64,000 nucleotides of DNA from Actinobacteria bacterium HGW-Actinobacteria-7 (GTDB taxonomy: Bacteria > Actinomycetota > Coriobacteriia > Anaerosomatales > PHET01): the NCBI GenBank assembly GCA_002841275.1, contig PHET01000003.1:1-64000 (forward strand), in the 5' to 3' direction. Position numbers and translations under genes: made by a program. Positions within the stretch are counted from its first letter, which is position 1; every line of letters begins with the position of its first letter. Positions 1 through 64,000 of the stretch are shown here, one piece after another. Under the pieces are notes generated by a model, which was not told where the DNA came from, did no database searches, and saw nothing but the letters and a program-made list of their open reading frames with translations.

Positions 1-2
1 CG

Positions 3-242
3 ATCCCGAGCGCTCGGCTGGCTGAGGGCTTCGTCAGTCTGCTGGCAGATGAGACTGCTGGGCCCGTCACCTCAGAGGCGCTCGGCAAGCTACCGGGCCT
101 TTTCGGCGGCGCCGACTCTCCAGGCAGTCAGCTCGCAGCCGAGGCGGCAGCGCCAGAGCCGACCGACGTGATCGTGGCGTCGTGCGCTGCGCTCTGCCGA
201 GAGCTGCTGGACGCACTTCGCGCGCAAGGAATCGGCGTCTGA
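3..242 (+). CDS. C-terminal part of an unidentified protein (cut by window edge)
   Basis: An open frame enters from the left edge and ends at TGA 240-242, giving about 79 codons. The reading is Ala/Leu rich and ends in a helical segment (VASCAALCRELLDALRAQG) typical of a real globular C-terminus. The opposite-strand frame over 90-275 is Arg-rich and looks like a shadow. No family is recognised. It lies just upstream of a mobile-element relic, so it could be a chromosomal gene next to an integration site or part of the old element. Confidence 0.45.
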   Translation: MPSARLAEGFVSLLADETAGPVTSEALGKLPGLFGGADSPGSQLAAEAAAPEPTDVIVASCAALCRELLDALRAQGIGV

Positions 243-309
243 GTCGAGGCTTGCCCGTGCGCCTGGATGCTTCACGGCTGGCTACACTGAGCGCTCCAAG
301 AGCGCCTCC

Positions 310-366
310 GACTTGTCGCCCGATTTGTCGCCCAAATACATGGTGACTGTTGGTACTCGTTGGTGA
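310..366 (+). pseudogene. C-terminal tail of a degraded tyrosine-type integrase (copy 1)
   Basis: The frame ending at TGA 364-366 reads DLSPDLSPKYMVTVGTRW. Asp-Leu-x-Pro repeats followed by a short basic tail are common at the extreme C-terminus of phage-like tyrosine integrases. No catalytic domain precedes it: upstream codons in this frame overlap the end of the preceding gene and do not resemble an integrase. An almost identical tail occurs at 46781-46837. Identification rests on this tail and its position next to a tRNA-end-like segment. Confidence 0.5.
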
Positions 367-431
367 CTATTGGGACGCACCGCAGCTCCGCCGTACCAAC
401 GAGTCCCAGCGAGTCCCAATAGTCACAAGCA

Positions 432-463
432 CAATCAGGATTCGAATTCCCTTGGGGGCACCA
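432..463 (+). other. tRNA 3'-end-like segment, possible attachment site (copy 1)
   Basis: The segment contains a T-loop-like TTCGAAT flanked by short partly complementary arms and ends in GGGGGC-A-CCA, as the 3' third of a tRNA with encoded CCA would. No matching 5' acceptor strand (GCCCCC) or anticodon arm lies upstream, so this is not a complete tRNA. It is best read as the displaced 3' end left at the junction of an integrative element. The 32-bp segment is identical to 46903-46934. Confidence 0.5.
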
Positions 464-488
464 TATTTCCGCAGGTCAGAGGCCTGAG

Positions 489-518
489 TAGCCCGATTTC
501 GAGCGTGAAATCGGGCTA
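489..518. terminator. Perfect 12-bp hairpin after the att-like segment
   Basis: TAGCCCGATTTC (489-500) and GAAATCGGGCTA (507-518) pair perfectly around a 6-nt loop. There is no long U tract. Its place just after a tRNA-3'-end-like segment fits the terminator of a former tRNA gene. The equivalent hairpin after copy 2 has a different sequence. Confidence 0.5.
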
Positions 519-672
519 CAAATGTCTATGGGCCAGCAGTAGGCGCGGGGTAGAACCGCAGCTCAGCGGGGGTGACGGCGCACTCGTGCAGCTGAATAGC
601 AGTCCCTGTTGCGCGGAATGCCGCGGGGGCCGTCTCCACCCGGGTCACGGCAAAAGCTCCGGGCCGTGGGCT

Positions 673-1230
673 CTACGTACTCGACCTGGATCGCAGCCAG
701 CCTCTGAACATCCGGCTGACGACCGGCATCACGACCCACGTCATCAACGTCACGGATAGCGCGGTGGTGACGAGCGACCGGACTGGCAGCGGCCACCCTG
801 CAATGAGCAGACCGACTGTGTAGGCGACGACCAGCACCGTTGGGTACAGGCCGATCTCCGTGAGGATCGCCTGCTTCCAGACAGGAGGGGGCGTCCCGTA
901 GGAGCACGAAGGGTCATGGAACCAGAACTCCAACCCCGTGGCCCTCTCGACGCGGGGTTCGCCCGCGATGAGTTCGCGCGAGGCATCAAGCCAGCTCGAT
1001 CTCTCGAGCGAGTTCTGCCAGTCCTCGAAGTGTTCAGGCGTGTCGAAGCGGTAGACGATGGTGTGCTCGCCACCGGTCTCGGCGGGTCGGATGTGGCCCG
1101 AGCCCAAGTGCCCGGGGAACTTCTCGGCCGCTTCGCAGATTCCGCTTGCCCACGTCTCGAAGTCGGCCTCGCGTTCCGGGCGGACGCGCCGGGACACGGC
1201 TACGGTCACAGGTCCTGCGTGTTCGTTCAT
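673..1230 (-). CDS. Antibiotic biosynthesis monooxygenase (ABM) domain protein with membrane tail
   Basis: A 185-residue protein. Residues about 5-95 form a ferredoxin-like ABM domain (VTVAVSRRVRPEREADFETW, then FPGHLGSG and TIVYRFDTPEHFEDW). Residues about 125-180 form two hydrophobic helices, so the small domain is probably anchored at the membrane. This ABM-plus-two-helix layout is seen in a family of uncharacterised proteins (COG3224-like); substrate unknown. The ATG at 1230 is chosen because AAGGA lies about 10 nt upstream; a TTG at 1239 is the alternative. It is the distal gene of the minus-strand cluster running down from 4485, 29 nt after the HAD gene. Confidence 0.7.
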   Translation of the reverse strand: MNEHAGPVTVAVSRRVRPEREADFETWASGICEAAEKFPGHLGSGHIRPAETGGEHTIVYRFDTPEHFEDWQNSLERSSWLDASRELIAGEPRVERATGLEFWFHDPSCSYGTPPPVWKQAILTEIGLYPTVLVVAYTVGLLIAGWPLPVRSLVTTALSVTLMTWVVMPVVSRMFRGWLRSRSST

Positions 1231-1259
1231 GTGGCCCAATCCTTGTCTGCTAGGGGTTC

Positions 1260-2006
1260 CTAGCCGTCGCCATCAGCTTCGGTGAATGCGCGCCGCAACG
1301 TCTCTTGAAGCAGTGCCGGGTCGTCCACGATCCATTCCTCGCCGAGCAACCCTTCTGCATGCAACCGCTCCCGCGTGAAATCCGTGCTCACTGCAATACA
1401 GCGCATTCCAGCCGTCAGCGCCGCTCGAACCCCGGATGGAGAGTCCTCGATCACGATGCATTCCGCGGGGGCCACCCCAAGCTCGCAGGCGACCAGCAGG
1501 TCGATCTCGGGATCCGGCTTATTGTGGTTGACGTCGTCGTTGGTCGCGACGAAGTCGAATGCGTCGGCAAGTCCGATTGCTCCGAGGACGTGTCGTGCAG
1601 CCGCGCACGAGGATGCCGTCGCCAAGCCGATGCGACAGCCCAGCGCTCTCGCGGTGCCGATGAGCTCGACGTTATGAAGCCAGCGATTCTCACACAGGAG
1701 GTCGACGTCGGCTGTCATCTCCTCGTAGATGCGCAGCCGCACCTGCACGAACGCCTGCCACGGCTCATCGACGCCGAACTCCGCGCGTCTCTGGGAAGCG
1801 AGCGGTTCCACTCCGAGTGCATGCATCACATGGATGGCGACATCTCGACGAGATTGGCCGACGACCTCGCCGAACGCGCGCAGGGCGAGCGCCTCGTGAT
1901 CGATCGAAGGCTCGAGTTCGTCGGCGGCGCGACCGTAGGAGAGGGCTTTGAGCCGCTCGGTTCGCACGAGCGTTCCGTCCAGGTCGAAGATGACCGCGCG
2001 AATCAT
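1260..2006 (-). CDS. HAD-superfamily phosphatase / beta-phosphoglucomutase-like
   Basis: A 248-residue protein. Motif I is FDLDGT (nucleophile Asp8, acid/base Asp10); a cap domain follows (about residues 18-95, with GQSRRDVA); motif II is LATASS; motifs III/IV are KPDPEI and IEDSPSGV. This is the HAD-IA pattern of phosphoglycolate phosphatase and beta-phosphoglucomutase, probably a sugar-phosphate phosphatase or mutase. Its ATG overlaps the rpiA stop (ATGA), suggesting translational coupling. A clear paralogue at 12835-13596 shares FGV-x-x-PW and QVRL motifs in the cap. Substrate cannot be assigned from sequence. Confidence 0.85.
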   Translation of the reverse strand: MIRAVIFDLDGTLVRTERLKALSYGRAADELEPSIDHEALALRAFGEVVGQSRRDVAIHVMHALGVEPLASQRRAEFGVDEPWQAFVQVRLRIYEEMTADVDLLCENRWLHNVELIGTARALGCRIGLATASSCAAARHVLGAIGLADAFDFVATNDDVNHNKPDPEIDLLVACELGVAPAECIVIEDSPSGVRAALTAGMRCIAVSTDFTRERLHAEGLLGEEWIVDDPALLQETLRRAFTEADGDG

Positions 2007-2695
2007 CGGCTGCTTCCTTCATCGTTGGGTATGAGCGTGAGCACCGAGCCGTCCTCGCGGCCGACGAGGATCACGTCGGCTCGCCTGCGCGCGAAGATGC
2101 CGCAAGCGATAACGCCGGGGATCGCCTCGAGCGCATCTTCCATGCGCAGCGGGTCGAACAGGTCGAGGCCGTGCACGTCCACAAGCGGGTTCCCCGAGTC
2201 GGTCAGGATTCGGGCGCGCAATTCCGGCGAGCCGCCGAGCGCTGTGACAGCGGCAACCACTTCCGTGAGCGCGGTCGACTCCACCTCGAGTGGGACCGGC
2301 GCCCGGATGCCGAGGTGATCCACCGGCTTGCCATCATCGACGATGCACACCCACGCGGTGGACGCAGAAGCCACGCGCTTCTCCCGCGTATGGGCGCCGC
2401 CGCCGCCCTTGATTGCGCGGCCGAGGAAGTCGATCTCATCGGCCCCGTCGACGTAGAGGGCGAGGGGTTTATCGGCGTCCTCGAGCGCGACCAGCGAGAT
2501 GCCGACGCGACGTAAGCGCTGCTCGGTGTCAATCGAGGTCGCGACGGCGCGCGTGACACCCGCGCCGCTCTCACCGATCGCGTCGATGAAGTAGGTGACC
2601 GTACTCCCCGTGCCGACTCCGATGACGGCGCCGGGAGGGATGTAGGCGATCGCGGCAACTGCAGCGGCGCGCTTGCCGGCTTCGGCCGTGATCAC
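2003..2695 (-). CDS. rpiA: Ribose-5-phosphate isomerase A
   Basis: Interconverts ribose-5-phosphate and ribulose-5-phosphate in the non-oxidative pentose phosphate pathway. The 230-residue length is typical of RpiA. Signature motifs are GTGST (28-32), DGADEID (83-89) and KGGGGAHTREK (96-106), which carry the phosphate-binding and catalytic residues. The GTG start at 2695 is chosen because it overlaps the upstream stop as GTGA; a longer frame to 2923 begins with Arg-rich sequence and is rejected. It lies between the NAD(P)HX epimerase and HAD genes with 4-nt overlaps on both sides, in the same neighbourhood as tal-pgi, zwf-gnd and tkt. Confidence 0.95.
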   Translation of the reverse strand: MITAEAGKRAAAVAAIAYIPPGAVIGVGTGSTVTYFIDAIGESGAGVTRAVATSIDTEQRLRRVGISLVALEDADKPLALYVDGADEIDFLGRAIKGGGGAHTREKRVASASTAWVCIVDDGKPVDHLGIRAPVPLEVESTALTEVVAAVTALGGSPELRARILTDSGNPLVDVHGLDLFDPLRMEDALEAIPGVIACGIFARRRADVILVGREDGSVLTLIPNDEGSSR

Positions 2696-3498
2696 GATTC
2701 CACTCGCACGAGGTGACCTTCGGCGAACGGGGTGCCCGAGTCCACGCTCATACGCGCCCACAGGGTGTGCGGCAGCCCGAGGTCCGCAAGGTATAGGTTG
2801 TCGAGGCCGCGAAGGCCCGTCTTGGGAAGCGCGAGGGTGAGGGTAGCGGCCGGTTCGACAGCGCCCTCGAAGTCGTATCCCGAAGGGAAGTCGAGAGAGA
2901 TTGGCGTGTGGTCGTTGGCCCACTGCGCAAGTTCAGCCGCGCGCTCGCGCAACGGCCCAGAAAGGCCATATCCCACGAGGGCATCGACCGCGACGTCGCC
3001 GCTCGGGCGATCCGACGGCATGATCCCCATTGCGGCCAGCGTGGCAAGGTGATGTCTCGCCGCCTCGCCGAGGCGGTCCGATGCGAGCACGACTTCGACA
3101 TCACGACCTCGCGCGACGAGATGGCGCACGGCGCACAGCCCACCGCCTCCGTTGTTGCCGCCGCCGGCAAGCACCGTGACCCTGCCCTCGGGCGCGGCCC
3201 GCATCACGAGTTCGGCGAGGGCGGATCCCGCGTGCTCCATCATCTGCAGGAGCGTGATGCCGAACACCTCGATGGCGAGCCGGTCGGCTTCGACCATCTG
3301 CTCGACAGTGAGCCACGTTAGCGAGTCGGCAGACGCCGACGGCAAGAACTCGGTCCCGGCGAGATGCGGCATCACCTGGGCCGCGTACCACAGCGGCCAC
3401 TCGGGATCCTCGCCACCGGTCGCGGCGAAGGCATCATGATGGGCGTCAGCGACTTCGCGCAGCAGCTTCGCGAGGCGGCCGGTTGCGTCAGTCGGCAT
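2692..3498 (-). CDS. nnrE: NAD(P)H-hydrate epimerase (YjeF_N domain), stand-alone
   Basis: Epimerises damaged NAD(P)HX so that a dehydratase can repair it. A 268-residue protein with the YjeF_N fold: an N-terminal helix region with WLTVEQMVEADRLAIEVFGI, a nucleotide-binding loop VLAGGGNNGGGGLCAVRHL, and the catalytic-site segment SLDFPSGYDFEG. The loop has NNGGGG where many homologues have NNGGDG. No NnrD dehydratase domain is attached. The ATG at 3498 overlaps the upstream gene by 11 nt; the longer frame to 3624 starts with low-complexity Arg sequence. Coupling to rpiA places cofactor repair next to NADPH-producing pathway genes. Confidence 0.8.
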   Translation of the reverse strand: MPTDATGRLAKLLREVADAHHDAFAATGGEDPEWPLWYAAQVMPHLAGTEFLPSASADSLTWLTVEQMVEADRLAIEVFGITLLQMMEHAGSALAELVMRAAPEGRVTVLAGGGNNGGGGLCAVRHLVARGRDVEVVLASDRLGEAARHHLATLAAMGIMPSDRPSGDVAVDALVGYGLSGPLRERAAELAQWANDHTPISLDFPSGYDFEGAVEPAATLTLALPKTGLRGLDNLYLADLGLPHTLWARMSVDSGTPFAEGHLVRVES

Positions 3499-4084
3499 CG
3501 GTGAAGATCTCTGCGAGGCTCTTGCCGTACGGCCAGAAGCTCGAGCGGTCGCCCGCCTCCCATCGCGCGCGCAACTCCGGCGTGTCGATCGCGTAGTCGG
3601 GGCGTATCTCAGCGGTGATCTCACGAAGGTCGATGTGAAGCTCGTGGATGGTCGGACGCCCCCAGTACCAGTAGCCGTTGTAGATCTTGTGGATCACCAG
3701 GCCCGGCTTGAGAACGATCGTGTAAGGAATCATCGGGTTGTGCATGGTGTCGGTGTACTCGGCGATGTCCAAGTCGCGAGCTACCTCTCGGCTTGGATCA
3801 TGCAGAAACGTCCAGTGGGCGCCGACCCCGGAGCGCAGCTCGTTGACCTCGAGCAGCGAGTCAGTGGTGATGGTGACCAGTCGGGCGTAGCCCACGTCGA
3901 TCTTCTGGCAGAACTCGACGAGACCGTAGAGCTGCTGGCGGTCCTTGGGGCAGAAGTGTCCCCGCATCAGAGTGAGGATGAGCGGGTCGTCTCCTTGGAG
4001 CTTGGAAAGCCGGCGGGGCTGATTGCGGTGATCGCGCAGTTCGTAGTCGGGGAACGTTGCGCCTGGGAATATGTCAGGTCTCAT
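3488..4084 (-). CDS. Peroxiredoxin-like (AhpC/TSA) thioredoxin-fold protein
   Basis: A 198-residue protein. FPGATFPDYELRDHRNQP then ILTLMRGHFCPKDRQQL gives the AhpC/TSA start with a single candidate redox Cys at about residue 45, in GHFCPKD. HDPSREVARDLDI and MIPYTIVLKPGLVIHKIYNGYW match the later strands of the fold. No CxxC is present, so a one-Cys peroxidase-like or regulatory role is possible. The start overlaps the STAS gene stop by ATGA, and its end overlaps the epimerase start, so it is inside the same operon. Electron donor unknown. Confidence 0.75.
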   Translation of the reverse strand: MRPDIFPGATFPDYELRDHRNQPRRLSKLQGDDPLILTLMRGHFCPKDRQQLYGLVEFCQKIDVGYARLVTITTDSLLEVNELRSGVGAHWTFLHDPSREVARDLDIAEYTDTMHNPMIPYTIVLKPGLVIHKIYNGYWYWGRPTIHELHIDLREITAEIRPDYAIDTPELRARWEAGDRSSFWPYGKSLAEIFTDAD

Positions 4085-4485
4085 TCTGCCTCCATCGCTG
4101 CTAATCGATTGGCTATGCCGTCGGAGCGGCCGTACTCCCGCACAGGCTCAGGCAGCATGAGAAGAGCCGCCTCGCGTGATTCCGCTTGGGGGAAGACCGC
4201 GCTCAGCCGGGTGAGTTCGAGCAGCCGATCGGTGATCGGACCGGTAATCAGCACGACGCTACCCCCCTGTGTCGTGCACTTCTTGTTGAACGACAACAAG
4301 AGGCCCAACGCCGAGCTGTCCATATACGCGACGCACGACAGGTCCAGAAGCACCGAGCAGTTGGGCGATGAGAGGATGCGATCGAGCGCCATACGGAACC
4401 TGGCAGCTTCGTCATAGGCCAGTTCACCGTCTACGCGGAGGGTCCAGTAGTTGTCCTGATCTGTGAGGTCGATAGTGAGTGCCAT
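4081..4485 (-). CDS. STAS-domain anti-sigma-factor antagonist
   Basis: A 134-residue single STAS domain. The conserved segment CVAYMDSSALGLLLSF contains the serine that kinases phosphorylate in SpoIIAA/RsbV-like proteins, and VVLITGPITDRLLELTRL matches the end of the domain. Such proteins bind anti-sigma kinases to release a sigma factor; no kinase or sigma gene is adjacent here. GAGAGG lies 6 nt before the ATG at 4485, favouring it over the ATG at 4491. It is the first gene of the minus-strand operon; its promoter should lie in the 150-bp gap shared with the divergent selenoprotein-like gene. Confidence 0.85.
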   Translation of the reverse strand: MALTIDLTDQDNYWTLRVDGELAYDEAARFRMALDRILSSPNCSVLLDLSCVAYMDSSALGLLLSFNKKCTTQGGSVVLITGPITDRLLELTRLSAVFPQAESREAALLMLPEPVREYGRSDGIANRLAAMEAE

Positions 4486-4637
4486 CGGCATCCTCTCGGA
4501 GCGTGTGTTGAGAGTGCTGGGTCCGCCTGATACGCCGTGGGCGTCTTCTCGTCCCGCAGACGCCTAGTGGGTACATACCCCTGATGCTACACAGTGTTCG
4601 GCGCATTCAGCCCAACTACGACGAGAGGTTGTGCGAT

Positions 4638-5387
4638 ATGCCGCCAGAAGGAATCGCACTCGGAACGCTGGCATTCATGAGGACGTACCCGTGGAGGCGC
4701 ATCGACCCCGTTCCGTGGACGCCTCTCGCGAAGCCGCTGGCGGAGTGCCGAGTCGCCTTGGTGTCATCCGCGGCCACCATGCTCCCCGGTGACGATCCGT
4801 TCGACTACTCGGGCAAGGCCGGCGACCCGACGTTTCGCCTCATCCCGTCTGGCACGGATCCCCAGACACTTGTCGAGACGCATCCGAGCTCGAGTTTCGA
4901 TCACTCCGGCATGGCCGAGGACATGAACGTCGCGTTTCCTCTTGACCGGATCCGCGAGCTGGCCGAAAGCGGCAGGATCGGAGGGGTCGCGCCCCGGCAC
5001 GTTTCGTTCGAGGGGTACTTGCCGGCTCCTGGCCGCCTGCGCAAGGAAACGGCTCCCGAAGCGGCGCGTCTTCTCGCGGAGGACGGCGTCGACGTCGCAC
5101 TGTTGTTCCCTGTTTGACCGATCTGTCCCCAGACCGTGAGTCTGGTCGCCGCAGCACTCGAGCGGGAAGGAATCTCTACCGTATGTGTGCACCCCGTCAG
5201 GTTCGTCGCGGAGCGCATGCGCGCCCCCAGGTCGCTATTGGTGCCGTTTCCTCTTGGCTACCCCCTCGGACGACCGAACGACCCCGCACTGCAGCGGGAC
5301 GTGATCGAGGCGATGTTGGCCATGCTTGAGGACCAGGCACTGACCGCGCCCGCTTTGGTCGAGTTCCCGGCTGAGAATGGCTGGTGA
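4638..5387 (+). CDS. GrdB-family protein with in-frame UGA read as selenocysteine
   Basis: Related to selenoprotein B of glycine/sarcosine/betaine and D-proline reductases. The frame runs through a TGA at 5115-5117 and continues to TGA 5385-5387, giving 249 residues with Sec at about position 160. The context is LLFPV-Sec-PICPQTVSLV, a U-x-x-C redox motif where relatives carry Sec or Cys. The sequence after the UGA (alternating helix and strand, FPLGYPLGRPND, then a C-terminal helix) is clearly coding. A SECIS-like hairpin follows the UGA. GAGAGG 9 nt before the ATG at 4638 favours this start; an ATG at 4584 is possible. It is shorter than GrdB, has no grd neighbours, and its substrate is unknown. 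Confidence 0.8.
5115..5145 (+). promoter_or_regulatory. Candidate bacterial SECIS element
   Basis: The UGA at 5115-5117 is followed after 11 nt by CCAGAC (5129-5134), a 5-nt loop CGTGA, and GTCTGG (5140-5145), a perfect 6-bp stem inside the coding region. In bacteria the SelB-binding hairpin lies directly 3' of the Sec codon at about this distance. Folding of the lower stem was not computed. Confidence 0.65.
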
Positions 5388-5396
5388 GCCGGGGTC

Positions 5397-8192
5397 TTAC
5401 TCGGCCAGCCGGACGGAGTCCCACGTCTGCAGCTTCTTGATGGTTGCGACTACATCGCCACGCACGTGAAGACTGACGACGCGTCGGCCGCGCTCGTGTA
5501 GCACCTGCCGGTCGCCGCCGGCTTCCGCCGCCGTGAGCACGCCGAAGGACAGCGACGATGCCGAGGAGCCGGGCTCGTCCGGGATTGCGATGTCGGCCGC
5601 CGGTTCGGATGTGATCTGCAGGAACAGCCCGTGGCCGGCGTCGCCCTTGTGCAGCTGCCCGGTCGAATGCAGGAATCGCGGTCCGTAGCCGAGCGTCGTG
5701 GCCAGCCGCGTCTCGTTGCGGACGCGGAGGCGAAGCGAGCGCAGCGCGGCATCGGTTTCCTCCGACGCTCGCACGTACGCTTGTATCGCGACGTAGTCGC
5801 CGGCGCGCTTCGATGCGAGCAAGTCCCCGAGCGCTTGAGCCGGATCGTCCGCATTCCCGCCGAAGATGTCCACGTCGCCGGCGACTGCCGAGGGTGTCTC
5901 GGAGGGCAGCGAGCCCTCGCTCTTGTAGCGCTCGATTGCGCCGCGGGCGAGGATCTTGGCGGCCTCGACATCGGGCTGGTTGAAGGGGTGGATGCCCATG
6001 ACGTGTCCAGCCACCGCGATCGCCATCTCCCAGAGGAACATCTGAGCGCCCAGGTCGTAGGCATCAACGACGCCGAACTGCAGCACCGGGTGACCGGCCG
6101 CCGCCAGCGCGTCGATCCGGGGGCTGTCACGCGCATCGCCCGCAACGTACAACTCGATGAAGACACGATCATCCCCGTAGACGCCGGGAACGCCGAGCGG
6201 CTCTCCGACCACAGGGAGTATCCCGTGGCCTGACTTGCCCGTGCTCTCGGCGATGAGCTGCTCAACCCAGTCGCCGAAGCTGGCGAACTGCGCCGAAGTG
6301 ACAAAGGTCGCCTTGTCGCGACCGTTCTTGGACAGTGCTCCCAAGGCGGCCCCGAGCCAGACACCAGGATTCGCAGCCGTGGCCACGCACGTCTCGCACG
6401 CGAGCACCGCGCCCTGTGCGGACGCGAGCAGCCGGTCGAGGTCGACGCCTATGAGAGCCGCTGGCACCAGCCCGAAGTGGGAGAGCGCGGAATAGCGACC
6501 GCCGAGGTTCGGGTTGGCGAGGAACACCTCTCGGAAGCCAAGATCGCGCCCCAGGGCCTCGAGCGACGTGCCGGGATCTGTTACAGCCACGAAGTGCGAG
6601 CCGATCTCGGACGTGTCCACGAGCGCAGCGATGCGGTTGTAGAAGTACTTGAAGAGCGAAAGCGTCTCGGCGGTACCGCCTGACTTGCTCGACACGACGA
6701 AGAGCGTGCGCGCGAGATCTAGCTGAGACTCGACCGCAGCCACCACATCCGGGTGAGTGCTGTCCAGAACGAGCAGGTCCAGATAGCCGTCGGCGATGCC
6801 GAATGTCTTGCGGAACACCTCGGGCGCGAGAGATGAGCCGCCCATGCCGAGAAGGACGGCGTGAGTGTAACCATCGGAGCGCGCTTGATCCGCGAAGGCT
6901 CGGAGGCGCTCCACTTGCGCGGTCATCTCGTCAGGGAGGTCGAGCCAGCCCAGCCGGTTGTCGATCTCACCGGGCGACTCAGCCCACACGGTGTGGTCCC
7001 GGTTCCAGACGCGATCGACGATCCCGTTCTTGACGATCTCGGCGAAAGCGGCGTCGACGCCGGCCTGCGCGCCGCCGAGGCGGACTTCTCGGGAGGGATG
7101 CCCGGCCTGCAGCCGCGCGAGCTTTGCTTCGATCGAGCCGAACAGTCCCTTAAGCGAGCCGACGAATGCCGCCACGCCCTCGGTCTTGAGTCGCGCTGTC
7201 AACGCTCCAAGATCGATCCCCGCCTCGGCGAGTCGCGCCAGTCGCTCGCGTGCGGCGTCCGCCTGGCCTGTGAGGCGGTCCCCCGCGCTCCCGTGATCGA
7301 GGAACGCCCGCATGGTGGCCAGCGGGACGGTGTCGACGGTCTCGGGTCCCATGAGTTCTTCGACGTAGAGAACATCGGAGAAGGCCGGGTCCTTGACGCC
7401 GGTGCTGGCCCACAGGACGCGCTGCGGCTTCGCGCCGAGCGCGGCTAGGGACACCCAGCGCTCTGACGCCAACAGGTCGCGGAAGCGCAGGTACGCGGCC
7501 ACTCCGTTGGCGATACCGATGGTCCCGCGCAGTTCCGGTATCCCTACAGCCTCGAGCAAGGGGTCGATGGCTGCATCGATGCGGCTCACGAAGAACGACG
7601 CCACAGAGCGCAGCGTGCTCGGATCGCCGCCCGAGGCAACGAGGCGTTCAAGCCCGCGCACGTAGGCTCCTGCAACGGCATCGTAGTCATCCACCGAGAA
7701 CATCAGCGTGACGTTCACGCTGCGGCCATCGGCGATCAGTTCCTCGATTGCGGGGATCCCCTCCGCGGTGGCCGGGACCTTCACCATCAGGTTGGGGACG
7801 TCGATCGCGGCGAAATACCGCCGGGCTTCGGCGAGCGTTGCGGATGTGTCGTGTGCGAGACGGGGATCGACTTCCACGGAAACGAACCCGTCGCCGCCAT
7901 CTGTTGCATCGAATACGGGCCTCAGGATCGCCGCCGTGCGACGGATGTCCTCGATCACCAGCTCCTCGTAGACCGCGGTGACCCCGGCTCCTCGGCCCGC
8001 GGCCGCCGCAATCGCCGCGTCGTAGTCCTCGGTGCCCGAGATGGCGCGGTCGAACAGGGTCGGGTTGGTCGTGACGCCGGAGAGTCCCTGCGCCACCAGC
8101 GCTTCAAGCTCACCCGAGTCGAGCATCGCCCGTCGGATGCCGTCCAGCCACAGCGACTGACCCGCGTCGTTCAATGCCTTGATGGTGGCCAT
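5397..8192 (-). CDS. tal-pgi: Bifunctional transaldolase / glucose-6-phosphate isomerase
   Basis: A 931-residue fusion. Residues 1 to about 370 are transaldolase: TTNPT (41-45), SVEVDP (105-110) and VPNLMVKVPAT with the Schiff-base Lys at about 138. From about 380 onward it is phosphoglucose isomerase: VVSSKSGGTAETLS binds the phosphate and LIAESTGKSGHGI carries the catalytic Glu. It links the non-oxidative pentose phosphate pathway to glycolysis in one polypeptide, a fusion known from several phyla including Actinomycetota. GGGAGG 4 nt before the ATG at 8192 fixes the start. It is convergent with the selenoprotein-like gene (9-bp gap) and divergent from zwf-gnd. Confidence 0.95.
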   Translation of the reverse strand: MATIKALNDAGQSLWLDGIRRAMLDSGELEALVAQGLSGVTTNPTLFDRAISGTEDYDAAIAAAAGRGAGVTAVYEELVIEDIRRTAAILRPVFDATDGGDGFVSVEVDPRLAHDTSATLAEARRYFAAIDVPNLMVKVPATAEGIPAIEELIADGRSVNVTLMFSVDDYDAVAGAYVRGLERLVASGGDPSTLRSVASFFVSRIDAAIDPLLEAVGIPELRGTIGIANGVAAYLRFRDLLASERWVSLAALGAKPQRVLWASTGVKDPAFSDVLYVEELMGPETVDTVPLATMRAFLDHGSAGDRLTGQADAARERLARLAEAGIDLGALTARLKTEGVAAFVGSLKGLFGSIEAKLARLQAGHPSREVRLGGAQAGVDAAFAEIVKNGIVDRVWNRDHTVWAESPGEIDNRLGWLDLPDEMTAQVERLRAFADQARSDGYTHAVLLGMGGSSLAPEVFRKTFGIADGYLDLLVLDSTHPDVVAAVESQLDLARTLFVVSSKSGGTAETLSLFKYFYNRIAALVDTSEIGSHFVAVTDPGTSLEALGRDLGFREVFLANPNLGGRYSALSHFGLVPAALIGVDLDRLLASAQGAVLACETCVATAANPGVWLGAALGALSKNGRDKATFVTSAQFASFGDWVEQLIAESTGKSGHGILPVVGEPLGVPGVYGDDRVFIELYVAGDARDSPRIDALAAAGHPVLQFGVVDAYDLGAQMFLWEMAIAVAGHVMGIHPFNQPDVEAAKILARGAIERYKSEGSLPSETPSAVAGDVDIFGGNADDPAQALGDLLASKRAGDYVAIQAYVRASEETDAALRSLRLRVRNETRLATTLGYGPRFLHSTGQLHKGDAGHGLFLQITSEPAADIAIPDEPGSSASSLSFGVLTAAEAGGDRQVLHERGRRVVSLHVRGDVVATIKKLQTWDSVRLAE

Positions 8193-8385
8193 GGTTCCTC
8201 CCAAAGCGCGGTGTAGGTGCATTGGGGTGTGTACCCGCGTCGCGCATTTAGTCAGCGTCTAGCGTACAAGTCGACCGTGAATGCCAGCGTGCGCAGGGGC
8301 ACATACCCCAAGTACCGTCGCGAGGCTCTCCGCATCTGAAGCGCCAGCGCGGCGGCTATCCGCATCTATCGGAGGGACTACCGAA
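8193..8385. promoter_or_regulatory. Divergent promoter region between tal-pgi and zwf-gnd
   Basis: 193 bp separate the two fusion genes, which are read outward, so both promoters must lie here. It holds the two ribosome-binding sites (cctccc 8197-8202 for tal-pgi on the minus strand; GGAGGG 8371-8376 for zwf-gnd). No convincing operator was recognised by eye. Confidence 0.6.
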
Positions 8386-10761
8386 ATGAGCAAGCGAGTG
8401 AACGCGCCCACGATTCTCGTCGTGTTCGGTGCGACCGGTGACCTGATGGCTCGCAAGATCGTTCCGTCCATCTTCCATCTGTGGCGAAACGACCTGCTCC
8501 CGAATCAATTCCGTGTCGTGGGGTTCTCGCGGCGCGACTGGTCGGACGAGGACTTCCGCAGTCACGTCAAGACGATTCTGGCCGAGAAGTACCCGGACGC
8601 AGCTGACGTCGAGGCTTTCCTCGCCTTGTTCATCTATCAGAGAGGGACCTTCGCGGAGGCGGAGGCCTACCGCTCGCTTGCCGATGTGAGCGCGGGAATC
8701 GCCTCATCGTGGGATGCCTGCGCGAACAAGCTCTTTTACCTGGCCGTGCCGCCGGAGAACTACGAGACGATCTTGCACAATCTCGCCGAAAGCAAGTTGA
8801 CGGCGCCTTGTAGCGAAGCTGAGGGCTACACACGAGTTCTCATCGAGAAGCCGTTCGGTCATGACGTCGCAAGCTCCAAGCAGCTCGACGAGTTGCTCGC
8901 CACACTCTTGCGCGAGGAGCAGATCTACCGCATCGACCACTACCTCGCCAAGGAGTTGCTCCAGGGCATATTGGCGTTCCGATTCCACAACGACTTGCTG
9001 GAGTCGGAGTGGGACCGCAGCGCCATTGAACGCATCGACATCTCGCTTCTCGAGACGCTGGGGGCGGAGAATAGGGGTGCGTTCTACGACCGGGTGGGGA
9101 CGCTTCGGGATGTCGGGCAGAATCACCTGTTGCAGATGCTCGCACTTGTCACAATGGAGAAGCCCGAGTCGCTCGAGGCCGATGCGATACGCGAAGCGCG
9201 AGCCAGGCTCCTCGCGCAGTTGCGGCCGCTGAGGGCCGACGAGGTTGCACGCCACACGTACCGCGGCCAATACGACGGCTACCGGGCGATTCACGACGTG
9301 GCGGACGATTCGCGTACCGAGACCTACTTCAAGCTCCAGACGACGATGACCGGTCCTCGCTGGGCCGGCGTCCCCGTGACGCTCGAGAGCGGCAAGCGCA
9401 TCGGCATCACGCCGCTCAAGCAGATCGTCGTCACGTTCCGCCACCGGCAGCCATGCCTGTGCGGCAAGAGCAAGACGCACCTGCGCAATAGGGTCGTCTT
9501 CACGCTCGAGCCTAACGACGAGATCAAAATCACCTTCTGGGCCAAGCGGCCCGGGTTTGACTACGAGGTGGAACAGCGCACGTTCGACTTCTCGCTCTAC
9601 GAGAAGACCGAGAAGCTCCAGTATGTCGAGGAGTACGCCAAGCTGCTCTACGATGCCGTCCTCGGCGACCAGACCGCGTTCGTGTCGACCGACGAGGTTC
9701 GCGCCATGTGGACCTTTGTCGATCCGATCATCGACGTTTGGGGTGCGGGAGCTGCGCCGCTCGAGACGTACGCGCCCGACACCGATGATGCGCCGAGGCG
9801 CGCGAAGGCGGCGCTCAACGGCGATCGTCAGAAGCCGCAAGTCGCCGTTCTCGGACTGGGCAAGATGGGCGCCGGCATCGCGCTGAATCTCGCCGACCAC
9901 GACTGGGAGGTCATCGGCTACAACCGTCATGCAGAGGTCGCTCACGCGATGGCGGGTGACGGTATCGTTCCAGCGGACACGCTTGCGGACGTAGCCGCTG
10001 CGCTGCGTCCGCCCCGCGTCGTCTGGCTGATGATCCCGGCAGGCAAGCCCGTCGACGACGTGCTCTTCGGGGCCGGCGACGCAACAGGGCTGGCAGACAT
10101 GCTCGAGCCCGGCGACATCGTCATCGACGGCGGCAACTCTCACTACACAGAGGATGCTCCCAGGGCCGAGCGGCTCGCGAACCTTGGCATCGGGTTCCTC
10201 GATTGCGGGACCTCGGGCGGACCGGTCGGCGCGCGTAACGGCGCATGTCTGATGATCGGCGGAGACCAGACGACCTTCGATCGCGCCGAGGCGGTTTTCG
10301 CCGACATCGCGGTTCAAGATGGCTACCGGTTCTTCGACGGGGTCGGCTCGGGGCATTTCGTGAAGATGGTCCACAACGGCATCGAGTACGGCATGATGCA
10401 GTCCATCGCCGAGGGGTTCGCGGTGATGCACGACTCTCCGCGCAACCTCGACCTCTCGGCGGTCGCTGACGTGTATCAGCACGCGAGTGTCGTGGAATCG
10501 CGTCTGGTAGGTTGGCTGGGCAGTGCCTACGAACGCTTCGGCGGCGATTTGGAGCCGGTTTCGGGATCGGCGGGTCACACTGGCGAAGGTGCGTGGACCA
10601 TCGAGGCCGCCGACGCTGTGGGCATTCCCACGCCGGCCATCTCCGCAGCACTGCAGTTCAGGATCGATTCCGAGACCGACCCGAGCTACACCGGCAAGGT
10701 CGTCCAGGCGCTCCGCAATGAGTTCGGCGGGCACGGGCTCGCGCCCAAGCCGTCCAAGTAA
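8386..10761 (+). CDS. zwf-gnd: Glucose-6-phosphate dehydrogenase / 6-phosphogluconate dehydrogenase fusion
   Basis: A 791-residue protein. Residues 1 to about 465 are G6PD: FGATGDL (14-20), EKPFGHD, and RIDHYLAKE with the catalytic His at about 185. After a linker, residues about 483-791 form a short-type decarboxylating 6[46 protein letters not shown] and [15 protein letters not shown] with the catalytic Lys. It covers both NAD(P)H-yielding oxidative steps; the lactonase between them is not encoded in this window. GGAGGG 9 nt before the ATG at 8386 sets the start. The frame is uninterrupted, so this is a genuine fusion. tkt follows after 11 nt. Confidence 0.93.
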
Positions 10762-10772
10762 GGGAGATCCGC

Positions 10773-12800
10773 ATGAACACCGAGATCGACGCGCTGAGTA
10801 TCAACACCGCCCGGTTCCTTGCGGTGGACATGGTTCAGAAGGCCAACTCCGGGCACCCGGGAATGCCGATGGGAGCCGCCGCGACCGCCTATACCGTGTG
10901 GGACCGGTTCCTTCGTTTCGACCCCGCTCACCCAAAGTGGCCCGACCGCGACCGGTTCGTGCTGTCCGGCGGCCACGGCTGCGCGCTCCTGTACTCACTG
11001 CTGCACCTGACCGGCTACGACCTGCCGATGAGCGAGCTTCAGCAGTTCCGCCAGTGGGGGAGCCGCACGCCCGGACACCCGGAATTCGGTATGACGCCGG
11101 GAGTCGAGGCTACCACCGGTCCGCTCGGCCAGGGCATCAGCAACGCTGTGGGCATGGCCATCGCGGAGGAGTCGCTCGCGGCCCACTTCAACCGGCCCGG
11201 ACACGAGATCGTCGACCACTACACGTATGTGATGTGTGGCGACGGCGACCTGATGGAGGGGGTGTCGAGCGAGGCCGCGTCGCTGGCCGGGCACCTTGGC
11301 CTCGGCAAACTCATCGTGCTCTACGACGACAACCACATCTCCATCGAGGGCTCGACCGCGCTCGCGTTCACCGAGGACCGCGTCGCACGTTTCGACGCGT
11401 ATGGCTGGCACACGCAGAGTGTCGCTGACGGCAACGACGTCGAGGCCATCGCCGCGGCAATCGGGGCCGCTCGCTTGGACCGCGCCAGACCCTCCTTCAT
11501 CGCAGTCCGCACGCACATCGGGTTCGGTAGCCCCCACAAGCAAGATGACGCGTCGGCGCATGGTGAGCCGCTCGGCGCCGAGGAGGTCCGCCTTACCAAG
11601 GAGGCCCTGGGCTGGCCGGTCGAACCAGCGTTCCTCGTGCCCGATGAGGCGCGATCGCGCTTCGGCGCAGCAGCAGATCGCGGTGCGGCTTCCCGTGCCG
11701 ACTGGCACGAACGCTTCGAGGCGTACCGCATCGAGTTCCCGGTCGAAGGGGCCGAGTTCGAGCGCCGCATGCGCGGGGACCTGCCCGATGGATGGGATGT
11801 CGATGTTCCCGTCTTCACCGACGCGGGCGGTGCGGTGGCAACGCGCGACGCGGGCGGCAAGGTGATGAACGCGATCGCCGGATGTGTGCCCGAGCTCATG
11901 GGCGGCTCGGCGGATCTCGCGCCCAGCACCAAGACGTGGCTGGGCGACTTCGGGGCATTCGGGCCGGACGATCGCAGTGGCCGCAACCTCCACTTCGGGG
12001 TGCGTGAGCACGCCATGGGAGCGGTCGTGAACGGCATGGCGTATCACGGAGGTTTCGTGCCGTTCGGATCCACCTTCCTCGTATTCAGCGACTACATGCG
12101 CCCGCCGATCAGACTCGCGGCGCTCAGCAAGCTGCACGCGATCCATGTCTTCACGCACGACAGCATCGGCCTCGGAGAGGACGGCCCGACTCATCAGGCC
12201 GTCGAGCACTTGGAGGTCTTGCGCGCGATACCAAACGTGTTGGTAGTTCGCCCTGCGGACGCCAACGAGACGGCAGCCGCATGGAGGATCGCGCTCACCC
12301 AGCAACAGCGGCCGACGCTGCTCGCTCTCTCCCGCCAGAAGCTGCCGGTACTCGACCCCGCGACCTACCCGGGCGTGGCCGAGGGCGTGGCACGCGGTGC
12401 GTACGTCCTTGCCGAGGCGGGCCGCGAGGGGTCTCCTGACGCGGTCATCGTAGCCACCGGTTCGGAAGTGCAGCTCGCCTTGGACGCTCGCTCGCAGTTG
12501 GCGGGCGAAGGATTCCACGTCCGCGTGGTGAGCGCGCCGTGTCTGGAGCTCTTCGCCGAACAACCCGATTCGTATCGCGACTCCGTGGTATCGCCGGGCA
12601 GGCCGGTCGTGTCCGTCGAAGCGGGAATCACGCTCGGCTGGCGAAACTACTTGGGCGCGGGCGCGGCGGCGGTCGGCCTCGACCGGTTTGGCGCGTCGGC
12701 GCCAGGCGATACGGCCCTACGGGAGCTCGGATTCACGGTCGAGCACGTCGTCGAGCGCGTGCGCCTGGCGATTGAGGACACCGGTCCGGTGATGTGGTGA
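10773..12800 (+). CDS. tkt: Transketolase
   Basis: A ThDP- and Mg-dependent transfer of two-carbon ketol units in the pentose phosphate pathway. The 675-residue length is normal. Visible motifs: [14 protein letters not shown] near residue 30; [14 protein letters not shown]; the ThDP-Mg loop GDGDLMEG near 155 with the later [20 protein letters not shown] in the pyrimidine-binding domain; and [24 protein letters not shown] precedes the ATG. It lies 11 nt after zwf-gnd and is probably co-transcribed with it and with the HAD gene that follows. Confidence 0.96.
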
Positions 12801-12834
12801 AGCGAACTGCGATCCGCCGTGGATGGAGGCGCTG

Positions 12835-13596
12835 GTGATCCGCCTGTTCGTGTTCGATCTTGACGGAACATTGGTTCAGACGGAGCGGCTGCGGGCGGAG
12901 TCCTACGCGAAGGCCGTCATTGAACTCTGCCCCTACACTGTGGACGAAGAGGATGCTATCGACGGCTATCGCGACGTGGTCGGCCAGTCGAAACGCGAAG
13001 TAGCCGAGCACTTGGTTGCGAGGTTCAACCTCACTGAGACGGCTTCCGCGCGAATGGCGGACTTCGGTGTCAACACTCCGTGGGAGGCGCTGATCCAGGT
13101 TCGCCTGAAGTACTACGACCGGCTCGCCTGCGATTCTGACATTCTGAGAGCGGCGGTATGGCCCCACAACGTTGCTCTTCTGAAGTACGCACGTGGTGTC
13201 GGTTGTCGGACGGCGCTGGCGAGCATGTCATCGGCGAGCCGCATCGACGAAGTCCTCGAGGCGCTCGATGTCCGCGAGGCTTTCGACTTCATAGCATCGG
13301 GGGACGATGTTGCGCGCGGTAAGCCCGATCCGGAAATATACGGTCTCGTGGCAACGCACTTCGCGTTCAGGCCCCAGGAGTGCCTAGTGATCGAGGATTC
13401 TCCCGATGGAATCAAGTCAGCTGTCGATGCGGGAATGCATTGCGTCGCGGTGACAACGCCGTTCAGCCGCCGCAGAGTGCTCGAGTCCGACCTGTTGCCC
13501 CAAGAGCTTATCGTCAATGAGCCCGACCAGCTCATGCGAGTCGTCCAGGGTATCGTGGATACCGAGGCGGCCGGCGGGAAGGTTGGCGGCCGATGA
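12835..13596 (+). CDS. HAD-superfamily phosphatase, paralogue of the 1260-2006 gene
   Basis: A 253-residue protein with FDLDGTLVQTE at the N-terminus, cap-domain GQSKREVAEHL, FGVNTPWEALIQVRL, LASMSS, GKPDPEIYG and IEDSPDGIKSAV. It aligns through its length with the other HAD protein of this window. The GTG at 12835 is chosen because GGAGG lies 5 nt upstream and because the paralogue also starts as M-I-R before FDLDG; an ATG at 12823 is the alternative. As the last gene of the zwf-gnd-tkt unit it may act on a sugar phosphate, but specificity cannot be read. Confidence 0.85.
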   Translation: MIRLFVFDLDGTLVQTERLRAESYAKAVIELCPYTVDEEDAIDGYRDVVGQSKREVAEHLVARFNLTETASARMADFGVNTPWEALIQVRLKYYDRLACDSDILRAAVWPHNVALLKYARGVGCRTALASMSSASRIDEVLEALDVREAFDFIASGDDVARGKPDPEIYGLVATHFAFRPQECLVIEDSPDGIKSAVDAGMHCVAVTTPFSRRRVLESDLLPQELIVNEPDQLMRVVQGIVDTEAAGGKVGGR

Positions 13597-13665
13597 CCCC
13601 CGAGCAACGGGTGGCGCCCCGGAACGTCCCCAGAGATACGACCAACTAGGCAGGATACTTGTAGC

Positions 13666-14373
13666 ATGCGCTGGAGAAGACACAAGGATGTCGTGATTGA
13701 CGGACAAGCCAAGCGGTACTACCTGTCGCACTCGGAGTTCTTCCGGGACATCGACATGAAGGCGATTGACGCGCTTGTGCCCTCCGTCCCCATGGAGCAG
13801 GTATCAAAGGGGCACACGTTCTTCCTTCCAGGCGATCAAGTAGAGGGCCTCTTCATCATCAAGAAGGGGAGAGTGAAGCTCTACCGTATTGCCTCTGACG
13901 GTCGAGTGTTGACCGTCGCGATCTTGGGATACGGCGACGTATTCGGCAAGATGTCCGTTCTCGGTCTAGCGTCGAGCGGCACCGGCGCTGAAGTCTTGGC
14001 GGACGCCCTGGTCTGCATCATGCCCAACCGCGTGGCAAGGGAGTTCATACTCGGCTATCCCAAGGCCGGCCTGCGGCTGCTGGAACAGATGGAGACGCGT
14101 CTTGAGGAGATGGAGACACGCCTCGAGGACTTCACCTTCGGCACCGTGGCGACTCGCCTGGCGAAGTTGCTGCTCCAACTCGACCAAGAGCAGACGAACT
14201 CCATCGCGGACTTCACTCACCAGGAAATGGCGGACATCCTGGGGGTGTACCGCGAGACGGTCAGTCAGACCCTCGGCACGCTTCGCGCGGCAGGCATCAT
14301 CGAGTTGAAACGCAAGTGCATCTCTATCTTGGATCGCGAGAAGCTTCAGTCCTTGGCCGAGTCGCGAGAGTGA
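13666..14373 (+). CDS. Crp/Fnr-family transcriptional regulator
   Basis: A 235-residue protein. Residues about 30-150 are a cyclic-nucleotide-binding-type beta-roll (KGHTFFLPGDQVEGLFIIKKGRVKLYR, ILGYGDVFGKMS). A dimerisation helix with a short internal repeat LEEMETRLE follows, then a winged helix (about 170-225: FTHQEMADILGVYRETVSQTLGTL, AGIIELKRK). No Cys cluster for an Fe-S centre is seen in the N-terminus, and the RxS cAMP signature is absent, so the ligand is uncertain. A GTGA-N6-TCAC palindrome of Crp/Fnr type occurs at 19612-19627 and could be a target. Confidence 0.85.
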   Translation: MRWRRHKDVVIDGQAKRYYLSHSEFFRDIDMKAIDALVPSVPMEQVSKGHTFFLPGDQVEGLFIIKKGRVKLYRIASDGRVLTVAILGYGDVFGKMSVLGLASSGTGAEVLADALVCIMPNRVAREFILGYPKAGLRLLEQMETRLEEMETRLEDFTFGTVATRLAKLLLQLDQEQTNSIADFTHQEMADILGVYRETVSQTLGTLRAAGIIELKRKCISILDREKLQSLAESRE

Positions 14374-14638
14374 AGCGGTTCGCCGCACATCAAGGATGGC
14401 TGCATCGCCCACGAGCAGACGCTCCCTACTAGGCGCGCGTGAGCGTCACGTCCCCGCCCGCCACAATCCGCGCCGACTCCGATCGTGCGTCAGATTCCGA
14501 CTGTAGGCTTGCTTACAGACAAGCGAAGTCGACGGCGCGCAATGTCGTGTGGTTCCGCACGCCAAGTTCAGATGGGCGTTGGAGCCAATGTGCACCACTT
14601 GGCTCGATCGTCCGAGGAGAAGGAGATAGGAGCCGAAA

Positions 14639-15748
14639 ATGAGTCACACACAGCATCGATTCACCCGCGTAGTCGTGCTGCTCGCAGCCGCCTTGGCTAT
14701 TGTGGGCACTACTGCTGGGATGGCGTTCGCTGCCATGCCGATGGGGCTGCCTGGTACGGCAACCCTGAAGGTCATCTCACCCACGCCCGGCCAGTCGATC
14801 ACAGGCGATCTGCCAATCTACGTGAAGTCCGTCGGATACAAGTTCAACTTCGACCTCGCTGGGGCCCCGGTTCTCAAGACCGTCGGCCACTACCACATCA
14901 TCCTCGATGGCAAGCTCGTCGACATGGGCGCCGGCGAGCATGACGTCGTGAGCATGCTAGGAGTGGCTCCCGGCGCGCATACGCTCACACTCGTGCCGTC
15001 CAACAACAACCACATGGAAGTCATGTCCGGAGCGGTGATGATTCCGTTCACCTACGCCGGACCAGTGCGACCCCTGCCGGCGCCCATCAGCTACCCCGAT
15101 ACGCCAACGATTGCGGTCGCGTCTCCGGCCAGCGGCGCGGTGGTCAAGGGAAGCTCGTTCGACATGAACGTGAACGTCGCCAACCTGAGCCTGAGTGGCG
15201 AGCTGTTCGGCAAGGATCTCGTCACTGGCTGGGGCCACTGGCACGTCTTCGTCGATGACGCGACCATGCCCTTCATGAAGGTGATGGGTGGATCCCCCAC
15301 CGTCACGGTGCCGCTGGCCGGGATCCAGCCGGGCTGGCACACATTCTATGCCGTCCTCGTCGACAACCAGCACATGCCGAACATGACGATGCCGGTGATG
15401 ACGTCCGTCGACCTCTACGTTGCTCCCTCGATTCGGGTGACCCGAGCACCGTCGGCTTCGAAGGTGACCTACAAGCGCAAGGCGGGTGTGGCCAAGTACA
15501 CGCTGAAGGCCACCGTGAACGATCAGTTCGGCGCCTCCGTCGTAGGTGCGCCTGTCTACCTGCAGAAGTACAACACGACGACGAAGCACTGGGTCACGTA
15601 CAAGACGCGCACGACCAGTTCGTCCGGTGCCGTTTCGGTGACGTTCGCATCGAAGAGAAAGTCGGCCACTTCGTATCGCTGGTATGCACCCGCGACGAGC
15701 GACCATGTCTCAGCGAAGACCGGCACGCAGAGGGTCTACGTGAAGTAG
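14639..15748 (+). CDS. Exported Met/His-rich protein with two related modules and an Ig-like C-terminus
   Basis: A 369-residue protein. Residues 1-31 form a signal peptide ending AGMAFA-A. Two related modules follow (about 38-140 and 150-265): each starts with a P-T/D-x-x-x-V-x-S/A-P-x-G-like strand, contains a His pair on a strand (VGHYHIILDG; WGHWHVFVDD) and ends with Met-rich stretches (NNNHMEVMSG; NQHMPNMTMPVM). The C-terminal 100 residues look like a bacterial Ig-type domain (YKRKAGVAKYTLKATV). His pairs and methionines suggest possible metal binding; this is inference. A GAGGAGAAGGAGATAGGAG stretch precedes the ATG. A strong terminator follows, so it is probably transcribed alone. Confidence 0.75.
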   Translation: MSHTQHRFTRVVVLLAAALAIVGTTAGMAFAAMPMGLPGTATLKVISPTPGQSITGDLPIYVKSVGYKFNFDLAGAPVLKTVGHYHIILDGKLVDMGAGEHDVVSMLGVAPGAHTLTLVPSNNNHMEVMSGAVMIPFTYAGPVRPLPAPISYPDTPTIAVASPASGAVVKGSSFDMNVNVANLSLSGELFGKDLVTGWGHWHVFVDDATMPFMKVMGGSPTVTVPLAGIQPGWHTFYAVLVDNQHMPNMTMPVMTSVDLYVAPSIRVTRAPSASKVTYKRKAGVAKYTLKATVNDQFGASVVGAPVYLQKYNTTTKHWVTYKTRTTSSSGAVSVTFASKRKSATSYRWYAPATSDHVSAKTGTQRVYVK

Positions 15749-15808
15749 TGCGCTGAGTGCGACCCGCGTGATCGTATGCCGAGAAGGATTTGCATATCTG
15801 CGTTCCGC

Positions 15809-15842
15809 GAGGCCCTGGGGTCGAACCCAGGGCCTCGTTTTG
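15809..15842 (+). terminator. Rho-independent terminator
   Basis: GAGGCCCTGGG (15809-15819) and CCCAGGGCCTC (15826-15836) form a perfect 11-bp stem with a 6-nt loop, followed by GTTTT. It ends the transcript of the Met/His-rich exported protein. Confidence 0.85.
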
Positions 15843-15948
15843 GCCCCGGTGTGACACGCCATCGGCACGCGCGCTCCGGAGTGAAGTGCGGCGCCAAGGG
15901 CGCTTCCGTGTTCGAGAAGAGGCCACGCTCAGTTCCGTCCCGCGCGAT

Positions 15949-15963
15949 TGCGCATATTGCGCA
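15949..15963. promoter_or_regulatory. Tandem TGCGCA palindromes, operator candidate
   Basis: TGCGCA-TAT-TGCGCA is both an inverted repeat and, with flanks, a direct repeat of ATTGCGCA. It lies about 84 bp upstream of the DUF4395 start. A close relative (ATGCGATATTGCGCAT) sits at 29259-29274 before the osmolyte transporter operon. Confidence 0.35.
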
Positions 15964-16046
15964 CCGAATGACTGCGCGATTTGCGGCGCCTCTGGCATTC
16001 CCTCTGCTCTCTGCACGGGAACAGATTCCGACTCAAGGAGCGCCAC

Positions 16047-16499
16047 ATGTTCGCAGCGTGTCCGATATCCCGCGAGACCCGTAACGAACACGTCGCCCGT
16101 GCGGTGGCCGCTCTTGTTGTGATCGTTGTCGCGGGAGCGGTGGCGAGTGGAAGACCGGCGCCGTGGATCCTGCTGGCGCTCGCGGCCGACTTCATTGTCA
16201 GGGGCTACTATTCGCCGCGAATGAGCCCGCTTGCCGCGATTGGCCGCGCCATCACACGCGGGTTGGGACTCGCCCCCAAGCCAGTTGACGCAGCGCCCAA
16301 GAAGTTCGCAGCGCGCATCGGAGTCGTGTTCTCGGTGGCGTCTGCGCTGCTCTACCTGGTCGGCGCGCCCGTCGCCGGGCTCGCGGTCGTCGGCGTCCTC
16401 GTCGTCTGCGCCACACTCGAGGCGACACTCGGCTACTGCGTTGGCTGCAAGGTCTACGCCCTATTGCCTCGTTCGATCGCGATCGTCCTCGCCCGTTAG
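16047..16499 (+). CDS. DUF4395-family integral membrane protein
   Basis: A 150-residue protein. The N-terminus CPISRETRNEHVAR and the later KPVDAAPKKFAARIG and GYCVGCKVYALLP are the hallmarks of DUF4395. Four hydrophobic helices can be seen (about 20-40, 43-57, 88-108, 110-130). The CxxC in YCVGC lies at the membrane edge and the family is often found near thiol-redox genes; a role in handling reduced sulfur or disulfides is inference. AAGGAG precedes the ATG at 16047; a longer frame to 15981 lacks a ribosome-binding site. Convergent with the DUF3179 gene, 3 nt apart. Confidence 0.85.
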   Translation: MFAACPISRETRNEHVARAVAALVVIVVAGAVASGRPAPWILLALAADFIVRGYYSPRMSPLAAIGRAITRGLGLAPKPVDAAPKKFAARIGVVFSVASALLYLVGAPVAGLAVVGVLVVCATLEATLGYCVGCKVYALLPRSIAIVLAR

Positions 16500-16502
16500 T
16501 CC

Positions 16503-17453
16503 CTACTCCTTGTCCAGTTCCCAGACGACACCGTCCGCTTCATGTTGGGCCGCCCAGGAGAACCACATCTCGGTGTACCCCGGCACCGGCTCGCCATCGA
16601 CGGTGACGAGGACCTCGTCGGCGGGACGGCTCACCATCACGGTGCTGCCCTCGATCGTGCGCGTTGCCGGCTTCGCGTTCGGGGAGCTGAAGGGCAGGGC
16701 CACTGACTTGTCGCCGACGCGGAAGACCCACATCGGCGTCTTGGCACCGTAACGTCGATCGGTCACTTCGACCGGGAAGTAGAGATCGTCGGTCTCGTCG
16801 TAGCCGGCGTACGGGTTGCGAGCGTAGTCTCTTGCGTGGCCGGTGTCCCGGCTGAGCACCTTGGCGTCGGGATGCCCCCGTCGCACGTCGCGCATGGTGA
16901 GCAGCTGCATCGGAACGAGTCCGAGCTGGGCACCCGTGTAATCACCGACGACCGCCTCGCCACGCGATTGCGACCAAAGTGACTCGCTGACGTCGTCGTA
17001 CATGAGCATGTTCGACTTGCGCAGGAACCCGCTGACGCCGAAGAGGAGAGTCTCGCCGTCAACCCTACGATCGTACACGATCCCGGAGCCGCACAGCGGG
17101 CAGAAGGTCACAGCAACTGGGCGGCCGCCCACCCAGTCATCGACGATTTCGTGCCAGACCAGGATGCTGAACGGGTAGAATCGCTGGTCACCACCAATGT
17201 CGAGAAAGATGCCGCGCACGTCGTCTCGTTCGGGTGAGTCGGCGACCGACACGAACTTCGGCGCCCTGATTGCGGGAATGCCATCGCGGCCTGGCCCGCC
17301 GGAAACCACCTCAGCGAGCGGTATCGAGCTCTTCGCGGTATTGGTCTCGAATCCGGGAAACGCCTTCACCGATATTCCTTCCGGTTGGCGGCACCCGCTG
17401 AGCACGAGCGTCGCAAGGGCGAGTACCAGCAACACCGAGCGGGTTCTCGTCAT
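16503..17453 (-). CDS. DUF3179-family lipoprotein
   Basis: A 316-residue protein. A lipoprotein signal peptide ends in VLSGC (Cys about 21). The mature part shows DUF3179 motifs: IPAIRAPKFVSV, RFYPFSILVWHEIVDD, VTFCPLCGSGIVYDRR, and RNPYAGYDETDDLYFPV. The CPLCGS segment is a conserved CxxC of unknown function. It should be tethered outside the cytoplasmic membrane. It lies 33 nt downstream of the end of the flavoprotein gene on the same strand, so the two may be co-transcribed. Confidence 0.85.
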   Translation of the reverse strand: MTRTRSVLLVLALATLVLSGCRQPEGISVKAFPGFETNTAKSSIPLAEVVSGGPGRDGIPAIRAPKFVSVADSPERDDVRGIFLDIGGDQRFYPFSILVWHEIVDDWVGGRPVAVTFCPLCGSGIVYDRRVDGETLLFGVSGFLRKSNMLMYDDVSESLWSQSRGEAVVGDYTGAQLGLVPMQLLTMRDVRRGHPDAKVLSRDTGHARDYARNPYAGYDETDDLYFPVEVTDRRYGAKTPMWVFRVGDKSVALPFSSPNAKPATRTIEGSTVMVSRPADEVLVTVDGEPVPGYTEMWFSWAAQHEADGVVWELDKE

Positions 17454-17486
17454 GCTGCACTCCTCTTTGAGCAGGTATCTGTTCGA

Positions 17487-18932
17487 CTACAGCGGAATCT
17501 CGAGCTCGGAGTCTCCCGGCAGCAGCCTCTGCAAGGCTCGCACCACCGTATTCCTCCGGAGTTCGGCGAGACTCGCTTTGTCGGCCGGCCTCTTCACCGC
17601 GTCCGAGAACGTCGGGTACGGATGCATGACCGAGCTCAAGGCCGAGAACGGTAGCTTGCGCTGCTGTACGACGACTGCCTCTGCGATCATCTCCCCAGCG
17701 CGCTCCCCGAGTATGTGAGCGCCGAGGAGACGGCCGTCACGCCCCACGATGTACTTGGCGAGGCCTGCAGGAGCGGCCTCCGTGCGCGCCCGGTCTTGAT
17801 AGGCGAACTCGTAGCAGTACACGTCGATGTCATCGCCGTGCCGCGCTCGCGCCTGCTCTTCGGTCAGTCCGAGGTGCGCGAGTTCCGGATCGGTGAACGT
17901 GACCCACACGAGGTCGTCGTAGCGGACAGCGCGATTGACGGGTAGCGAGGCGTTGATCGCCGCCGAGAGGGCTTGGCGCTCAGCGACGTGCGTGAACCTG
18001 TAGGGGCCGACGACGTCGCCCGCGGCGTAGATGTGGCGGGCTGTGGTGCGCATGTTGCGATCAACCGTGATCCTGTCGCGGTCGTACTCCACTCCGGCAG
18101 CCTCGAGCCCCAGATCGGTGTTGGGATTGCGCCCGGTTGCCACCAGAAGCGTGGATGCCGAGACGACCTCCGAGCCGTCCTCGGCGAACAGGGCAGTCAA
18201 CATCCCGACGCGTTCGACGCGCTCAACTTTCACGCTGGTCAGAATCCGAATCCCTCCCGACGTGAGGATCGCGGTCAGCCGCTCGACCAGTTCCGAGTCG
18301 TCGTGAGGAAGCATACGATCCCCGGTTTGGATGATCGTGACTCGAGCCCCCAACCGCGCGAGTGCGAGTCCCATCTCGGCGGCGATCGGTCCGCCTCCCA
18401 GGATCGCCAGGGACTCCGGGACGGTGTCGAGGTCCCACACAGTCTTGTTGTCGAGATAGCCGGAGTCCGCGAGCCCTTCGATGTCTGGGACGCGGGGGCT
18501 CGAGCCCGTTGCGATGATGAACCGCGATGCCGTGTGGATGATCTCGCCCACGCGCAGCGCGTGGGGGCCCTCGAATCGCGTCTCCCCCAGGAGCACGCTG
18601 ATGCCCTCGGATTCCAGTCCCTCCGGCGTGTGGTCCGCGGCGATCTCGGCGACGACGGCTCGAACGCGCGCCAGTACTCCCGAGGTATCGAGCACGACGG
18701 GCGGCTCGGCAGTGAGGCCGAAATCGGACAGCCGGGCGACGGTCGCGGCGACCCGCGCCGAGGCCAGCAGCGCCTTGCTGGGCACGCAGCCGGTGTACGT
18801 GCATTCACCGCCGATGCGGTCACGCTCGACGAGAGCGACCCGCTTGCCCAGCGCACGCGCGCCGTAGGCGGCGGTGAGGCCGGCCGAACCGGCTCCGATC
18901 ACGATGAGGTCGTACTCAGTGGGCGGTCTCAC
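17487..18932 (-). CDS. Mercuric-reductase-like pyridine nucleotide-disulfide oxidoreductase
   Basis: A 481-residue class I flavoprotein. FAD-binding GAGSAGLTAAYGARALG near residue 13; redox disulfide GGECTYTGCVPSKALL near 43-48; NAD(P)-binding ILGGGPIAAEMGLAL; second FAD motif IYAAGDVVG; C-terminal catalytic HPYPTFSDAVKR. The wide Cys-x4-Cys and HPYPTFS match the MerA-like/FAD-containing subgroup. No MerA N-terminal heavy-metal domain or C-terminal Cys pair is present, so mercury reduction is not supported. AAGGAGG upstream of the GTG at 18932 sets the start and excludes a longer Arg-rich frame. The substrate may be a low-molecular-weight disulfide or quinone. Confidence 0.85.
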   Translation of the reverse strand: MRPPTEYDLIVIGAGSAGLTAAYGARALGKRVALVERDRIGGECTYTGCVPSKALLASARVAATVARLSDFGLTAEPPVVLDTSGVLARVRAVVAEIAADHTPEGLESEGISVLLGETRFEGPHALRVGEIIHTASRFIIATGSSPRVPDIEGLADSGYLDNKTVWDLDTVPESLAILGGGPIAAEMGLALARLGARVTIIQTGDRMLPHDDSELVERLTAILTSGGIRILTSVKVERVERVGMLTALFAEDGSEVVSASTLLVATGRNPNTDLGLEAAGVEYDRDRITVDRNMRTTARHIYAAGDVVGPYRFTHVAERQALSAAINASLPVNRAVRYDDLVWVTFTDPELAHLGLTEEQARARHGDDIDVYCYEFAYQDRARTEAAPAGLAKYIVGRDGRLLGAHILGERAGEMIAEAVVVQQRKLPFSALSSVMHPYPTFSDAVKRPADKASLAELRRNTVVRALQRLLPGDSELEIPL

Positions 18933-18981
18933 GTGGTTGGCCTCCTTGGCTCGAGCCCGCCGTGCGCACCACCGCGAAAGA

Positions 18982-19012
18982 GAGAGACCCGGACGGAACG
19001 CCCGGGTCTCTC
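18982..19012 (-). terminator. Hairpin terminator after the Met-rich exported protein gene
   Basis: GAGAGACCCGG (18982-18992) and CCGGGTCTCTC (19002-19012) form an 11-bp stem. On the minus strand it is followed by a C/T-rich run including CTTT. It separates the 19037-19561 gene from the flavoprotein gene downstream. Confidence 0.65.
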
Positions 19013-19036
19013 GGTAACGCACGGTGTGCCAACGGC

Positions 19037-19561
19037 CTACCAGAACAGAGCGCTATACACCGGAATGGGCTCGTCGATCACGAGCATGCCCTTGGGAACC
19101 ATGGGCATGTCCATCATGCTGCCCATGTTCATCACTGTATACGTGCCGTCCATGTTGTCCATGACGCTGAGGACGTCGCCTTCCATCCAATTCACCGGAG
19201 CTCCAGGCAACCATGCGAGCCCCTCAGCTAGGAGCCCAATCATCTCGCCGGGCTGCGACGAGAACAGCGGGTACCCGGGGTAGTCCTTGTACAGCCCGTA
19301 GCGCGCCGCGGTCTGGGCCTCCATGTTCTTGCCGTCCTTCACGTACACCTTGTCGCCGGTGCTGCCGCGCTTGGGCACGTTCACGTAGTACGCACCGTGC
19401 TGACCCAAAACCCACATCCCGTTGGGGTTGTTCAGGCTCACCGATGGGCACACGAAAGGACCGGCGTCCGGGCCGGGAGGTGCTGCCATCGCAATCGCTG
19501 GCAAGGCCACCGCCAGCATCGTAAACGCCACGGCAATCAGAATGGCTCTACGCAGTCTCAT
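19037..19561 (-). CDS. Exported Met-rich protein of unknown function
   Basis: A 174-residue protein. Residues 1-26 form a signal peptide ending in AIAMA-A. The mature part has one Cys (GPFVCPSVSL), aromatic and Gly-rich strands, and near the C-terminus a Met cluster (YTVMNMGSMMDMPMVPKGM). No family is recognised. Methionine clusters outside the membrane are common in copper-binding proteins; this is suggestive only. GGAGCGAG precedes the ATG at 19561; the longer frame to 19621 has no signal-like start. A Crp/Fnr-type palindrome lies 51 bp upstream and a terminator follows the gene. Confidence 0.65.
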   Translation of the reverse strand: MRLRRAILIAVAFTMLAVALPAIAMAAPPGPDAGPFVCPSVSLNNPNGMWVLGQHGAYYVNVPKRGSTGDKVYVKDGKNMEAQTAARYGLYKDYPGYPLFSSQPGEMIGLLAEGLAWLPGAPVNWMEGDVLSVMDNMDGTYTVMNMGSMMDMPMVPKGMLVIDEPIPVYSALFW

Positions 19562-19611
19562 ATCTCGCTCCAATCTGGAACACGAACGCGCTAGGTGAAT
19601 AGTGCATACCC

Positions 19612-19627
19612 CGTGACGCATGTCACA
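19612..19627. promoter_or_regulatory. Crp/Fnr-type palindrome
   Basis: CGTGACGCATGTCACA matches TGTGA-N6-TCACA at 9 of 10 defined positions. It sits 51 bp upstream of the start of the Met-rich exported protein gene, overlapping the end of pgm, where a class I or II Crp/Fnr site would be expected. Confidence 0.5.
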
Positions 19628-21029
19628 AACCGCGGGTCACCAGGGCACGTCCCGCATCGAGCAGCGCGTCGACGGCGCTCGTCGAAGACGCCTCGGCGTA
19701 CACGCGCACCAAGGGCTCGGTTCCCGAGGCGCGCAGCAGCATCCAGGAGTCCTCCGGCAGCAGGAACTTCACGCCGTCGGTGTGCAGGATGCCGAGCACC
19801 TGTTGGCCGCCCAAAGACGCGGGTGCGAGGTCCGGGATCGAGCCGACGAATGCGTGCTTGATCGCCGGGTCGAGCGTGAGGTCTACTCGGCGATACTCCA
19901 TCGGGCCGGTGATTGCGAACATGTCCGACACCAGCTCATCGAGCGAATGTCCGCCTTGCGCCATCATCTCGGCGAGATAGAGCGCCATCGCGAGGCCGTC
20001 GCGTTCCACCAGATGCGAGGTCACGGCGATTCCGCCGGACTCTTCGCCGCCGATGAGCACGGGGCCATCGCCGTCGACCATCTTCTCGTGGATGAACTTG
20101 AAGCCGACCGGGGTTGTCTCGCACGGAAGACCGAGGTGAGCGCACAGGCGATCGATCAATACGGTCGTGGTGATCGACTTGAGCACGCGCCCGGTCATGC
20201 CGCGGTCTCGCGCGAGGTGCAGCAGCACGAGCCCGAAGATCCGCTGCGGGTTGACGAAGGCACCGTGCCGGTCGCAGGCGCCGATACGATCGGCGTCGCC
20301 GTCGGTTGTGAACCCCGCGTCGAACCCCAACTCGACCACGCGGCGCGTCATGTCGTCGATGTAGGGTGGAATCGGCTCGGGGTGCAGGCCGCCGAAACCC
20401 GGATTCGGCTCCCCGTGGATCTCATCGACGGTGACGCCGAGTCTACGCATGATCCCGGCGAGATAGCCTTGTCCCGCGCCGTAGAGCGGATCGATGACCG
20501 TGCGAAGGCCGGCGGAGCGGATAGCCTCGCCATCCACGAGTGTCGCAAGATCCGCGACGTACGGTCCGACGAGATCGGCCGTCTCGAACTCCCCGCGGGC
20601 AGTCGGCACCTCGTCAGAAAGAGCCGCCTCGATGCGTTTGGTGAACTCGGGGGCCGCAGATCCGCCATCGGCCATCTTGATCTTGAAGCCGCAGTACTTC
20701 GCCGGGTTGTGACTCGCGGTGATCATCACCCCAGCGACCGCGTCGCTTCGGTCAGCAGCCCATGAAAGCCCCGGTGTGGGAATGGGGCGGTCAGAGAGGC
20801 GCACCGTCAGGCCGTGGGACGCGAGCACCTCTGCGGCGGCGGCGGCGAACGCATCGGCCTCGAAGCGCATGTCGTAGCCGACGACGACTGCAGCACCGGG
20901 GTGCTCGGCGGCGACGACGCTTCCCGTCGCGTCGGCAATGCGGCGGACGTTTGCGAAGGTGAACTCATCGGCGATGACGGCGCGCCAGCCGTCGGTACCA
21001 AAGTGAATCGGTTCGTCGGGGCGGGCCAT
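19623..21029 (-). CDS. pgm: Phosphoglucomutase/phosphomannomutase
   Basis: Interconverts glucose-1-phosphate and glucose-6-phosphate (or the mannose equivalents). A 468-residue alpha-D-phosphohexomutase with all four domains: N-terminal IHFGTDGWRAVIADEFT, active-site MITASHNPAKY (phosphoserine), metal loop FTTDGDADRIGACD, sugar loop IGGEESGGIAV, and C-terminal phosphate-binding RASGTEPLVRVYAE. The GEESGG sugar loop fits glucose substrates. AGGAG precedes the ATG at 21029. It is divergent from the GH94 gene, so its job may be to take up glucose-1-phosphate released by phosphorolysis. Confidence 0.92.
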   Translation of the reverse strand: MARPDEPIHFGTDGWRAVIADEFTFANVRRIADATGSVVAAEHPGAAVVVGYDMRFEADAFAAAAAEVLASHGLTVRLSDRPIPTPGLSWAADRSDAVAGVMITASHNPAKYCGFKIKMADGGSAAPEFTKRIEAALSDEVPTARGEFETADLVGPYVADLATLVDGEAIRSAGLRTVIDPLYGAGQGYLAGIMRRLGVTVDEIHGEPNPGFGGLHPEPIPPYIDDMTRRVVELGFDAGFTTDGDADRIGACDRHGAFVNPQRIFGLVLLHLARDRGMTGRVLKSITTTVLIDRLCAHLGLPCETTPVGFKFIHEKMVDGDGPVLIGGEESGGIAVTSHLVERDGLAMALYLAEMMAQGGHSLDELVSDMFAITGPMEYRRVDLTLDPAIKHAFVGSIPDLAPASLGGQQVLGILHTDGVKFLLPEDSWMLLRASGTEPLVRVYAEASSTSAVDALLDAGRALVTRGL

Positions 21030-21160
21030 GAGCGTCTCCTGGAGTCGTCCGATGGGGCATTTCAGTCTATTCCCCCGAACACCTGCGGCGCGTCCGGACA
21101 CGACGCGGCCGCCGTCAAGGGTATAGGCCGGATGTCGAGATATCCGCGAAAGGACACGCT
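21030..21160. promoter_or_regulatory. Divergent promoter region between pgm and the GH94 gene
   Basis: 131 bp separate two genes read outward. It contains AGGAG for pgm and AAAGGA 7 nt before the TTG of the GH94 gene. No clear operator was recognised; shared regulation of the two genes is plausible from the arrangement. Confidence 0.5.
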
Positions 21161-24100
21161 TTGGACGACCAGACTCCGATCCCGGCTGCAGCCGCGCGCC
21201 GCTTCACGCTCGCAGACACGTTGATGCCGGAAGCGCACCTGCTTACGAACGGCCGCTACTCCGTCATGCTCACCAATGTTGGAGGCGGATACAGTGTGTG
21301 GAACGGCCTCGCAGTCACGCGGTTCCGAGAAGACGCGACGCGCGACTGCTGGGGGACGTTCCTGTATCTCCGGGATGTTGGTGACGGTCGGACCTGGTCG
21401 GCGGCACTCCAGCCGACGATGGTGCCTCCCGCCGACTACGAGGTCACTTTCACCCCCGACCGGGCTCAGTATCGCCGCCGCGATGGTGATGTCGAGGCGC
21501 TCACCGAGGTTGTGGTGTCCCCAGACGACGACGTCGAGGTCCGTAGGCTCACGCTGACCAACTGCAGTGATCGCCCGCGCGAGATCGAGGTCACGAGCTA
21601 CTTCGAGGCCGTGCTCGCCCCGCAGGCGGCGGACCACTCGCATCGCGCATTCTCGAACCTCTTCGTGGAGACGTTCGCCGTAGAGCCCCTCAACGCGCTC
21701 CTGTTCACGCGGCGGCCCCGGTCCACCCACGAGGCGCGCTACTGGGGCGTACACTCGCTCGTGTGCAGCTCCGAGGCTGAGTGCGTGTGTTCGTACGAGA
21801 CGGATCGCGCCCGTTTCCTTGGCAGGCTGCGCTCCTCGGCGGACCCGGTTGCACTCGACGACGATGCGCTCTCCGGCTCGGTTGGCGCGGTGCTCGATCC
21901 CGTCTGCTCCATCCGCCGCTCGGTTCGCATCGCGTCGGGCGAGTCAGTATCCGTCTCGTTCATCACGGGCGTGGCGGAGACCAGAGATGATGCCGAGGCG
22001 CTTGCGGCCACATATCGGCAACCGGGGATGGTCGAGCGAGCGTTCGAACATGCCCGATCGGCCAGCGACGCGATGCTGAGTGAGGTGGGAATCTCGCCCG
22101 AGGAGGCCGCTGACTACCAGCGCCTGGCATCCCGGCTCCTGTACACGGATCCGGATCTCCGTGCCACCACGTCCCCTGACATCGAGAACGAGCTACCAGT
22201 CAGCGGACTCTGGGGGCTGGGAATCTCGGGCGACTATCCGATTCTGCTCGTGAACGTCGGCGCAGCCTCTGAGATCGCGCTCGCTCGGCAGGCGCTGACA
22301 GCTCAGCGGTACTGGCGCCGAGCAGGGTTCATCGCCGACCTGGTGATTCTCGACACGCGAGCGGATGCGGTGGCGCCCGACCTCGATGCGCGACTACAGA
22401 TGCTGCTTGCCGAGCGACCCACGAAGGACATGCTGGACAAGCCCGGTGGCGTCTTTGTGCGCCGAGCCGGTCAGATCGACCCGACGGTACTTGGGCTGCT
22501 GCGAACAGTCGCTCGCGTCGTGCTCGCCGGTGACAAGGGGCCTCTCGGCTCGCAACTGGAATCGCACATCGAACACCCGCCTTTGCCGGACATGCTCGAA
22601 CCCTCTCGGGCGCGTGAGACGTGCGCCCGCCCGGAGTTCGTGCGCCCGGAACTCGCGTTCGACAACGGTTTTGGCGGCTTTGATCCTGAGCGCAACGAGT
22701 ACGTCATCGTACTGGCCGATGGGCTCACAACACCTGTCTCCTGGGACAACATCATCGCAAACGAGGAGTTCGGAACCATGGTCTCGGAGGCGGGCATCGG
22801 CTGCACGTGGGCCGGCAACAGCCACGAGAACCGTCTGACGACCTGGAACAACGACCCTATCGCGGACGGTACCGGCGAAGCCTTCTATCTCAGAGACGAG
22901 GAGACGGGGGAGTTCTGGAGTCCGACCCCTTTGCCCGTGGGCTCTTTGGAGCCGCACATCGTCCGCCACGGCCGGGGGTACTCGGTCTTCGAGCACACGT
23001 CTCACGGTATCGCCAGCGAGCTGACCTGGTTCGTGCCCCGGCATGACACGATCCGGATCGCTCGATTGCGGCTCACGAACACTTCCGAGCGTCATCGGAT
23101 GCTGTCGGCGACTCACTTCGTCGAGTGGACGCTGGGAACTTGGCGCAGCAGTGCGCAGCACCAGGTCACTACGGGGTACGATCCTCAGCGGGAGACGCTG
23201 ACGGCACGCAACTGGTTCAACGCGGACTTCCCCGGACAGCCCGCGTTCCTCGCCTGCACGGCGCCGATCGGGTCTCACACTGCCAGTCGCACGGAGTTCC
23301 TCGGCCGAAATGGGGCGTTGGCGGACCCGGCCGCCATGCATCGCGCGGGTCTCGCGGGCGCGGTTGGCCGCTACCTCGACAGCTGTGGTGCGCTGCTCGT
23401 CCCGATTGCGCTGGCACCGGGCGAGTCCGCGGAGCTGTCGTTCCTGATCGGCCAGACTGCAACGGCCGAGGAGAGCGCAGCCTTGGTGGAGCGATACCGG
23501 CAGCCAGGTAGAGTCGACGAGGCGCTCGTGGAAGTGCGCGAGTTCTGGAGTGAGCTTCTCGACACCATCCAGGTGCACACTCCGGATGCCGCTCTCGACC
23601 TGATGGTCAACGGCCACGCCCTGTACCAGGCGCTCGCGTGCCGGATCTGGGGCAGATCGGCTCTGTACCAGTCATCCGGAGCCTATGGTTTCAGAGACCA
23701 GCTCCAAGACACCCTGTGCCTGCTCTCCGTCCGACCCGAGATCGTCAGGGCGCAGATCATCGAGGCATCGCGCCATCAGTTTGAGGCCGGTGATGTGCTC
23801 CACTGGTGGATGCCCGTAAGCGGCCGAGGCGTGCGTACGCACTTCTCCGATGACCGCCACTGGCTCCCGTTCATCGTGACCGAATACATTGAGGCGACAG
23901 GTGATGTTTCGGTGCTCGACGAGGTCGTCCCGTTCATCGAGGGGCCCGAGCTGCCGGCGGACCGGGACGACAACTACATGGAGCCCACCGTCTCCGAGCG
24001 CAGCGGTACGGTCTACGAGCACTGCGTCGCGGCGCTCGAGGCCGGTCGCCCCACGGGCGCCCATGGGCTGCCGCTTATGGGCGGCGGCGACTGGAATGAC

Positions 24101-25075
24101 GGCATGAACCGTGTCGGAGTCGGTGGCAAGGGCGAGAGCGTGTGGCTCGCCTGGTTCCTCAATGTCATCCTGACCCGGTTTGCTCCGCTGTGCGAGGCGC
24201 GGGGTGATACGTATCGCGCGGCGTCCTACAGAACTTGGTCGGCAGCCATCGTTGGCGCGATCGAGACCAACGCATGGGACGGTGACTGGTACCGGCGGGC
24301 GTTCTACGACGATGGTACGGCCTTGGGAACCAAGTCCGCGACCGAGGCGCGGATCGATTCGATAGCGCAGTCGTGGTCGGTCATCTCGGGTGCCGGCGAC
24401 CCGAACCGCGCTCGACAGGCGATGGCGTCGCTTTCTGGCAATCTCGTGCGACCTGACGACCGACTCGTCCTCCTTCTCACCCCGCCGTTCGCCGACACGC
24501 CCGAAGATCCCGGCTACATCAAGGGGTATCTCGCCGGGGTGCGCGAGAACGGAGGCCAGTACACGCACGCGGCAACGTGGGTGGCGCTCGCGTATCTGAT
24601 GCTGGGCGACGGCGACGCGGGGCTCGGCGTGCTCGATCTTCTCAATCCCGTGAACCACGCCCTGACCCACGAGGCGGCGACCACCTATCACGTGGAGCCC
24701 TATGCAATCGTTGCCGACGTCTATTCGAATCCACAGCACGTCGGGCGCGGCGGATGGACGTGGTACACCGGCTCGGCGTCATGGTTCTACAACGTCTCCG
24801 TGCGGCACCTCTTGGGACTACGCGTGCTCGCGGAGCCCGGCGGAGACCGCTACCTGGAGATCGACCCGTGCATCCCGAAGGGGTGGAGTGGATTCAGCGC
24901 GACCTACCGCGTCGGGCCGACCACGACCGTTGAGATCAGCGTTGAGAACCCGACGAACGTCAGCGGGGGCGTGAGCTGCGTCGAGATAGATGGACAAAGC
25001 GCGGTGGATGGCCGAGTGCCGCTGGTCGACGATGAGCGGGTGTGCAAAGTGCGCGTGGTTCTCGGCGAGGGCTGA
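21161..25075 (+). CDS. GH94 phosphorylase-type protein, like the C-terminal half of cyclic beta-1,2-glucan synthase
   Basis: A 1304-residue protein without signal peptide. Two beta-supersandwich domains (about 20-300, starting PEAHLLTNGRYSVMLTNVGG; about 500-790) carry the GGGYS-x-W-x-LAVTR-x-REDATRD signature seen in NdvB-type proteins. The C-terminal (alpha/alpha)6 domain (about 800-1230) has YGFRDQLQD, HWWMPVSGRGVRTHFSDD, GGGDWNDGMN (977-980 region, general acid Asp) and ENGGQYTHAATW, so the active site looks intact. It lacks the GT84 and PF10091 parts of cyclic glucan synthase. Probable role: phosphorolysis of beta-1,2-gluco-oligosaccharides to glucose-1-phosphate. TTG start supported by AAAGGA. 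Convergent with the permease gene (9-bp gap). Confidence 0.8.
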   Translation: MDDQTPIPAAAARRFTLADTLMPEAHLLTNGRYSVMLTNVGGGYSVWNGLAVTRFREDATRDCWGTFLYLRDVGDGRTWSAALQPTMVPPADYEVTFTPDRAQYRRRDGDVEALTEVVVSPDDDVEVRRLTLTNCSDRPREIEVTSYFEAVLAPQAADHSHRAFSNLFVETFAVEPLNALLFTRRPRSTHEARYWGVHSLVCSSEAECVCSYETDRARFLGRLRSSADPVALDDDALSGSVGAVLDPVCSIRRSVRIASGESVSVSFITGVAETRDDAEALAATYRQPGMVERAFEHARSASDAMLSEVGISPEEAADYQRLASRLLYTDPDLRATTSPDIENELPVSGLWGLGISGDYPILLVNVGAASEIALARQALTAQRYWRRAGFIADLVILDTRADAVAPDLDARLQMLLAERPTKDMLDKPGGVFVRRAGQIDPTVLGLLRTVARVVLAGDKGPLGSQLESHIEHPPLPDMLEPSRARETCARPEFVRPELAFDNGFGGFDPERNEYVIVLADGLTTPVSWDNIIANEEFGTMVSEAGIGCTWAGNSHENRLTTWNNDPIADGTGEAFYLRDEETGEFWSPTPLPVGSLEPHIVRHGRGYSVFEHTSHGIASELTWFVPRHDTIRIARLRLTNTSERHRMLSATHFVEWTLGTWRSSAQHQVTTGYDPQRETLTARNWFNADFPGQPAFLACTAPIGSHTASRTEFLGRNGALADPAAMHRAGLAGAVGRYLDSCGALLVPIALAPGESAELSFLIGQTATAEESAALVERYRQPGRVDEALVEVREFWSELLDTIQVHTPDAALDLMVNGHALYQALACRIWGRSALYQSSGAYGFRDQLQDTLCLLSVRPEIVRAQIIEASRHQFEAGDVLHWWMPVSGRGVRTHFSDDRHWLPFIVTEYIEATGDVSVLDEVVPFIEGPELPADRDDNYMEPTVSERSGTVYEHCVAALEAGRPTGAHGLPLMGGGDWNDGMNRVGVGGKGESVWLAWFLNVILTRFAPLCEARGDTYRAASYRTWSAAIVGAIETNAWDGDWYRRAFYDDGTALGTKSATEARIDSIAQSWSVISGAGDPNRARQAMASLSGNLVRPDDRLVLLLTPPFADTPEDPGYIKGYLAGVRENGGQYTHAATWVALAYLMLGDGDAGLGVLDLLNPVNHALTHEAATTYHVEPYAIVADVYSNPQHVGRGGWTWYTGSASWFYNVSVRHLLGLRVLAEPGGDRYLEIDPCIPKGWSGFSATYRVGPTTTVEISVENPTNVSGGVSCVEIDGQSAVDGRVPLVDDERVCKVRVVLGEG

Positions 25076-25084
25076 CCGCGGTGT

Positions 25085-26104
25085 CTATGGCACGAGAACG
25101 CCGCGCACGCCCAAGAATCCCAGCACCACTGCCAGGAGCACGAAGAGGCTCGCAACGATGAGCTCGAGCGTCTCGGGCTTGAAACGTGCGGCAACGTAGG
25201 GCGCGAGTTGTCCACCCAAGATCACGGCTGGCACCGTCATGAAGGCGATGTTCCACGGCGGCGTCTCGCCCGCGAGTCCGATGCCGATGAGATGCGATGA
25301 TGCCGCCACGATCGCCCCGAATGCGACGACAGCGTGCGTCGTTCCGATTGCGACGCGAAGCGGGATGTCCGTCCGGAGCATTGAGACGATGCCCAACTCT
25401 CCCAAACCGAACCCCCCGATTCCTTGGAACAGTCCACCGAAGCCGTAGCCGGCGAAGCGCGTTCCCCACCCGTGACGGCAGTAGAGGTACTCCTGCCCGT
25501 CCCGGGTGAAGAGATCGACGTTCTGTTCGTGCTGCGGGTCTTGATGGTCGATGATCTTCTTCTCGATGCATTCAAGCTTGGAATCGCGACGCAGCTTGCT
25601 GAACATCAGATACGCGGCACCAGCCAGGGCTAGGCCTACAAGGAAGTAGAACGCGTACTTCGGTAGTACGAAGGAGAGTGCAGCGCCCGCGATGATGAAG
25701 GGTGTCGCGCCCAGCGCGGTGAGGGCGGCCATCTTCTTGTCTACCAGCCCAAATCGGAAGAATGCGAGCCCCGAACTGGACAGACCGAACGCTTCGGTCA
25801 CCAAGCCGAGCAGAACGCTCTGTTGCGGCGGAAGCGCGTGTCCCGCGATGAGCGGGAACACCAACAGGAAGAACGGAACGAAGAGGGCCGCGCCGCTGAT
25901 GCCGGTGGTGTTGGCTGTCGTCGCGAACACGAGAGCGATCGGAAACATCCACCAGTATTCCAACCAATAGGAAGCTGGCTGTGCCTGGGTCGTGATCAAC
26001 GCACCCCAGAACAGCGGAACCACCGCGAACACGAGCAGGTTCGAGTGCTCGAGCATCCATCCGGGCCGGATTCTGATGACCTCGACTTCGACTTCCCCAG
26101 TCAT
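25085..26104 (-). CDS. TauE/SafE (TSUP) family anion permease
   Basis: A 339-residue membrane protein with about eight to nine hydrophobic helices. TSUP features: TTANTTGISGAALFVPFF near the N-terminus and FGGLFQGIGGFGLGELGIV in the second half, each a glycine-rich re-entrant-like motif. A polar cytoplasmic loop of about 45 residues (CIEKKIIDHQDPQHEQN, then RDGQEYLYCRHGWG) between the halves is longer than usual and contains two Cys. Family members export sulfite, sulfoacetate or other organic anions; substrate here unknown. Its ATG overlaps the stop of the PF10091 gene (ATGA), so they are coupled. Confidence 0.85.
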   Translation of the reverse strand: MTGEVEVEVIRIRPGWMLEHSNLLVFAVVPLFWGALITTQAQPASYWLEYWWMFPIALVFATTANTTGISGAALFVPFFLLVFPLIAGHALPPQQSVLLGLVTEAFGLSSSGLAFFRFGLVDKKMAALTALGATPFIIAGAALSFVLPKYAFYFLVGLALAGAAYLMFSKLRRDSKLECIEKKIIDHQDPQHEQNVDLFTRDGQEYLYCRHGWGTRFAGYGFGGLFQGIGGFGLGELGIVSMLRTDIPLRVAIGTTHAVVAFGAIVAASSHLIGIGLAGETPPWNIAFMTVPAVILGGQLAPYVAARFKPETLELIVASLFVLLAVVLGFLGVRGVLVP

Positions 26105-27423
26105 CGCGCGCTCCGTTCGCTGGCCGGGTCGCTAGCCTCCAGCCACCCGCCGCGGAACCCCGCCTGCCTGAGTCCTTCAGTGACAGGCCCACAGCGCTTC
26201 ATCAACTCCCAGAACCATCCGGTGAGGTGGTTCTCGATCATCATCACGATCGGACCCTGGTCCAGCCCGTAGTAGCCCTTCGAAATCCAGCCGTGCCCAT
26301 CACCGGCTGCATCGTAAGTGGGATTGAAGCTGCACTTGAACCCGTAAACGCTCTCCATGTCGGGATACTGTCGGTGGAACGCTTCGATCGCGGGTAGCAC
26401 GATCTCAGGCGCGAACGGCAACGAGGCGATAGCCGCCCACGGAGCGATGGTGCCGTCGTCGGGGCCCCACGGAATCGCTCGGGCGCGGTAATCGAGGAAC
26501 CGCCGCTCGCGGCCGTCGACACACAACGTCGTGGGTCCGGGGCCGTCGCTCGCCGTGATGCCCCAGATGTTCTCGCCGTAGCCCTTGAAGCCTCGTGGGT
26601 TGCGAATGGCGTAGCCGCGCTGCGCGTAGGTTGCTCGGCGGCTGTTCTCGAAGTAGTCGATTCCGCGCGAGCGCGTGTAGTCATCCTGGATGCCGCGGAA
26701 GTCCACCCACGCGTGCGAGAGCTGGTGGACGAAGAGCGGGCCGCCGTAGACGAATTCCTGGCCGTAGAGCTTCTTCCACTGATAGGTGTGAAGCCATGCG
26801 TCGTAGCTGGACGGCGGGAGTGGGTGGGTTGGCGACCCGAGACCGAGCACGTAGAGCAGCAGCGCCTCGTTGTATCCGGTCCAGTGGAAGCGCAGGAATC
26901 CCGTCTCGGGCTTCCAGCCGTGCGTGACAGCCGTGCTGCCGTTGCGCGCCCAATCCCAGTCGACGCGTCGATACAGCTCCTCGGCGAGATCGCGGATCTC
27001 TCGCTCATCGGCGGTATCGAGGTCGAAGTATGCGCCGCAGGCGAGCACGCCCGCGATCAAGAATGTGGAGTCGATGGTGGAGAGTTCCGATTCCCACGCA
27101 CGCCGGCCGGTGTCCATGTGCAGGAAGTGGTAGTAGAAGCCCTTGTAGCCGGTGGCATCCGGCTCGGTACCCTGTGGAGAGTCGCGAAAGAACCTCAGCG
27201 TGGTGAGCACGCGGGCGACCGCATCCGGGCGGGAAAGGTACCCGTTCTTGGCACCGACGGTGTAGGCCGCAAGCCCGAGGCCCACGGCCGCGATGCTGCA
27301 GTGGGAGCCCGGGCGCGTCGTGTCACGCACGAGCCCATTATCCGGGTTCGCCTCAGCGATGAAGTACCCCAGCGTATCGCGCTGAAGCTTCCGGAGTTGC
27401 GCCTCCGAATAGGCTTCGGTCAT
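26101..27423 (-). CDS. PF10091 glycoamylase-like protein, GH144-type endo-beta-1,2-glucanase candidate
   Basis: A 440-residue protein without a signal peptide. Residues about 5-420 form one (alpha/alpha)6-type domain: LQRDTLGYFIAEANPDNGLV, TGYKGFYYHFLHMDTGRR, STIDSTFLIAGVL, FLRFHWTGYNEALLLYVLGL, GPLFVHQLSHAWVDFRG, YGENIWGITASDGPG and YYGLDQGPIVMMIEN. These are conserved in PF10091, which covers GH144 endo-beta-1,2-glucanases and the GH189 domain of cyclic beta-1,2-glucan synthase. As a stand-alone domain it is more like GH144. It lies convergent to the GH94 gene with a permease between them; the pair matches the two C-terminal parts of NdvB split into separate genes. Confidence 0.8.
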   Translation of the reverse strand: MTEAYSEAQLRKLQRDTLGYFIAEANPDNGLVRDTTRPGSHCSIAAVGLGLAAYTVGAKNGYLSRPDAVARVLTTLRFFRDSPQGTEPDATGYKGFYYHFLHMDTGRRAWESELSTIDSTFLIAGVLACGAYFDLDTADEREIRDLAEELYRRVDWDWARNGSTAVTHGWKPETGFLRFHWTGYNEALLLYVLGLGSPTHPLPPSSYDAWLHTYQWKKLYGQEFVYGGPLFVHQLSHAWVDFRGIQDDYTRSRGIDYFENSRRATYAQRGYAIRNPRGFKGYGENIWGITASDGPGPTTLCVDGRERRFLDYRARAIPWGPDDGTIAPWAAIASLPFAPEIVLPAIEAFHRQYPDMESVYGFKCSFNPTYDAAGDGHGWISKGYYGLDQGPIVMMIENHLTGWFWELMKRCGPVTEGLRQAGFRGGWLEASDPASERSAR

Positions 27424-27456
27424 TGGTCGGGACTCCCTGGTCGACGGAGGCGGGCG

Positions 27457-28791
27457 CTAGAACATGTAGACGACTTCGGACCCGCCGGTTGGGTACGCCC
27501 AGATCGCCGACTTCAGGTCCTTTGCCGTGAACCCCGCCATGATCGCGGTCGCGAAGACGTTGATGACTTCGTCGGCGCCATGTCCGAGCAGGTGCGCACC
27601 GACGATCTTGCCCGTGCCACGCTCGACGATCGTCTTAGTGCCTGAGATTCGTACCCCGGTGCGACGCGACGATGCCCACATCGACGTGTCCGTGAGCTTG
27701 ACCTCGACGTCGAGACCCTGCGCTTTCGCCTGCGCTTCGGTGAGGCCCACCGATGAGAGCGGCGGGTCCGAGAACGCGATTGACGGCACTGCCTTGGGCG
27801 CGAAGGTCGCCGATCCCGGCTCGAGGATGTTGGCGAGCGCGATTCGTGCCTGTGCGATGCCGACAGGAGTGAGCGGCGCGCCGAGGGCGGCTGCGTCGCC
27901 TGCGGCGAACACGCGCGGGTTGGTGGTGCTGCGCATCGACGAATCGACCTCGATGCCGTGCCTACCGAACGCGATGCCGCCGGCTTCGAGGTCCAGTCCG
28001 GCGAGATCGGGGATGCGGCCGGCCCCATGCACCACCATGTCGCACTCGGCCACGGCTCCGTCGCCGAGCACGACCTCGAAAGCGCCGCCGGCCTTGCGAA
28101 CGGCGGTCACCGGCGCATCGGTGCGCACGTCGATACCTGCGTCACGGTAGCTGCGTACTAGCATCTCGGCGAGGTCGACATCGAACTCCTTGAGCACTTG
28201 GGCGCTCCGGTGCAGAATCGTGGATTTCGCACCGGCAGTTGCGGCGATATGGGCGAACTCGAAGGAGATGTAGCCCCCGCCGATGAAGACGACCCGGGAC
28301 CCGAGGGTCTCGGATGCCATGAACTGCTCGTTGTCGAGGACGAGCTCCTGGCCGGGGATATTGAGCGGCAGTGGGAGTGCCCCCGGCGCCAGCACGAAGT
28401 GGTCGGCGGAGTACTGGACGCCGTCGACGTCGATAGTGTCCTGAGTGACGAAACGAGCGGTGCCGTGAATCGCTATGGCGCCACCGTCGACGAGTCCCTT
28501 CTCGATCATCGGCGACATGGGGTCGGTGAAGGTGCGCTTGAACGCGATCAGCGATGGCCAGTCGACTGCGACCACTCCGGACAAGCCGTTCTCGGCCTGG
28601 CCGCGCGCGCGTTCTGCAACCTCGGCTGCGGCGTACAGGACCTTCTTCGGCTCGCACCCGCGCAAGGCGCAGGTCCCGCCGAACTCGCGCTTGTCGACCA
28701 CGGCCACCTTCTTGCCGGCCATGGACAGTTCTCCCGCCGCAGTCTGACCTGCGACGCCGGTACCGATGACGATTACGTCGAAGTGCTCCAT
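27457..28791 (-). CDS. Glutathione-reductase-like pyridine nucleotide-disulfide oxidoreductase
   Basis: A 444-residue class I flavoprotein. FAD motif VIVIGTGVAGQTAAGELSMAG; redox disulfide GGTCALRGCEPKKVLY (Cys about 43 and 48); NAD(P) motif VVFIGGGYISFEFAHIA; second FAD motif VFAAGDAAALG; dimerisation domain with VPSIAFSDPPLSSVGLTE. The usual C-terminal catalytic His (HPT) is replaced by WAYPTGGSEVVYMF: Tyr stands where His is expected, so catalysis must differ from glutathione reductase. AAGGAGG precedes the ATG at 28791. It lies between DUF427 and PF10091 genes on the same strand. Distinct from the flavoprotein at 17487-18932. Confidence 0.82.
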   Translation of the reverse strand: MEHFDVIVIGTGVAGQTAAGELSMAGKKVAVVDKREFGGTCALRGCEPKKVLYAAAEVAERARGQAENGLSGVVAVDWPSLIAFKRTFTDPMSPMIEKGLVDGGAIAIHGTARFVTQDTIDVDGVQYSADHFVLAPGALPLPLNIPGQELVLDNEQFMASETLGSRVVFIGGGYISFEFAHIAATAGAKSTILHRSAQVLKEFDVDLAEMLVRSYRDAGIDVRTDAPVTAVRKAGGAFEVVLGDGAVAECDMVVHGAGRIPDLAGLDLEAGGIAFGRHGIEVDSSMRSTTNPRVFAAGDAAALGAPLTPVGIAQARIALANILEPGSATFAPKAVPSIAFSDPPLSSVGLTEAQAKAQGLDVEVKLTDTSMWASSRRTGVRISGTKTIVERGTGKIVGAHLLGHGADEVINVFATAIMAGFTAKDLKSAIWAYPTGGSEVVYMF

Positions 28792-28825
28792 GCGGAACAC
28801 ACCTCCTTGGTGCTCGGTTGGTTGG

Positions 28826-29107
28826 CTACTCGGTCACGTCTACGCCACGCCAGAACGCGAAGTGGCCGGTGATCTTCTTTGCGAGGAAGCTCGGGTGTGG
28901 ATACATCCAGACTGCGCTCTTCGCGGTCTCGCCCTCCACGGTGACGTCGAAGTACTCAGCCTTCCCTTTCCAGGGGCAGATCGAGGTCTCGCCGTTCGCG
29001 GAGAGGTACTCCATGTGGACGTCCCGCTCGGGGAAGTAGTGGTTACCCTCCACGACGACCGTCGCCGTGCTCTCGGCGATCACGGTGCTGTTGAACATAG
29101 CCTTCAT
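28826..29107 (-). CDS. DUF427-family small protein
   Basis: A 93-residue protein. The family signature is plain: VIAESTATVVVEGNHYFP, YLSANGETSICPWKGKAEYFDV, AVWMYPHPSFLAKKITGHFAFW. DUF427 proteins are small beta-rich cytoplasmic proteins of unknown function. GAGAGG precedes the ATG at 29107. The frame stays open upstream to about 30055 but there runs antisense to the transporter gene and is not coding. First gene of the minus-strand unit leading to the flavoprotein (34-bp gap). Confidence 0.85.
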   Translation of the reverse strand: MKAMFNSTVIAESTATVVVEGNHYFPERDVHMEYLSANGETSICPWKGKAEYFDVTVEGETAKSAVWMYPHPSFLAKKITGHFAFWRGVDVTE

Positions 29108-29380
29108 GGGTGTTCCTCTCATCGGATCTCTTCGGTATGTTCCCAATACGACTCGGGCGGCCTGCATCGGTTGGCGCGTCCCCAGTCCGACGGCCTCGCT
29201 ACTGGCGTCCTTCCGGTTTGTCCACTCGTCAACCAAACGAATCGGACGAAGGCCGCCTATGCGATATTGCGCATCAACCTGCCTGCTACGATGACGGAGC
29301 CTGAAGTTGGGGAACATCCCAACCAAGTAGTTGATGGCTGTCAGGAACACCGCGCAGCCGTCCGTCCATGAGGAGGAATC
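29108..29380. promoter_or_regulatory. Divergent intergenic region upstream of the osmolyte transporter operon
   Basis: 273 bp between DUF427 (minus) and the substrate-binding protein (plus). It contains the palindrome ATGCG-N6-CGCAT at 29259-29274, a TTGCGC/TACGAT pair that could form a promoter with a short spacer, and GAGGAGG before the ATG at 29381. The palindrome shares ATATTGCGCA with 15949-15963. Confidence 0.4.
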
Positions 29381-30349
29381 ATGCGCAAAGAGTGGAAGGG
29401 CGCGGCAGCGGTGTTCGCAGCTGTCGCTGTCGTAGTGGCGCTCGTCGGTTGTTCGAGCGGTTCGACCTCGAGCACGACGACGGCGCCGACGGAGAAGGGC
29501 CCCATAGTCGTCGGCTCCAAGATCGATGGGGAAGGTGCCTTGCTCGGCCAGATCATCCTGCAGACGCTCAAGGCAAACGGATTCAACGTCGTCGACAAGA
29601 CCCGCACTGGCGCGACGAAGGTCGTGCGCCAAGCGTTGCTCGACAAGCAGATTGACGTCTACCCCGAGTACACCGCGAACGGCGTGCTCGTGTTCCACGG
29701 TGACGTGAAGGTCGATCCGGCGGTGCTGCAAAGCGCGGACTTGACGTACCAGACAGCGAAGAGCGAAGACGCTTCGCTCGGAATCGACTGGCTCAAGCCG
29801 GCGCCTGCCAACAACACGTGGGCGGTCGCGGTACCCAAGAAGTTCGCCGACGCCAACAAGCTCGCTACGCTTGAGGACCTCGCCAAGTACATCAACGGCG
29901 GCGGCACCTTCAAGATCGTCGGCTCGCAGGAGTTCTTCACGAGCGCGGTAGCATTCCCCGCGTTCGAGAAGGCCTACGGCTTTAAGACGACCCCGGCGCA
30001 GCAGGTCGCGCTTGCGACCGGCGACACGGCGGTCACCGAGAAGGCCGCAGCTCAAGGCTCGCAGGGCGCCAATGCCGCGATGGCGTATGGCACGGACGGC
30101 ACGATCAGCGCGCTCGATCTGGTGGTCCTCGGCGACCCGAAGGGCGCGCAGCCTATATACCAGCCCGCACCGACCTTCCGCAGCGAGATCACGCAGAAGT
30201 ACCCGGAGATTGCAGGCATTCTCGATCCCGTATTCGCGAAGCTAGATCTCGCAACGCTCCAGACACTGAACAAGACGGTCGCTGTCGACGGGAAGGACCC
30301 CAAGGCCGTGGCCACTGAGTGGCTGACCGCCAACGGGTTTCTGAAGTAG
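29381..30349 (+). CDS. Osmolyte/quaternary-amine ABC transporter substrate-binding lipoprotein (OsmF/OpuCC type)
   Basis: A 322-residue protein with a lipoprotein signal (VVVALVGC-SSGS) and a Ser/Thr linker, so it is anchored outside the membrane. The mature part starts PIVVGSKIDGEGALLGQIIL and has DVYPEYTANGVLVFHG, a region typical of OsmF/YehZ- and OpuCC-like proteins. Partner permeases and an ATPase follow. Ligand (glycine betaine, choline or carnitine) cannot be assigned: the aromatic cage would need modelling. GAGGAGG precedes the ATG. First gene of a four-gene operon. Confidence 0.85.
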   Translation: MRKEWKGAAAVFAAVAVVVALVGCSSGSTSSTTTAPTEKGPIVVGSKIDGEGALLGQIILQTLKANGFNVVDKTRTGATKVVRQALLDKQIDVYPEYTANGVLVFHGDVKVDPAVLQSADLTYQTAKSEDASLGIDWLKPAPANNTWAVAVPKKFADANKLATLEDLAKYINGGGTFKIVGSQEFFTSAVAFPAFEKAYGFKTTPAQQVALATGDTAVTEKAAAQGSQGANAAMAYGTDGTISALDLVVLGDPKGAQPIYQPAPTFRSEITQKYPEIAGILDPVFAKLDLATLQTLNKTVAVDGKDPKAVATEWLTANGFLK

Positions 30350-30378
30350 CAGTCAAGAACTTGGCGATCGCAAGCGCA

Positions 30379-31551
30379 ATGCCCAGCGAGAGCTACCCGT
30401 CCGCCAAGGTCGTCGACCGCGCCGCGTCAGCTGGCGCCGTCGTGGCCTTGGCGGGCTGTCTGCTGTTGCCGTTTGTGGAGTTCCGTCCGAACCGCATAGT
30501 GGATGGTCGGCTTCTTCATCTGTTGCAGTGTGCGGGTGTGTGGGGATGGGTGTTGCTCGCGGTTCTCTTGCTGTCGCTCGGCGCGGCGCTGCTTCCCGGT
30601 AGGTATCGTGGGCGGGGACTGCTCGCCGGTGCGGTGCTCTCGTTTGGGGCGCTCCTGTTCGCGCTGGGCTCCGCGACGACCAAGCTGATGCCGGCTGGCG
30701 ACACACCCGCTCGAGTGTCGATCGCTGGCGGCGCGTGGATTGCCCTGGTGGGCATCGCGATGATCTGGTTTCAGGGCAACCGCGTTGCCCGCTCGCACAA
30801 GGCGTCCGCCGCCGCTGCCCTCACGGGGACCGCGCTCTTGGTCGCCGCTTGGTGGTTCGGCGGGCTTTCGCAACTCTCGCTCGCCGTCGAATACAGGGCG
30901 CAGGCCGACACGTTCTGGCAGCTGACCTATAGTCACGTGTTGCTGGTGCTTGGCGGCACGCTGATAGCGACGGTGATTGGCATCCCGCTTGGCATCGTTG
31001 CGGCGCGCAGCGGTTTCGCGCGAGCCGTCGCCATCCCGGTGGTCGGCATCATCCAGACCATACCGTCACTCGCGCTCTATGGTCTGCTCGTCATCCCTCT
31101 TGCCGCATTGGGGCTCCCCACGCTGGGAACGGTGCCCGCTCTGATCGCGCTCACTCTCTACGCCCTGCTGCCGATTGTCCGCAACACGTTCCTGGGTGTC
31201 TCCGGTGTGGACGCGTCGTCAATCGATGCCGGGCTCGGGATGGGGATGAGCCGACGTCAACTCCTGTGGCGCGTCGAGTTCCCGCTCGCCCTACCTCTGG
31301 TCCTCGAGGGGCTGCGGGCAGCGCTGGTGCTCACCATCGGCATTGCCGCCGTCATGGCCATTGCCGGAGCGCAGGACCTCGGGACACTCATATTCCTCGG
31401 TTGGGGCTCGATTGCGGTGGACCTCGTGCTGCTTGGCGCGATTCCGATGGTGGTGCTCTCCATCATCGCCGACCAAGGCATGAGGGCTCTGGAATCGGTC
31501 GTCGTCTCGCCGGGCATCCGCATCCCACGAGAAGAGGAGTTGTCGGCGTGA
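30379..31551 (+). CDS. Osmolyte ABC transporter permease with extra N-terminal helices (YehY-type)
   Basis: About 390 residues. The C-terminal half (about 190-390) is a BPD-type permease domain: GTLIATVIGIPLGIVAARSG, the EAA-like loop SSIDAGLGMGMSRRQLLWRV, and six helices. The N-terminal half adds about five hydrophobic helices, as in YehY-like permeases of the Osm/Yeh system. The start is uncertain: the ATG at 30379 gives a sensible N-terminus, but a GTG at 30319 overlapping the upstream gene is also in frame; neither has a strong ribosome-binding site. Its stop overlaps the ATPase start. Confidence 0.8.
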   Translation: MPSESYPSAKVVDRAASAGAVVALAGCLLLPFVEFRPNRIVDGRLLHLLQCAGVWGWVLLAVLLLSLGAALLPGRYRGRGLLAGAVLSFGALLFALGSATTKLMPAGDTPARVSIAGGAWIALVGIAMIWFQGNRVARSHKASAAAALTGTALLVAAWWFGGLSQLSLAVEYRAQADTFWQLTYSHVLLVLGGTLIATVIGIPLGIVAARSGFARAVAIPVVGIIQTIPSLALYGLLVIPLAALGLPTLGTVPALIALTLYALLPIVRNTFLGVSGVDASSIDAGLGMGMSRRQLLWRVEFPLALPLVLEGLRAALVLTIGIAAVMAIAGAQDLGTLIFLGWGSIAVDLVLLGAIPMVVLSIIADQGMRALESVVVSPGIRIPREEELSA

Positions 31552-32702
31552 TATCGCTCGAACACGTGACCAAGCGCTACGGTGACCGCATGGCCGTAGA
31601 CGATCTCAGCATCGAGATCGACGACGGTGACGTCGCCGTGTTGATCGGGCCATCGGGGTGCGGCAAGACCACGACACTGCGCATGATCAACCGCCTCATC
31701 GAGCCCACCAGCGGGCGCATTCTGATCGACGGCACCGACGCCGCCACCCTCAAACCCGAGGAGCTGCGCCAGCATATCGGCTACGCGATCCAGTCCGTCG
31801 GCTTGTTCCCGCATCTCACAGTCGCCGAGAACATCGCGACAGTGCCGAAGCTTCTCGGCTGGAAGACGGCGAGGATCGTGAGCCGCTGTGAGGAGCTGCT
31901 AGCGCTCGTCGGACTGGACCCGGCGCAGTACTCGCGCAAGTACCCACGGCAGCTGTCAGGGGGCGAGGCTCAACGCGTGGGTGTGGCGCGCGCGCTCGCG
32001 GCTGACCCACCGATCCTGCTGATGGACGAGCCGTTCGGGGCAGTCGACCCGCTCAACCGCGATCGGCTGCAGGGCGAGTTCCTTCGCATCCAGCGGGACC
32101 TGAAGAAGACCGTCGTGTTCGTGACACACGATGTCGACGAGGCCATTCGTCTCGCGGACAAGATCGCTCTTATGCGCGACGGCCACCTCGAGCAGTACGA
32201 CTCGCCCGAACAACTGCTCGACCACCCGGAGACCAAGTTCGTGCATGACTTCGTGGGTGCAGATGCCGCGCTCAAGCGGCTCGGGCGGGTGAGGGTCGAC
32301 AGTGTGATGCGCACCGGGCAGGCGACGGTGCGCGCTGACCAGCCCGATGCCATCGAAGCCGCATGTGCTTCGGAGTCGCGCTTCGTCTACTTGGTGGATG
32401 CAGACGGCGTGCTCGTGGGCTGGATTGACAGCCGAGTGCTCGATCGCGGAACGCCGGCGGCCGAGGCCGCCACACGTGTGGACTGGCGTCAGGCCGCTGT
32501 CCGGCCAGACGGTTCACTCAAGGAGGCCCTCGCGAGAATGCTCGCGCTTGGCTACCGCTCGCTGCCGGTTGTCGCCGCCGGCGGCAGGCTGCTCGGCCAC
32601 GTCACCCTGAGTGACGTGGAAAAGACGATGGAGGGCGGCGACGCGCACCTCGCCGACCACACCGACAACGAGGCCGGTAGCATAGGCGGAGGCGGGGAGT
32701 AG
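31548..32702 (+). CDS. Osmolyte ABC transporter ATPase with CBS domains (OpuCA/ProV type)
   Basis: A 384-residue protein. Walker A GPSGCGKTTT (34-43), Q-loop YAIQSVGLFPHLTV, signature RQLSGGEAQRVGVARAL, Walker B ILLMDEPFGAVDP, H-loop FVTHDVDEA. The C-terminal 130 residues contain two CBS-like repeats (VDSVMRTGQATVRAD; LVDADGVLVGWI; LPVVAAGGRLLGHVTLSDV) that in OpuA/OpuC ATPases sense ionic strength or nucleotides. GTG start at 31548 overlaps the permease stop (GTGA). Confidence 0.93.
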   Translation: MISLEHVTKRYGDRMAVDDLSIEIDDGDVAVLIGPSGCGKTTTLRMINRLIEPTSGRILIDGTDAATLKPEELRQHIGYAIQSVGLFPHLTVAENIATVPKLLGWKTARIVSRCEELLALVGLDPAQYSRKYPRQLSGGEAQRVGVARALAADPPILLMDEPFGAVDPLNRDRLQGEFLRIQRDLKKTVVFVTHDVDEAIRLADKIALMRDGHLEQYDSPEQLLDHPETKFVHDFVGADAALKRLGRVRVDSVMRTGQATVRADQPDAIEAACASESRFVYLVDADGVLVGWIDSRVLDRGTPAAEAATRVDWRQAAVRPDGSLKEALARMLALGYRSLPVVAAGGRLLGHVTLSDVEKTMEGGDAHLADHTDNEAGSIGGGGE

Positions 32703-32703
32703 C

Positions 32704-33474
32704 GTGGAGGCGGCTGCCACACTCGCCCACGCGCGGCGCAGGATGATCGCGACCACAGGAATCGTCCTGGCAGTGGTGATCTTCTTCGCGATCGTCGCCA
32801 ACCAAGCGCTCGTGGCCAGCATGCTCATCGCGGTGTTCGGAACGGCACGCGACCCGGTGTTTCCGACGCCGCTGCTCGATCTCACGCCTCAGCACATCGC
32901 GATCGTGATCGTTTCCAGTGCGCTTACGATTGCAGTGGGGCTGCCGCTGGGCATCTGGGTGACGCGAGAGAGTGGTCGGGACTTTCGCGACGTGGTCTCG
33001 GCAGGTGTCGATTTCGGGCAAGTGTTCCCACCGATCGCGGTGCTCGCGGTGATGTTTAGCGCATGGGGTCTGGGCCCCGCCCCCGCGATTCTGGCTCTCT
33101 TCCTCTACGGGCTGTTTCCGGTGGTGAGCGGTACGGTTGCCGGACTCGAAGCAGTGCCTCCTGAGGTCATCGACGCGGCGCGCGGCATGGGGATGGGAAA
33201 CTGGCGCATCCTCTTTGTCGTGGAACTCCCGCTCGCCATGGGCGTCATGTTGGCTGGGATTCGGACCTCGGTGATCGTCAATGTTGGCACCGCTACGGTT
33301 GCGGCCGCCACCGGCGCGGGTGGGCTGGGTCTCCCGATATTCACCGGCATCAGCACGGAGAACATCGGCTACGTCGTCGAGGGCGCGGTCACGGTGTCAG
33401 TGCTCGCGCTGCTCTTCGATGGGGCGATTGCGGTGCTCGCCATGTGGCTCGCGCCCGAATCCAGTCTCGACTGA
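32704..33474 (+). CDS. Osmolyte ABC transporter second permease (OpuCB/YehW type)
   Basis: A 256-residue permease with six helices and an EAA loop ([19 protein letters not shown]), followed by [20 protein letters not shown], a conserved motif of this family. The GTG start lies 1 nt after the ATPase stop, with GGAGG at the end of the ATPase gene serving as ribosome-binding site. It completes a set of substrate-binding protein, two permeases and ATPase as in Osm/Yeh transporters. Confidence 0.9.
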
Positions 33475-33607
33475 CGTTCGGCTGTTGTCAGCGTCAGCGT
33501 CCTCGCTGGCTCGGGGCCCGAGCGCAGCGAGCCCGGATATCGAGTCCTCAGCGTCGGGTATCCACCAAACTATGGCACGCCCTGGCGCCATGCAGCGAAG
33601 GAGAGCT

Positions 33608-35653
33608 ATGCCCAACCGCCTTGCGTCGGAGACGAGTCCCTACCTCCGCCAACACGCTAACAACCCCGTCGACTGGTTCCCCTGGGGCGACGAGGCGTTC
33701 GAAAAGGCGCGCCGAGAAGACAAGCCGGTCTTCCTCAGTGTGGGTTACTCGGCCTGCCACTGGTGCCATGTCATGGCGCACGAGAGCTTCGAAGATGAGG
33801 CAACGGCGAAGTTGATGAACGGGCACTTCGTCGCAGTCAAGGTCGACCGCGAGGAGCGACCTGACGTGGACGCCATCTACATGAAGGCGGTCCAGGCCAT
33901 GACCGAACACGGCGGATGGCCGATGAGCGTGTTCCTGACTCCTGACCGTGAGCCGTTCTACGGTGGTACGTACTATCCGGACACCCCTCGCCACGGCATG
34001 CCGTCATTTACCCAGGTGCTTGAGCGCATCACCGAGTTGTGGCAGACACAACGCGACGAGGTCGTCGGCGCCGGCGCCAGGCTGTCTGCGGTGCTCGCCC
34101 AACACCGTGCGGCGGCAGGCACGTCGGGCGCTCCGCCCAGCCGTGACGTGCTCGATTCCGCTGTTCGCGGACTGCGGCGCACGTTCGACCGCAGGTATGG
34201 CGGCTGGGGCGGCGCTCCCAAGTTCCCACAGCCAGCGGTACTTGAATTCCTCTTGCGCAGGCATCTAGCCACGGGTGACACGTCGATTCTGATGATGGTG
34301 ACTCAGACGCTGGATGCGATGGCGCGTGGAGGCATCTATGACCAGCTCGGCGGCGGTTTCCATCGCTACGCCACCGACGCGATCTGGCTCGTGCCGCACT
34401 TCGAGAAGATGCTCTACGACAACGCTCAACTCGCCCGCGTCTATCTGCACGCGTGGCAGGTCACTGGCGATACGTTCTACCGGCGGATTGCCGAGGAGAC
34501 ACTCGACTACGTTGCTCGCGAGATGTTAGACGCGCACGGCGGCTTCTACTCGGCACAAGACGCGGATTCCGAGGGCGAAGAGGGGCGCTTCTTCGTGTGG
34601 AGACCCGACGAGATCGTGGCGGCGCTCCACGGCCACTCAGCTGATCCGGAGGGTGATGCTCAGCTCCTGATGTCAACATATGGCGTCACCGAGCGCGGCA
34701 ACTTCGAGGGCGCGAACATCTTGTACGCGGCCAAGTCGATCGCCGGAGCGGGGCCTGAATCTGCACGAGAGTCTGGCGACGTTGAGACGCGGATGCGCGT
34801 GACGCGAGCGACGCTTCTTGAGGCTCGGAATAGGCGCGTGAAGCCGGGCACCGACGACAAGGTGCTCGTCGGCTGGAACGGGTTGATGTTGACCGCGTTC
34901 GCGGAGGCTTCACGGGCACTCGGGCGTGAGGACTACCTGAACATCGCGGAGATGAACGCCGAGTTCGTGTTGTCTCAGATGCGCGACCCGCACGGCCGCC
35001 TCCGGCGTACCTGGAAGGACGATCAACCGCGGCTCAATGGCTACCTTGAGGACTACGCTCACTATGCGGAGGGGCTGTTGGAGCTCTACCAGAGCACGTT
35101 CGACCCGGCGTGGTTCGACGCGGCGGCGGGCCTTGCGGACGAGATTCTTGCTCACTTCTCCGATCCCGCTGGCGGCTTCTTCGACACGAGTGACGACCAC
35201 GAGGAGCTGCTGTTCCGGCCCAAGGAGACTCAGGACGGCGCTATGCCCTCTGGCGGGTCCGTGGCGGCGATGGTCCTGGCGAAGCTCGGCGAGTACACGG
35301 GTGAATCGAGGTACTCTGAGGCGGCGCTGGCCGCCGTCGCCGGGATGGGCGAGCAGATGGCTCAGGCCCCTCTCGGATTCGCCGCGTGGCTCTCGGCACT
35401 CGACTTCATCGTGTCGCCGCCAAGCGAATTGGCGATTGTCGGTCCCGACCCTCTGCCGATGCTCGCGCTGGTGCGTGTGACCTACAGGCCCAATCTCGTC
35501 GTCGCCGCAAAGGCGCGGGATGAGGCCAGCGGCATCTCGCTGTTCGAAGGGCGCGATTCCATCGGCGGATCCACGACCGCGTATCTGTGTCGCCATTTCG
35601 CGTGCGAGCGACCCGTTACAACTCCAGCGGAATTGGGCGACCTGCTCGGCTGA
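33608..35653 (+). CDS. YyaL/DUF255 thioredoxin-domain protein
   Basis: A 681-residue protein. Residues about 1-165 are a thioredoxin-like DUF255 domain: [39 protein letters not shown] with a CxxC (CHWC), and [15 protein letters not shown]. Residues about 190-680 form an (alpha/alpha)6-barrel region ([46 protein letters not shown]) like that of N-acylglucosamine 2-epimerase-type folds. Bacterial YyaL and eukaryotic SPATA20 share this layout; the reaction is unknown. AAGGAGAG 2-3 nt upstream of the ATG. Single gene with its own promoter in the 133-bp gap after the transporter operon. Confidence 0.92.
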
Positions 35654-35676
35654 AGCGCACGGAGTCGGCGGGGGTG

Positions 35677-36243
35677 CTACCCCGACGCCACGACGTCTTC
35701 GATCGAGCGGCCTGTCTCCTCGGCGACCTCTGCCATGAACGCCGTTGCCCGTTGCTGGGCCCGGTCCAGTCTGCTGAGAAACGCCATGTTGTCTGCGTTT
35801 CGCTCACGCAGCGAAGCGAATCTCAGGCTCAGAGTCGTCGGCCGGGTTCCTTCAATCAGGAAGTCGACGAGCGGCACGATGTGTTCTTCGGTCGACCGGG
35901 GTTCGAAGCTCCGGGCGGGCAGGCCGAGGAGCGTCGCCTCGTCTTCGGGGATGCCGAACAGGACATGGGAGGCGCAGACGAAGGCGACGTCGGATTGACC
36001 GAGGCTCTTCATCAAGTTGTAGCCCTCGACACCGTGAAGAATCGGGTCGTGCGTGGCGTATCTGCCGATGTCGTGAAGAAGCGCGACCGACCAGAGGCCG
36101 TCCAGATCCACAGCCCGGGCGTCGCGGAGGAGCGCGCCCACGGCCACCGCTGCATTCGCGACCGCATCGCAGTGCTGCGTCCACGGCGCGTCGCCGCCGT
36201 GCCGGGCAAGCAACGCGCGTGCTTCTTCGCGCGAAGGAACCAT
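35677..36243 (-). CDS. HD-domain phosphohydrolase
   Basis: A 188-residue protein. Metal-binding HD-fold motifs are visible: H near residue 25 (WTQHCDAVANAA), HD in SVALLHDIGRY (about 57-58), a later His in ILHGVEGYNL and an Asp in the C-terminal half. This is the YqeK/HDIG-like pattern of a small metal-dependent phosphohydrolase; substrate unknown. The ATG at 36243 fits better than the GTG at 36252. Next to the flavodoxin-fold gene (23-bp gap, same strand), and convergent with the YyaL gene. Confidence 0.82.
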   Translation of the reverse strand: MVPSREEARALLARHGGDAPWTQHCDAVANAAVAVGALLRDARAVDLDGLWSVALLHDIGRYATHDPILHGVEGYNLMKSLGQSDVAFVCASHVLFGIPEDEATLLGLPARSFEPRSTEEHIVPLVDFLIEGTRPTTLSLRFASLRERNADNMAFLSRLDRAQQRATAFMAEVAEETGRSIEDVVASG

Positions 36244-36266
36244 GGCTCCCACTTTCGACCGCGCCC

Positions 36267-36917
36267 CTATCGGCTGACCGCTTTGGCCTCAGAATCCAGA
36301 GACTTGAGGTTGGTGTCGACGGGATTGGCCCGCAAGGTCCTCGCACCCCACACGAGATTGTGGGCCATGTAGCGAGCCGTTCTGTTGGTGTACAGGTGCT
36401 TGTCACCGCCGGCGGCAAGGTAGCTTGGACCCGGACCCGCGTCGCCGACCCAGTAGCAGTCGACGTTCGGCGGAACCATGCATCCGAGGTGGGTGAGGTT
36501 GAATAGCGTGTTTGCGCAACAGTCGTGCGCGCCGTCCTCGTTGCCGGTGACGATGACGCCGCCGACTTTCCCGTAGAGGGGATACTGGCCGGTGATCGGG
36601 TCGCCCTCGGCGTAGGTGCCATCGAGCCGCTCCATCACGAGCTGCGCGACCGACGAGCGCACCCCAAACCAGATCGGCATCGCGATCACGAGAATGTCGC
36701 ACGCCTTGACCCGCTCAAGGATGGCGGGCCACTCGTCACCGTCACCCTCGTCCGATGAGACCCCGAAGGCGACCTTGTAGTCGGTGACCCGGATGGTCTC
36801 GCTCGCCACATCGAGATCGGCGAGCAGCGCTGCTACCTTATCGATGAGCGCCTCGGTGTTGGAGACCTCGGGGGAACGTTTCAGTGTGCAGTTGAGGAAC
36901 AAAGCCTTGAAGCTCAT
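36267..36917 (-). CDS. Flavodoxin-fold NAD(P)H-dependent FMN reductase
   Basis: A 216-residue protein. Begins KALFLNCTLKRSPEVSNTEALI, with the phosphate-binding loop of the flavodoxin-like fold, then CDILVIAMPIWFGVRSSVAQLVMERLDG and KVGGVIVTGNEDGAHDCCANTL. This matches the NADPH-dependent FMN reductase/iron-sulfur flavoprotein-like group without the Cys cluster. A CC pair (residues about 130-131) is unusual. GGAGG lies before the ATG. Probably co-transcribed with the HD-domain gene. Confidence 0.85.
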   Translation of the reverse strand: MSFKALFLNCTLKRSPEVSNTEALIDKVAALLADLDVASETIRVTDYKVAFGVSSDEGDGDEWPAILERVKACDILVIAMPIWFGVRSSVAQLVMERLDGTYAEGDPITGQYPLYGKVGGVIVTGNEDGAHDCCANTLFNLTHLGCMVPPNVDCYWVGDAGPGPSYLAAGGDKHLYTNRTARYMAHNLVWGARTLRANPVDTNLKSLDSEAKAVSR

Positions 36918-37080
36918 CTACTGGCCTCCTGGTGGATGTCGTGGATGCCGCCATCGTTCACAATCAACAATAGCTCAGGGCGCCGTCATGACGCGCGGAC
37001 CAATGTATGTGGGCAGGAGTATACGCCCCGCACACTGTACACTGGCAGCTGTACCCAATGCCTCTAGTGGGGAGACTCCG

Positions 37081-37578
37081 ATGGCCGCGACCGATTCGTC
37101 TCAGAGCAGGAATCGTGAGGTCTTTCATCGATTCAACGAAATGACGGTCGCTGGCGAGCTGGACCGGCTTGAGGAAGTCCTGGACCCGGAGTACACCCAG
37201 GTGATTCCGCAGTGCGGTGAGCTCGTGCGTGGTGTTGAGAACATTCGCAGCCTGGAGCGATACGGCCAGGAGCAAGGGAACGTCGGAGGGTTCCGAGTCG
37301 GGCACGTTGTCGAATCGCAGCCGGCGGATCTGATGGTTCCCGGGTTCGGCATGCCGATGCCGACGTTCAATCTGGTGAGGGTCAGAGATGAGGGCGAGAC
37401 CCTGACCGCGTACGGCACTACCACGTACCCCGACGGGTCGGAGTGGTATGTGGTCACTTTGGTCGTGTTCAGACACCATCGAATCCTGCGGCAAACCAGC
37501 TTCTTTGCGCCCGTGTTCGATGCACCGGAGTGGCGAGCTCCTTGGGTGGAACGGCTTCCAATGGACACCGAGGAGTGA
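37081..37578 (+). CDS. NTF2/SnoaL-like protein
   Basis: A 165-residue protein. An initial helix (REVFHRFNEMTVAGELDRLEEVLDP) followed by strands with YTQVIPQCG, GVENIRSL, and a C-terminal SEWYVVTLVVFRHHRILRQTSFFA is the cone-shaped NTF2-like pattern. Such proteins may be small enzymes or binding modules; the His and Gln in the pocket do not decide it. The ATG at 37081 gives a natural N-terminus. Next gene starts 2 nt after its stop, so it is co-transcribed with the glutaredoxin-thioredoxin reductase fusion. Confidence 0.75.
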   Translation: MAATDSSQSRNREVFHRFNEMTVAGELDRLEEVLDPEYTQVIPQCGELVRGVENIRSLERYGQEQGNVGGFRVGHVVESQPADLMVPGFGMPMPTFNLVRVRDEGETLTAYGTTTYPDGSEWYVVTLVVFRHHRILRQTSFFAPVFDAPEWRAPWVERLPMDTEE

Positions 37579-37580
37579 AG

Positions 37581-38786
37581 ATGGACCAGATCACTGTCTA
37601 CGGAGCGCCGTGGTGCCCGGATTGCCGCCGCTCCAAAGCGTTCCTCGTGGAGCAGCGAGTGCCATTCACCTGGATCGACGTTGACGCCGACGCAGAGGGA
37701 CTGCGCTACGTACAAGAACTCCAAGGTGGTGGGCGCACTATCCCCACGATTGTCTTCCCCGACGGCAGCCACCTGATCGAGCCCTCGAATGCGGAGTTGG
37801 CCGGGAAGCTCGGTCTTCAGCTCCGGGCCCAGCGCACGGTCTACGACATCGTCATCGTCGGCGGCGGTCCGGCCGGACTCTCAGCCGCTATCTACGCCGC
37901 CCGAGAAGGCATGGACGCGCTTGTGCTGGAACGCGGTGCCCTCGGCGGTCAGGCCGGTACGACCGAGCGGATCGACAACTACCCTGGGTTCCCGGAGGGC
38001 ATCGGCGGCGCAGAGCTAGCAGATCGGCTTATCGCGCATGCGCGGCGCTACGATGTCGAACTCCTGTCCGGCGTGGAGGTCTCGACCATGCACCGCGAGT
38101 CCGATTGCGTGCTGGTCACCGCCGCGTCGGGCGACGTGTACGGCGCCGACGCGGTGATCGTGACCACAGGCTCACATTACCGCCGACTCGGCATCCCAAG
38201 CGAAGACGGTCTGATCGGGCTCGGTGTCCACTACTGCGCAACCTGCGACGCTCCCTTCTACAAGGGTGCGAGCGAGATCGTGGTCATAGGCGGTGGGAAC
38301 TCCGCACTTGAGGAGTCCCTGTACATCGCGACGATCGTCGACAAGGTCACAATCCTCACGCGTGGAGAGCTGAGCGCGAGCGCGCTCGTTCAGGAGGCCG
38401 TCCGTTCCAACCCGAAGATCGAGGTTCACACCGGGATGGACATCGTGGACTTCGAGCGCAAGGACGGGCGCCTTGGCGCAGTGATCGCCCGGGAACGCGC
38501 CTCGGGACGCGAGCAGCGCTTCGAGCCGGCGGCGGCATTCGTCTTCGTCGGCCTGGATCCGAACACCCAGTTCTTGCGCGGTATCGTCGACCTCGATGAG
38601 ATGGGGTTCATCCCTACCGATGATTCCTACGCGACTTCTCTCGACCGCGTTTTCGCGGCCGGTGACGTCCGGTCAGGCGCCACCAGACAGGTCGGCAGCG
38701 CCGTCGGTGAAGGCATAGCCGCCCTGCTGTCAGTCCGACGGGTGCTGGAACGCAACCACCTGAAGGCCCCGAACGTCGCGGACTAG
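37581..38786 (+). CDS. Glutaredoxin-thioredoxin reductase fusion
   Basis: A 401-residue protein. Residues 1-80 are a glutaredoxin-like domain with ITVYGAPWCPDC (Cys12, Cys15) and TIPTIVF with the cis-Pro. Residues about 88-400 are a low-molecular-weight thioredoxin reductase: IVGGGPAGLSAAIYAAREG, GGQAGTTERIDNYPGFPEG, VHYCATCDAPFY with the redox CxxC, VVIGGGNSALEE, and VFAAGDVRSG. The protein could shuttle electrons from NAD(P)H through the TrxR disulfide to its own Grx-like domain. GGAG overlaps the end of the NTF2-like gene, 4 nt before the ATG. Confidence 0.92.
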   Translation: MDQITVYGAPWCPDCRRSKAFLVEQRVPFTWIDVDADAEGLRYVQELQGGGRTIPTIVFPDGSHLIEPSNAELAGKLGLQLRAQRTVYDIVIVGGGPAGLSAAIYAAREGMDALVLERGALGGQAGTTERIDNYPGFPEGIGGAELADRLIAHARRYDVELLSGVEVSTMHRESDCVLVTAASGDVYGADAVIVTTGSHYRRLGIPSEDGLIGLGVHYCATCDAPFYKGASEIVVIGGGNSALEESLYIATIVDKVTILTRGELSASALVQEAVRSNPKIEVHTGMDIVDFERKDGRLGAVIARERASGREQRFEPAAAFVFVGLDPNTQFLRGIVDLDEMGFIPTDDSYATSLDRVFAAGDVRSGATRQVGSAVGEGIAALLSVRRVLERNHLKAPNVAD

Positions 38787-38869
38787 CTGCGCACGATTGG
38801 GCTGATCTACGCACCGAGCGCGGCGCCGCATTCACGCTGCGCTCAGGGGTCTACGCCCCTTGTCCTAAA

Positions 38870-38891
38870 CCTACAGTTACGTTAGAGTAGG
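38870..38891. promoter_or_regulatory. Inverted repeat in a promoter region, MerR-type operator candidate
   Basis: CCTAC (38870-38874) and GTAGG (38887-38891) are separated by 12 bp containing AGTTACGTTAGA; the outer flanks extend the symmetry (AACCTAC/GTAGGGTT). A TTGTCC (38860-38865) and TAGAGT (38883-38888) with 17-bp spacing could be the promoter. A MerR regulator is encoded downstream in the same unit. Confidence 0.35.
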
Positions 38892-38945
38892 GTTCCTCAC
38901 TCCATCGAATACGTGTCGCCGCAGGGCGGTTGGAACGGAAGCGTC

Positions 38946-39329
38946 GTGGCTTTGCAGATTGCGTGTCCCGCGTGCGGCGAGTCGCAGAACCTCAAGGGTA
39001 GTCCGTCAGATGAAGGAATCGTCATTCGTTGCGGTCGTTGCGAAACGACGTGGCTGCGCGACTCGATTCCACAGAAGTGCGCCACATGCGGCGGCACCGA
39101 CGTCGAAGAGTGCACTCGTGCGCTTACCCAATACTCCCGAGGCACCCAGCTCTCAATCGTTGGGTTTGGATCGGTCCTGCTGTGCAGGGCGTGTGACCGG
39201 CAGATGATTGAGTGGTCCAAGACTGGACGGGCTGTGCCGTTTCATTACAGGTCTGCCGCACTCGACCCTGACTCCGATGGAGAAGGCCTGGACCCGGAGG
39301 GGAAAGGGCCTGTGCGAATGACGCCGTAG
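38946..39329 (+). CDS. Zinc-ribbon protein with four CxxC motifs
   Basis: About 127 residues. Four CxxC pairs (CPAC, CGRC, CATC, CRAC) would form two zinc ribbons across residues about 7-90; the C-terminal 40 residues are acidic and probably unstructured (DPDSDGEGLDPEG). Similar small ribbons occur in nucleic-acid-binding proteins; function unknown. The GTG at 38946 follows GGAACGGAAG; a GTG at 38913 is also in frame. First gene of a probable unit with the DUF2795-like, MerR and RF3 genes. Confidence 0.6.
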   Translation: MALQIACPACGESQNLKGSPSDEGIVIRCGRCETTWLRDSIPQKCATCGGTDVEECTRALTQYSRGTQLSIVGFGSVLLCRACDRQMIEWSKTGRAVPFHYRSAALDPDSDGEGLDPEGKGPVRMTP

Positions 39330-39403
39330 CGAGTTGCTCGAGCAGGCATGCCACCCAAGCACGACCAGACCTTTTACATCCCAAGCGACACAATGGAGGG
39401 CTC

Positions 39404-39628
39404 TTGACGAAACGAAGCCAGATCACGCGTGTGCAGATAGCCGATCATATTGCGAGCGCTTTCGGCTCCGGCAGCGTGCATCGCACGGAACTGATAAAGC
39501 ACGCAGAGGCCTCGAAGGCCAAACCGGAAGTACTTACGGCACTCCGGAGATTGCCGGACCACGGCTTCACCACGATGCGCGACCTTTGGATTCACCTAGA
39601 GGACATTCCGGTCGAGGTGACCTCGTAG
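39404..39628 (+). CDS. DUF2795-like small protein
   Basis: A 74-residue protein. The C-terminal half VLTALRRLPDHGFTTMRDL then IHLEDIPVEV resembles DUF2795, a small helical domain found in actinobacteria. The TTG start at 39404 is supported by GGAGGG immediately upstream. Function unknown; it may be a small regulatory or DNA-associated protein. Confidence 0.6.
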   Translation: MTKRSQITRVQIADHIASAFGSGSVHRTELIKHAEASKAKPEVLTALRRLPDHGFTTMRDLWIHLEDIPVEVTS

Positions 39629-39683
39629 CGATGAGGCAACCCGCGGCGCGATGCGTGCGATCCCAGCGCAGAGGGACTGAACA

Positions 39684-40112
39684 GTGACCCATCGACAGGA
39701 CCATGGTGAGGCGAGCATGCAGATCGGCGATGTCGCCGAACATACAGGACTGTCTCTTCGTACGATTCGCTACTACGAGGAAGCCAGTCTGGTGACTCCT
39801 TCGACGCGCACAACTGGCGGCTTCCGTCTCTATACCACGGCAGACTGCGATCGACTCGACCTGATCAAGCGGATGAAGCCCCTCGGGTTCAGCCTGGACG
39901 AGATGCGCGACATGCTGCATGTTCTCGACGAGTTGGCAGATGGCGCCGACGCAACCACGTTGGATGTTCTCCGAGAGCGGCTAGAGCGTTTTGCTGAGTC
40001 GGTGGATGAGCGCCGCGAGCGGCTGAAGGAACAGGTCCTGGCCGCTGGTGAGTTGGCAGAACTGCTCCGTGCGCACGCGCCGACTCTCTCTGGTCAGGGC
40101 GGCAGTCGGTAG
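39684..40112 (+). CDS. MerR-family transcriptional regulator
   Basis: A 142-residue protein. The winged helix at about 12-80 is diagnostic: MQIGDVAEHTGLSLRTIRYYEEASLV and GFRLYTTADCDRLDLIKRMKPLGFSLDEM. A C-terminal coiled coil (about 90-130) follows, without the Cys residues of metal sensors, so the effector is unknown. GTG at 39684 has GAGGG 8 nt upstream; an ATG at 39717 with GAGG is an equally short alternative. Its stop is directly followed by the RF3 start, so it may autoregulate this unit. Confidence 0.85.
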   Translation: MTHRQDHGEASMQIGDVAEHTGLSLRTIRYYEEASLVTPSTRTTGGFRLYTTADCDRLDLIKRMKPLGFSLDEMRDMLHVLDELADGADATTLDVLRERLERFAESVDERRERLKEQVLAAGELAELLRAHAPTLSGQGGSR

Positions 40113-41705
40113 ATGCACGGCAGCGAATCGACCGTTCTCGAACAGGCCACGCGGCGACGCACGTTCGCCGTGATCAGTCATCCCGACGCAGGGAAATCCA
40201 CATTGACAGAGGCGCTGGCCCTCCACGCTCACGTTATCGGTGAAGCGGGCGCGGTTCACGGCAAGTCGGGCCGTCGCGGCGTAGCCAGCGACTGGATGGC
40301 AATGGAGCAGGAGCGCGGCATCTCGGTCACGTCCGCCGTGATGCAGTTCGCTTACGGCGACGTCGTGATGAACCTGCTCGACACACCGGGGCACGCGGAT
40401 TTCTCCGAGGACACGTATCGCGTCTTGTCCGCGGTGGACTGCGCGGTCATGCTCTTGGACGCAGCCAAGGGACTTGAGCCGCAGACGCTCAAGCTGTTCG
40501 AGGTGTGTCGCCACCGACGCGTTCCGATCATCACGTTCATCAACAAGTGGGACCGCCCCGGTCTGGACGCTCTCGAACTGCTCGACGAGATCGAACAGCG
40601 GCTCGCAATCCGTACGACGCCCGTGACGTGGCCCGTCGGCGTTGCCGGCGATCTGCAAGGACTGATCGATCGGCGCGATCCGGCACAGGTGATCCGGTTC
40701 ACGCGGTCCACAGGCGGCCGCGCCGCAACCGAGTCGCGCATCTCCGCCGACGCCGATGCAGCAAGGGAGCTTTCGGGCTTGGACGCTGCTGAAGACGAAC
40801 TGCGGTTGCTGGACGCCGTTGGGGCGGACTTCGATCGCGAGACATTCTTGGAAGGTACGTCGACGCCCGTGTTCTTTGGCTCTGCGGTGTCGAACATCGG
40901 GGTCCGGCTCCTTCTCGATGCTATCGTCAGCATCGCTCCGTCTCCAACGCCCAGACTGACGCTGGAGGGGGCCCGACGTCCGGTTCAGGCACCCTTCTCC
41001 GGGCTCGTGTTCAAGGTCCAGGCGAACATGAATCCCGCCCACCGTGACAGGATCGCGTTCGTCCGTGTCTGCTCCGGCGTGTTCGAGCGCGGAATGGTTC
41101 TCAACCACGCTGCGACTGGCCGACCGTTCACCACCAAGTTCGCAAACGCTATGTTCGGCCAGAATCGAACCGTTGTGGAGCAGGCCTACCCCGGTGACAT
41201 CGTCGGGCTCGTCAACGCCGGCGCCCTGCGGCCCGGAGACACTCTCCACGAAGGCGAACCGGTCCAGTTCCCCGCAATGCCGACCTTCGCCCCTGAGCAT
41301 TTCGTGACTGTCCGCACGAAGGACCCCAGCCGGTCAAAGCAGTTCCGCCGAGGAGTGACCCAGCTCGAGAGCGAGGGCGTGGTCCAAGTCCTCACATCGG
41401 ATTTCCGAGGAGGACACGCACCTGTGCTCGCCGCGGTCGGACCGATGCAGTTCGAGGTGGTGCTCCATCGGCTCGAGCATGAGTTCGGGGCTCCAGCTGT
41501 GCTAGAGCCGTTGCCCTACAAGCTGGCCCGCCGAACCGATCAGGCAAGCAAGGACCGACTCAATCGCATGCGCGGAGTAGAAGTCCTGACGCGCACCCGC
41601 GACGGCATCCTACTGGCGCTCTTCACGGATAGGTGGAGCATGGACCGCGCCGGGGCAGATGCGCCCGAACTGACAATCGAGCCGCTCAATATCACAGCCG
41701 AGTGA
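40113..41705 (+). CDS. prfC: Peptide chain release factor 3
   Basis: A translational GTPase that recycles RF1/RF2 from ribosomes after peptide release. A 530-residue protein with G1 SHPDAGKSTLTEAL (22-35), switch II DTPGHADFSEDTYR, G4 NKWDRPG, then the RF3-specific FSGLVFKVQANMNPAHRDR and GAPAVLEPLPYKLARR. Length and motifs are those of bacterial RF3 rather than EF-G. The start codon directly abuts the MerR stop, unusual for RF3, and implies translational coupling to the regulator. Confidence 0.95.
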   Translation: MHGSESTVLEQATRRRTFAVISHPDAGKSTLTEALALHAHVIGEAGAVHGKSGRRGVASDWMAMEQERGISVTSAVMQFAYGDVVMNLLDTPGHADFSEDTYRVLSAVDCAVMLLDAAKGLEPQTLKLFEVCRHRRVPIITFINKWDRPGLDALELLDEIEQRLAIRTTPVTWPVGVAGDLQGLIDRRDPAQVIRFTRSTGGRAATESRISADADAARELSGLDAAEDELRLLDAVGADFDRETFLEGTSTPVFFGSAVSNIGVRLLLDAIVSIAPSPTPRLTLEGARRPVQAPFSGLVFKVQANMNPAHRDRIAFVRVCSGVFERGMVLNHAATGRPFTTKFANAMFGQNRTVVEQAYPGDIVGLVNAGALRPGDTLHEGEPVQFPAMPTFAPEHFVTVRTKDPSRSKQFRRGVTQLESEGVVQVLTSDFRGGHAPVLAAVGPMQFEVVLHRLEHEFGAPAVLEPLPYKLARRTDQASKDRLNRMRGVEVLTRTRDGILLALFTDRWSMDRAGADAPELTIEPLNITAE

Positions 41706-41733
41706 CGCGGTATCTACCACACAACGAATAGAC

Positions 41734-41753
41734 ACGACCGAAGACTCGGTCGT
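41734..41753 (+). terminator. Hairpin between prfC and the RNase J gene
   Basis: ACGACCGA (41734-41741) and TCGGTCGT (41746-41753) form a perfect 8-bp stem with loop AGAC. No U tract follows, so termination is uncertain; it could instead be a structure in the 5' leader of the RNase J transcript. Confidence 0.35.
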
Positions 41754-41807
41754 TCATGAACAACGGGACGCGCGCGAGCGCACCCCGAGAGGAGCACGAA
41801 ACCAACC

Positions 41808-43502
41808 ATGGCTAGACAGAAGAAGACGACGCCGGAGAAGAAGACATCACTGCGCGTCATACCGCTCGGCGGTCTGGACGGCATCGGAAAGAACATGACC
41901 GTCATCGAGTACGGCGACGACATGATCGTCATCGACGCGGGCATCATGTTCCCCGACGATGACCACCCGGGTGTAGACCTGATACTGCCCGACTACAGCT
42001 ACATAGTGAAGCGCAAGGAGAAGCTCAGAGGCATCATCATCACGCACGGGCACGAGGACCACACAGGGGCGCTGCCGTTCCTGCTCAAAGACCTCGACGG
42101 GATGGCCGTCCCCATCCTCGGCACGAAGCTCACGCTCGGACTCATCACCGGCAAACTCGCCGAGCACAAGATCAAGCGACCGAAACTGCGCGAGGTCAAA
42201 GGCGGCGGTCACATGTCGCTCGGCCCGTTCGGCCTGGACTTCTTCGCCGTGAACCACTCGATCCCCGACGGTGTAGGCGTGTTCGTCCGCACGCCTGTCG
42301 GTAACATCTTGCACACCGGCGACTTCAAGCTGGATCAGACCCCACTTGACGGAAGACTCGCCGACTACGCTGCTCTAGCTCGCTTCGGCAAGGCCGGCGT
42401 CACGCTCCTCATGTCGGACTCAACCGGCGCGGAGTCGTCTGGCATGACGCGCTCGGAGTCCGAGGTGGGGCCCGCGCTGAGGCAGATCATCGGAAGTGCG
42501 AAGCAGAAGGTAATCGTCGCGTCCTTCTCAAGTCACATCCATCGCGTGCAACAGGTGTGTGACGCCGCTGTGGGCGCCGGCCGCAAGGTCGTGGTCACCG
42601 GCCGCTCCATGGTCAACAACACCAAGGTCGCACGCGAGCTCGGCTATCTCTCAATCGACGAGGACAAGATCGTGGACGCGTTCGAGACGCACGGGTTGCC
42701 CCCGGAAGACATGGTCATCATGTGTACCGGAAGTCAGGGCGAGCCCCTCTCGGCACTGGCCAGAATGGCCAACGGCGACCACCGGACGGTCCAGATCGAG
42801 CGTGGAGACACGGTCATCTTCGCCGCGACTCCGGTACCCGGCAATGAGAAGGCGGTCACTCGCGTCATCAATCGCCTCGTCAAGGCCGGTGCCGACGTAC
42901 GTCACAAGGGAACCGACCTCGTGCACGTCTCGGGCCATGCTTCTGCCCAGGAGCTACAGCTGATGCTGAATCTGACGCAGCCGGTCTATTTCGTGCCCAT
43001 CCACGGTGAGACACGTCATCTCGCCGCTCACAAACGGCTCGCCCAGGACATCGGGATGTACGAAGAGGACATCTTCGTGCTGGACAACGGCGATTGTCTT
43101 GAGATTGACGCGGATGGGGCGCGGGTTTCCGAGCACGTGGAGAGCGGTGTCGTCTACGTTGACGGCACGTCGGTCGGTGATGTTGGCCAAGTGGTTCTCC
43201 GGGACCGAAAGATGCTGTCGGAAGACGGTGTCATGACCGTCGTCCTGGCAATCGATGCGCAGACAGGCAAGCTCATCGGTGAGGCTGAGATCGTCATGAC
43301 CGGAGTCGTGGTCGGTGCTGATGCCGCGGAGTTCGAGATCGCCGCTCGGGCCACCATCGTCAAGACGCTGTCCAAGACGTCGGCGGAAGGTGCGACCGAC
43401 CAATCCGTGATCAGTCATGCGGTTCGTGAAGCGCTCTCGAAGATCGTCTGGGAGCGCTGGCACCGTCGGCCCATGATCATCCCTGTGGTCATGGAGGTTT
43501 AG
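41808..43502 (+). CDS. rnj: Ribonuclease J
   Basis: A metallo-beta-lactamase/beta-CASP RNase with 5'-exonuclease and endonuclease activity in mRNA decay and rRNA maturation. A 564-residue protein: GGLDGIGKNMTVIEY, zinc motif HGHEDH (80-85), AVNHSIPDGVGVFVRTPVG, HTGDFKLDQTP, beta-CASP motifs LMSDSTGAESSG and IVASFSSHIHRVQQ, then VHVSGHA and FVPIHGETRHL. A basic N-terminal extension of about 15 residues precedes the catalytic domain. GAGAGGAG lies upstream of the ATG with a long spacer. Confidence 0.95.
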   Translation: MARQKKTTPEKKTSLRVIPLGGLDGIGKNMTVIEYGDDMIVIDAGIMFPDDDHPGVDLILPDYSYIVKRKEKLRGIIITHGHEDHTGALPFLLKDLDGMAVPILGTKLTLGLITGKLAEHKIKRPKLREVKGGGHMSLGPFGLDFFAVNHSIPDGVGVFVRTPVGNILHTGDFKLDQTPLDGRLADYAALARFGKAGVTLLMSDSTGAESSGMTRSESEVGPALRQIIGSAKQKVIVASFSSHIHRVQQVCDAAVGAGRKVVVTGRSMVNNTKVARELGYLSIDEDKIVDAFETHGLPPEDMVIMCTGSQGEPLSALARMANGDHRTVQIERGDTVIFAATPVPGNEKAVTRVINRLVKAGADVRHKGTDLVHVSGHASAQELQLMLNLTQPVYFVPIHGETRHLAAHKRLAQDIGMYEEDIFVLDNGDCLEIDADGARVSEHVESGVVYVDGTSVGDVGQVVLRDRKMLSEDGVMTVVLAIDAQTGKLIGEAEIVMTGVVVGADAAEFEIAARATIVKTLSKTSAEGATDQSVISHAVREALSKIVWERWHRRPMIIPVVMEV

Positions 43503-43510
43503 GTCCGCCT

Positions 43511-44941
43511 TTGAACACGACACCCGTACTTCCTGACGAACCGCTTGACGAAGGCGTCCCGGTGCCGCTGCTGGCGCAGGGTCCGGTCGCGCGGACACTC
43601 GTGCGACTCACACTTCCCATGCTCGTGGCGATGCTGGCCATGGCTGGCTTCAACATCGTCGACACGTTCTACTTGGGACAGCTTGGCACCGCGCAGCTTG
43701 CCGCGATGGGCTTCACGCTGGCCGTGGTGATGACTGTCAGCTCAATAAGCATGGGCCTCGGCGTCGGGACGACAGCCGTGATCTCGCGTGTGATCGGTCG
43801 GGGCGATGGCCTCGGCATGCAGCGTCTCTCGATGAACGCGATCTTGCTCGGCTTGCTGGTGGCGATGTGCATCTCAGTCGTGGGACTCGTCACGATCGAT
43901 CCCCTTTTCCGCCTGATGGGGGCAACCGGCATCGTGCTCGACCACATCCACGCCTACATGGCCATATGGTTCCTGGGTCTTCCCCTCGTCATCGTGCCGC
44001 AGATCGGCAACAGCGCCATCCGTGCGACCGGCGATACCAAGACGCCGGCGTTGATCATGATCTCGGCGATGACCGCCAACGCCGTCTTGGATCCGCTGTT
44101 CATCTTCGGACTCGGTCCCGTGGCGGCCATGGGGATGCAGGGAGCGGCGATTGCGACCGTGCTATCGCAAGCGATTGCACTTATCGTCTCGTTCAACGTG
44201 CTGCTGCGCCGGGGTCTGATCACGTTCGCTCGTCAGTCATGGCGCGAGCTGGCCGATGGATGGAGACGCATTCTGACCATCGGTGTCCCCGCAGCTGTCA
44301 CACAGCTCATCACCCCTGTTTCAACGGGCATCGTCATCGGCATCGTCGCGACGTACGGGATTGCCGCGGTCGCGGGTTTCGGTGTCGCAAGCCGGCTGGA
44401 GATGTTCGCGGTCATGGTCATCAACGCCTTGGGTAGCGCACTCGTGCCCTTCATCGGCCAGAACTGGGGAGCGGGCAACAAGGAGCGGGTCGGGCGAGCC
44501 GTGAAGGTCGCACTCGCCCTTGCATCAGGGTGGGGGCTCATGGTTTGGCTCCTGTCGATCGCCTTCGGTCGGCCGGTGGCCTCAATCTTTAACGACAACC
44601 CCCTCGTCATCGCGACGGTCATGAGCTACATGGCGATCGTGTTCCCCAGCCTCTTCTTGCTCGGAGCGCTCACGACCGTCAACAGCGCACTCAACGCGCT
44701 CCACAAGCCTCTGGTGTCGATGATGCTGTCACTGGTTCGAATGCTGGTTCTGTATGTGCCGCTGGCATTCCTTGGTTCGGCGCTGATGGGGCTGACGGGC
44801 GTGTGGTGGGCCGCGTTCGCCGCAAATGTTGCGAGTGGAATCGTCGCTGTCGTGTGGTTCAGACGGATCTTCCACGACTTGGAGCGGGGGTTGCCCCCTG
44901 CGGCCAAGAAGGCAGGCGAGCCGCTCCCTGCGGCGTCATGA
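43511..44941 (+). CDS. MATE-family multidrug exporter
   Basis: A 476-residue membrane protein with twelve hydrophobic helices in two homologous halves. MATE motifs: LPMLVAMLAMAGFNIVDTFYLG, AVISRVIGRGD, NSAIRATGDTKTPALIM, NAVLDPLFIFGLGPVAAMG and FIGQNWGAGNKERVGRAV. It probably exports cationic drugs or metabolites by Na+ or H+ antiport. TTG start 8 nt after the RNase J stop; the preceding AGG is a weak ribosome-binding site, so expression may rely on coupling with rnj. Confidence 0.93.
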   Translation: MNTTPVLPDEPLDEGVPVPLLAQGPVARTLVRLTLPMLVAMLAMAGFNIVDTFYLGQLGTAQLAAMGFTLAVVMTVSSISMGLGVGTTAVISRVIGRGDGLGMQRLSMNAILLGLLVAMCISVVGLVTIDPLFRLMGATGIVLDHIHAYMAIWFLGLPLVIVPQIGNSAIRATGDTKTPALIMISAMTANAVLDPLFIFGLGPVAAMGMQGAAIATVLSQAIALIVSFNVLLRRGLITFARQSWRELADGWRRILTIGVPAAVTQLITPVSTGIVIGIVATYGIAAVAGFGVASRLEMFAVMVINALGSALVPFIGQNWGAGNKERVGRAVKVALALASGWGLMVWLLSIAFGRPVASIFNDNPLVIATVMSYMAIVFPSLFLLGALTTVNSALNALHKPLVSMMLSLVRMLVLYVPLAFLGSALMGLTGVWWAAFAANVASGIVAVVWFRRIFHDLERGLPPAAKKAGEPLPAAS

Positions 44942-45194
44942 CGCGGCCAGATAGAGCAGACTCGACAACCCTGCCCGGCTAAGGTAATGTTCGCGTTTCC
45001 GCTGCACGGCACCGAATGACCGCTTGGCGGTCCCTCGTTGGTGTCTCGTCTGCAGCAAAACCAAACCACGCTACTTGCGGGTCGTCCGGACCAACCGGGC
45101 GGCTCGAGACACTATCGACAGTCGCGCCAGCGGTGGCGTGCCTCTTGAGGCGCTCATCGCATTACAGCGCAACACAGACGAATGGAGCACGCAC

Positions 45195-46715
45195 TTGTTC
45201 GGACTTACCTCGCAAGAAATCAGAACGAATGTCCTGAGCGGTCTGACCGTCTCGCTGGCTCTGGTGCCCGAAGCGATCGCCTTCGCGCTTGTCGCACAGG
45301 TGGATCCACTTGTCGGCCTCTACGCCGCTTTCATCGTCTCGCTGATCACCGCAGTATTCGGCGGTCGTCCCGGCATGATCTCGGGCGCGACCGGTGCGCT
45401 CGCAGTCGTGACGGTCGCTCTCGTCGTCGAACACGGCGTGCAGTACCTGTTCGCCGCCGTCGTGCTCATGGGCGTCCTCCAGCTGCTGTTCGGATTCGCC
45501 AGACTCGGCAAGTTCATCCGCATGGTGCCGTTCCCCGTGATGCTCGGCTTCGTCAACGGACTGGCCATCGTGATCTTCCTGGCGCAGTTCCAAAGCCTGA
45601 AGGTTCCGGGCCCCGACGGCACCCGCGTCTGGATGACCGGTCCGCAGCTCTACCTGATGATCGGTCTCATTGCGTTGACCGTTGCGATCATCTATCTATT
45701 CCCGAAGCTCACCAAGGCGGTCCCCGCGACGCTGGTGGGCATCGTGTCGGTGTCGGCTCTGGTCTTCGCACTTGGCCTAGACACTCGGACCGTGGGTGAC
45801 CTGGGTTCGATCGCGGGCGGCTTGCCGAAGTTCAGTATCCCGATGGTTCCGTTCAACCTCGAGACCCTGCGGATCATCCTCCCGTACTCGCTCATCATGG
45901 CCGTAATCGGTCTCATCGAGACGCTGCTGACGCTCAACCTCATCGACACCATGACCGATACTCGCGGGCGTCCGAACAAGGAGTGCCTCGCGCAGGGGGC
46001 GGCCAACATCGTCACCGGATTCTTCGGCGGCATGGGTGGCTGCGCGATGATCGGCCAGAGCATGATCAACGTGAACAACGGTGCGCTCAAACGCCTTTCA
46101 GGTATCGCGGCGTCGATATTCCTCCTATCCTTCATCCTCTTCGGGTCGTCGCTGATCGGGCGCATCCCGCTGGCGGCCCTCGTCGGCGTGATGTTCGTGG
46201 TCGCCGAGAAGACGTTCGAATGGGGCAGCATCCGCTCGCTGCGCAGCGTTCCCCGCGCCGATGCGCTGATCGTCATCGGCGTAACCATCGTGACCGTGAT
46301 GACCGACCTGGCCATCGCCGTTGTCGCCGGCGTCATCATCGCGGCGCTTGTGTTCGCATGGGAGCACGCAAAGCACATAAACGTGACCAAGTACGACGAC
46401 ACGAATGGTTGGCGAGTCTACGAGCTTGAGGGATCGCTGTTCTTCGCTTCAGCAGGCGAGTTCCAGACCCTGTTCGCACCGAAGGAAGACCCGGACGATG
46501 TCGTCGTCGAGTTTCGCCGAGCAAAGGTCGTCGACCACTCGGCCCTCGAAGCCATCGACGCCCTCGCCACCCGCTACGAGGCCGAAGGTAAGCGTCTGCA
46601 CCTCAGGCATCTCAGCCCGGACTGCCTCGAACTGCTCGACAAGGCCAAGGACATGATGGAGGTCAACGTGCTTGAGGACCCGCACTACCACGTTGCCGAT
46701 GACAAGATCGCGTAG
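45195..46715 (+). CDS. SulP-family anion transporter with STAS domain
   Basis: A 506-residue protein. The membrane part (about 15-390) begins EIRTNVLSGLTVSLALVPEAIAFALVAQVDPLVGLYAAF, the SulP signature, and includes FFGGMGGCAMIGQSMINVNNGA. The cytoplasmic STAS domain (about 400-500) has WRVYELEGSLFFAS and KVVDHSALEAID. SulP proteins carry sulfate, bicarbonate or other anions; a bicarbonate or sulfate role is possible. GGAG 7 nt before the TTG at 45195 supports this start; the frame is open to a TTG at 45024 but that stretch lacks a ribosome-binding site and does not look like SulP. Confidence 0.88.
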   Translation: MFGLTSQEIRTNVLSGLTVSLALVPEAIAFALVAQVDPLVGLYAAFIVSLITAVFGGRPGMISGATGALAVVTVALVVEHGVQYLFAAVVLMGVLQLLFGFARLGKFIRMVPFPVMLGFVNGLAIVIFLAQFQSLKVPGPDGTRVWMTGPQLYLMIGLIALTVAIIYLFPKLTKAVPATLVGIVSVSALVFALGLDTRTVGDLGSIAGGLPKFSIPMVPFNLETLRIILPYSLIMAVIGLIETLLTLNLIDTMTDTRGRPNKECLAQGAANIVTGFFGGMGGCAMIGQSMINVNNGALKRLSGIAASIFLLSFILFGSSLIGRIPLAALVGVMFVVAEKTFEWGSIRSLRSVPRADALIVIGVTIVTVMTDLAIAVVAGVIIAALVFAWEHAKHINVTKYDDTNGWRVYELEGSLFFASAGEFQTLFAPKEDPDDVVVEFRRAKVVDHSALEAIDALATRYEAEGKRLHLRHLSPDCLELLDKAKDMMEVNVLEDPHYHVADDKIA

Positions 46716-46780
46716 ACGACGGAATCGACCCCTGAGACTCCCGATTGTGACCGATGCTCTCATGCCGGGATCACGCCTTC

Positions 46781-46837
46781 GATTTGGTGCCCGATTTGGT
46801 GCCCACATACATGGTTACTGTTGGTACTCGTTGGTGA
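46781..46837 (+). pseudogene. C-terminal tail of a degraded tyrosine-type integrase (copy 2)
   Basis: The frame ending at TGA 46835-46837 reads DLVPDLVPTYMVTVGTRW, nearly the same as the tail at 310-366. No catalytic domain precedes it: the SulP gene ends only 65 bp upstream. It therefore is a scar rather than a functional gene. Confidence 0.5.
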
Positions 46838-46902
46838 CTATTGGGACTCACCGCAGCTCCGCTGTACCAACGAGTCCCAACAGTCACCAATAGTCACAAG
46901 CA

Positions 46903-46934
46903 CAATCAGGATTCGAATTCCCTTGGGGGCACCA
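46903..46934 (+). other. tRNA 3'-end-like segment, possible attachment site (copy 2)
   Basis: Identical in 32 of 32 bases to 432-463: a TTCGAAT loop and a terminal GGGGGC-A-CCA, but no tRNA 5' half upstream. Read as an integration junction. Confidence 0.5.
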
Positions 46935-46943
46935 GATTTCACG

Positions 46944-46973
46944 TAGACCCGCCAGTCACAACTGGCGGGTCTA
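46944..46973. terminator. Perfect 13-bp hairpin after the att-like segment
   Basis: TAGACCCGCCAGT (46944-46956) and ACTGGCGGGTCTA (46961-46973) pair perfectly around CACA. It has the position of the hairpin after copy 1 but a different sequence, so the two repeat copies were not simply duplicated together with their 3' flanks. Confidence 0.55.
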
Positions 46974-47063
46974 ACTGCTTCTTCAGGGTCCAATGATGGT
47001 TTCGACGATTCGCCGCTCTGGCTGAACGTTATCATCGAGCCTACAGATGATATCGTTAATGAC

Positions 47064-47330
47064 TCACTGAGTCGTTCTCTCCCAGGTCGCATCGCGCCCG
47101 CCCTTTGTGCACCGGATCTCACCGTTGTCCCTAGGCTCGCCGAGTACCCGCACGATCGTGGGACGGCTCACTCCCGGACAGACTCGCTCGATGTCGGCAT
47201 ATCGGGAGGTCGCCGGGAGGTGCCGGATGCAGTCGATCACCATCTTGCGCTTCGCTCATTGGCACCGATGGGCGGTATCGCTCCAGTCCGCTGCCATTGA
47301 GGCATACAGGGCATCCAAGTACTCACGAGG
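47064..47330 (-). pseudogene. Fragment of a Fic-family-like protein (C-terminal winged helix) with an in-frame stop
   Basis: On the minus strand the reading begins PREYLDALYASMAADW, meets a TGA, and then continues from ATG 47243 as HLPATSRYADIERVCPGVSR, PTIVRVLGEPRDNGEIRC and a short tail ending at TGA 47064-47066. The latter part is a winged helix like that at the C-terminus of Fic/DUF4172-type proteins (Y-x-D-I-x-x-VCPGVSR-x-TI-x-RVL). No Fic motif remains. It lies in the scarred region after att-like copy 2 and is probably a decayed cargo gene. The 59-codon downstream part alone could in principle be expressed. Confidence 0.45.
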
Positions 47331-47364
47331 CTGAAGAGCATGAGCGAGTCAGGCGGCGGGCGGC

Positions 47365-47496
47365 CACGGCTTGTTGCCCGATCTGTTGCCCAAAGTTAGC
47401 TGGCATACGAACAACATCTTGGATAGCGTTTGCGTGAGAAGTCATGCCGCGCCCCCCAACTCCGGCGAAGTGGTGCGCGCTAAGGCTTGGCCTTGA
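47365..47496 (+). pseudogene. Third integrase-tail-like remnant
   Basis: The frame reads HGLLPDLLPKVSWHTNNILD and ends at TGA 47494-47496. LLPDLLPK at 47371-47394 resembles the DLxPDLxP tails at 310-366 and 46781-46837, but the rest differs and no catalytic domain is present. It overlaps the end of the PAP2 gene on the other strand by 17 bp. Confidence 0.3.
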
Positions 47497-49198
47497 GCAA
47501 CGACGCGTAGCCTTGAGTGAACCAGGCGTCGCCCTGCGCGTTCGTGCCCGTACTCGGTTGCGTTACACGAACACGCGCCACGAATTCGGCTCGACCCGTT
47601 CTGGTGAGATCGGCGACGACATACGCTTGTTCCGCGTCAATGTCGGGTTCTATGTGATGTGTCGGCAGGGGAATCGTGGTGCCAATCTCCAGTCGAGAAT
47701 CAAAGGATGCCGTGGCAACCCAGACAGGCACGCCGTTGATTGTGGCGTGGGTCTGCCAGAAGCGGATGTGATGACGTCGGCGTACCGTGGCGGTGCCCGA
47801 CGACTTCTCGAAGGCGACGTCTTGAACGGCCCCATCCAAGAACGTCGGCGTGACCGGCGCTGTCGGGTACGGCTGGTTGCCGATCGCCGCTGCTGCCGCC
47901 CGTGCCAACGTGCTGAACGAGGGAGAGTCGGCGACCTCCCACCCCGCGGCTACGAATGCCGAGTTCAGCTGAGCGCGCGTGCCGACGAACACGATCCCGA
48001 TCGGCTCTTGGTTGGAGCCGTCGAGTTTGGTGGAGAAGAGAGGAAGCTGCTGCATCTCGGACGGGGTCGGCGCGAGCCGCCCCGTCGGCCCGTTGGCGAT
48101 ATTCCACGGCACAACGGGCGCAGTTGCCGTTGCCCGGGCCAGCAGAGGATCGGCCTGCGCTCCGGCCGCGATTCCTACGATGGTGGCAAACGACACCGCA
48201 ACGGTGACGACGCTGCGTAGCCGCTGGGTCGACCACGCCGGCCACACCTCGCGCAGCCCGCGGTAGCGCACCAGCATCAGGTAGCACCCGCACACCACGC
48301 ACAGCCATGCCATCGCGAGCGACCACGACGCGATCACATCACTTGGCCAATGGACACCCAGGTACACGCGCGACAGTCCGATGGCGCCGACGCCGAACGC
48401 CGCTACGAACAGGATCGCCAGTCGCGCCCGGAGCGACCCAAAGGTGCGCCATGACACGAACACCAGGATGCCGATAAACAGCAGGCTTGTGAACGCGTGG
48501 CCGGAAGGGAAGCTGAAGGAGGAAGGTTCCTTTATCAGCGCGAAGTCGATCGGAGGTCTCACCCGGTGAAACGCGAACTTCGTGATCGTCTGCAGCCCGA
48601 CGCCGCCGATGAGTGCGATGAGCAGCAACCCCGCTTCGGACCTCCGCCCCCATAGTACGAAGAGCGATGCCACCAGGACTGCGAGGAACGGAATCACCCG
48701 CGGGTCGGCCATGACCGTCCCGACCCACAACACGCGAGTCAGTCCGGGCGTTCGGAATACCCGCAGGAGCGCCAGTAACTGAGGGTCGTAGTCGGTGATT
48801 GCTCGAGAGAGTGCAAGCGAGAGCGCGACGGACACGAAGCTCGAGAAGAAGTAGAGGGCGGACGCAGCGGTGACAGTCAGGTAGAGGCCGCTGGGCCTCT
48901 CGACGGAGAACCGCCCGCCCAGCCACTTAAACAAGCGCGGGTAGCGCCCGCCGACAACGCGCACCTCTGCGTCGTCATGCAGCGCTCGTCCGATGCTCAG
49001 CCCGACGCTGCGGGTGAATCGCCAGAGTCCCGGGCCGAACGACGCGATGAGCCAGTCCGCGAGCAGAACGATTGCGGAGATGAACGCGACAAAGGTGACG
49101 AAGGCGACCGTGCGGTCGGCCCATGCCGACACGAGTCGGAGGACCCAGAAGAGCGCCACACCCGCCACCAGCGCGGCAAGCGCGCGAGAGCGTTTCAT
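47480..49198 (-). CDS. PAP2-type membrane phosphatase with C-terminal LssY-like domain
   Basis: A 572-residue protein. The N-terminal 340 residues carry about eight hydrophobic helices and an intact PAP2 signature: KFAFHRVRPP, SFPSGHAFTSL and SRVYLGVHWPSDV, with catalytic His residues. The C-terminal region (about 370-560) resembles LssY_C: PLFSTKLDGSNQEPIGIVFVG, WEVADSPSFSTLARAA, FEKSSGTATVRRRHHIRFW. It likely dephosphorylates lipid phosphates at the outer membrane face (undecaprenyl pyrophosphate or phosphatidate). The ATG at 49198 begins MKRSRALAALVAGVALFW; no strong ribosome-binding site is seen. It lies in a scarred zone and no neighbour explains its role. Confidence 0.82.
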   Translation of the reverse strand: MKRSRALAALVAGVALFWVLRLVSAWADRTVAFVTFVAFISAIVLLADWLIASFGPGLWRFTRSVGLSIGRALHDDAEVRVVGGRYPRLFKWLGGRFSVERPSGLYLTVTAASALYFFSSFVSVALSLALSRAITDYDPQLLALLRVFRTPGLTRVLWVGTVMADPRVIPFLAVLVASLFVLWGRRSEAGLLLIALIGGVGLQTITKFAFHRVRPPIDFALIKEPSSFSFPSGHAFTSLLFIGILVFVSWRTFGSLRARLAILFVAAFGVGAIGLSRVYLGVHWPSDVIASWSLAMAWLCVVCGCYLMLVRYRGLREVWPAWSTQRLRSVVTVAVSFATIVGIAAGAQADPLLARATATAPVVPWNIANGPTGRLAPTPSEMQQLPLFSTKLDGSNQEPIGIVFVGTRAQLNSAFVAAGWEVADSPSFSTLARAAAAAIGNQPYPTAPVTPTFLDGAVQDVAFEKSSGTATVRRRHHIRFWQTHATINGVPVWVATASFDSRLEIGTTIPLPTHHIEPDIDAEQAYVVADLTRTGRAEFVARVRVTQPSTGTNAQGDAWFTQGYASLLKAKP

Positions 49199-49257
49199 GT
49201 CGTGGCGATTCGAGATGGACAACCCCCCACAACTGCGCCGGCCACCCGACAGTACCA

Positions 49258-49277
49258 CGCCCCGCTTCAACGGGGCG
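49258..49277. terminator. GC-rich hairpin, weak terminator candidate
   Basis: CGCCCCG (49258-49264) and CGGGGCG (49271-49277) form a 7-bp stem with a 6-nt loop between the small lipoprotein gene and the PAP2 gene on the minus strand. No U tract follows. Confidence 0.3.
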
Positions 49278-49361
49278 CGCGTTATGTCTAACGCGTCTGC
49301 GGGCGAACGCGTTCGCCGACCTCTCAGATACCGTCGGCAACGCTGCCTGCGGGAATGAGTG

Positions 49362-49589
49362 CTACGGAGTTCCGGTGCTCGCTCCGGAGCCGCTCCCGCC
49401 CATCATGCCGCCCCCCGAGTTGCCGCTCGTTCCGCCCCCGGAGTTGTTGTTGCCGTTCCCGTTCATCGTTCCACCGTTGTCTGGGTTGGTTCCTCCGATG
49501 TTGGCGGAACATGAGCATCCGACAGTGGTGGACACCGCGATAGCACACATCCAGAGAGCGACTGCGACTATCTGTGGGCTTCGACTCAT
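49362..49589 (-). CDS. Small Gly/Asn/Ser-rich lipoprotein
   Basis: A 75-residue protein. A signal peptide of about 23 residues ends in STTVGC-SCS, a lipobox-like site, followed by about 50 residues of low-complexity Gly, Asn, Ser and Thr (NGNGNNNSGGGTSG). It would be a short flexible lipid-anchored peptide. AAAGGAG 5 nt before the ATG at 49589 is a strong ribosome-binding site. No family is recognised. Confidence 0.55.
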   Translation of the reverse strand: MSRSPQIVAVALWMCAIAVSTTVGCSCSANIGGTNPDNGGTMNGNGNNNSGGGTSGNSGGGMMGGSGSGASTGTP

Positions 49590-49625
49590 TGCTGCTCCTT
49601 TCGCTGTCGAGTTCGTACCCGAATG

Positions 49626-49809
49626 TTGTGGATTCGATTAGCACGGGAAACAGCCAGACCGGGTTCAGCTCAAGGGTGTTGGACAGCCATGCCTGGCCGG
49701 CGATGATGACGCACGCCGCGATGAATTTCGATCCGCGCGACTCTGCATATGCCTTCAGATGCTCTGCGCGCGACCCTCTGGGTTTCTGGCTGTGCGACGA
49801 GCCCCGCAT
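49626..49809 (-). pseudogene. N-terminal fragment of an integral membrane protein
   Basis: AGGAGG lies 10 nt upstream of the ATG at 49809, and the first 60 codons read as a basic N-terminus plus a helix (KFIAACVIIAGQAWLSNTLELN, PVWLFPVLIE) such as begins small four-helix actinobacterial membrane proteins. After that the frame becomes Arg/Ser-rich and overlaps the lipoprotein gene antiphase on the same strand, so the protein looks truncated. A genuine 161-residue product through 49324 is unlikely. Confidence 0.4.
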
Positions 49810-50199
49810 AAGCAGTCTTCCTCCTGGGTGATCCTTGCGAGGTGAGGAGCCAGCGTCCGCTCACAGAGTCTGTACCCTCCAGGGAGGTCAACGGCCCGGG
49901 GTTATCGCAGGGACATCACGACGGACTGAGTTTCTCCGAGACCTCGAGCGCACGCCGTTGCTCGGTTCTGTCGTCTTGAGTCGGAGAATCGAGAGGGCCG
50001 GCGAGCGTCTTAATCCGAGCGAGGCCTGAACGCAGCCCCTGGCGCGGGGTGTGGCTCGGCCTCGTGTGCGTTCGGTTGGCGGACTGACGCTTCGGCCGGC
50101 GCAAACCCGTCCACGCCACACTCGACAGGTCGAGATCGACTTCAGCGCCCCGTTCGAGGGTAGGTACTAATCACACGTCATTAGCGAGGGGTTGCTCAC
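49810..50199. other. Intergenic stretch without a convincing gene
   Basis: About 390 bp between the truncated membrane protein and the 93-residue gene. One plus-strand frame (49835-50029) contains a stretch vaguely like sigma region 1.2 but without support. No terminator or operator was recognised; it lies in the scarred accessory zone. Confidence 0.4.
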
Positions 50200-50481
50200 A
50201 TGGATGAGGTCGAGGGCTCGATCTTCGACGGGGACACCGTCATCGTGGCGGGTACCATGGTGCTTCTCGACGTCTTGGATGCAGTCGGGGATTCTACCGA
50301 CGACGCCGGGTGGCACGCGCATGTGGCTCTGCCACTCGGCACGGTTCTCGAGCCCGGCGAGCAGATGCGCCTGGTGACGGCGGACGGCCGGTCCGGCCCT
50401 GTGGCGCTCCTTGACGCTCCAACGATAGAGGGCGACCGGGTGCTGCACGTGCTCACCGGCCTAGGCCCGCTTGTGCGCTAG
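50200..50481 (+). CDS. Small protein of unknown function
   Basis: A 93-residue acidic protein starting MDEVEGSIFDGDTVIVAGTM. It alternates short strands and loops (MRLVTADGRSGPVALLDAP) and could be a small beta domain. No family is recognised. Its stop is directly followed by the ATG of the phosphatase gene, so it heads a three-gene unit with the phosphatase and the lipid kinase. Confidence 0.6.
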   Translation: MDEVEGSIFDGDTVIVAGTMVLLDVLDAVGDSTDDAGWHAHVALPLGTVLEPGEQMRLVTADGRSGPVALLDAPTIEGDRVLHVLTGLGPLVR

Positions 50482-50970
50482 ATGGTCGAACCTGCCGATC
50501 TTCCGGTCTCTGACGTCTCAGAGATCACGGACCAGCTCTTCATTGCGTCGCGTCTCCATGCGCGGCATGTCGAGCACGTCCGCGACCTGGGGATCGACCT
50601 CATCCTGAGCACGATTTGGCTCGCGCCCACACGCGCGTTCCGCCGGACACCGTTCCGCTCGATGTGGCTCCCGATGATCGATTTCCCGCTGACACCGCTT
50701 CCGCTGTTCATCCTTCGGCGGGGCGCCGCGGCGGCCGTTCTGGTGATGGCCACCGGCGGGAAGGTGCTCATCTACTGCCGCGCCGGGCGTCACCGCAGTG
50801 TCGCGATGGCGTCGTGCATCCTCATCGCTCGGGGCATGACGGCCGACGAGGCCATGGAAGTCATCACGGCCCATCGGCCCGTCGCCGACCCCCACGCCCC
50901 CCACATCGAGCGGCGGATACGGGCGTTCGAGAAGGATTGGCTCTCTCGGCAGCGGCCCGCAACGACGTGA
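50482..50970 (+). CDS. Dual-specificity protein phosphatase-like enzyme
   Basis: A 162-residue protein. The catalytic loop LIYCRAGRHRSVAMA (Cys99, Arg105) is the CX5R signature of cysteine phosphatases, with Tyr where His is usual before Cys. ITDQLFIASRLHARHVEHV then GIDLILS and LPMIDFPLTPLP match the N-terminal part of DSP folds, including the acid Asp in IDFPL. It may act on phosphotyrosine or on phosphoinositides or other small phosphates. The start abuts the upstream stop; the lipid kinase gene follows after 28 nt. Confidence 0.8.
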   Translation: MVEPADLPVSDVSEITDQLFIASRLHARHVEHVRDLGIDLILSTIWLAPTRAFRRTPFRSMWLPMIDFPLTPLPLFILRRGAAAAVLVMATGGKVLIYCRAGRHRSVAMASCILIARGMTADEAMEVITAHRPVADPHAPHIERRIRAFEKDWLSRQRPATT

Positions 50971-50998
50971 GGCGCACGCCCAGAAGGAGGTCGCGAAC

Positions 50999-51880
50999 AT
51001 GCGCGTGAAGGTCATCATCAACCCGGCGGCAGGTAAGCCCGAGCCGATCCTGAGCGTGCTCAACGACGCGTTCGCCCCGGCCGGGATCGACTGGGGCGTC
51101 GACATCACGCACAAGAGCGGCGACGGCGTGGCCGCGGCGCGGAGAGCGGCCGACGAGGGCTACGACCTCATCGGCGCCTACGGCGGGGATGGCAGCGTGT
51201 CCGAAGTGGTGTCCGGATTGGCCGAGGGCGGTCCGCCGATTCTGTTGCTGCCGGGCGGCACGGGCAATGCCCTCGCGGCTGACCTCGGCATCCCGCCCGG
51301 GCTGGCTGAGGCCGCGGCGCTTGCGGTGGGGGAGGCCGGAGAGGTCAGGCGGGTCGACGTGGGCCGCTCGGGCAAGCAGTGGTTCGTACTCCGGCTCACC
51401 ACGGGATTCGAGGCCGACATGGTGAGTGCTGCGACCCAGCAGATGAAGGACCGTTTCGGCTGGCTCGCATACGCGTTCTCTGGGCTCATGGCCATCTCGG
51501 ACGCGCCCACGGCCACCTACCGCATCACCGTCGATGGCGCTGAGGTCGAATGCGAGGGGTTGGCGGCGCTCGTCGCCAACTCGGCCATGGTGGGAGTCTC
51601 GAGCCTGCGGATCGCCGCTGACGTCGACGTCTCGGACGGGCTCCTCGACGTGGTCGTCGTGCAGCGAGCCGACTTGCCGGGGCTCATCGGCGGCGCCGCC
51701 GATGCTGCGCAGGGGCAGCAGTCGCGCATCATGAGCCGGTGGCGCGGCAAGGAGATCCACGTGGAGACGACGCCACCGCAGGCCGTCCTCGCGGACGGCG
51801 AGGACGCCGGCATGACGCCGGTCGACGTGACCGTCGTGCCGGGCGCCGTCGGCGTGCTGGTTCCGAAACGGGCTGTCTAG
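50999..51880 (+). CDS. Diacylglycerol/lipid kinase family protein (DagK/YegS type)
   Basis: A 293-residue protein. VKVIINPAAGKPEPI opens the catalytic domain; GAYGGDGSVSEVVSGL holds the GGDG nucleotide loop; PILLLPGGTGNALAADLGIP is the conserved lipid-kinase motif. The C-terminal domain includes GFEADMVSA and LAALVANSAMVG and ends in a short beta sandwich (LADGEDAGMTPVDV). It phosphorylates diacylglycerol or a related lipid. AGAAGGAGG precedes the ATG. Next to the small phosphatase gene, it could form a lipid-phosphate turnover pair; this is inference from context. Confidence 0.88.
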   Translation: MRVKVIINPAAGKPEPILSVLNDAFAPAGIDWGVDITHKSGDGVAAARRAADEGYDLIGAYGGDGSVSEVVSGLAEGGPPILLLPGGTGNALAADLGIPPGLAEAAALAVGEAGEVRRVDVGRSGKQWFVLRLTTGFEADMVSAATQQMKDRFGWLAYAFSGLMAISDAPTATYRITVDGAEVECEGLAALVANSAMVGVSSLRIAADVDVSDGLLDVVVVQRADLPGLIGGAADAAQGQQSRIMSRWRGKEIHVETTPPQAVLADGEDAGMTPVDVTVVPGAVGVLVPKRAV

Positions 51881-52017
51881 CGAGAGCTGGACTTCTAGCG
51901 ACCGTTTGGAGAGGACCGCATGCTTCTGGTGAATCGCCGATCACTCTGGAGCTTTTTGCAGACGGGGCGAGCGTGGTGCAGCAAAGCATCGGTCCCCGGC
52001 CCCTCGAAAGTCGATGA

Positions 52018-52236
52018 GGTCTTGGTGCGGATAGGGTCGCGCTGACGATCTCGGCGTTCGGCGCGCTGTGCGTTGTCACGTATGTGCTGTTCGTGTTCGG
52101 CAAGCCTCTTGTTCGATGGCTTGGGCGCACAGGCACTCGCGCACTCAACCGCCTCATGGGGCTGGTCCTGGCCGTAGTGGGCGTGCAGCTGCTGCTCAAA
52201 GGAATCGGCGGGGCGCTGAAGTCGTTCGGATACTAG
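52018..52236 (+). pseudogene. 3' fragment of a MarC-family membrane protein gene
   Basis: The frame from 52018 to TAG 52234-52236 reads ADRVALTISAFGALCVVTY, two hydrophobic helices and RLMGLVLAVVGVQLLLKGIGG, as at the end of MarC/UPF0056 proteins (normally about 200 residues, six helices). An in-frame TGA precedes it at 52015-52017 and no start codon or N-terminal part is present. It ends one base before a tRNA-end-like sequence, so it looks like a gene cut by insertion or deletion. Confidence 0.6.
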
Positions 52237-52266
52237 GTCACAGGTTCGAATCCCGTGTGTGCCGTC
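52237..52266 (+). other. tRNA T-arm/acceptor-like segment, possible att scar
   Basis: GGTTCGAATCC with flanking CACAGG/CCCGTGTG resembles a T-arm (one mismatch) followed by acceptor-like GTGTGCC. The 5' partner (GGCACAC) and anticodon arm are missing, so it is not a complete tRNA. Its place just after a truncated marC gene suggests another integration scar. Confidence 0.4.
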
Positions 52267-52286
52267 CCGGAACAACAACAGCAGTC

Positions 52287-55200
52287 CTAGTTCTGCACCA
52301 CCGTGAACGTCACTGTCGTCGAGTAATCGCCCGGATCAACGGTGTACGGCGCATTGATGCTGTAGTCGAAGATGTACGTCTGCTGCCACGTGTACTTGGT
52401 CCCGGCCGATGTGGAAACGAGCGCAGGGGCGGTCGAGAACGCTGTTGCCCCTGACGTCACCCAGCCCCTTGTGGCGTACTTCATCACCGAGACCACCATC
52501 TTGGGCAGCGCTGGCCCCGCAGTGTTGTTGAAGTCGTAGGCATTGACGCTGAGGTTGTACTGGTTGGATCCCACCCCGCCGACTGCGACGGTGGTACCCG
52601 ACGCGAACGTCGACACCGCATTCGGCACGATGGTCCCGAGATCCAGAGTCTGTCCCGCACCAGGCGCCGTGATCGTCACCCAGATCGAGTTTGAGGGCAT
52701 CGTGACGGCCGTAGCGGATCTCTGGGCCGATTCGTTGCCCGCACCATCAACCGCGCTCACCGAGAAGGTGTATGTCTGTCCGGGAGTGAGTCCCGTGGCG
52801 GTGTAGGTGGCCGGGACGCTCGCCGCAATCAGCGTGCCGTCTCGGTACACGTTGTAGCGAGATACACTCGACTGCGCATCCGACGAGACGGTCCACGTGA
52901 TTTCGGCACTGGTCGTGGCGACCGCATTGGCGCGAACGGTCGCAGGCACACTGGGTGCGACGGTGTCGATTGCAATGGTCTTGCCGGAGTTGGCCGAGGT
53001 GATCGTCACGAATGCGGGCACCGTTGCCGAGATGATCTGCACATCTCCGTTGAGCACTCGGCTACCGAGTTCGTGGCCGTTGACGGGCGTCGGGCCAATC
53101 TTGTAGACGATCCAGAACGCTGCCGGAGAACCCGGGGTGACCGTCGAGTTCACAGAAGCGAACGTCAACGCCGTGCCAGAGATGTCCGCCGAGAAGACGC
53201 CTGAGGCCCCCACAATAGCGTCTCCGGGCCCGAACAGATGGTCGCCGTTGTCTCGGAATAGCGTCACTGATGCGATATCGGTGCGCAGTGTCGCCGCGGT
53301 ATCCAAGCCACGCACCGTGATTGTGCTGACTTTGGCGGAACCCCCCGATGCGGAGAGCAGGATCTCGTCTGCAACTGCCGTCGCGTCATGTGTCGCGTAG
53401 TACTCCGCTGAGGGGCGCCCGATGTCTGATCCTTGCGCCACGGCGACCGACGGAATCGCGCCGCTGAGGAAGATTGCCTTGTTGGGCACATCAATCCCGT
53501 TGCCCGCAAGATCAGTGAGAACGTCGAGCTCCGCCGTCACGGTGTAGTTAACGCCGACAGACTGAGCGTTCGTCGTAAGGTGCACGATCTTTCCGCCTGC
53601 GTCCAACGTGGCCGCTGTGGGCGAAAGACCTTTGTCGAAGGTGAAGGATGAGCGCAGGGTGACCGAGTCGGTCGGTTCGAGCGATTCGGAGAAGGTCACG
53701 TCGACGTGGGTTGCATCGATTGCCACCGCCGAGACAACCGTGGGGGGCATGTTGTCCACACGGATGTTGGTGAGCACGACAGTGGCGCCTCTGTTGTCCG
53801 CCCGGTCGACAGGAGTCGCGAACAGCGAATATGGAGGCGTGCCGTTCTGCAGCGCGGGGAGGAGCGTCCAGTCGTACGTCCAGTTCATCCCCCAGGCGGT
53901 CAGCGTGGTCGCGCTGGACGCCCAGCCTGTTCCGTCCCACCACTGTCCGTCATCCTCGCGACGAATCTGGAGTTCTGTCCAGGCTATTCCTGCGCCCGAG
54001 TCCGAAGCGGTACCGCCAAGAAGAGTGCTCCCTGGGTCGAGGATCGACTGGCTATCTGTGAATGGGTCAGTCCACGTGACGGTGGGTGGGGTCCCGTCCA
54101 CGGTGAACTTCGCGCCTGCAGATGCAGAGATGCCCGAAAGGGGCGCTGTGGTCGAATAGGTTGTGACCTCTGACGAGGCGGTCTGTCCGTCAAGCACCGA
54201 AAGGTCGAAGGCGTACACCACCCAGTATTGGTGGGGAAGGCTATCTGAGATGACCTGCTGGAGAGCCGGGTCGAACGTCACCAAGACAGTCGACCCCGAG
54301 AAGTAAGCCGCCGTCGTGTTGAGAAGCGTGTCGCTCGCACCGTATTCGCCGTCGCCGTCGTCCAGGTAGACGGAGACCCCGGCGATCGTGGCCGAGGGAG
54401 CAGTGCCAACATTGGACAGTGTAACGGCAGAGACGGTAGCTGGATTCGACCCTTGAGTGCGTTGTAGCGAGAAGCCGTCGACGACCTCTTTCTGACCGGG
54501 CGCGACGAATCCGGTAGTCGGCTGGTTCGAGGATGACAGCCCGACCTTGGTCAGCTCGACGACGCCAATGGTGTACGGCGCGCTGAGCCCCGTGTTCGTC
54601 TCGGCGCTGGTGCTCACGCTCACCTGGTAGGTATCGCTGGCGACGGTCGGGTTCACTAGGCCGAACGCCTTCTTGAAGACAACGGTGACCGCCTGTCCAC
54701 CGGCGATGGTGGAGCCTGCCGGCATCGTCAAGGTCACGACCCTGCCGCTCACGCTGACCGCGCTCGCCGATACACCGTTGATGGTTGCGTTGCTCGCCAA
54801 GGGGGTTGCGGGAACCGTGGTGTCGACGGGGAATGTGATCACGATCTTGTTTCCACCGGCTGCGGTTGTTCCAGCGAGCCGTCCTTGGGGGCCAAGGTTG
54901 AAGCCGACGGTGTACGTCGAGGCGGTGGACACGGCGGAAGTGTCAACCACTGAGACTATGGAGGTCACGGCGGTCGCGTTGGCGGTCAGCGGCGCATCCA
55001 GCGGCCAGGTGATCTTCGTGGCGCTCGCCGAAGTCGTGATGGTTCCTACTATCGAGTACGCCGCTCCTGTACCCGGCTGGGACGCGTTTCGCAGCCCTTT
55101 GATGGTGATTCTAAGGGTACGGTTCTTCTTGATAGTGCTTACCCAGCGAATCGAGAGCGTCTGGCCGGAAACCGAGAAGCTACCGGAGTTGCTGACACTG

Positions 55201-55451
55201 GGAATCGACACTCCCGTGATTCCTCTGAGGTCGAAGTTCGAGGGGAACGTGATCACAGTCGATGTGGTCGTGTTGGATATCTGTTCGTTGCCCATCCTCA
55301 TGGTCGACAAGGTGTAGTCCGCGATGGCATTCACGGAGTAGTTCGTGGATGCGGCAGACGGCGAGGCGACCGTGAGTGCACTGGCTGCACCGATCAGGGC
55401 GCCGAGCAGCATCAGGGCTGCGAATACGGCGACCCCCGTGGCCTTGCGCAC
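52287..55451 (-). CDS. Large exported Ig-like/fibronectin III surface protein
   Basis: A 1054-residue protein with a signal peptide (about 1-24, ALIGAASA-L). The order of domains: N-terminal beta-rich region (about 25-330) with TFPSNFDLRGITG; a region with VSVYLDDGDGEYGASDTL; an Ig-like segment (TWTDPFTDSQSILDPG) with LQIRREDDGQWWDG; an SbsA-type Ig domain (VVSAVAIDATHVDVTFSESLEP); a second DNGDHLFGPGDAIVG-type repeat; and a fibronectin III domain near the C-terminus (AEITWTVSSDAQSSVSRYNV). No LPxTG or C-terminal anchor is seen, so it is probably secreted. GGAG before the GTG at 55451. Confidence 0.78.
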   Translation of the reverse strand: MRKATGVAVFAALMLLGALIGAASALTVASPSAASTNYSVNAIADYTLSTMRMGNEQISNTTTSTVITFPSNFDLRGITGVSIPSVSNSGSFSVSGQTLSIRWVSTIKKNRTLRITIKGLRNASQPGTGAAYSIVGTITTSASATKITWPLDAPLTANATAVTSIVSVVDTSAVSTASTYTVGFNLGPQGRLAGTTAAGGNKIVITFPVDTTVPATPLASNATINGVSASAVSVSGRVVTLTMPAGSTIAGGQAVTVVFKKAFGLVNPTVASDTYQVSVSTSAETNTGLSAPYTIGVVELTKVGLSSSNQPTTGFVAPGQKEVVDGFSLQRTQGSNPATVSAVTLSNVGTAPSATIAGVSVYLDDGDGEYGASDTLLNTTAAYFSGSTVLVTFDPALQQVISDSLPHQYWVVYAFDLSVLDGQTASSEVTTYSTTAPLSGISASAGAKFTVDGTPPTVTWTDPFTDSQSILDPGSTLLGGTASDSGAGIAWTELQIRREDDGQWWDGTGWASSATTLTAWGMNWTYDWTLLPALQNGTPPYSLFATPVDRADNRGATVVLTNIRVDNMPPTVVSAVAIDATHVDVTFSESLEPTDSVTLRSSFTFDKGLSPTAATLDAGGKIVHLTTNAQSVGVNYTVTAELDVLTDLAGNGIDVPNKAIFLSGAIPSVAVAQGSDIGRPSAEYYATHDATAVADEILLSASGGSAKVSTITVRGLDTAATLRTDIASVTLFRDNGDHLFGPGDAIVGASGVFSADISGTALTFASVNSTVTPGSPAAFWIVYKIGPTPVNGHELGSRVLNGDVQIISATVPAFVTITSANSGKTIAIDTVAPSVPATVRANAVATTSAEITWTVSSDAQSSVSRYNVYRDGTLIAASVPATYTATGLTPGQTYTFSVSAVDGAGNESAQRSATAVTMPSNSIWVTITAPGAGQTLDLGTIVPNAVSTFASGTTVAVGGVGSNQYNLSVNAYDFNNTAGPALPKMVVSVMKYATRGWVTSGATAFSTAPALVSTSAGTKYTWQQTYIFDYSINAPYTVDPGDYSTTVTFTVVQN

Positions 55452-55696
55452 CTCGAATCTCCGAGAGCTATGCGCGTTGAACCCTACCCGCAATGCCTGT
55501 CCAGCCTCCCGTGTCAGTGTCTGTGTATAGCAGAATAGACGGGGGCACATCCCGTCGCACTTGTTATCGGCACTAATCATGTCACGCGAGAGCACTATTC
55601 GTGCGCTCGAGCGCCTCTGAATCGCCGTGCCCGACGAATGAACCTACAATCTACCGTGTGCTGCAGCGACACGGCCTGTTGCGCCTCGGCGATCGA

Positions 55697-55706
55697 GGGG
55701 GGGGGG
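55697..55706 (+). repeat. G10 homopolymer before the COG2509 flavoprotein gene
   Basis: Ten consecutive G residues lie 6 nt upstream of the GTG at 55713, exactly where the ribosome-binding site is. If translation starts at 55638 instead, the tract is in the coding region and length changes would shift the frame. Confidence 0.8.
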
Positions 55707-55712
55707 TTCCGA

Positions 55713-57341
55713 GTGATCGAGCTACGTAATCTCGAGCTCCCCCTGAGCACGGGCGCCCCATCGGGCGCGCATGCGATGAAGGGCATCGCTGCCAGACGGC
55801 TGGGAGTGGCCGAGCGGCAGATCGCCTCGTTGCGGCTGCTCAAGCGCTCCGTTGACGCCCGACGCAAGAGCAACGTCCACTTCGTGGCGACGCTGGGCGC
55901 GACACTGGACGCGGCAGGTCCTGAGAACGAAGCCGCTGTGGTGCAGCGCGTGAATAGCGACGATATCTACCTAACTGTGACCGAGCTACCACCCGCCGTC
56001 GTGCGCCTCGCGACCGCTCCTGTGCTGCGTCCGGTCGTCGTGGGCACAGGCCCTGCGGGGCTCTTCGCAGCGCTCACCCTCGCGCGTTCGGGTGCGCGGC
56101 CGATCGTGCTCGAGCGCGGCGCTGCGGTCGACGGGCGCATCCGCGCAGTGAACGCCTTCATCCGAAACGGTGTGCTCGACCCCGACTCGAACATCCAGTT
56201 CGGCGAAGGCGGCGCCGGGACCTTCTCGGACGGGAAACTCACTACCAACACGCGCAATCCTCGGATCCGCAGCGTGCTCGAATCGCTGGTAAAGGCCGGA
56301 GCTGCCGAGGAGATCCTGTGGCAGGCCAAGCCGCACATCGGTACCGACCAGCTCACCGGGGCCGTGAAGCGGCTGAGGCTGGAGATCGAGTCGCTCGGAG
56401 GCGAGGTGCGCTTCGACACGCGGCTGATCGATCTCGTGCTCGATGCGGACGGCTCGTTGTGTGCGGTGGTGACCGAGCACTGCGACCGGGGGCGTGAGGA
56501 GATCGCGGCCGAGGCGCTCATCCTGGCGACAGGCCATAGTGCTCGGGACACGTTCGAGGTGCTCCACGCCCATGGGGCGAACCTCACACAGAAGCCGTTC
56601 TCGATTGGAGTGCGAATCGAGCACGACCAGCGCATGGTGAACCGCGCGCAGTACGGGTCTGCGGCCGACCATCCCGCGCTTGGTGCGGCGGACTATAAGC
56701 TCTCGTGCCATCTACCTACCGGGCGCTCGGCCTACACGTTCTGCATGTGTCCCGGTGGCGAGGTCGTCCCGGCGGCAAGCGAAGCAGGCGGCGTCGTAGT
56801 CAACGGCATGAGTCGCTTTGCGCGGGATGGTGCGAATGCGAACTCGGCATTCCTGGTCAACGTCGTCCCGGGGGACTTCGCCGATGACCACCCCTTGGCG
56901 GGAGTGGAGTTCCAGCGCCGTTGGGAGCGTGCCGCCTTCGAGCTGGGTGGGCGCGACTACCGTGCGCCGGCGCAGCTCCTAGGCGACTTCCTGCAGGGCG
57001 TCGGATCCTCGGCGGCGGGTGATGTCGTGCCCACCTATCCGCTGGGTGTGCGCTACGCGGACCTCTCGGACTGTCTGCCCGCATTTGCCGTCGCGTCACT
57101 GCGAGAGGCGGCACCGGTGTTCGAACGACGCTTGCGCGGCTTTGCCACGGCCGACGCGCTGCTCACCGGCGTGGAGACACGCTCTTCGTCTCCGGTGCGC
57201 GTACTGCGAGACGACACGTGGCAGTCGAATCTGCGGGGCGTGTACCCCTGCGGAGAGGGCGCCGGGTACGCGGGCGGCATCATGTCTGCCGCCGTGGACG
57301 GCATGCGCTGTGCCGAGGCGGTCCTCACGCGTTACGAATAG
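55713..57341 (+). CDS. FAD-dependent dehydrogenase of the COG2509 family
   Basis: A 542-residue protein. An N-terminal domain (about 1-90) with ELRNLELPLSTGAPSG and ASLRLLKRSVDARRK precedes a FAD-binding motif (VVVGTGPAGLFAALTLARSG, about 108-127). Further motifs: IQFGEGGAGTFSDGKLTT, ILATGHSARDTFEVLH, FSIGVRIEHDQ, YTFCMCPGGEVVPA and the C-terminal GVYPCGEGAGYAGGIMSAAVDG. Family members are uncharacterised flavoproteins. The GTG at 55713 follows the G-rich tract at 55697-55706; a TTG/ATG at 55638 is also in frame. Confidence 0.85.
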   Translation: MIELRNLELPLSTGAPSGAHAMKGIAARRLGVAERQIASLRLLKRSVDARRKSNVHFVATLGATLDAAGPENEAAVVQRVNSDDIYLTVTELPPAVVRLATAPVLRPVVVGTGPAGLFAALTLARSGARPIVLERGAAVDGRIRAVNAFIRNGVLDPDSNIQFGEGGAGTFSDGKLTTNTRNPRIRSVLESLVKAGAAEEILWQAKPHIGTDQLTGAVKRLRLEIESLGGEVRFDTRLIDLVLDADGSLCAVVTEHCDRGREEIAAEALILATGHSARDTFEVLHAHGANLTQKPFSIGVRIEHDQRMVNRAQYGSAADHPALGAADYKLSCHLPTGRSAYTFCMCPGGEVVPAASEAGGVVVNGMSRFARDGANANSAFLVNVVPGDFADDHPLAGVEFQRRWERAAFELGGRDYRAPAQLLGDFLQGVGSSAAGDVVPTYPLGVRYADLSDCLPAFAVASLREAAPVFERRLRGFATADALLTGVETRSSSPVRVLRDDTWQSNLRGVYPCGEGAGYAGGIMSAAVDGMRCAEAVLTRYE

Positions 57342-57347
57342 TGCCTC

Positions 57348-57384
57348 TCAGCCGGTTCTCAGCGTCGCTCAGCGTTGGCTCAGG
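57348..57384 (+). promoter_or_regulatory. Four CTCAG direct repeats upstream of the acidic exported protein
   Basis: CTCAG starts at 57348, 57359, 57369 and 57380 (spacings 11, 10, 11), which places the repeats on one face of the helix. Direct repeats of this period are typical binding sites of OmpR/PhoB-type response regulators. Similar pairs occur at 57897-57912 and 60070-60085. Confidence 0.6.
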
Positions 57385-57434
57385 TGGTCAGTCGCACAAT
57401 GCGGTTGTTCGTACCGCGTTGAGAGGAGAGCATC

Positions 57435-57809
57435 ATGAAGACAGGCAAGAAGTTCGTACTTGGAACGGCGACCGTGGCGGCACTGGCCACGAGCGCACTG
57501 GTCGCAGCGATGGCTATCGCTGCGCCGCAAGCTCAGGCACCGACGACGGTGTCGACAGCTCCCGCGGCCAGCGCCGTGGGGTCGCAGGCACCCGCCGAGG
57601 CCGCCGAGGCCGTCGAGGTTGACGGCGACAACGTGCAGGACGAGAACGGTGCAGACGATGCCACTGAGGCCAAGGGTGCCGAGCAGGCCGACGAGGCCAA
57701 GGGTGCGTCAAGCGAGAAGGACGGCATCAATCACGAGTTCGACGGCGAAGAGATCGGTGACAACGGCAACGGTGTTCCCGATGCCAACGAGGCTTCGGAA
57801 GCCAAGTAG
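57435..57809 (+). CDS. Exported acidic Ala/Glu/Asp-rich small protein
   Basis: A 124-residue protein. A signal peptide (about 1-30, ALVAAMAIAA-PQAQA) is followed by a low-complexity acidic region (EVDGDNVQDENGADD, then KGAEQADEAKGASSEKDG) without predicted globular domains. Asp-rich GDN/DEN stretches could bind calcium; this is only suggestive. GAGAGGAG precedes the ATG. CTCAG repeats lie upstream and a strong terminator follows, so it is a monocistronic member of the putative two-component regulon. Confidence 0.7.
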   Translation: MKTGKKFVLGTATVAALATSALVAAMAIAAPQAQAPTTVSTAPAASAVGSQAPAEAAEAVEVDGDNVQDENGADDATEAKGAEQADEAKGASSEKDGINHEFDGEEIGDNGNGVPDANEASEAK

Positions 57810-57831
57810 ATCGAGTCTGAGTGTTGGACTG

Positions 57832-57859
57832 ACAGGGGCCCCCTCCCGGGGGCCCCTGT
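57832..57859 (+). terminator. Rho-independent-type hairpin
   Basis: ACAGGGGCCCCC (57832-57843) and GGGGGCCCCTGT (57848-57859) form a perfect 12-bp GC-rich stem around TCCC, followed by TGCGT. It ends the transcript of the acidic protein gene; the missing U tract lowers confidence slightly. Confidence 0.75.
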
Positions 57860-57896
57860 TGCGTGGGATGCAGGTGCATCAGGGTGCTGCGGGTCT

Positions 57897-57912
57897 CTCA
57901 GTCGATTCTCAG
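57897..57912 (+). promoter_or_regulatory. CTCAG direct repeat upstream of the response regulator gene
   Basis: CTCAG at 57897-57901 and 57908-57912 (11-bp spacing), about 80 bp before the response regulator start. Suggests autoregulation of the two-component operon. Confidence 0.5.
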
Positions 57913-57990
57913 AATCAGTGTGCCATGATGTTGGCAGGAGCCGGACCACCGGCCCTCTTGTCGGCGATGCGTGAACGGGAGGTGCCATGC

Positions 57991-58665
57991 ATGCGCGTTC
58001 TTGTCGTCGAAGACGAGGTACGCCTTGCGGCTTACCTCAAACGTGGGCTCGAAGCCGAAGGATTCGCTGTCGATGTCGCCCAAACGGGTACCGATGGACT
58101 GTGGATGGCGATGGAGCAGAGCTACGACGCTGTGATGCTCGATATCATGTTGCCGGGCATGAACGGTTACAAGGTCTGCGAATCGCTGCGGAAGGCCGAC
58201 AACTGGGTTCCGATTCTCATGCTGACGGCCAAGGATGGCGAGTACGATGAAGCCGAGGCGCTCGACACGGGGGCGGACGACTTCCTTTCGAAACCGTTCT
58301 CATTCGTGGTTCTGCTCGCCCGTCTGCGTGCGCTCATGCGGCGCGGCTCGCCAGAAAGGCCCGCATCGCTATCAGTGGGCACGCTTACCATGGATCCCTC
58401 CACGCACGAGGTGCTACGAGGAAGTGAGCTACTCACGCTCACGCCGCGTGAGTACTCACTGCTCGAATACCTGATGCGCCATCCGGGAGACGTACTCCCG
58501 AAGACCGATATTCTCGGCCATGTGTGGGACTGGGAGTTCGAGGGCGACCCCAACATCGTCGAGGTCTACGTGGGATACCTGCGAAAGAAGATCGATGCGC
58601 CGTTTGGTCTCGAGACACTTCGCACAGTACGCGGAGTGGGGTACCGGCTGGTGCCCGATGCCTAG
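57991..58665 (+). CDS. OmpR/PhoB-family response regulator
   Basis: A 224-residue protein. Receiver domain (1-115) with acidic pocket ED (8-9), phosphoacceptor Asp51 (VMLDIMLPGMNGY), Thr at about 79 and Lys101 (FLSKPF). C-terminal winged helix (130-222) with LTPREYSLLEYLMRHPGDVL and EVYVGYLRKKI, then LRTVRGVGYRLVPD. The ATG at 57991 follows GGGAGG. It overlaps the histidine kinase start by 8 nt. Its likely targets are the CTCAG-repeat promoters in this cluster. Confidence 0.95.
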   Translation: MRVLVVEDEVRLAAYLKRGLEAEGFAVDVAQTGTDGLWMAMEQSYDAVMLDIMLPGMNGYKVCESLRKADNWVPILMLTAKDGEYDEAEALDTGADDFLSKPFSFVVLLARLRALMRRGSPERPASLSVGTLTMDPSTHEVLRGSELLTLTPREYSLLEYLMRHPGDVLPKTDILGHVWDWEFEGDPNIVEVYVGYLRKKIDAPFGLETLRTVRGVGYRLVPDA

Positions 58666-60067
58666 AGGAATCGGGCTACGCCCCGTGGGGATTCGTTCGC
58701 GCACGACGCTGATCGCCGTTTTGGTGGTGGGCGTCTCGGTCTCGCTTGCGATGACTGCGCTCGTTCTCACGGCGCGCAAGAGCCTGATCGATCAGATCGC
58801 TTCCAACGCAGATGCGCGCGCTCAGGACATCGCGCTGCTCGCTAAGGCCGGCTCGGTTCCCAACCCGATCCCCGGGAGGGGCGAGGATCTGCTTGTCCAG
58901 GTGCTGGATAGTCGGGGCACGGTGGTCGCTTCAAGCGGATCGATCGAAGGCCAGGCCCCCCTGGTCGATGTGAAGATCGCCCCAGGGGCTTCTCGGACGT
59001 TCACCGTCGGCTCGCTCTTGGAGTCGGGAGAAGGTGGCGGGTCCCAGGGAGAGGGGGGCGCTGATTCTGGCGTCTCATATCTGGTTGCGGCCACCGGTGT
59101 CAGCTCCCCGCACGGTCCGATGACCGTCATCGTCACCTCATCGCTCAATCCAGTCCAACAAATGATCGATGTGATTGTCCCGCTGCTGGCGCTCGGCTTG
59201 CCCGTCATCATGGTGGTGGTGGGTCTGACCGTGTGGACACTCACGGGCCGCGCCCTTCGACCGGTCGAGGCGATCCGAAGTGAGGCGGAGGCCATCTCGG
59301 CGGCGTCTCTGGGTCTGCGGGTCCCCGAACCCGGGACCGCCGATGAGATCGGTCGACTCGCGGAGACGATGAACCGCATGCTCGATCGGCTTGAGAGTTC
59401 CGCTGCTGCGCAGCGACGGTTCGTATCGGATGCCTCACACGAACTCAAGAGCCCCGTGGCCGCGATTCGCACCATGGTAGATGTTGCACGTCGCGAACGA
59501 CCCGATGACTTTGCGGGCTTCCTTAATGATCTGGCGACCGAGGATGCGCGGCTTGGGTACCTGGTGGACGATCTGCTTGTGCTCACCAGATTCGACGAAG
59601 GCTCCGGCGGGGGCGACGCTGTCGAGGTGGACGTCGACGATGTGCTGCTAGGCTGCGTGGCCTCCTGCGAGCGTTCAGGCGGGGTGGGCTTTGATATATC
59701 GGGCATTCATCCGGTCCGACTGATCGCTGAGCTGCGCAGCGTCGAGTCTCTCGCCCGCAACCTTGTTGAGAACGCGATGCGGCACGCTGCTACAACGGTA
59801 TGGATATCATCGTCGGTGGTGGATGGGGCTGCCGTCATCATCGTGAGCGACGACGGCGCAGGAATCGCACCACAAGACCGGGAGAGGGTATTCCAGCGTT
59901 TCGTGCGACTCGATGAGTCCCGCGTCCGAGATTACGGTGGGACTGGGTTGGGGCTGTCGGTATGCCGCGCTGTCACTCACTCGATGGGCGGAGAGATTGT
60001 CGTGACGGAACCGCAGCATGCAGGTGCCACATTTCTGGTCCGGCTGCCACTCGGCACACTCCGCTAG
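58658..60067 (+). CDS. Sensor histidine kinase
   Basis: A 469-residue protein. TM1 (about 17-38), an extracytoplasmic region of about 130 residues (with an acidic/Gly-rich loop SGEGGGSQGEGGADSG), TM2 (about 170-192), HAMP (about 193-245), H-box SDASHELKSPVAAIR with the phosphorylatable His near 260, N-box NLVENAMRHAA, and G-boxes VSDDGAGIAP and DYGGTGLGLSVCRAV. The start overlaps the response regulator end by 8 nt, so the pair is translationally coupled. The signal is unknown. Confidence 0.95.
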   Translation: MPRGIGLRPVGIRSRTTLIAVLVVGVSVSLAMTALVLTARKSLIDQIASNADARAQDIALLAKAGSVPNPIPGRGEDLLVQVLDSRGTVVASSGSIEGQAPLVDVKIAPGASRTFTVGSLLESGEGGGSQGEGGADSGVSYLVAATGVSSPHGPMTVIVTSSLNPVQQMIDVIVPLLALGLPVIMVVVGLTVWTLTGRALRPVEAIRSEAEAISAASLGLRVPEPGTADEIGRLAETMNRMLDRLESSAAAQRRFVSDASHELKSPVAAIRTMVDVARRERPDDFAGFLNDLATEDARLGYLVDDLLVLTRFDEGSGGGDAVEVDVDDVLLGCVASCERSGGVGFDISGIHPVRLIAELRSVESLARNLVENAMRHAATTVWISSSVVDGAAVIIVSDDGAGIAPQDRERVFQRFVRLDESRVRDYGGTGLGLSVCRAVTHSMGGEIVVTEPQHAGATFLVRLPLGTLR

Positions 60068-60069
60068 TT

Positions 60070-60085
60070 CTCAGGGTTCTCTCAG
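60070..60085 (+). promoter_or_regulatory. CTCAG direct repeat upstream of the ABC transporter operon
   Basis: CTCAG at 60070-60074 and 60081-60085 (11-bp spacing), about 73 bp before the ATPase start and just after the kinase stop. A third weaker CTCAT follows after about 12 bp. Puts the ABC transporter under the putative control of the preceding two-component system. Confidence 0.55.
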
Positions 60086-60157
60086 GGTCGCCCTCATATG
60101 GTTGCAGTGCGCGGCGCTCCGCCGCAGCTCAACGCAGACGCACGGAGGGACACACCC

Positions 60158-60925
60158 ATGGCCGAATTCGCAATCGAGACGCACGAACTCAGCAGGCGCT
60201 TTGGCGAGACGCTCGCGGTTGACGCACTCACTCTCAGCGTGAAGCGCGGCGAGATCTTCGGGTTTCTCGGGCACAACGGCGCTGGAAAGACCACGACCGT
60301 CAACCTGCTGACCACGCTGATCCTGCCCACCTCGGGGACGGCATCCGTGTGTGGCAATGATGTCGTTGACGACAACCTCGCGGCGAGGCAGTGCATTGGC
60401 TACGTACCCGAGAACGTCAGGCTTTACAACGACCTGACCGTCGATGAGAACTTGCGGTTCTTCGCTGAGCTCTCGGGCGTCCGCGCTGTTCCGCGTCGGA
60501 TCGCCGAGGTGCTCGCGCTTCTCGACCGGCCAGGCTGGCACAACCGTCGGGTGGGCTCCTTTTCGAAGGGTATGCGGCAGCGGGTAGGCATCGCCCAGGC
60601 TTTGCTGCACGAACCGGACGTTCTGTTCCTCGATGAACCTTCTTCAGGTCTCGACCCGGAGGCCACACGCGAGGTCGATGAGCTTATCGTCCGACTCAAC
60701 CGTGAGTTCGGCATGACGGTCTTCATGAACACCCATATGCTCGATCAGGTCACCAAGATCTGCACAAGTATCGGAATCATGAACCAAGGGCGTTTGATGG
60801 TCACGGACTCACTTGAAGGCATCAAGTCACGCTTCGCCGAGGATCGCTCCCTTGAGGACATCTACATGCACTTCTGGCACAACGGCACTGCGGACCCCGC
60901 GCCCTCAGAGCAGGTGGCCCGATGA
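60158..60925 (+). CDS. ABC transporter ATPase (ABC-2 type exporter)
   Basis: A 255-residue protein. Walker A GHNGAGKTTT (38-47), Q-loop near GYVPENVRLYNDLTV, signature GSFSKGMRQRVGIAQALL, Walker B VLFLDEPSSGLDPEA, switch His in FMNTHML. The shape is that of ABC-2-type exporters for drugs, lipids or copper-maturation (Nos-type) modules. ACGGAGGG precedes the ATG at 60158. Its stop overlaps the permease start (ATGA). Confidence 0.93.
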   Translation: MAEFAIETHELSRRFGETLAVDALTLSVKRGEIFGFLGHNGAGKTTTVNLLTTLILPTSGTASVCGNDVVDDNLAARQCIGYVPENVRLYNDLTVDENLRFFAELSGVRAVPRRIAEVLALLDRPGWHNRRVGSFSKGMRQRVGIAQALLHEPDVLFLDEPSSGLDPEATREVDELIVRLNREFGMTVFMNTHMLDQVTKICTSIGIMNQGRLMVTDSLEGIKSRFAEDRSLEDIYMHFWHNGTADPAPSEQVAR

Positions 60926-61857
60926 GCGCCGTATGGACGATTGCGCGCAAAGAGACACGCACTGCCGTTCGCAACAGCATGTTCGTGACGATCACGGTGC
61001 TCTTCTTGGGGTTGTCGGTGCTCTCCGCGTATATCGGGAGCACCACGAAGCATGCCGAGATGCGGATCTACAACGAGACGGTTGCGAAGCTGACCGTACA
61101 AGGTGTGACTCAGTTGCCTCCCAAACCTGAGATCCACGCGCTCACCATGCTTGGGAATCTCACGGAGTACGTCGCTATCGTCGGTGCGATCCTTTCGGTG
61201 ATGCTCGGGTACGACGCGATCACAAGAGAGCGCGAATCGGGAGGCCTGCAGCTGATTCTCACGAGGCCCGTCTTCCGAGATCGTCTGATCACCGGCAAGT
61301 TGTTGGGCAACGGGCTCGTGATTGCGATGCTTCTGGGAATTGTGTTCGTGTTCAACCTGGCGCTGCTGTTCCTGGTGGGACACGCGGTGCCCACGTTTGG
61401 GGAAATCGCCCGCGTGGCCTTGTTCATCGTTGCGGCATTTGCGTACATGATGGTGTTCCTGATCACGTCGATGCTGCTGAGTATCAACATGAAGAGTAGC
61501 GCGAGTGTGTTTCTCGTCTCGTTGGTGCTTTGGATGACGTCGGCCTTCGTATTGCCGCAGATGGCGCAGACTCTCATGGCCAACAGCACGGTCGTGAACA
61601 GCGTGAGCGGGGCCACCAACCAGATTCCCCAAGACACCGCCGTTTCCCGCGCCATCGACCTTCTTTCACCCACATGGCATCTCCGCTCGATTGGCGGCAA
61701 GCTGCTCGAGGTGACCCCTGGAAGCGCGGCGCTATCCTCCGCGGCTCTGTCAACTGAGTTTCTCAAGAGCCTGTTCGCTCTGCTTGTCCCGTGCATTGTT
61801 CTCGGTGCACTGATGTATGCCTCCTTCCTGCGCAGCGAATCCTTGACCGTGGAGTGA
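60922..61857 (+). CDS. ABC-2 type permease
   Basis: A 311-residue protein. N-terminal cytoplasmic KETRTAVRNSMFV and TM1, a large extracytoplasmic loop, then RERESGGLQLILTRPVFRDRLITGKLLGN, which is diagnostic for the NosY/ABC-2 permease group, and five further helices. A second loop (TVVNSVSGATNQIPQD) precedes the last helix. It pairs with the ATPase and with the second permease at 62698-63693 (same RPV-x-RD-x-L-x-GK motif). Starts by overlap with the ATPase stop. Confidence 0.88.
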   Translation: MSAVWTIARKETRTAVRNSMFVTITVLFLGLSVLSAYIGSTTKHAEMRIYNETVAKLTVQGVTQLPPKPEIHALTMLGNLTEYVAIVGAILSVMLGYDAITRERESGGLQLILTRPVFRDRLITGKLLGNGLVIAMLLGIVFVFNLALLFLVGHAVPTFGEIARVALFIVAAFAYMMVFLITSMLLSINMKSSASVFLVSLVLWMTSAFVLPQMAQTLMANSTVVNSVSGATNQIPQDTAVSRAIDLLSPTWHLRSIGGKLLEVTPGSAALSSAALSTEFLKSLFALLVPCIVLGALMYASFLRSESLTVE

Positions 61858-61864
61858 TGACAGA

Positions 61865-62668
61865 ATGAAGAAGCTCATCAGATCGGCCGTCGCAGTCGCG
61901 GCGGTGATGCTCTCGCTTTCGCTTGCCGTGCCCGCATGGGCAGATTCAGTACGGCCGGCAATCACCGTCCAGGCCGGATCATCCGCGTCGCTGACGTTTC
62001 AGCTGACAAATGACACGAGCGTTGAGCATTCCTATGAACTGACGACGACGGGCCTGCCAGGCCGGGCGACCGCCACGTTTGCCGAGACCGGTCCCGTGGT
62101 CACTGCAATCAAGGTCGGTGCGGGCAAGACCGCCCAAGTGAACATGCGGGTGCAGGTGCTACCAGAGGCGGCGCTTGCGATCTCGGAAGTCACATTCGTC
62201 ACCCGCAGGGACGACGGCGCGGTAGTCAGAACGCCGTTCGGGCTTGAGGTGCAGAGCACCTATGCGCTTCGCATCACCAGCGCCTCGAAGAGCGTTTCCA
62301 CGTTCAGCGGACAGGACTTCAAGCTCGACATGGTGGTGGCCAATGCCGGCGCAGCCGCGGTGACCAACGTACTCCCGAAGCTGGAGATGCCGCCCAAGTG
62401 GGTGCTCGTCTCCGACCCTCAGTTCGTCCCCAATCTCGACCCGGGTAAGGAAGCGGTCTTTCACCTCACGATCACTGTGCCGGCGTCTCAAGTCGCCATC
62501 GATCAGCCTGTCTCGGTTGGCGTGGCGGGTGACCAGACCGCAAGTCCGGCCAGTCCGGTGACGGTGCGAGTACAGAACAACCCGGTGTATCTGCCCGTGG
62601 CCGGTGGTGTCGTGATCATTGCCCTCGGTGCGGTTGTGATCTACTTCCGCCGCAAAGGTCGCCGCTGA
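61865..62668 (+). CDS. Exported NEW3-like (alpha-galactosidase-associated) beta-sandwich protein with C-terminal anchor
   Basis: A 267-residue protein. Signal peptide (about 1-26, AVPAWA-D), two beta-sandwich repeats of about 100 residues (SASLTFQLTNDTSVEHSYEL; DFKLDMVVANAGAAAVTNVL, then PPKWVLVSDPQFVPNLDPG) resembling NEW3/CARDB modules, and a C-terminal helix (PVAGGVVIIALGAVVIYF) followed by RRKGRR. It faces outward, anchored at the C-terminus. Located between two permease genes, it is a probable extracytoplasmic partner of the ABC transporter. Confidence 0.78.
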   Translation: MKKLIRSAVAVAAVMLSLSLAVPAWADSVRPAITVQAGSSASLTFQLTNDTSVEHSYELTTTGLPGRATATFAETGPVVTAIKVGAGKTAQVNMRVQVLPEAALAISEVTFVTRRDDGAVVRTPFGLEVQSTYALRITSASKSVSTFSGQDFKLDMVVANAGAAAVTNVLPKLEMPPKWVLVSDPQFVPNLDPGKEAVFHLTITVPASQVAIDQPVSVGVAGDQTASPASPVTVRVQNNPVYLPVAGGVVIIALGAVVIYFRRKGRR

Positions 62669-62697
62669 TGTCCGCTGAAACAACAAGGAGCAATCAG

Positions 62698-63693
62698 ATG
62701 ACCGATTCCTCAACAGATGTACGCAAGCCGGGTCCAGTGCGTCGACTGCGTGTGCTCGCCATGAAGGAGTTCACAGACGCCTTTCGTAACAGGCTGTTTC
62801 TCGTCGCGCTCCTCATGCTGCTGGCACTCACGCTGACTGCGGTGGGCATGGGCGCGGCCGCAGTACATACGAGAGTGACGGAGTACAGCCAGTCCGTGCA
62901 AGTGCTCAGGGACCTGGGGCGCACCGATGTCCCGCCAATGCCCTCGCTGAACCCCATCGCAGTATCGAAGGCCTTCATCAACTACCTGGCCATGGTGGGT
63001 GCATTGCTCGCGATGATCCTGGGGTTCACGACCATCCGCAAAGAGCGGGAGGGTGGGACGTTGGGACTCATCTTGTCCAGGCCCGTCTACCGAGACCAGT
63101 TGCTCGCCGGCAAGATCGTGGGTAACGCTGGCCTGCTGCTGGTGCTCGTCGCCGCCGTCGGCGTGGTGACGGCAGGCGCGTTGGCGATTGTGGGAGGTGT
63201 TTCTCTCACACACAGCGAGCTGATCAAGCTAGCGCTAACCATGGTCATGTCGTGGCTCTACATGCTGACCTTCTTCCTGCTTGCGATGTTCATGACCATT
63301 TGGCGGCCCGAGGGAAACCAAGCGCTTTTGCTCACAGTGGTTGTGTGGCTCGTCTTTGCATTCATCCTGCCGCAGATCGGCGACACGATGGACCTCGACA
63401 ATCAGCTGCCGGGCGGATTCTTCGCGACCCTCGGTATGGACAGAGCCGGCGAGACTGCCGCGCTACAGCAGTTCAAATGGTATGAGACGGTGCGAAATGG
63501 CGTGGAGGAACTCTCTCCAACAAAGCACTACGAGCGCATCAGCTTCGCTCTTCTGGGCATCAAGACCGAATTCGTGAACAACACCCCTGCCGAGATACTC
63601 AAGCTCAAGTTGGTGAACCTAGTGGGGCTACTCGTGCCCATCGTGTTGCTCACTGGCGCCTCGTATGTGGTGTTTCTCAGACAGGAGTCATAA
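62698..63693 (+). CDS. ABC-2 type permease (second)
   Basis: A 331-residue protein. KEFTDAFRNRLFLVALLML starts TM1; EREGGTLGLILSRPVYRDQLLAGKIVGN is the conserved ABC-2/NosY motif; six helices in all. It is a paralogue of the permease at 60922-61857, and the two could form a heterodimer. AAGGAG 7 nt before the ATG at 62698 favours that start over an ATG at 62668 that overlaps the preceding stop. Confidence 0.88.
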   Translation: MTDSSTDVRKPGPVRRLRVLAMKEFTDAFRNRLFLVALLMLLALTLTAVGMGAAAVHTRVTEYSQSVQVLRDLGRTDVPPMPSLNPIAVSKAFINYLAMVGALLAMILGFTTIRKEREGGTLGLILSRPVYRDQLLAGKIVGNAGLLLVLVAAVGVVTAGALAIVGGVSLTHSELIKLALTMVMSWLYMLTFFLLAMFMTIWRPEGNQALLLTVVVWLVFAFILPQIGDTMDLDNQLPGGFFATLGMDRAGETAALQQFKWYETVRNGVEELSPTKHYERISFALLGIKTEFVNNTPAEILKLKLVNLVGLLVPIVLLTGASYVVFLRQES

Positions 63694-63725
63694 CCATGCA
63701 GAAGACGACTACGAAAGGAACGGAC

Positions 63726-64000
63726 ATGAAGAGATGGACTGCAGCGCTGATGATCCCAGGGGCACTGGTCACTGTGCTTGCGCTGGGCGGCTGCGCGGGT
63801 TCGAATGTCGCGAAGGTCGGCGGAAACCCGACGGCATCCAGTATCGCTACGAGCGCTACCACCGGAAGCAGCGGTGCCTCCGGTGCCGATAGCGACGGCG
63901 ACGGGATTCCTGATAGCGCCGAAGCTCTGCTGGGCACCGACCCGCAGAACCCCGACACGGACGGCGACGGTCAAACAGACAAGGTCGATCCAGCTCCGCT
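63726..64000 (+). CDS. Lipoprotein with calcium-binding thrombospondin type 3-like repeats (cut by window edge)
   Basis: At least 91 residues remain. The lipobox LALGGC-AGS lies at about residue 23, then a Ser/Thr/Gly linker, then DSDGDGIPDSAEALLGTDP and NPDTDGDGQTDKVDP, typical Asp-rich repeats that bind calcium. AAAGGAACGG precedes the ATG at 63726; an in-frame ATG at 63696 with GGAG is an alternative. It continues beyond the window. It follows the permease closely, so is probably part of the same operon. Confidence 0.75.
   Translation, partial: MKRWTAALMIPGALVTVLALGGCAGSNVAKVGGNPTASSIATSATTGSSGASGADSDGDGIPDSAEALLGTDPQNPDTDGDGQTDKVDPAP

Follow-up and report, generated by a model that had tools for sequence, protein, structure and literature searches.

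In D-proline and glycine reductases, the selenocysteine (Sec) subunit works together with a pyruvoyl subunit, PrdA or GrdE. The chemistry of the GrdB/PrdB superfamily is the reductive cleavage of a carbon-heteroatom bond by a selenolate nucleophile. GrdB is marked by the motif UxxCxxC (PMC13188914). 'PrdB' selenoproteins with a UxxC motif were already described in the Sargasso Sea survey, and GOS contains them in abundance. The survey descriptions count 42 of them in the Sargasso Sea set and 235 in GOS, and place the type among the most abundant Sec proteins of environmental surveys (PMC1088965, PMC2398784). The PrdB/GrdB-like gene considered here lies in a stretch of 64,000 nucleotides from Actinobacteria bacterium HGW-Actinobacteria-7, hereafter the window, and its features are collected in Table 1.

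Table 1. Positions, within the window, of the PrdB/GrdB-like gene and its elements.
Feature	Position	Strand	Remarks
PrdB/GrdB-like selenoprotein gene	4638..5387	+	249 residues, UGA 5115 read as Sec; homologous along its entire length, before and after the TGA
Likely ribosome-binding site GAGAGG	4623..4628	+	9 nt 5' of the ATG; sequence inspection
In-frame UGA, Sec160 of the U-P-I-C motif	5115..5117	+	aligned codons TGA 38, TGC (Cys) 7
Cys163, UxxC partner residue	5124..5126	+	invariant in the 31-sequence alignment
Bacterial SECIS-like hairpin	5129..5145	+	6-bp stem, 5-nt loop CGUGA, 11 nt past the UGA

Recoding of the in-frame UGA

The selenoprotein frame runs from ATG 4638 to a terminal TGA at 5385-5387, and its internal TGA falls in the redox motif FPV-U160-P-I-C163. 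Without recoding, the frame falls into two ORFs (4584-5117 and 5136-5387). The original prediction, which read a single frame with V-U-P-I-C across the TGA and protein-like sequence after it, agrees with the homologues, which are conserved on both sides of this codon. A contaminant gene is unlikely, because the G+C content equals that of the flanks (0.655 vs 0.653) and the contig extends over at least 64 kb.

A genome search found relatives in 79 of 397 genomes of the phylum, nearly all with one internal TGA, and their identity to the window protein is about 50% at best. At the DNA level, 45 non-redundant copies from one phylum, the window included, were compared; at the position of U160, 38 copies (again counting the window) have TGA and the remaining 7 have TGC, with no other codon. 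Relatives were expected to have Sec or Cys at this position, and the homologue check bore this out, with no homologues ending at the UGA. Because all 45 copies have TGA or TGC, chance and sequencing error are excluded for practical purposes. The residues D95, P101, U/C160, T181, and G211 are invariant in the same 31-sequence alignment as C163. Of eight named loci in a separate collection, among them a Rubrobacter MAG and members of Acidobacteriota and Chloroflexota, seven have TGA and one has TGC; at least one of the eight is the same contig as an already-read genome. The TGC, in an Acidobacteriota MAG, is one more Cys form. These loci were found by scanning with a 4-row alignment, the 31-row alignment being too diverse for scanning. 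Cys forms are scattered over several separate positions in the tree, and Sec/Cys exchange has therefore happened repeatedly.

Two variations on the family plan were also observed. Two relatives of family f20 (L080:7072-7083 and L086:6817-6828, in genomes G183 and G150) have another in-frame TGA in place of the partner Cys codon, and the resulting U-P-I-U reads as a di-Sec UxxU form of the PrdB-like protein. One branch (L052-L059, L074, and L079) encodes proteins of 370-415 aa with a C-terminal extra region of about 150 aa, which had no Pfam match in the one member scanned (L055).

The predicted hairpin, 11 nt from the UGA, lies exactly at its expected position and has the sequence CCAGAC-CGUGA-GUCUGG, with stem arms at 5129-5134 and 5140-5145. 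Its fold as a single sequence is not significant (z = -0.33), so comparative evidence carries the claim. In a fixed register, all six stem pairs are intact in 29 of the 38 TGA copies, which average 5.68 pairs against 3.73 in synonymous-codon shuffles encoding the same protein; the seven Cys copies average 3.43 against 3.08. The covariation score is 0.623, compared with 0.186 +/- 0.027 in shuffles, none of 500 reaching it, and at most 0.098 in slid-strand controls. Overall, 94.9% of alignment cells are paired in the stem, and both-sided changes occur at four pairs. These comparisons indicate that the hairpin is selected beyond coding constraint, and in Sec copies only. The suggested folding and SECIS check thus came out in favour of a hairpin through covariation and shuffling, whereas the lone fold gave nothing and an Rfam search of the window matched no family.

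The genome of the window (2.53 Mb, 38 contigs, 100% complete) has all of selA, selB, selC, and selD, as had been proposed for checking. Contig C34 (L018) ends with selD, selA, and the first part of selB, consecutive and in the same direction; selB continues at the end of contig C2 (L017), which shares an identical overlap with C34 (RAQVADELNKAKLERLKIGTETAFI). Contig C2 also has tRNA-Sec, with anticodon TCA. Among 40 genomes carrying the gene, tRNA-Sec scored above the Rfam cut-off in 38; there was no match in the other two (G251 and G188), which have TGA copies and are both fragmented drafts. The selD gene (L018:1861-2907) has an in-frame TGA of its own, in SSKAG-U-AAKW, and by this reading also encodes a selenoprotein. 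Beside tRNA-Sec lies a multihaem, CxxCH-rich cytochrome-like frame (L017:6298-8043).

A TGA is, by default, a standard stop codon, and the unremarkable lone-sequence fold of the hairpin would suit an ordinary stop, or decay or a sequencing error of TGC, followed by a remnant or a separate gene. Against this stand the 37 other divergent copies that share the TGA, the seven with Cys, the conserved protein past the TGA, a covarying hairpin that accompanies TGA only, and the complete Sec machinery of the genome. An ordinary stop is exceedingly improbable, and the Sec/Cys pattern refutes it for practical purposes. Because the aligned codon is TGA or TGC only, the hairpin covaries, and selD, selA, selB, and tRNA-Sec are all present, the gene, as judged by computation alone, almost certainly encodes a selenoprotein.

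Family placement, partner subunits, and gene surroundings

The PrdB model TIGR04483 gave 140.1 bits over residues 26-234, without reaching its equivalog cut-off of 300 bits. The window protein scored 26.9 bits with PF07355 (GRDB), above the curated cut-off of 22, and relatives scored 41.8 and 47.6 bits. The GrdB/F/H models gave 35-47 bits (36.7 for TIGR01917, with a cut-off of 602), and none of the NCBIfam models reached its cut-off for this protein. The motif U-P-I-C-P-Q-T has the UxxC of PrdB, and the third Cys of UxxCxxC is absent. Because TIGR04483 matches best, no NCBIfam cut-off is reached, and UxxC occurs without the third Cys, the protein is placed by its profile matches and motif as a PrdB-like member of the GrdB/PrdB superfamily, not as an established PrdB or GrdB. 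The original description as GrdB-like was right about the superfamily, but the scores, 140 bits for PrdB and 37 bits for GrdB, put the protein nearer to PrdB; its remark that the gene is shorter than GrdB is accurate (249 aa vs about 430 aa).

Profile searches with PF09338 (GrdE/PrdA) and TIGR04480 (PrdA) found no match in the genome of the window. Among the 40 genomes carrying the gene, which include drafts, each model matched in one, weakly for TIGR04480, and both matches are at a single place in genome G355, leaving PrdA/GrdE undetected in 39 of 40. This match adjoins a separate, distant GrdB copy (C11:29416-30048) and thus serves as a positive control that the partner searches work. A PF04723 search for GrdA, which had no such control, gave no match in the genome of the window. 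Because PrdA/GrdE went undetected in 39 of 40 genomes, a role in D-proline reductase is unlikely, and by these profile searches the protein does not qualify as a member of that enzyme. A stand-alone role, without a PrdA/GrdE pyruvoyl subunit, is very likely.

No neighbour was common to all lineages at the 41 loci examined. An FAD disulfide oxidoreductase (PRK06370/MerA/lipoamide-dehydrogenase-like) is found within a few genes at seven of them (L077, L063, L070, L071, L085, L075, and L088), which represent at least three families, most coming from one. Two candidates for a conserved operon were set aside: ychF and a DUF6391 gene flank the PrdB-like gene in one family only (f30), and a metallo-beta-lactamase-fold neighbour occurs in three related genomes. 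The pentose-phosphate genes beside the window gene, once taken to suggest that its substrate may be new, do not share an operon with it and are not found again near any relative; they therefore have no bearing on the substrate and appear to be incidental. The earlier suggestion of a new substrate is nevertheless plausible on another ground, because the obligatory pyruvoyl partner subunits were undetected. In the window, an AhpC/TSA-family gene (MRGHFCPKDRQQL) and a STAS-domain gene form an apparent operon (3488-4491, minus strand) divergent from the selenoprotein gene. At another locus, a relative of the window gene converges with a peroxiredoxin-like frame (L067:8249-8800, minus strand) that contains a TGA in RGTW-U-PHC; this frame is likely another UxxC selenoprotein.

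None of 68 other genomes of the same order has a relative. A search of 400 genomes of the class gave, apart from this gene, only GrdB-length proteins (432-503 aa; 23-29% identical), in 11 genomes. Within the order, tRNA-Sec occurs in 52 of 69 genomes, which makes Sec use an old trait of the lineage; given this and the lack of relatives in the order, the gene was probably acquired horizontally. In the tree, the window protein lies, without firm support, near a mixed Acidobacteriota/actinobacterial clade and a second actinobacterial clade.

Proposed mechanism and rival chemistries

In the proposed mechanism, SelB would bind the hairpin past UGA 5115 and deliver Sec-tRNA(Sec), which would make residue 160 the nucleophile of a Sec160-Pro-Ile-Cys163 site at a helix N-terminus. 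The Sec160 selenolate would attack an oxidised or electrophilic substrate, Cys163 would resolve the resulting intermediate through a selenenyl-sulfide, and the enzyme would presumably be regenerated by a flavin disulfide reductase or a thioredoxin-type donor. In the very confidently predicted structure (m099f66fcf8cb, from window 4638-5384; pLDDT 95.4), the segment U160-C163 is flanked by strand 153-157 and helix 163-176. A Foldseek search of the PDB with this model gave no match at E <= 0.001, so there is no mechanism to borrow from structure, and the fold of the GrdB/PrdB superfamily may be unsolved. Two PDB sequence matches were dismissed as chance, one to a designed protein made of weak repeats (E = 0.003) and one to a glutaredoxin over CxxC (E = 0.6). 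That a genuine selenoprotein, SelB- and hairpin-dependent delivery of a nucleophilic Sec160, and a PrdB-like branch acting without PrdA/GrdE all hold together is likely.

The nature of the reaction is a separate matter. A subunit of D-proline (or glycine, betaine, or sarcosine) reductase, paired with a pyruvoyl subunit and acting on an amino acid, would explain why TIGR04483 (PrdB) is the curated profile that fits best, with 140 bits over residues 26-234, why length and UxxC motif are those of PrdB, and why the survey descriptions call such sequences PrdB (PMC1088965, PMC2398784). That score is less than half of the 300-bit cut-off, however, PrdA, GrdE, and GrdA were not found in the gene's own genome nor PrdA/GrdE in 39 of 40 that carry it, and no reductase operon surrounds any copy read, which leaves this assignment very improbable. 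The main rival to an oxidoreductase is a stand-alone selenoenzyme whose selenolate reductively cleaves a carbon-heteroatom bond in a small molecule bound without a pyruvoyl cofactor. It matches the superfamily chemistry, the conserved non-redox residues H82, D95, R67, T181, and G211 suggest a specific substrate pocket, and no PDB fold match links the protein to thioredoxin-like proteins. However, no neighbouring pathway points to a substrate, and UxxC, the invariant resolving Cys, and the disulfide oxidoreductases nearby in some lineages fit disulfide chemistry equally; reductive cleavage is thus possible but rather doubtful. By motif and analogy, a stand-alone selenol/thiol oxidoreductase appears most likely, and for disulfide- or peroxide-type chemistry in particular the same grounds tip the balance slightly in favour.

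Comparison with described systems

The hairpin resembles a bacterial SECIS of the fdhF type in being a coding-region hairpin directly 3' of the UGA, at an offset of 11 nt and with a short G/U-containing loop; it differs in having no Rfam match, and its binding by SelB is presumed. Stems persist where the codon is TGA and have decayed in Cys copies, which makes the family well suited to clean tests of Sec/Cys exchange. The GrdB, GrdF, and GrdH proteins (PF07355, TIGR01917, TIGR01918) belong to the same superfamily and have Sec at the equivalent place. In contrast to them, the window protein matches only the C-terminal part of their profiles of about 430 aa, has UPIC-PQT without the third Cys, and comes from a genome in which GrdE and GrdA were not found. 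PrdB (TIGR04483) is nearer in length (238 positions, against 249 residues), in the extent of its alignment, and in its UxxC motif, but the score falls short (140 < 300 bits) and PrdA went undetected in the genome of the window and in 39 of 40 genomes that carry relatives.

The environmental surveys took over the name of D-proline reductase, and their descriptions of these sequences do not report whether partner subunits are present (PMC1088965, PMC2398784). UxxC 'PrdB' selenoproteins were thus already known; what is new is that the reductase name appears unfit for the short branch. PrdA/GrdE are absent from nearly all searched genomes, so that a D-proline reductase function is probably wrong for this branch and the annotation of PrdB-type selenoproteins is an inherited one. 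The balance leans modestly towards the environmental 'PrdB' proteins being no D-proline reductase subunits but a selenoenzyme family of their own, stand-alone and with an undescribed reaction, passed horizontally between phyla with its own SECIS and sometimes in a UxxU form. As the survey descriptions have it, the Sargasso Sea and GOS 'PrdB' proteins are of the pfam07355 type, with UxxC, abundant Sec forms, and Cys homologues (PMC1088965, PMC2398784), and they very probably represent the same short branch as the window protein.
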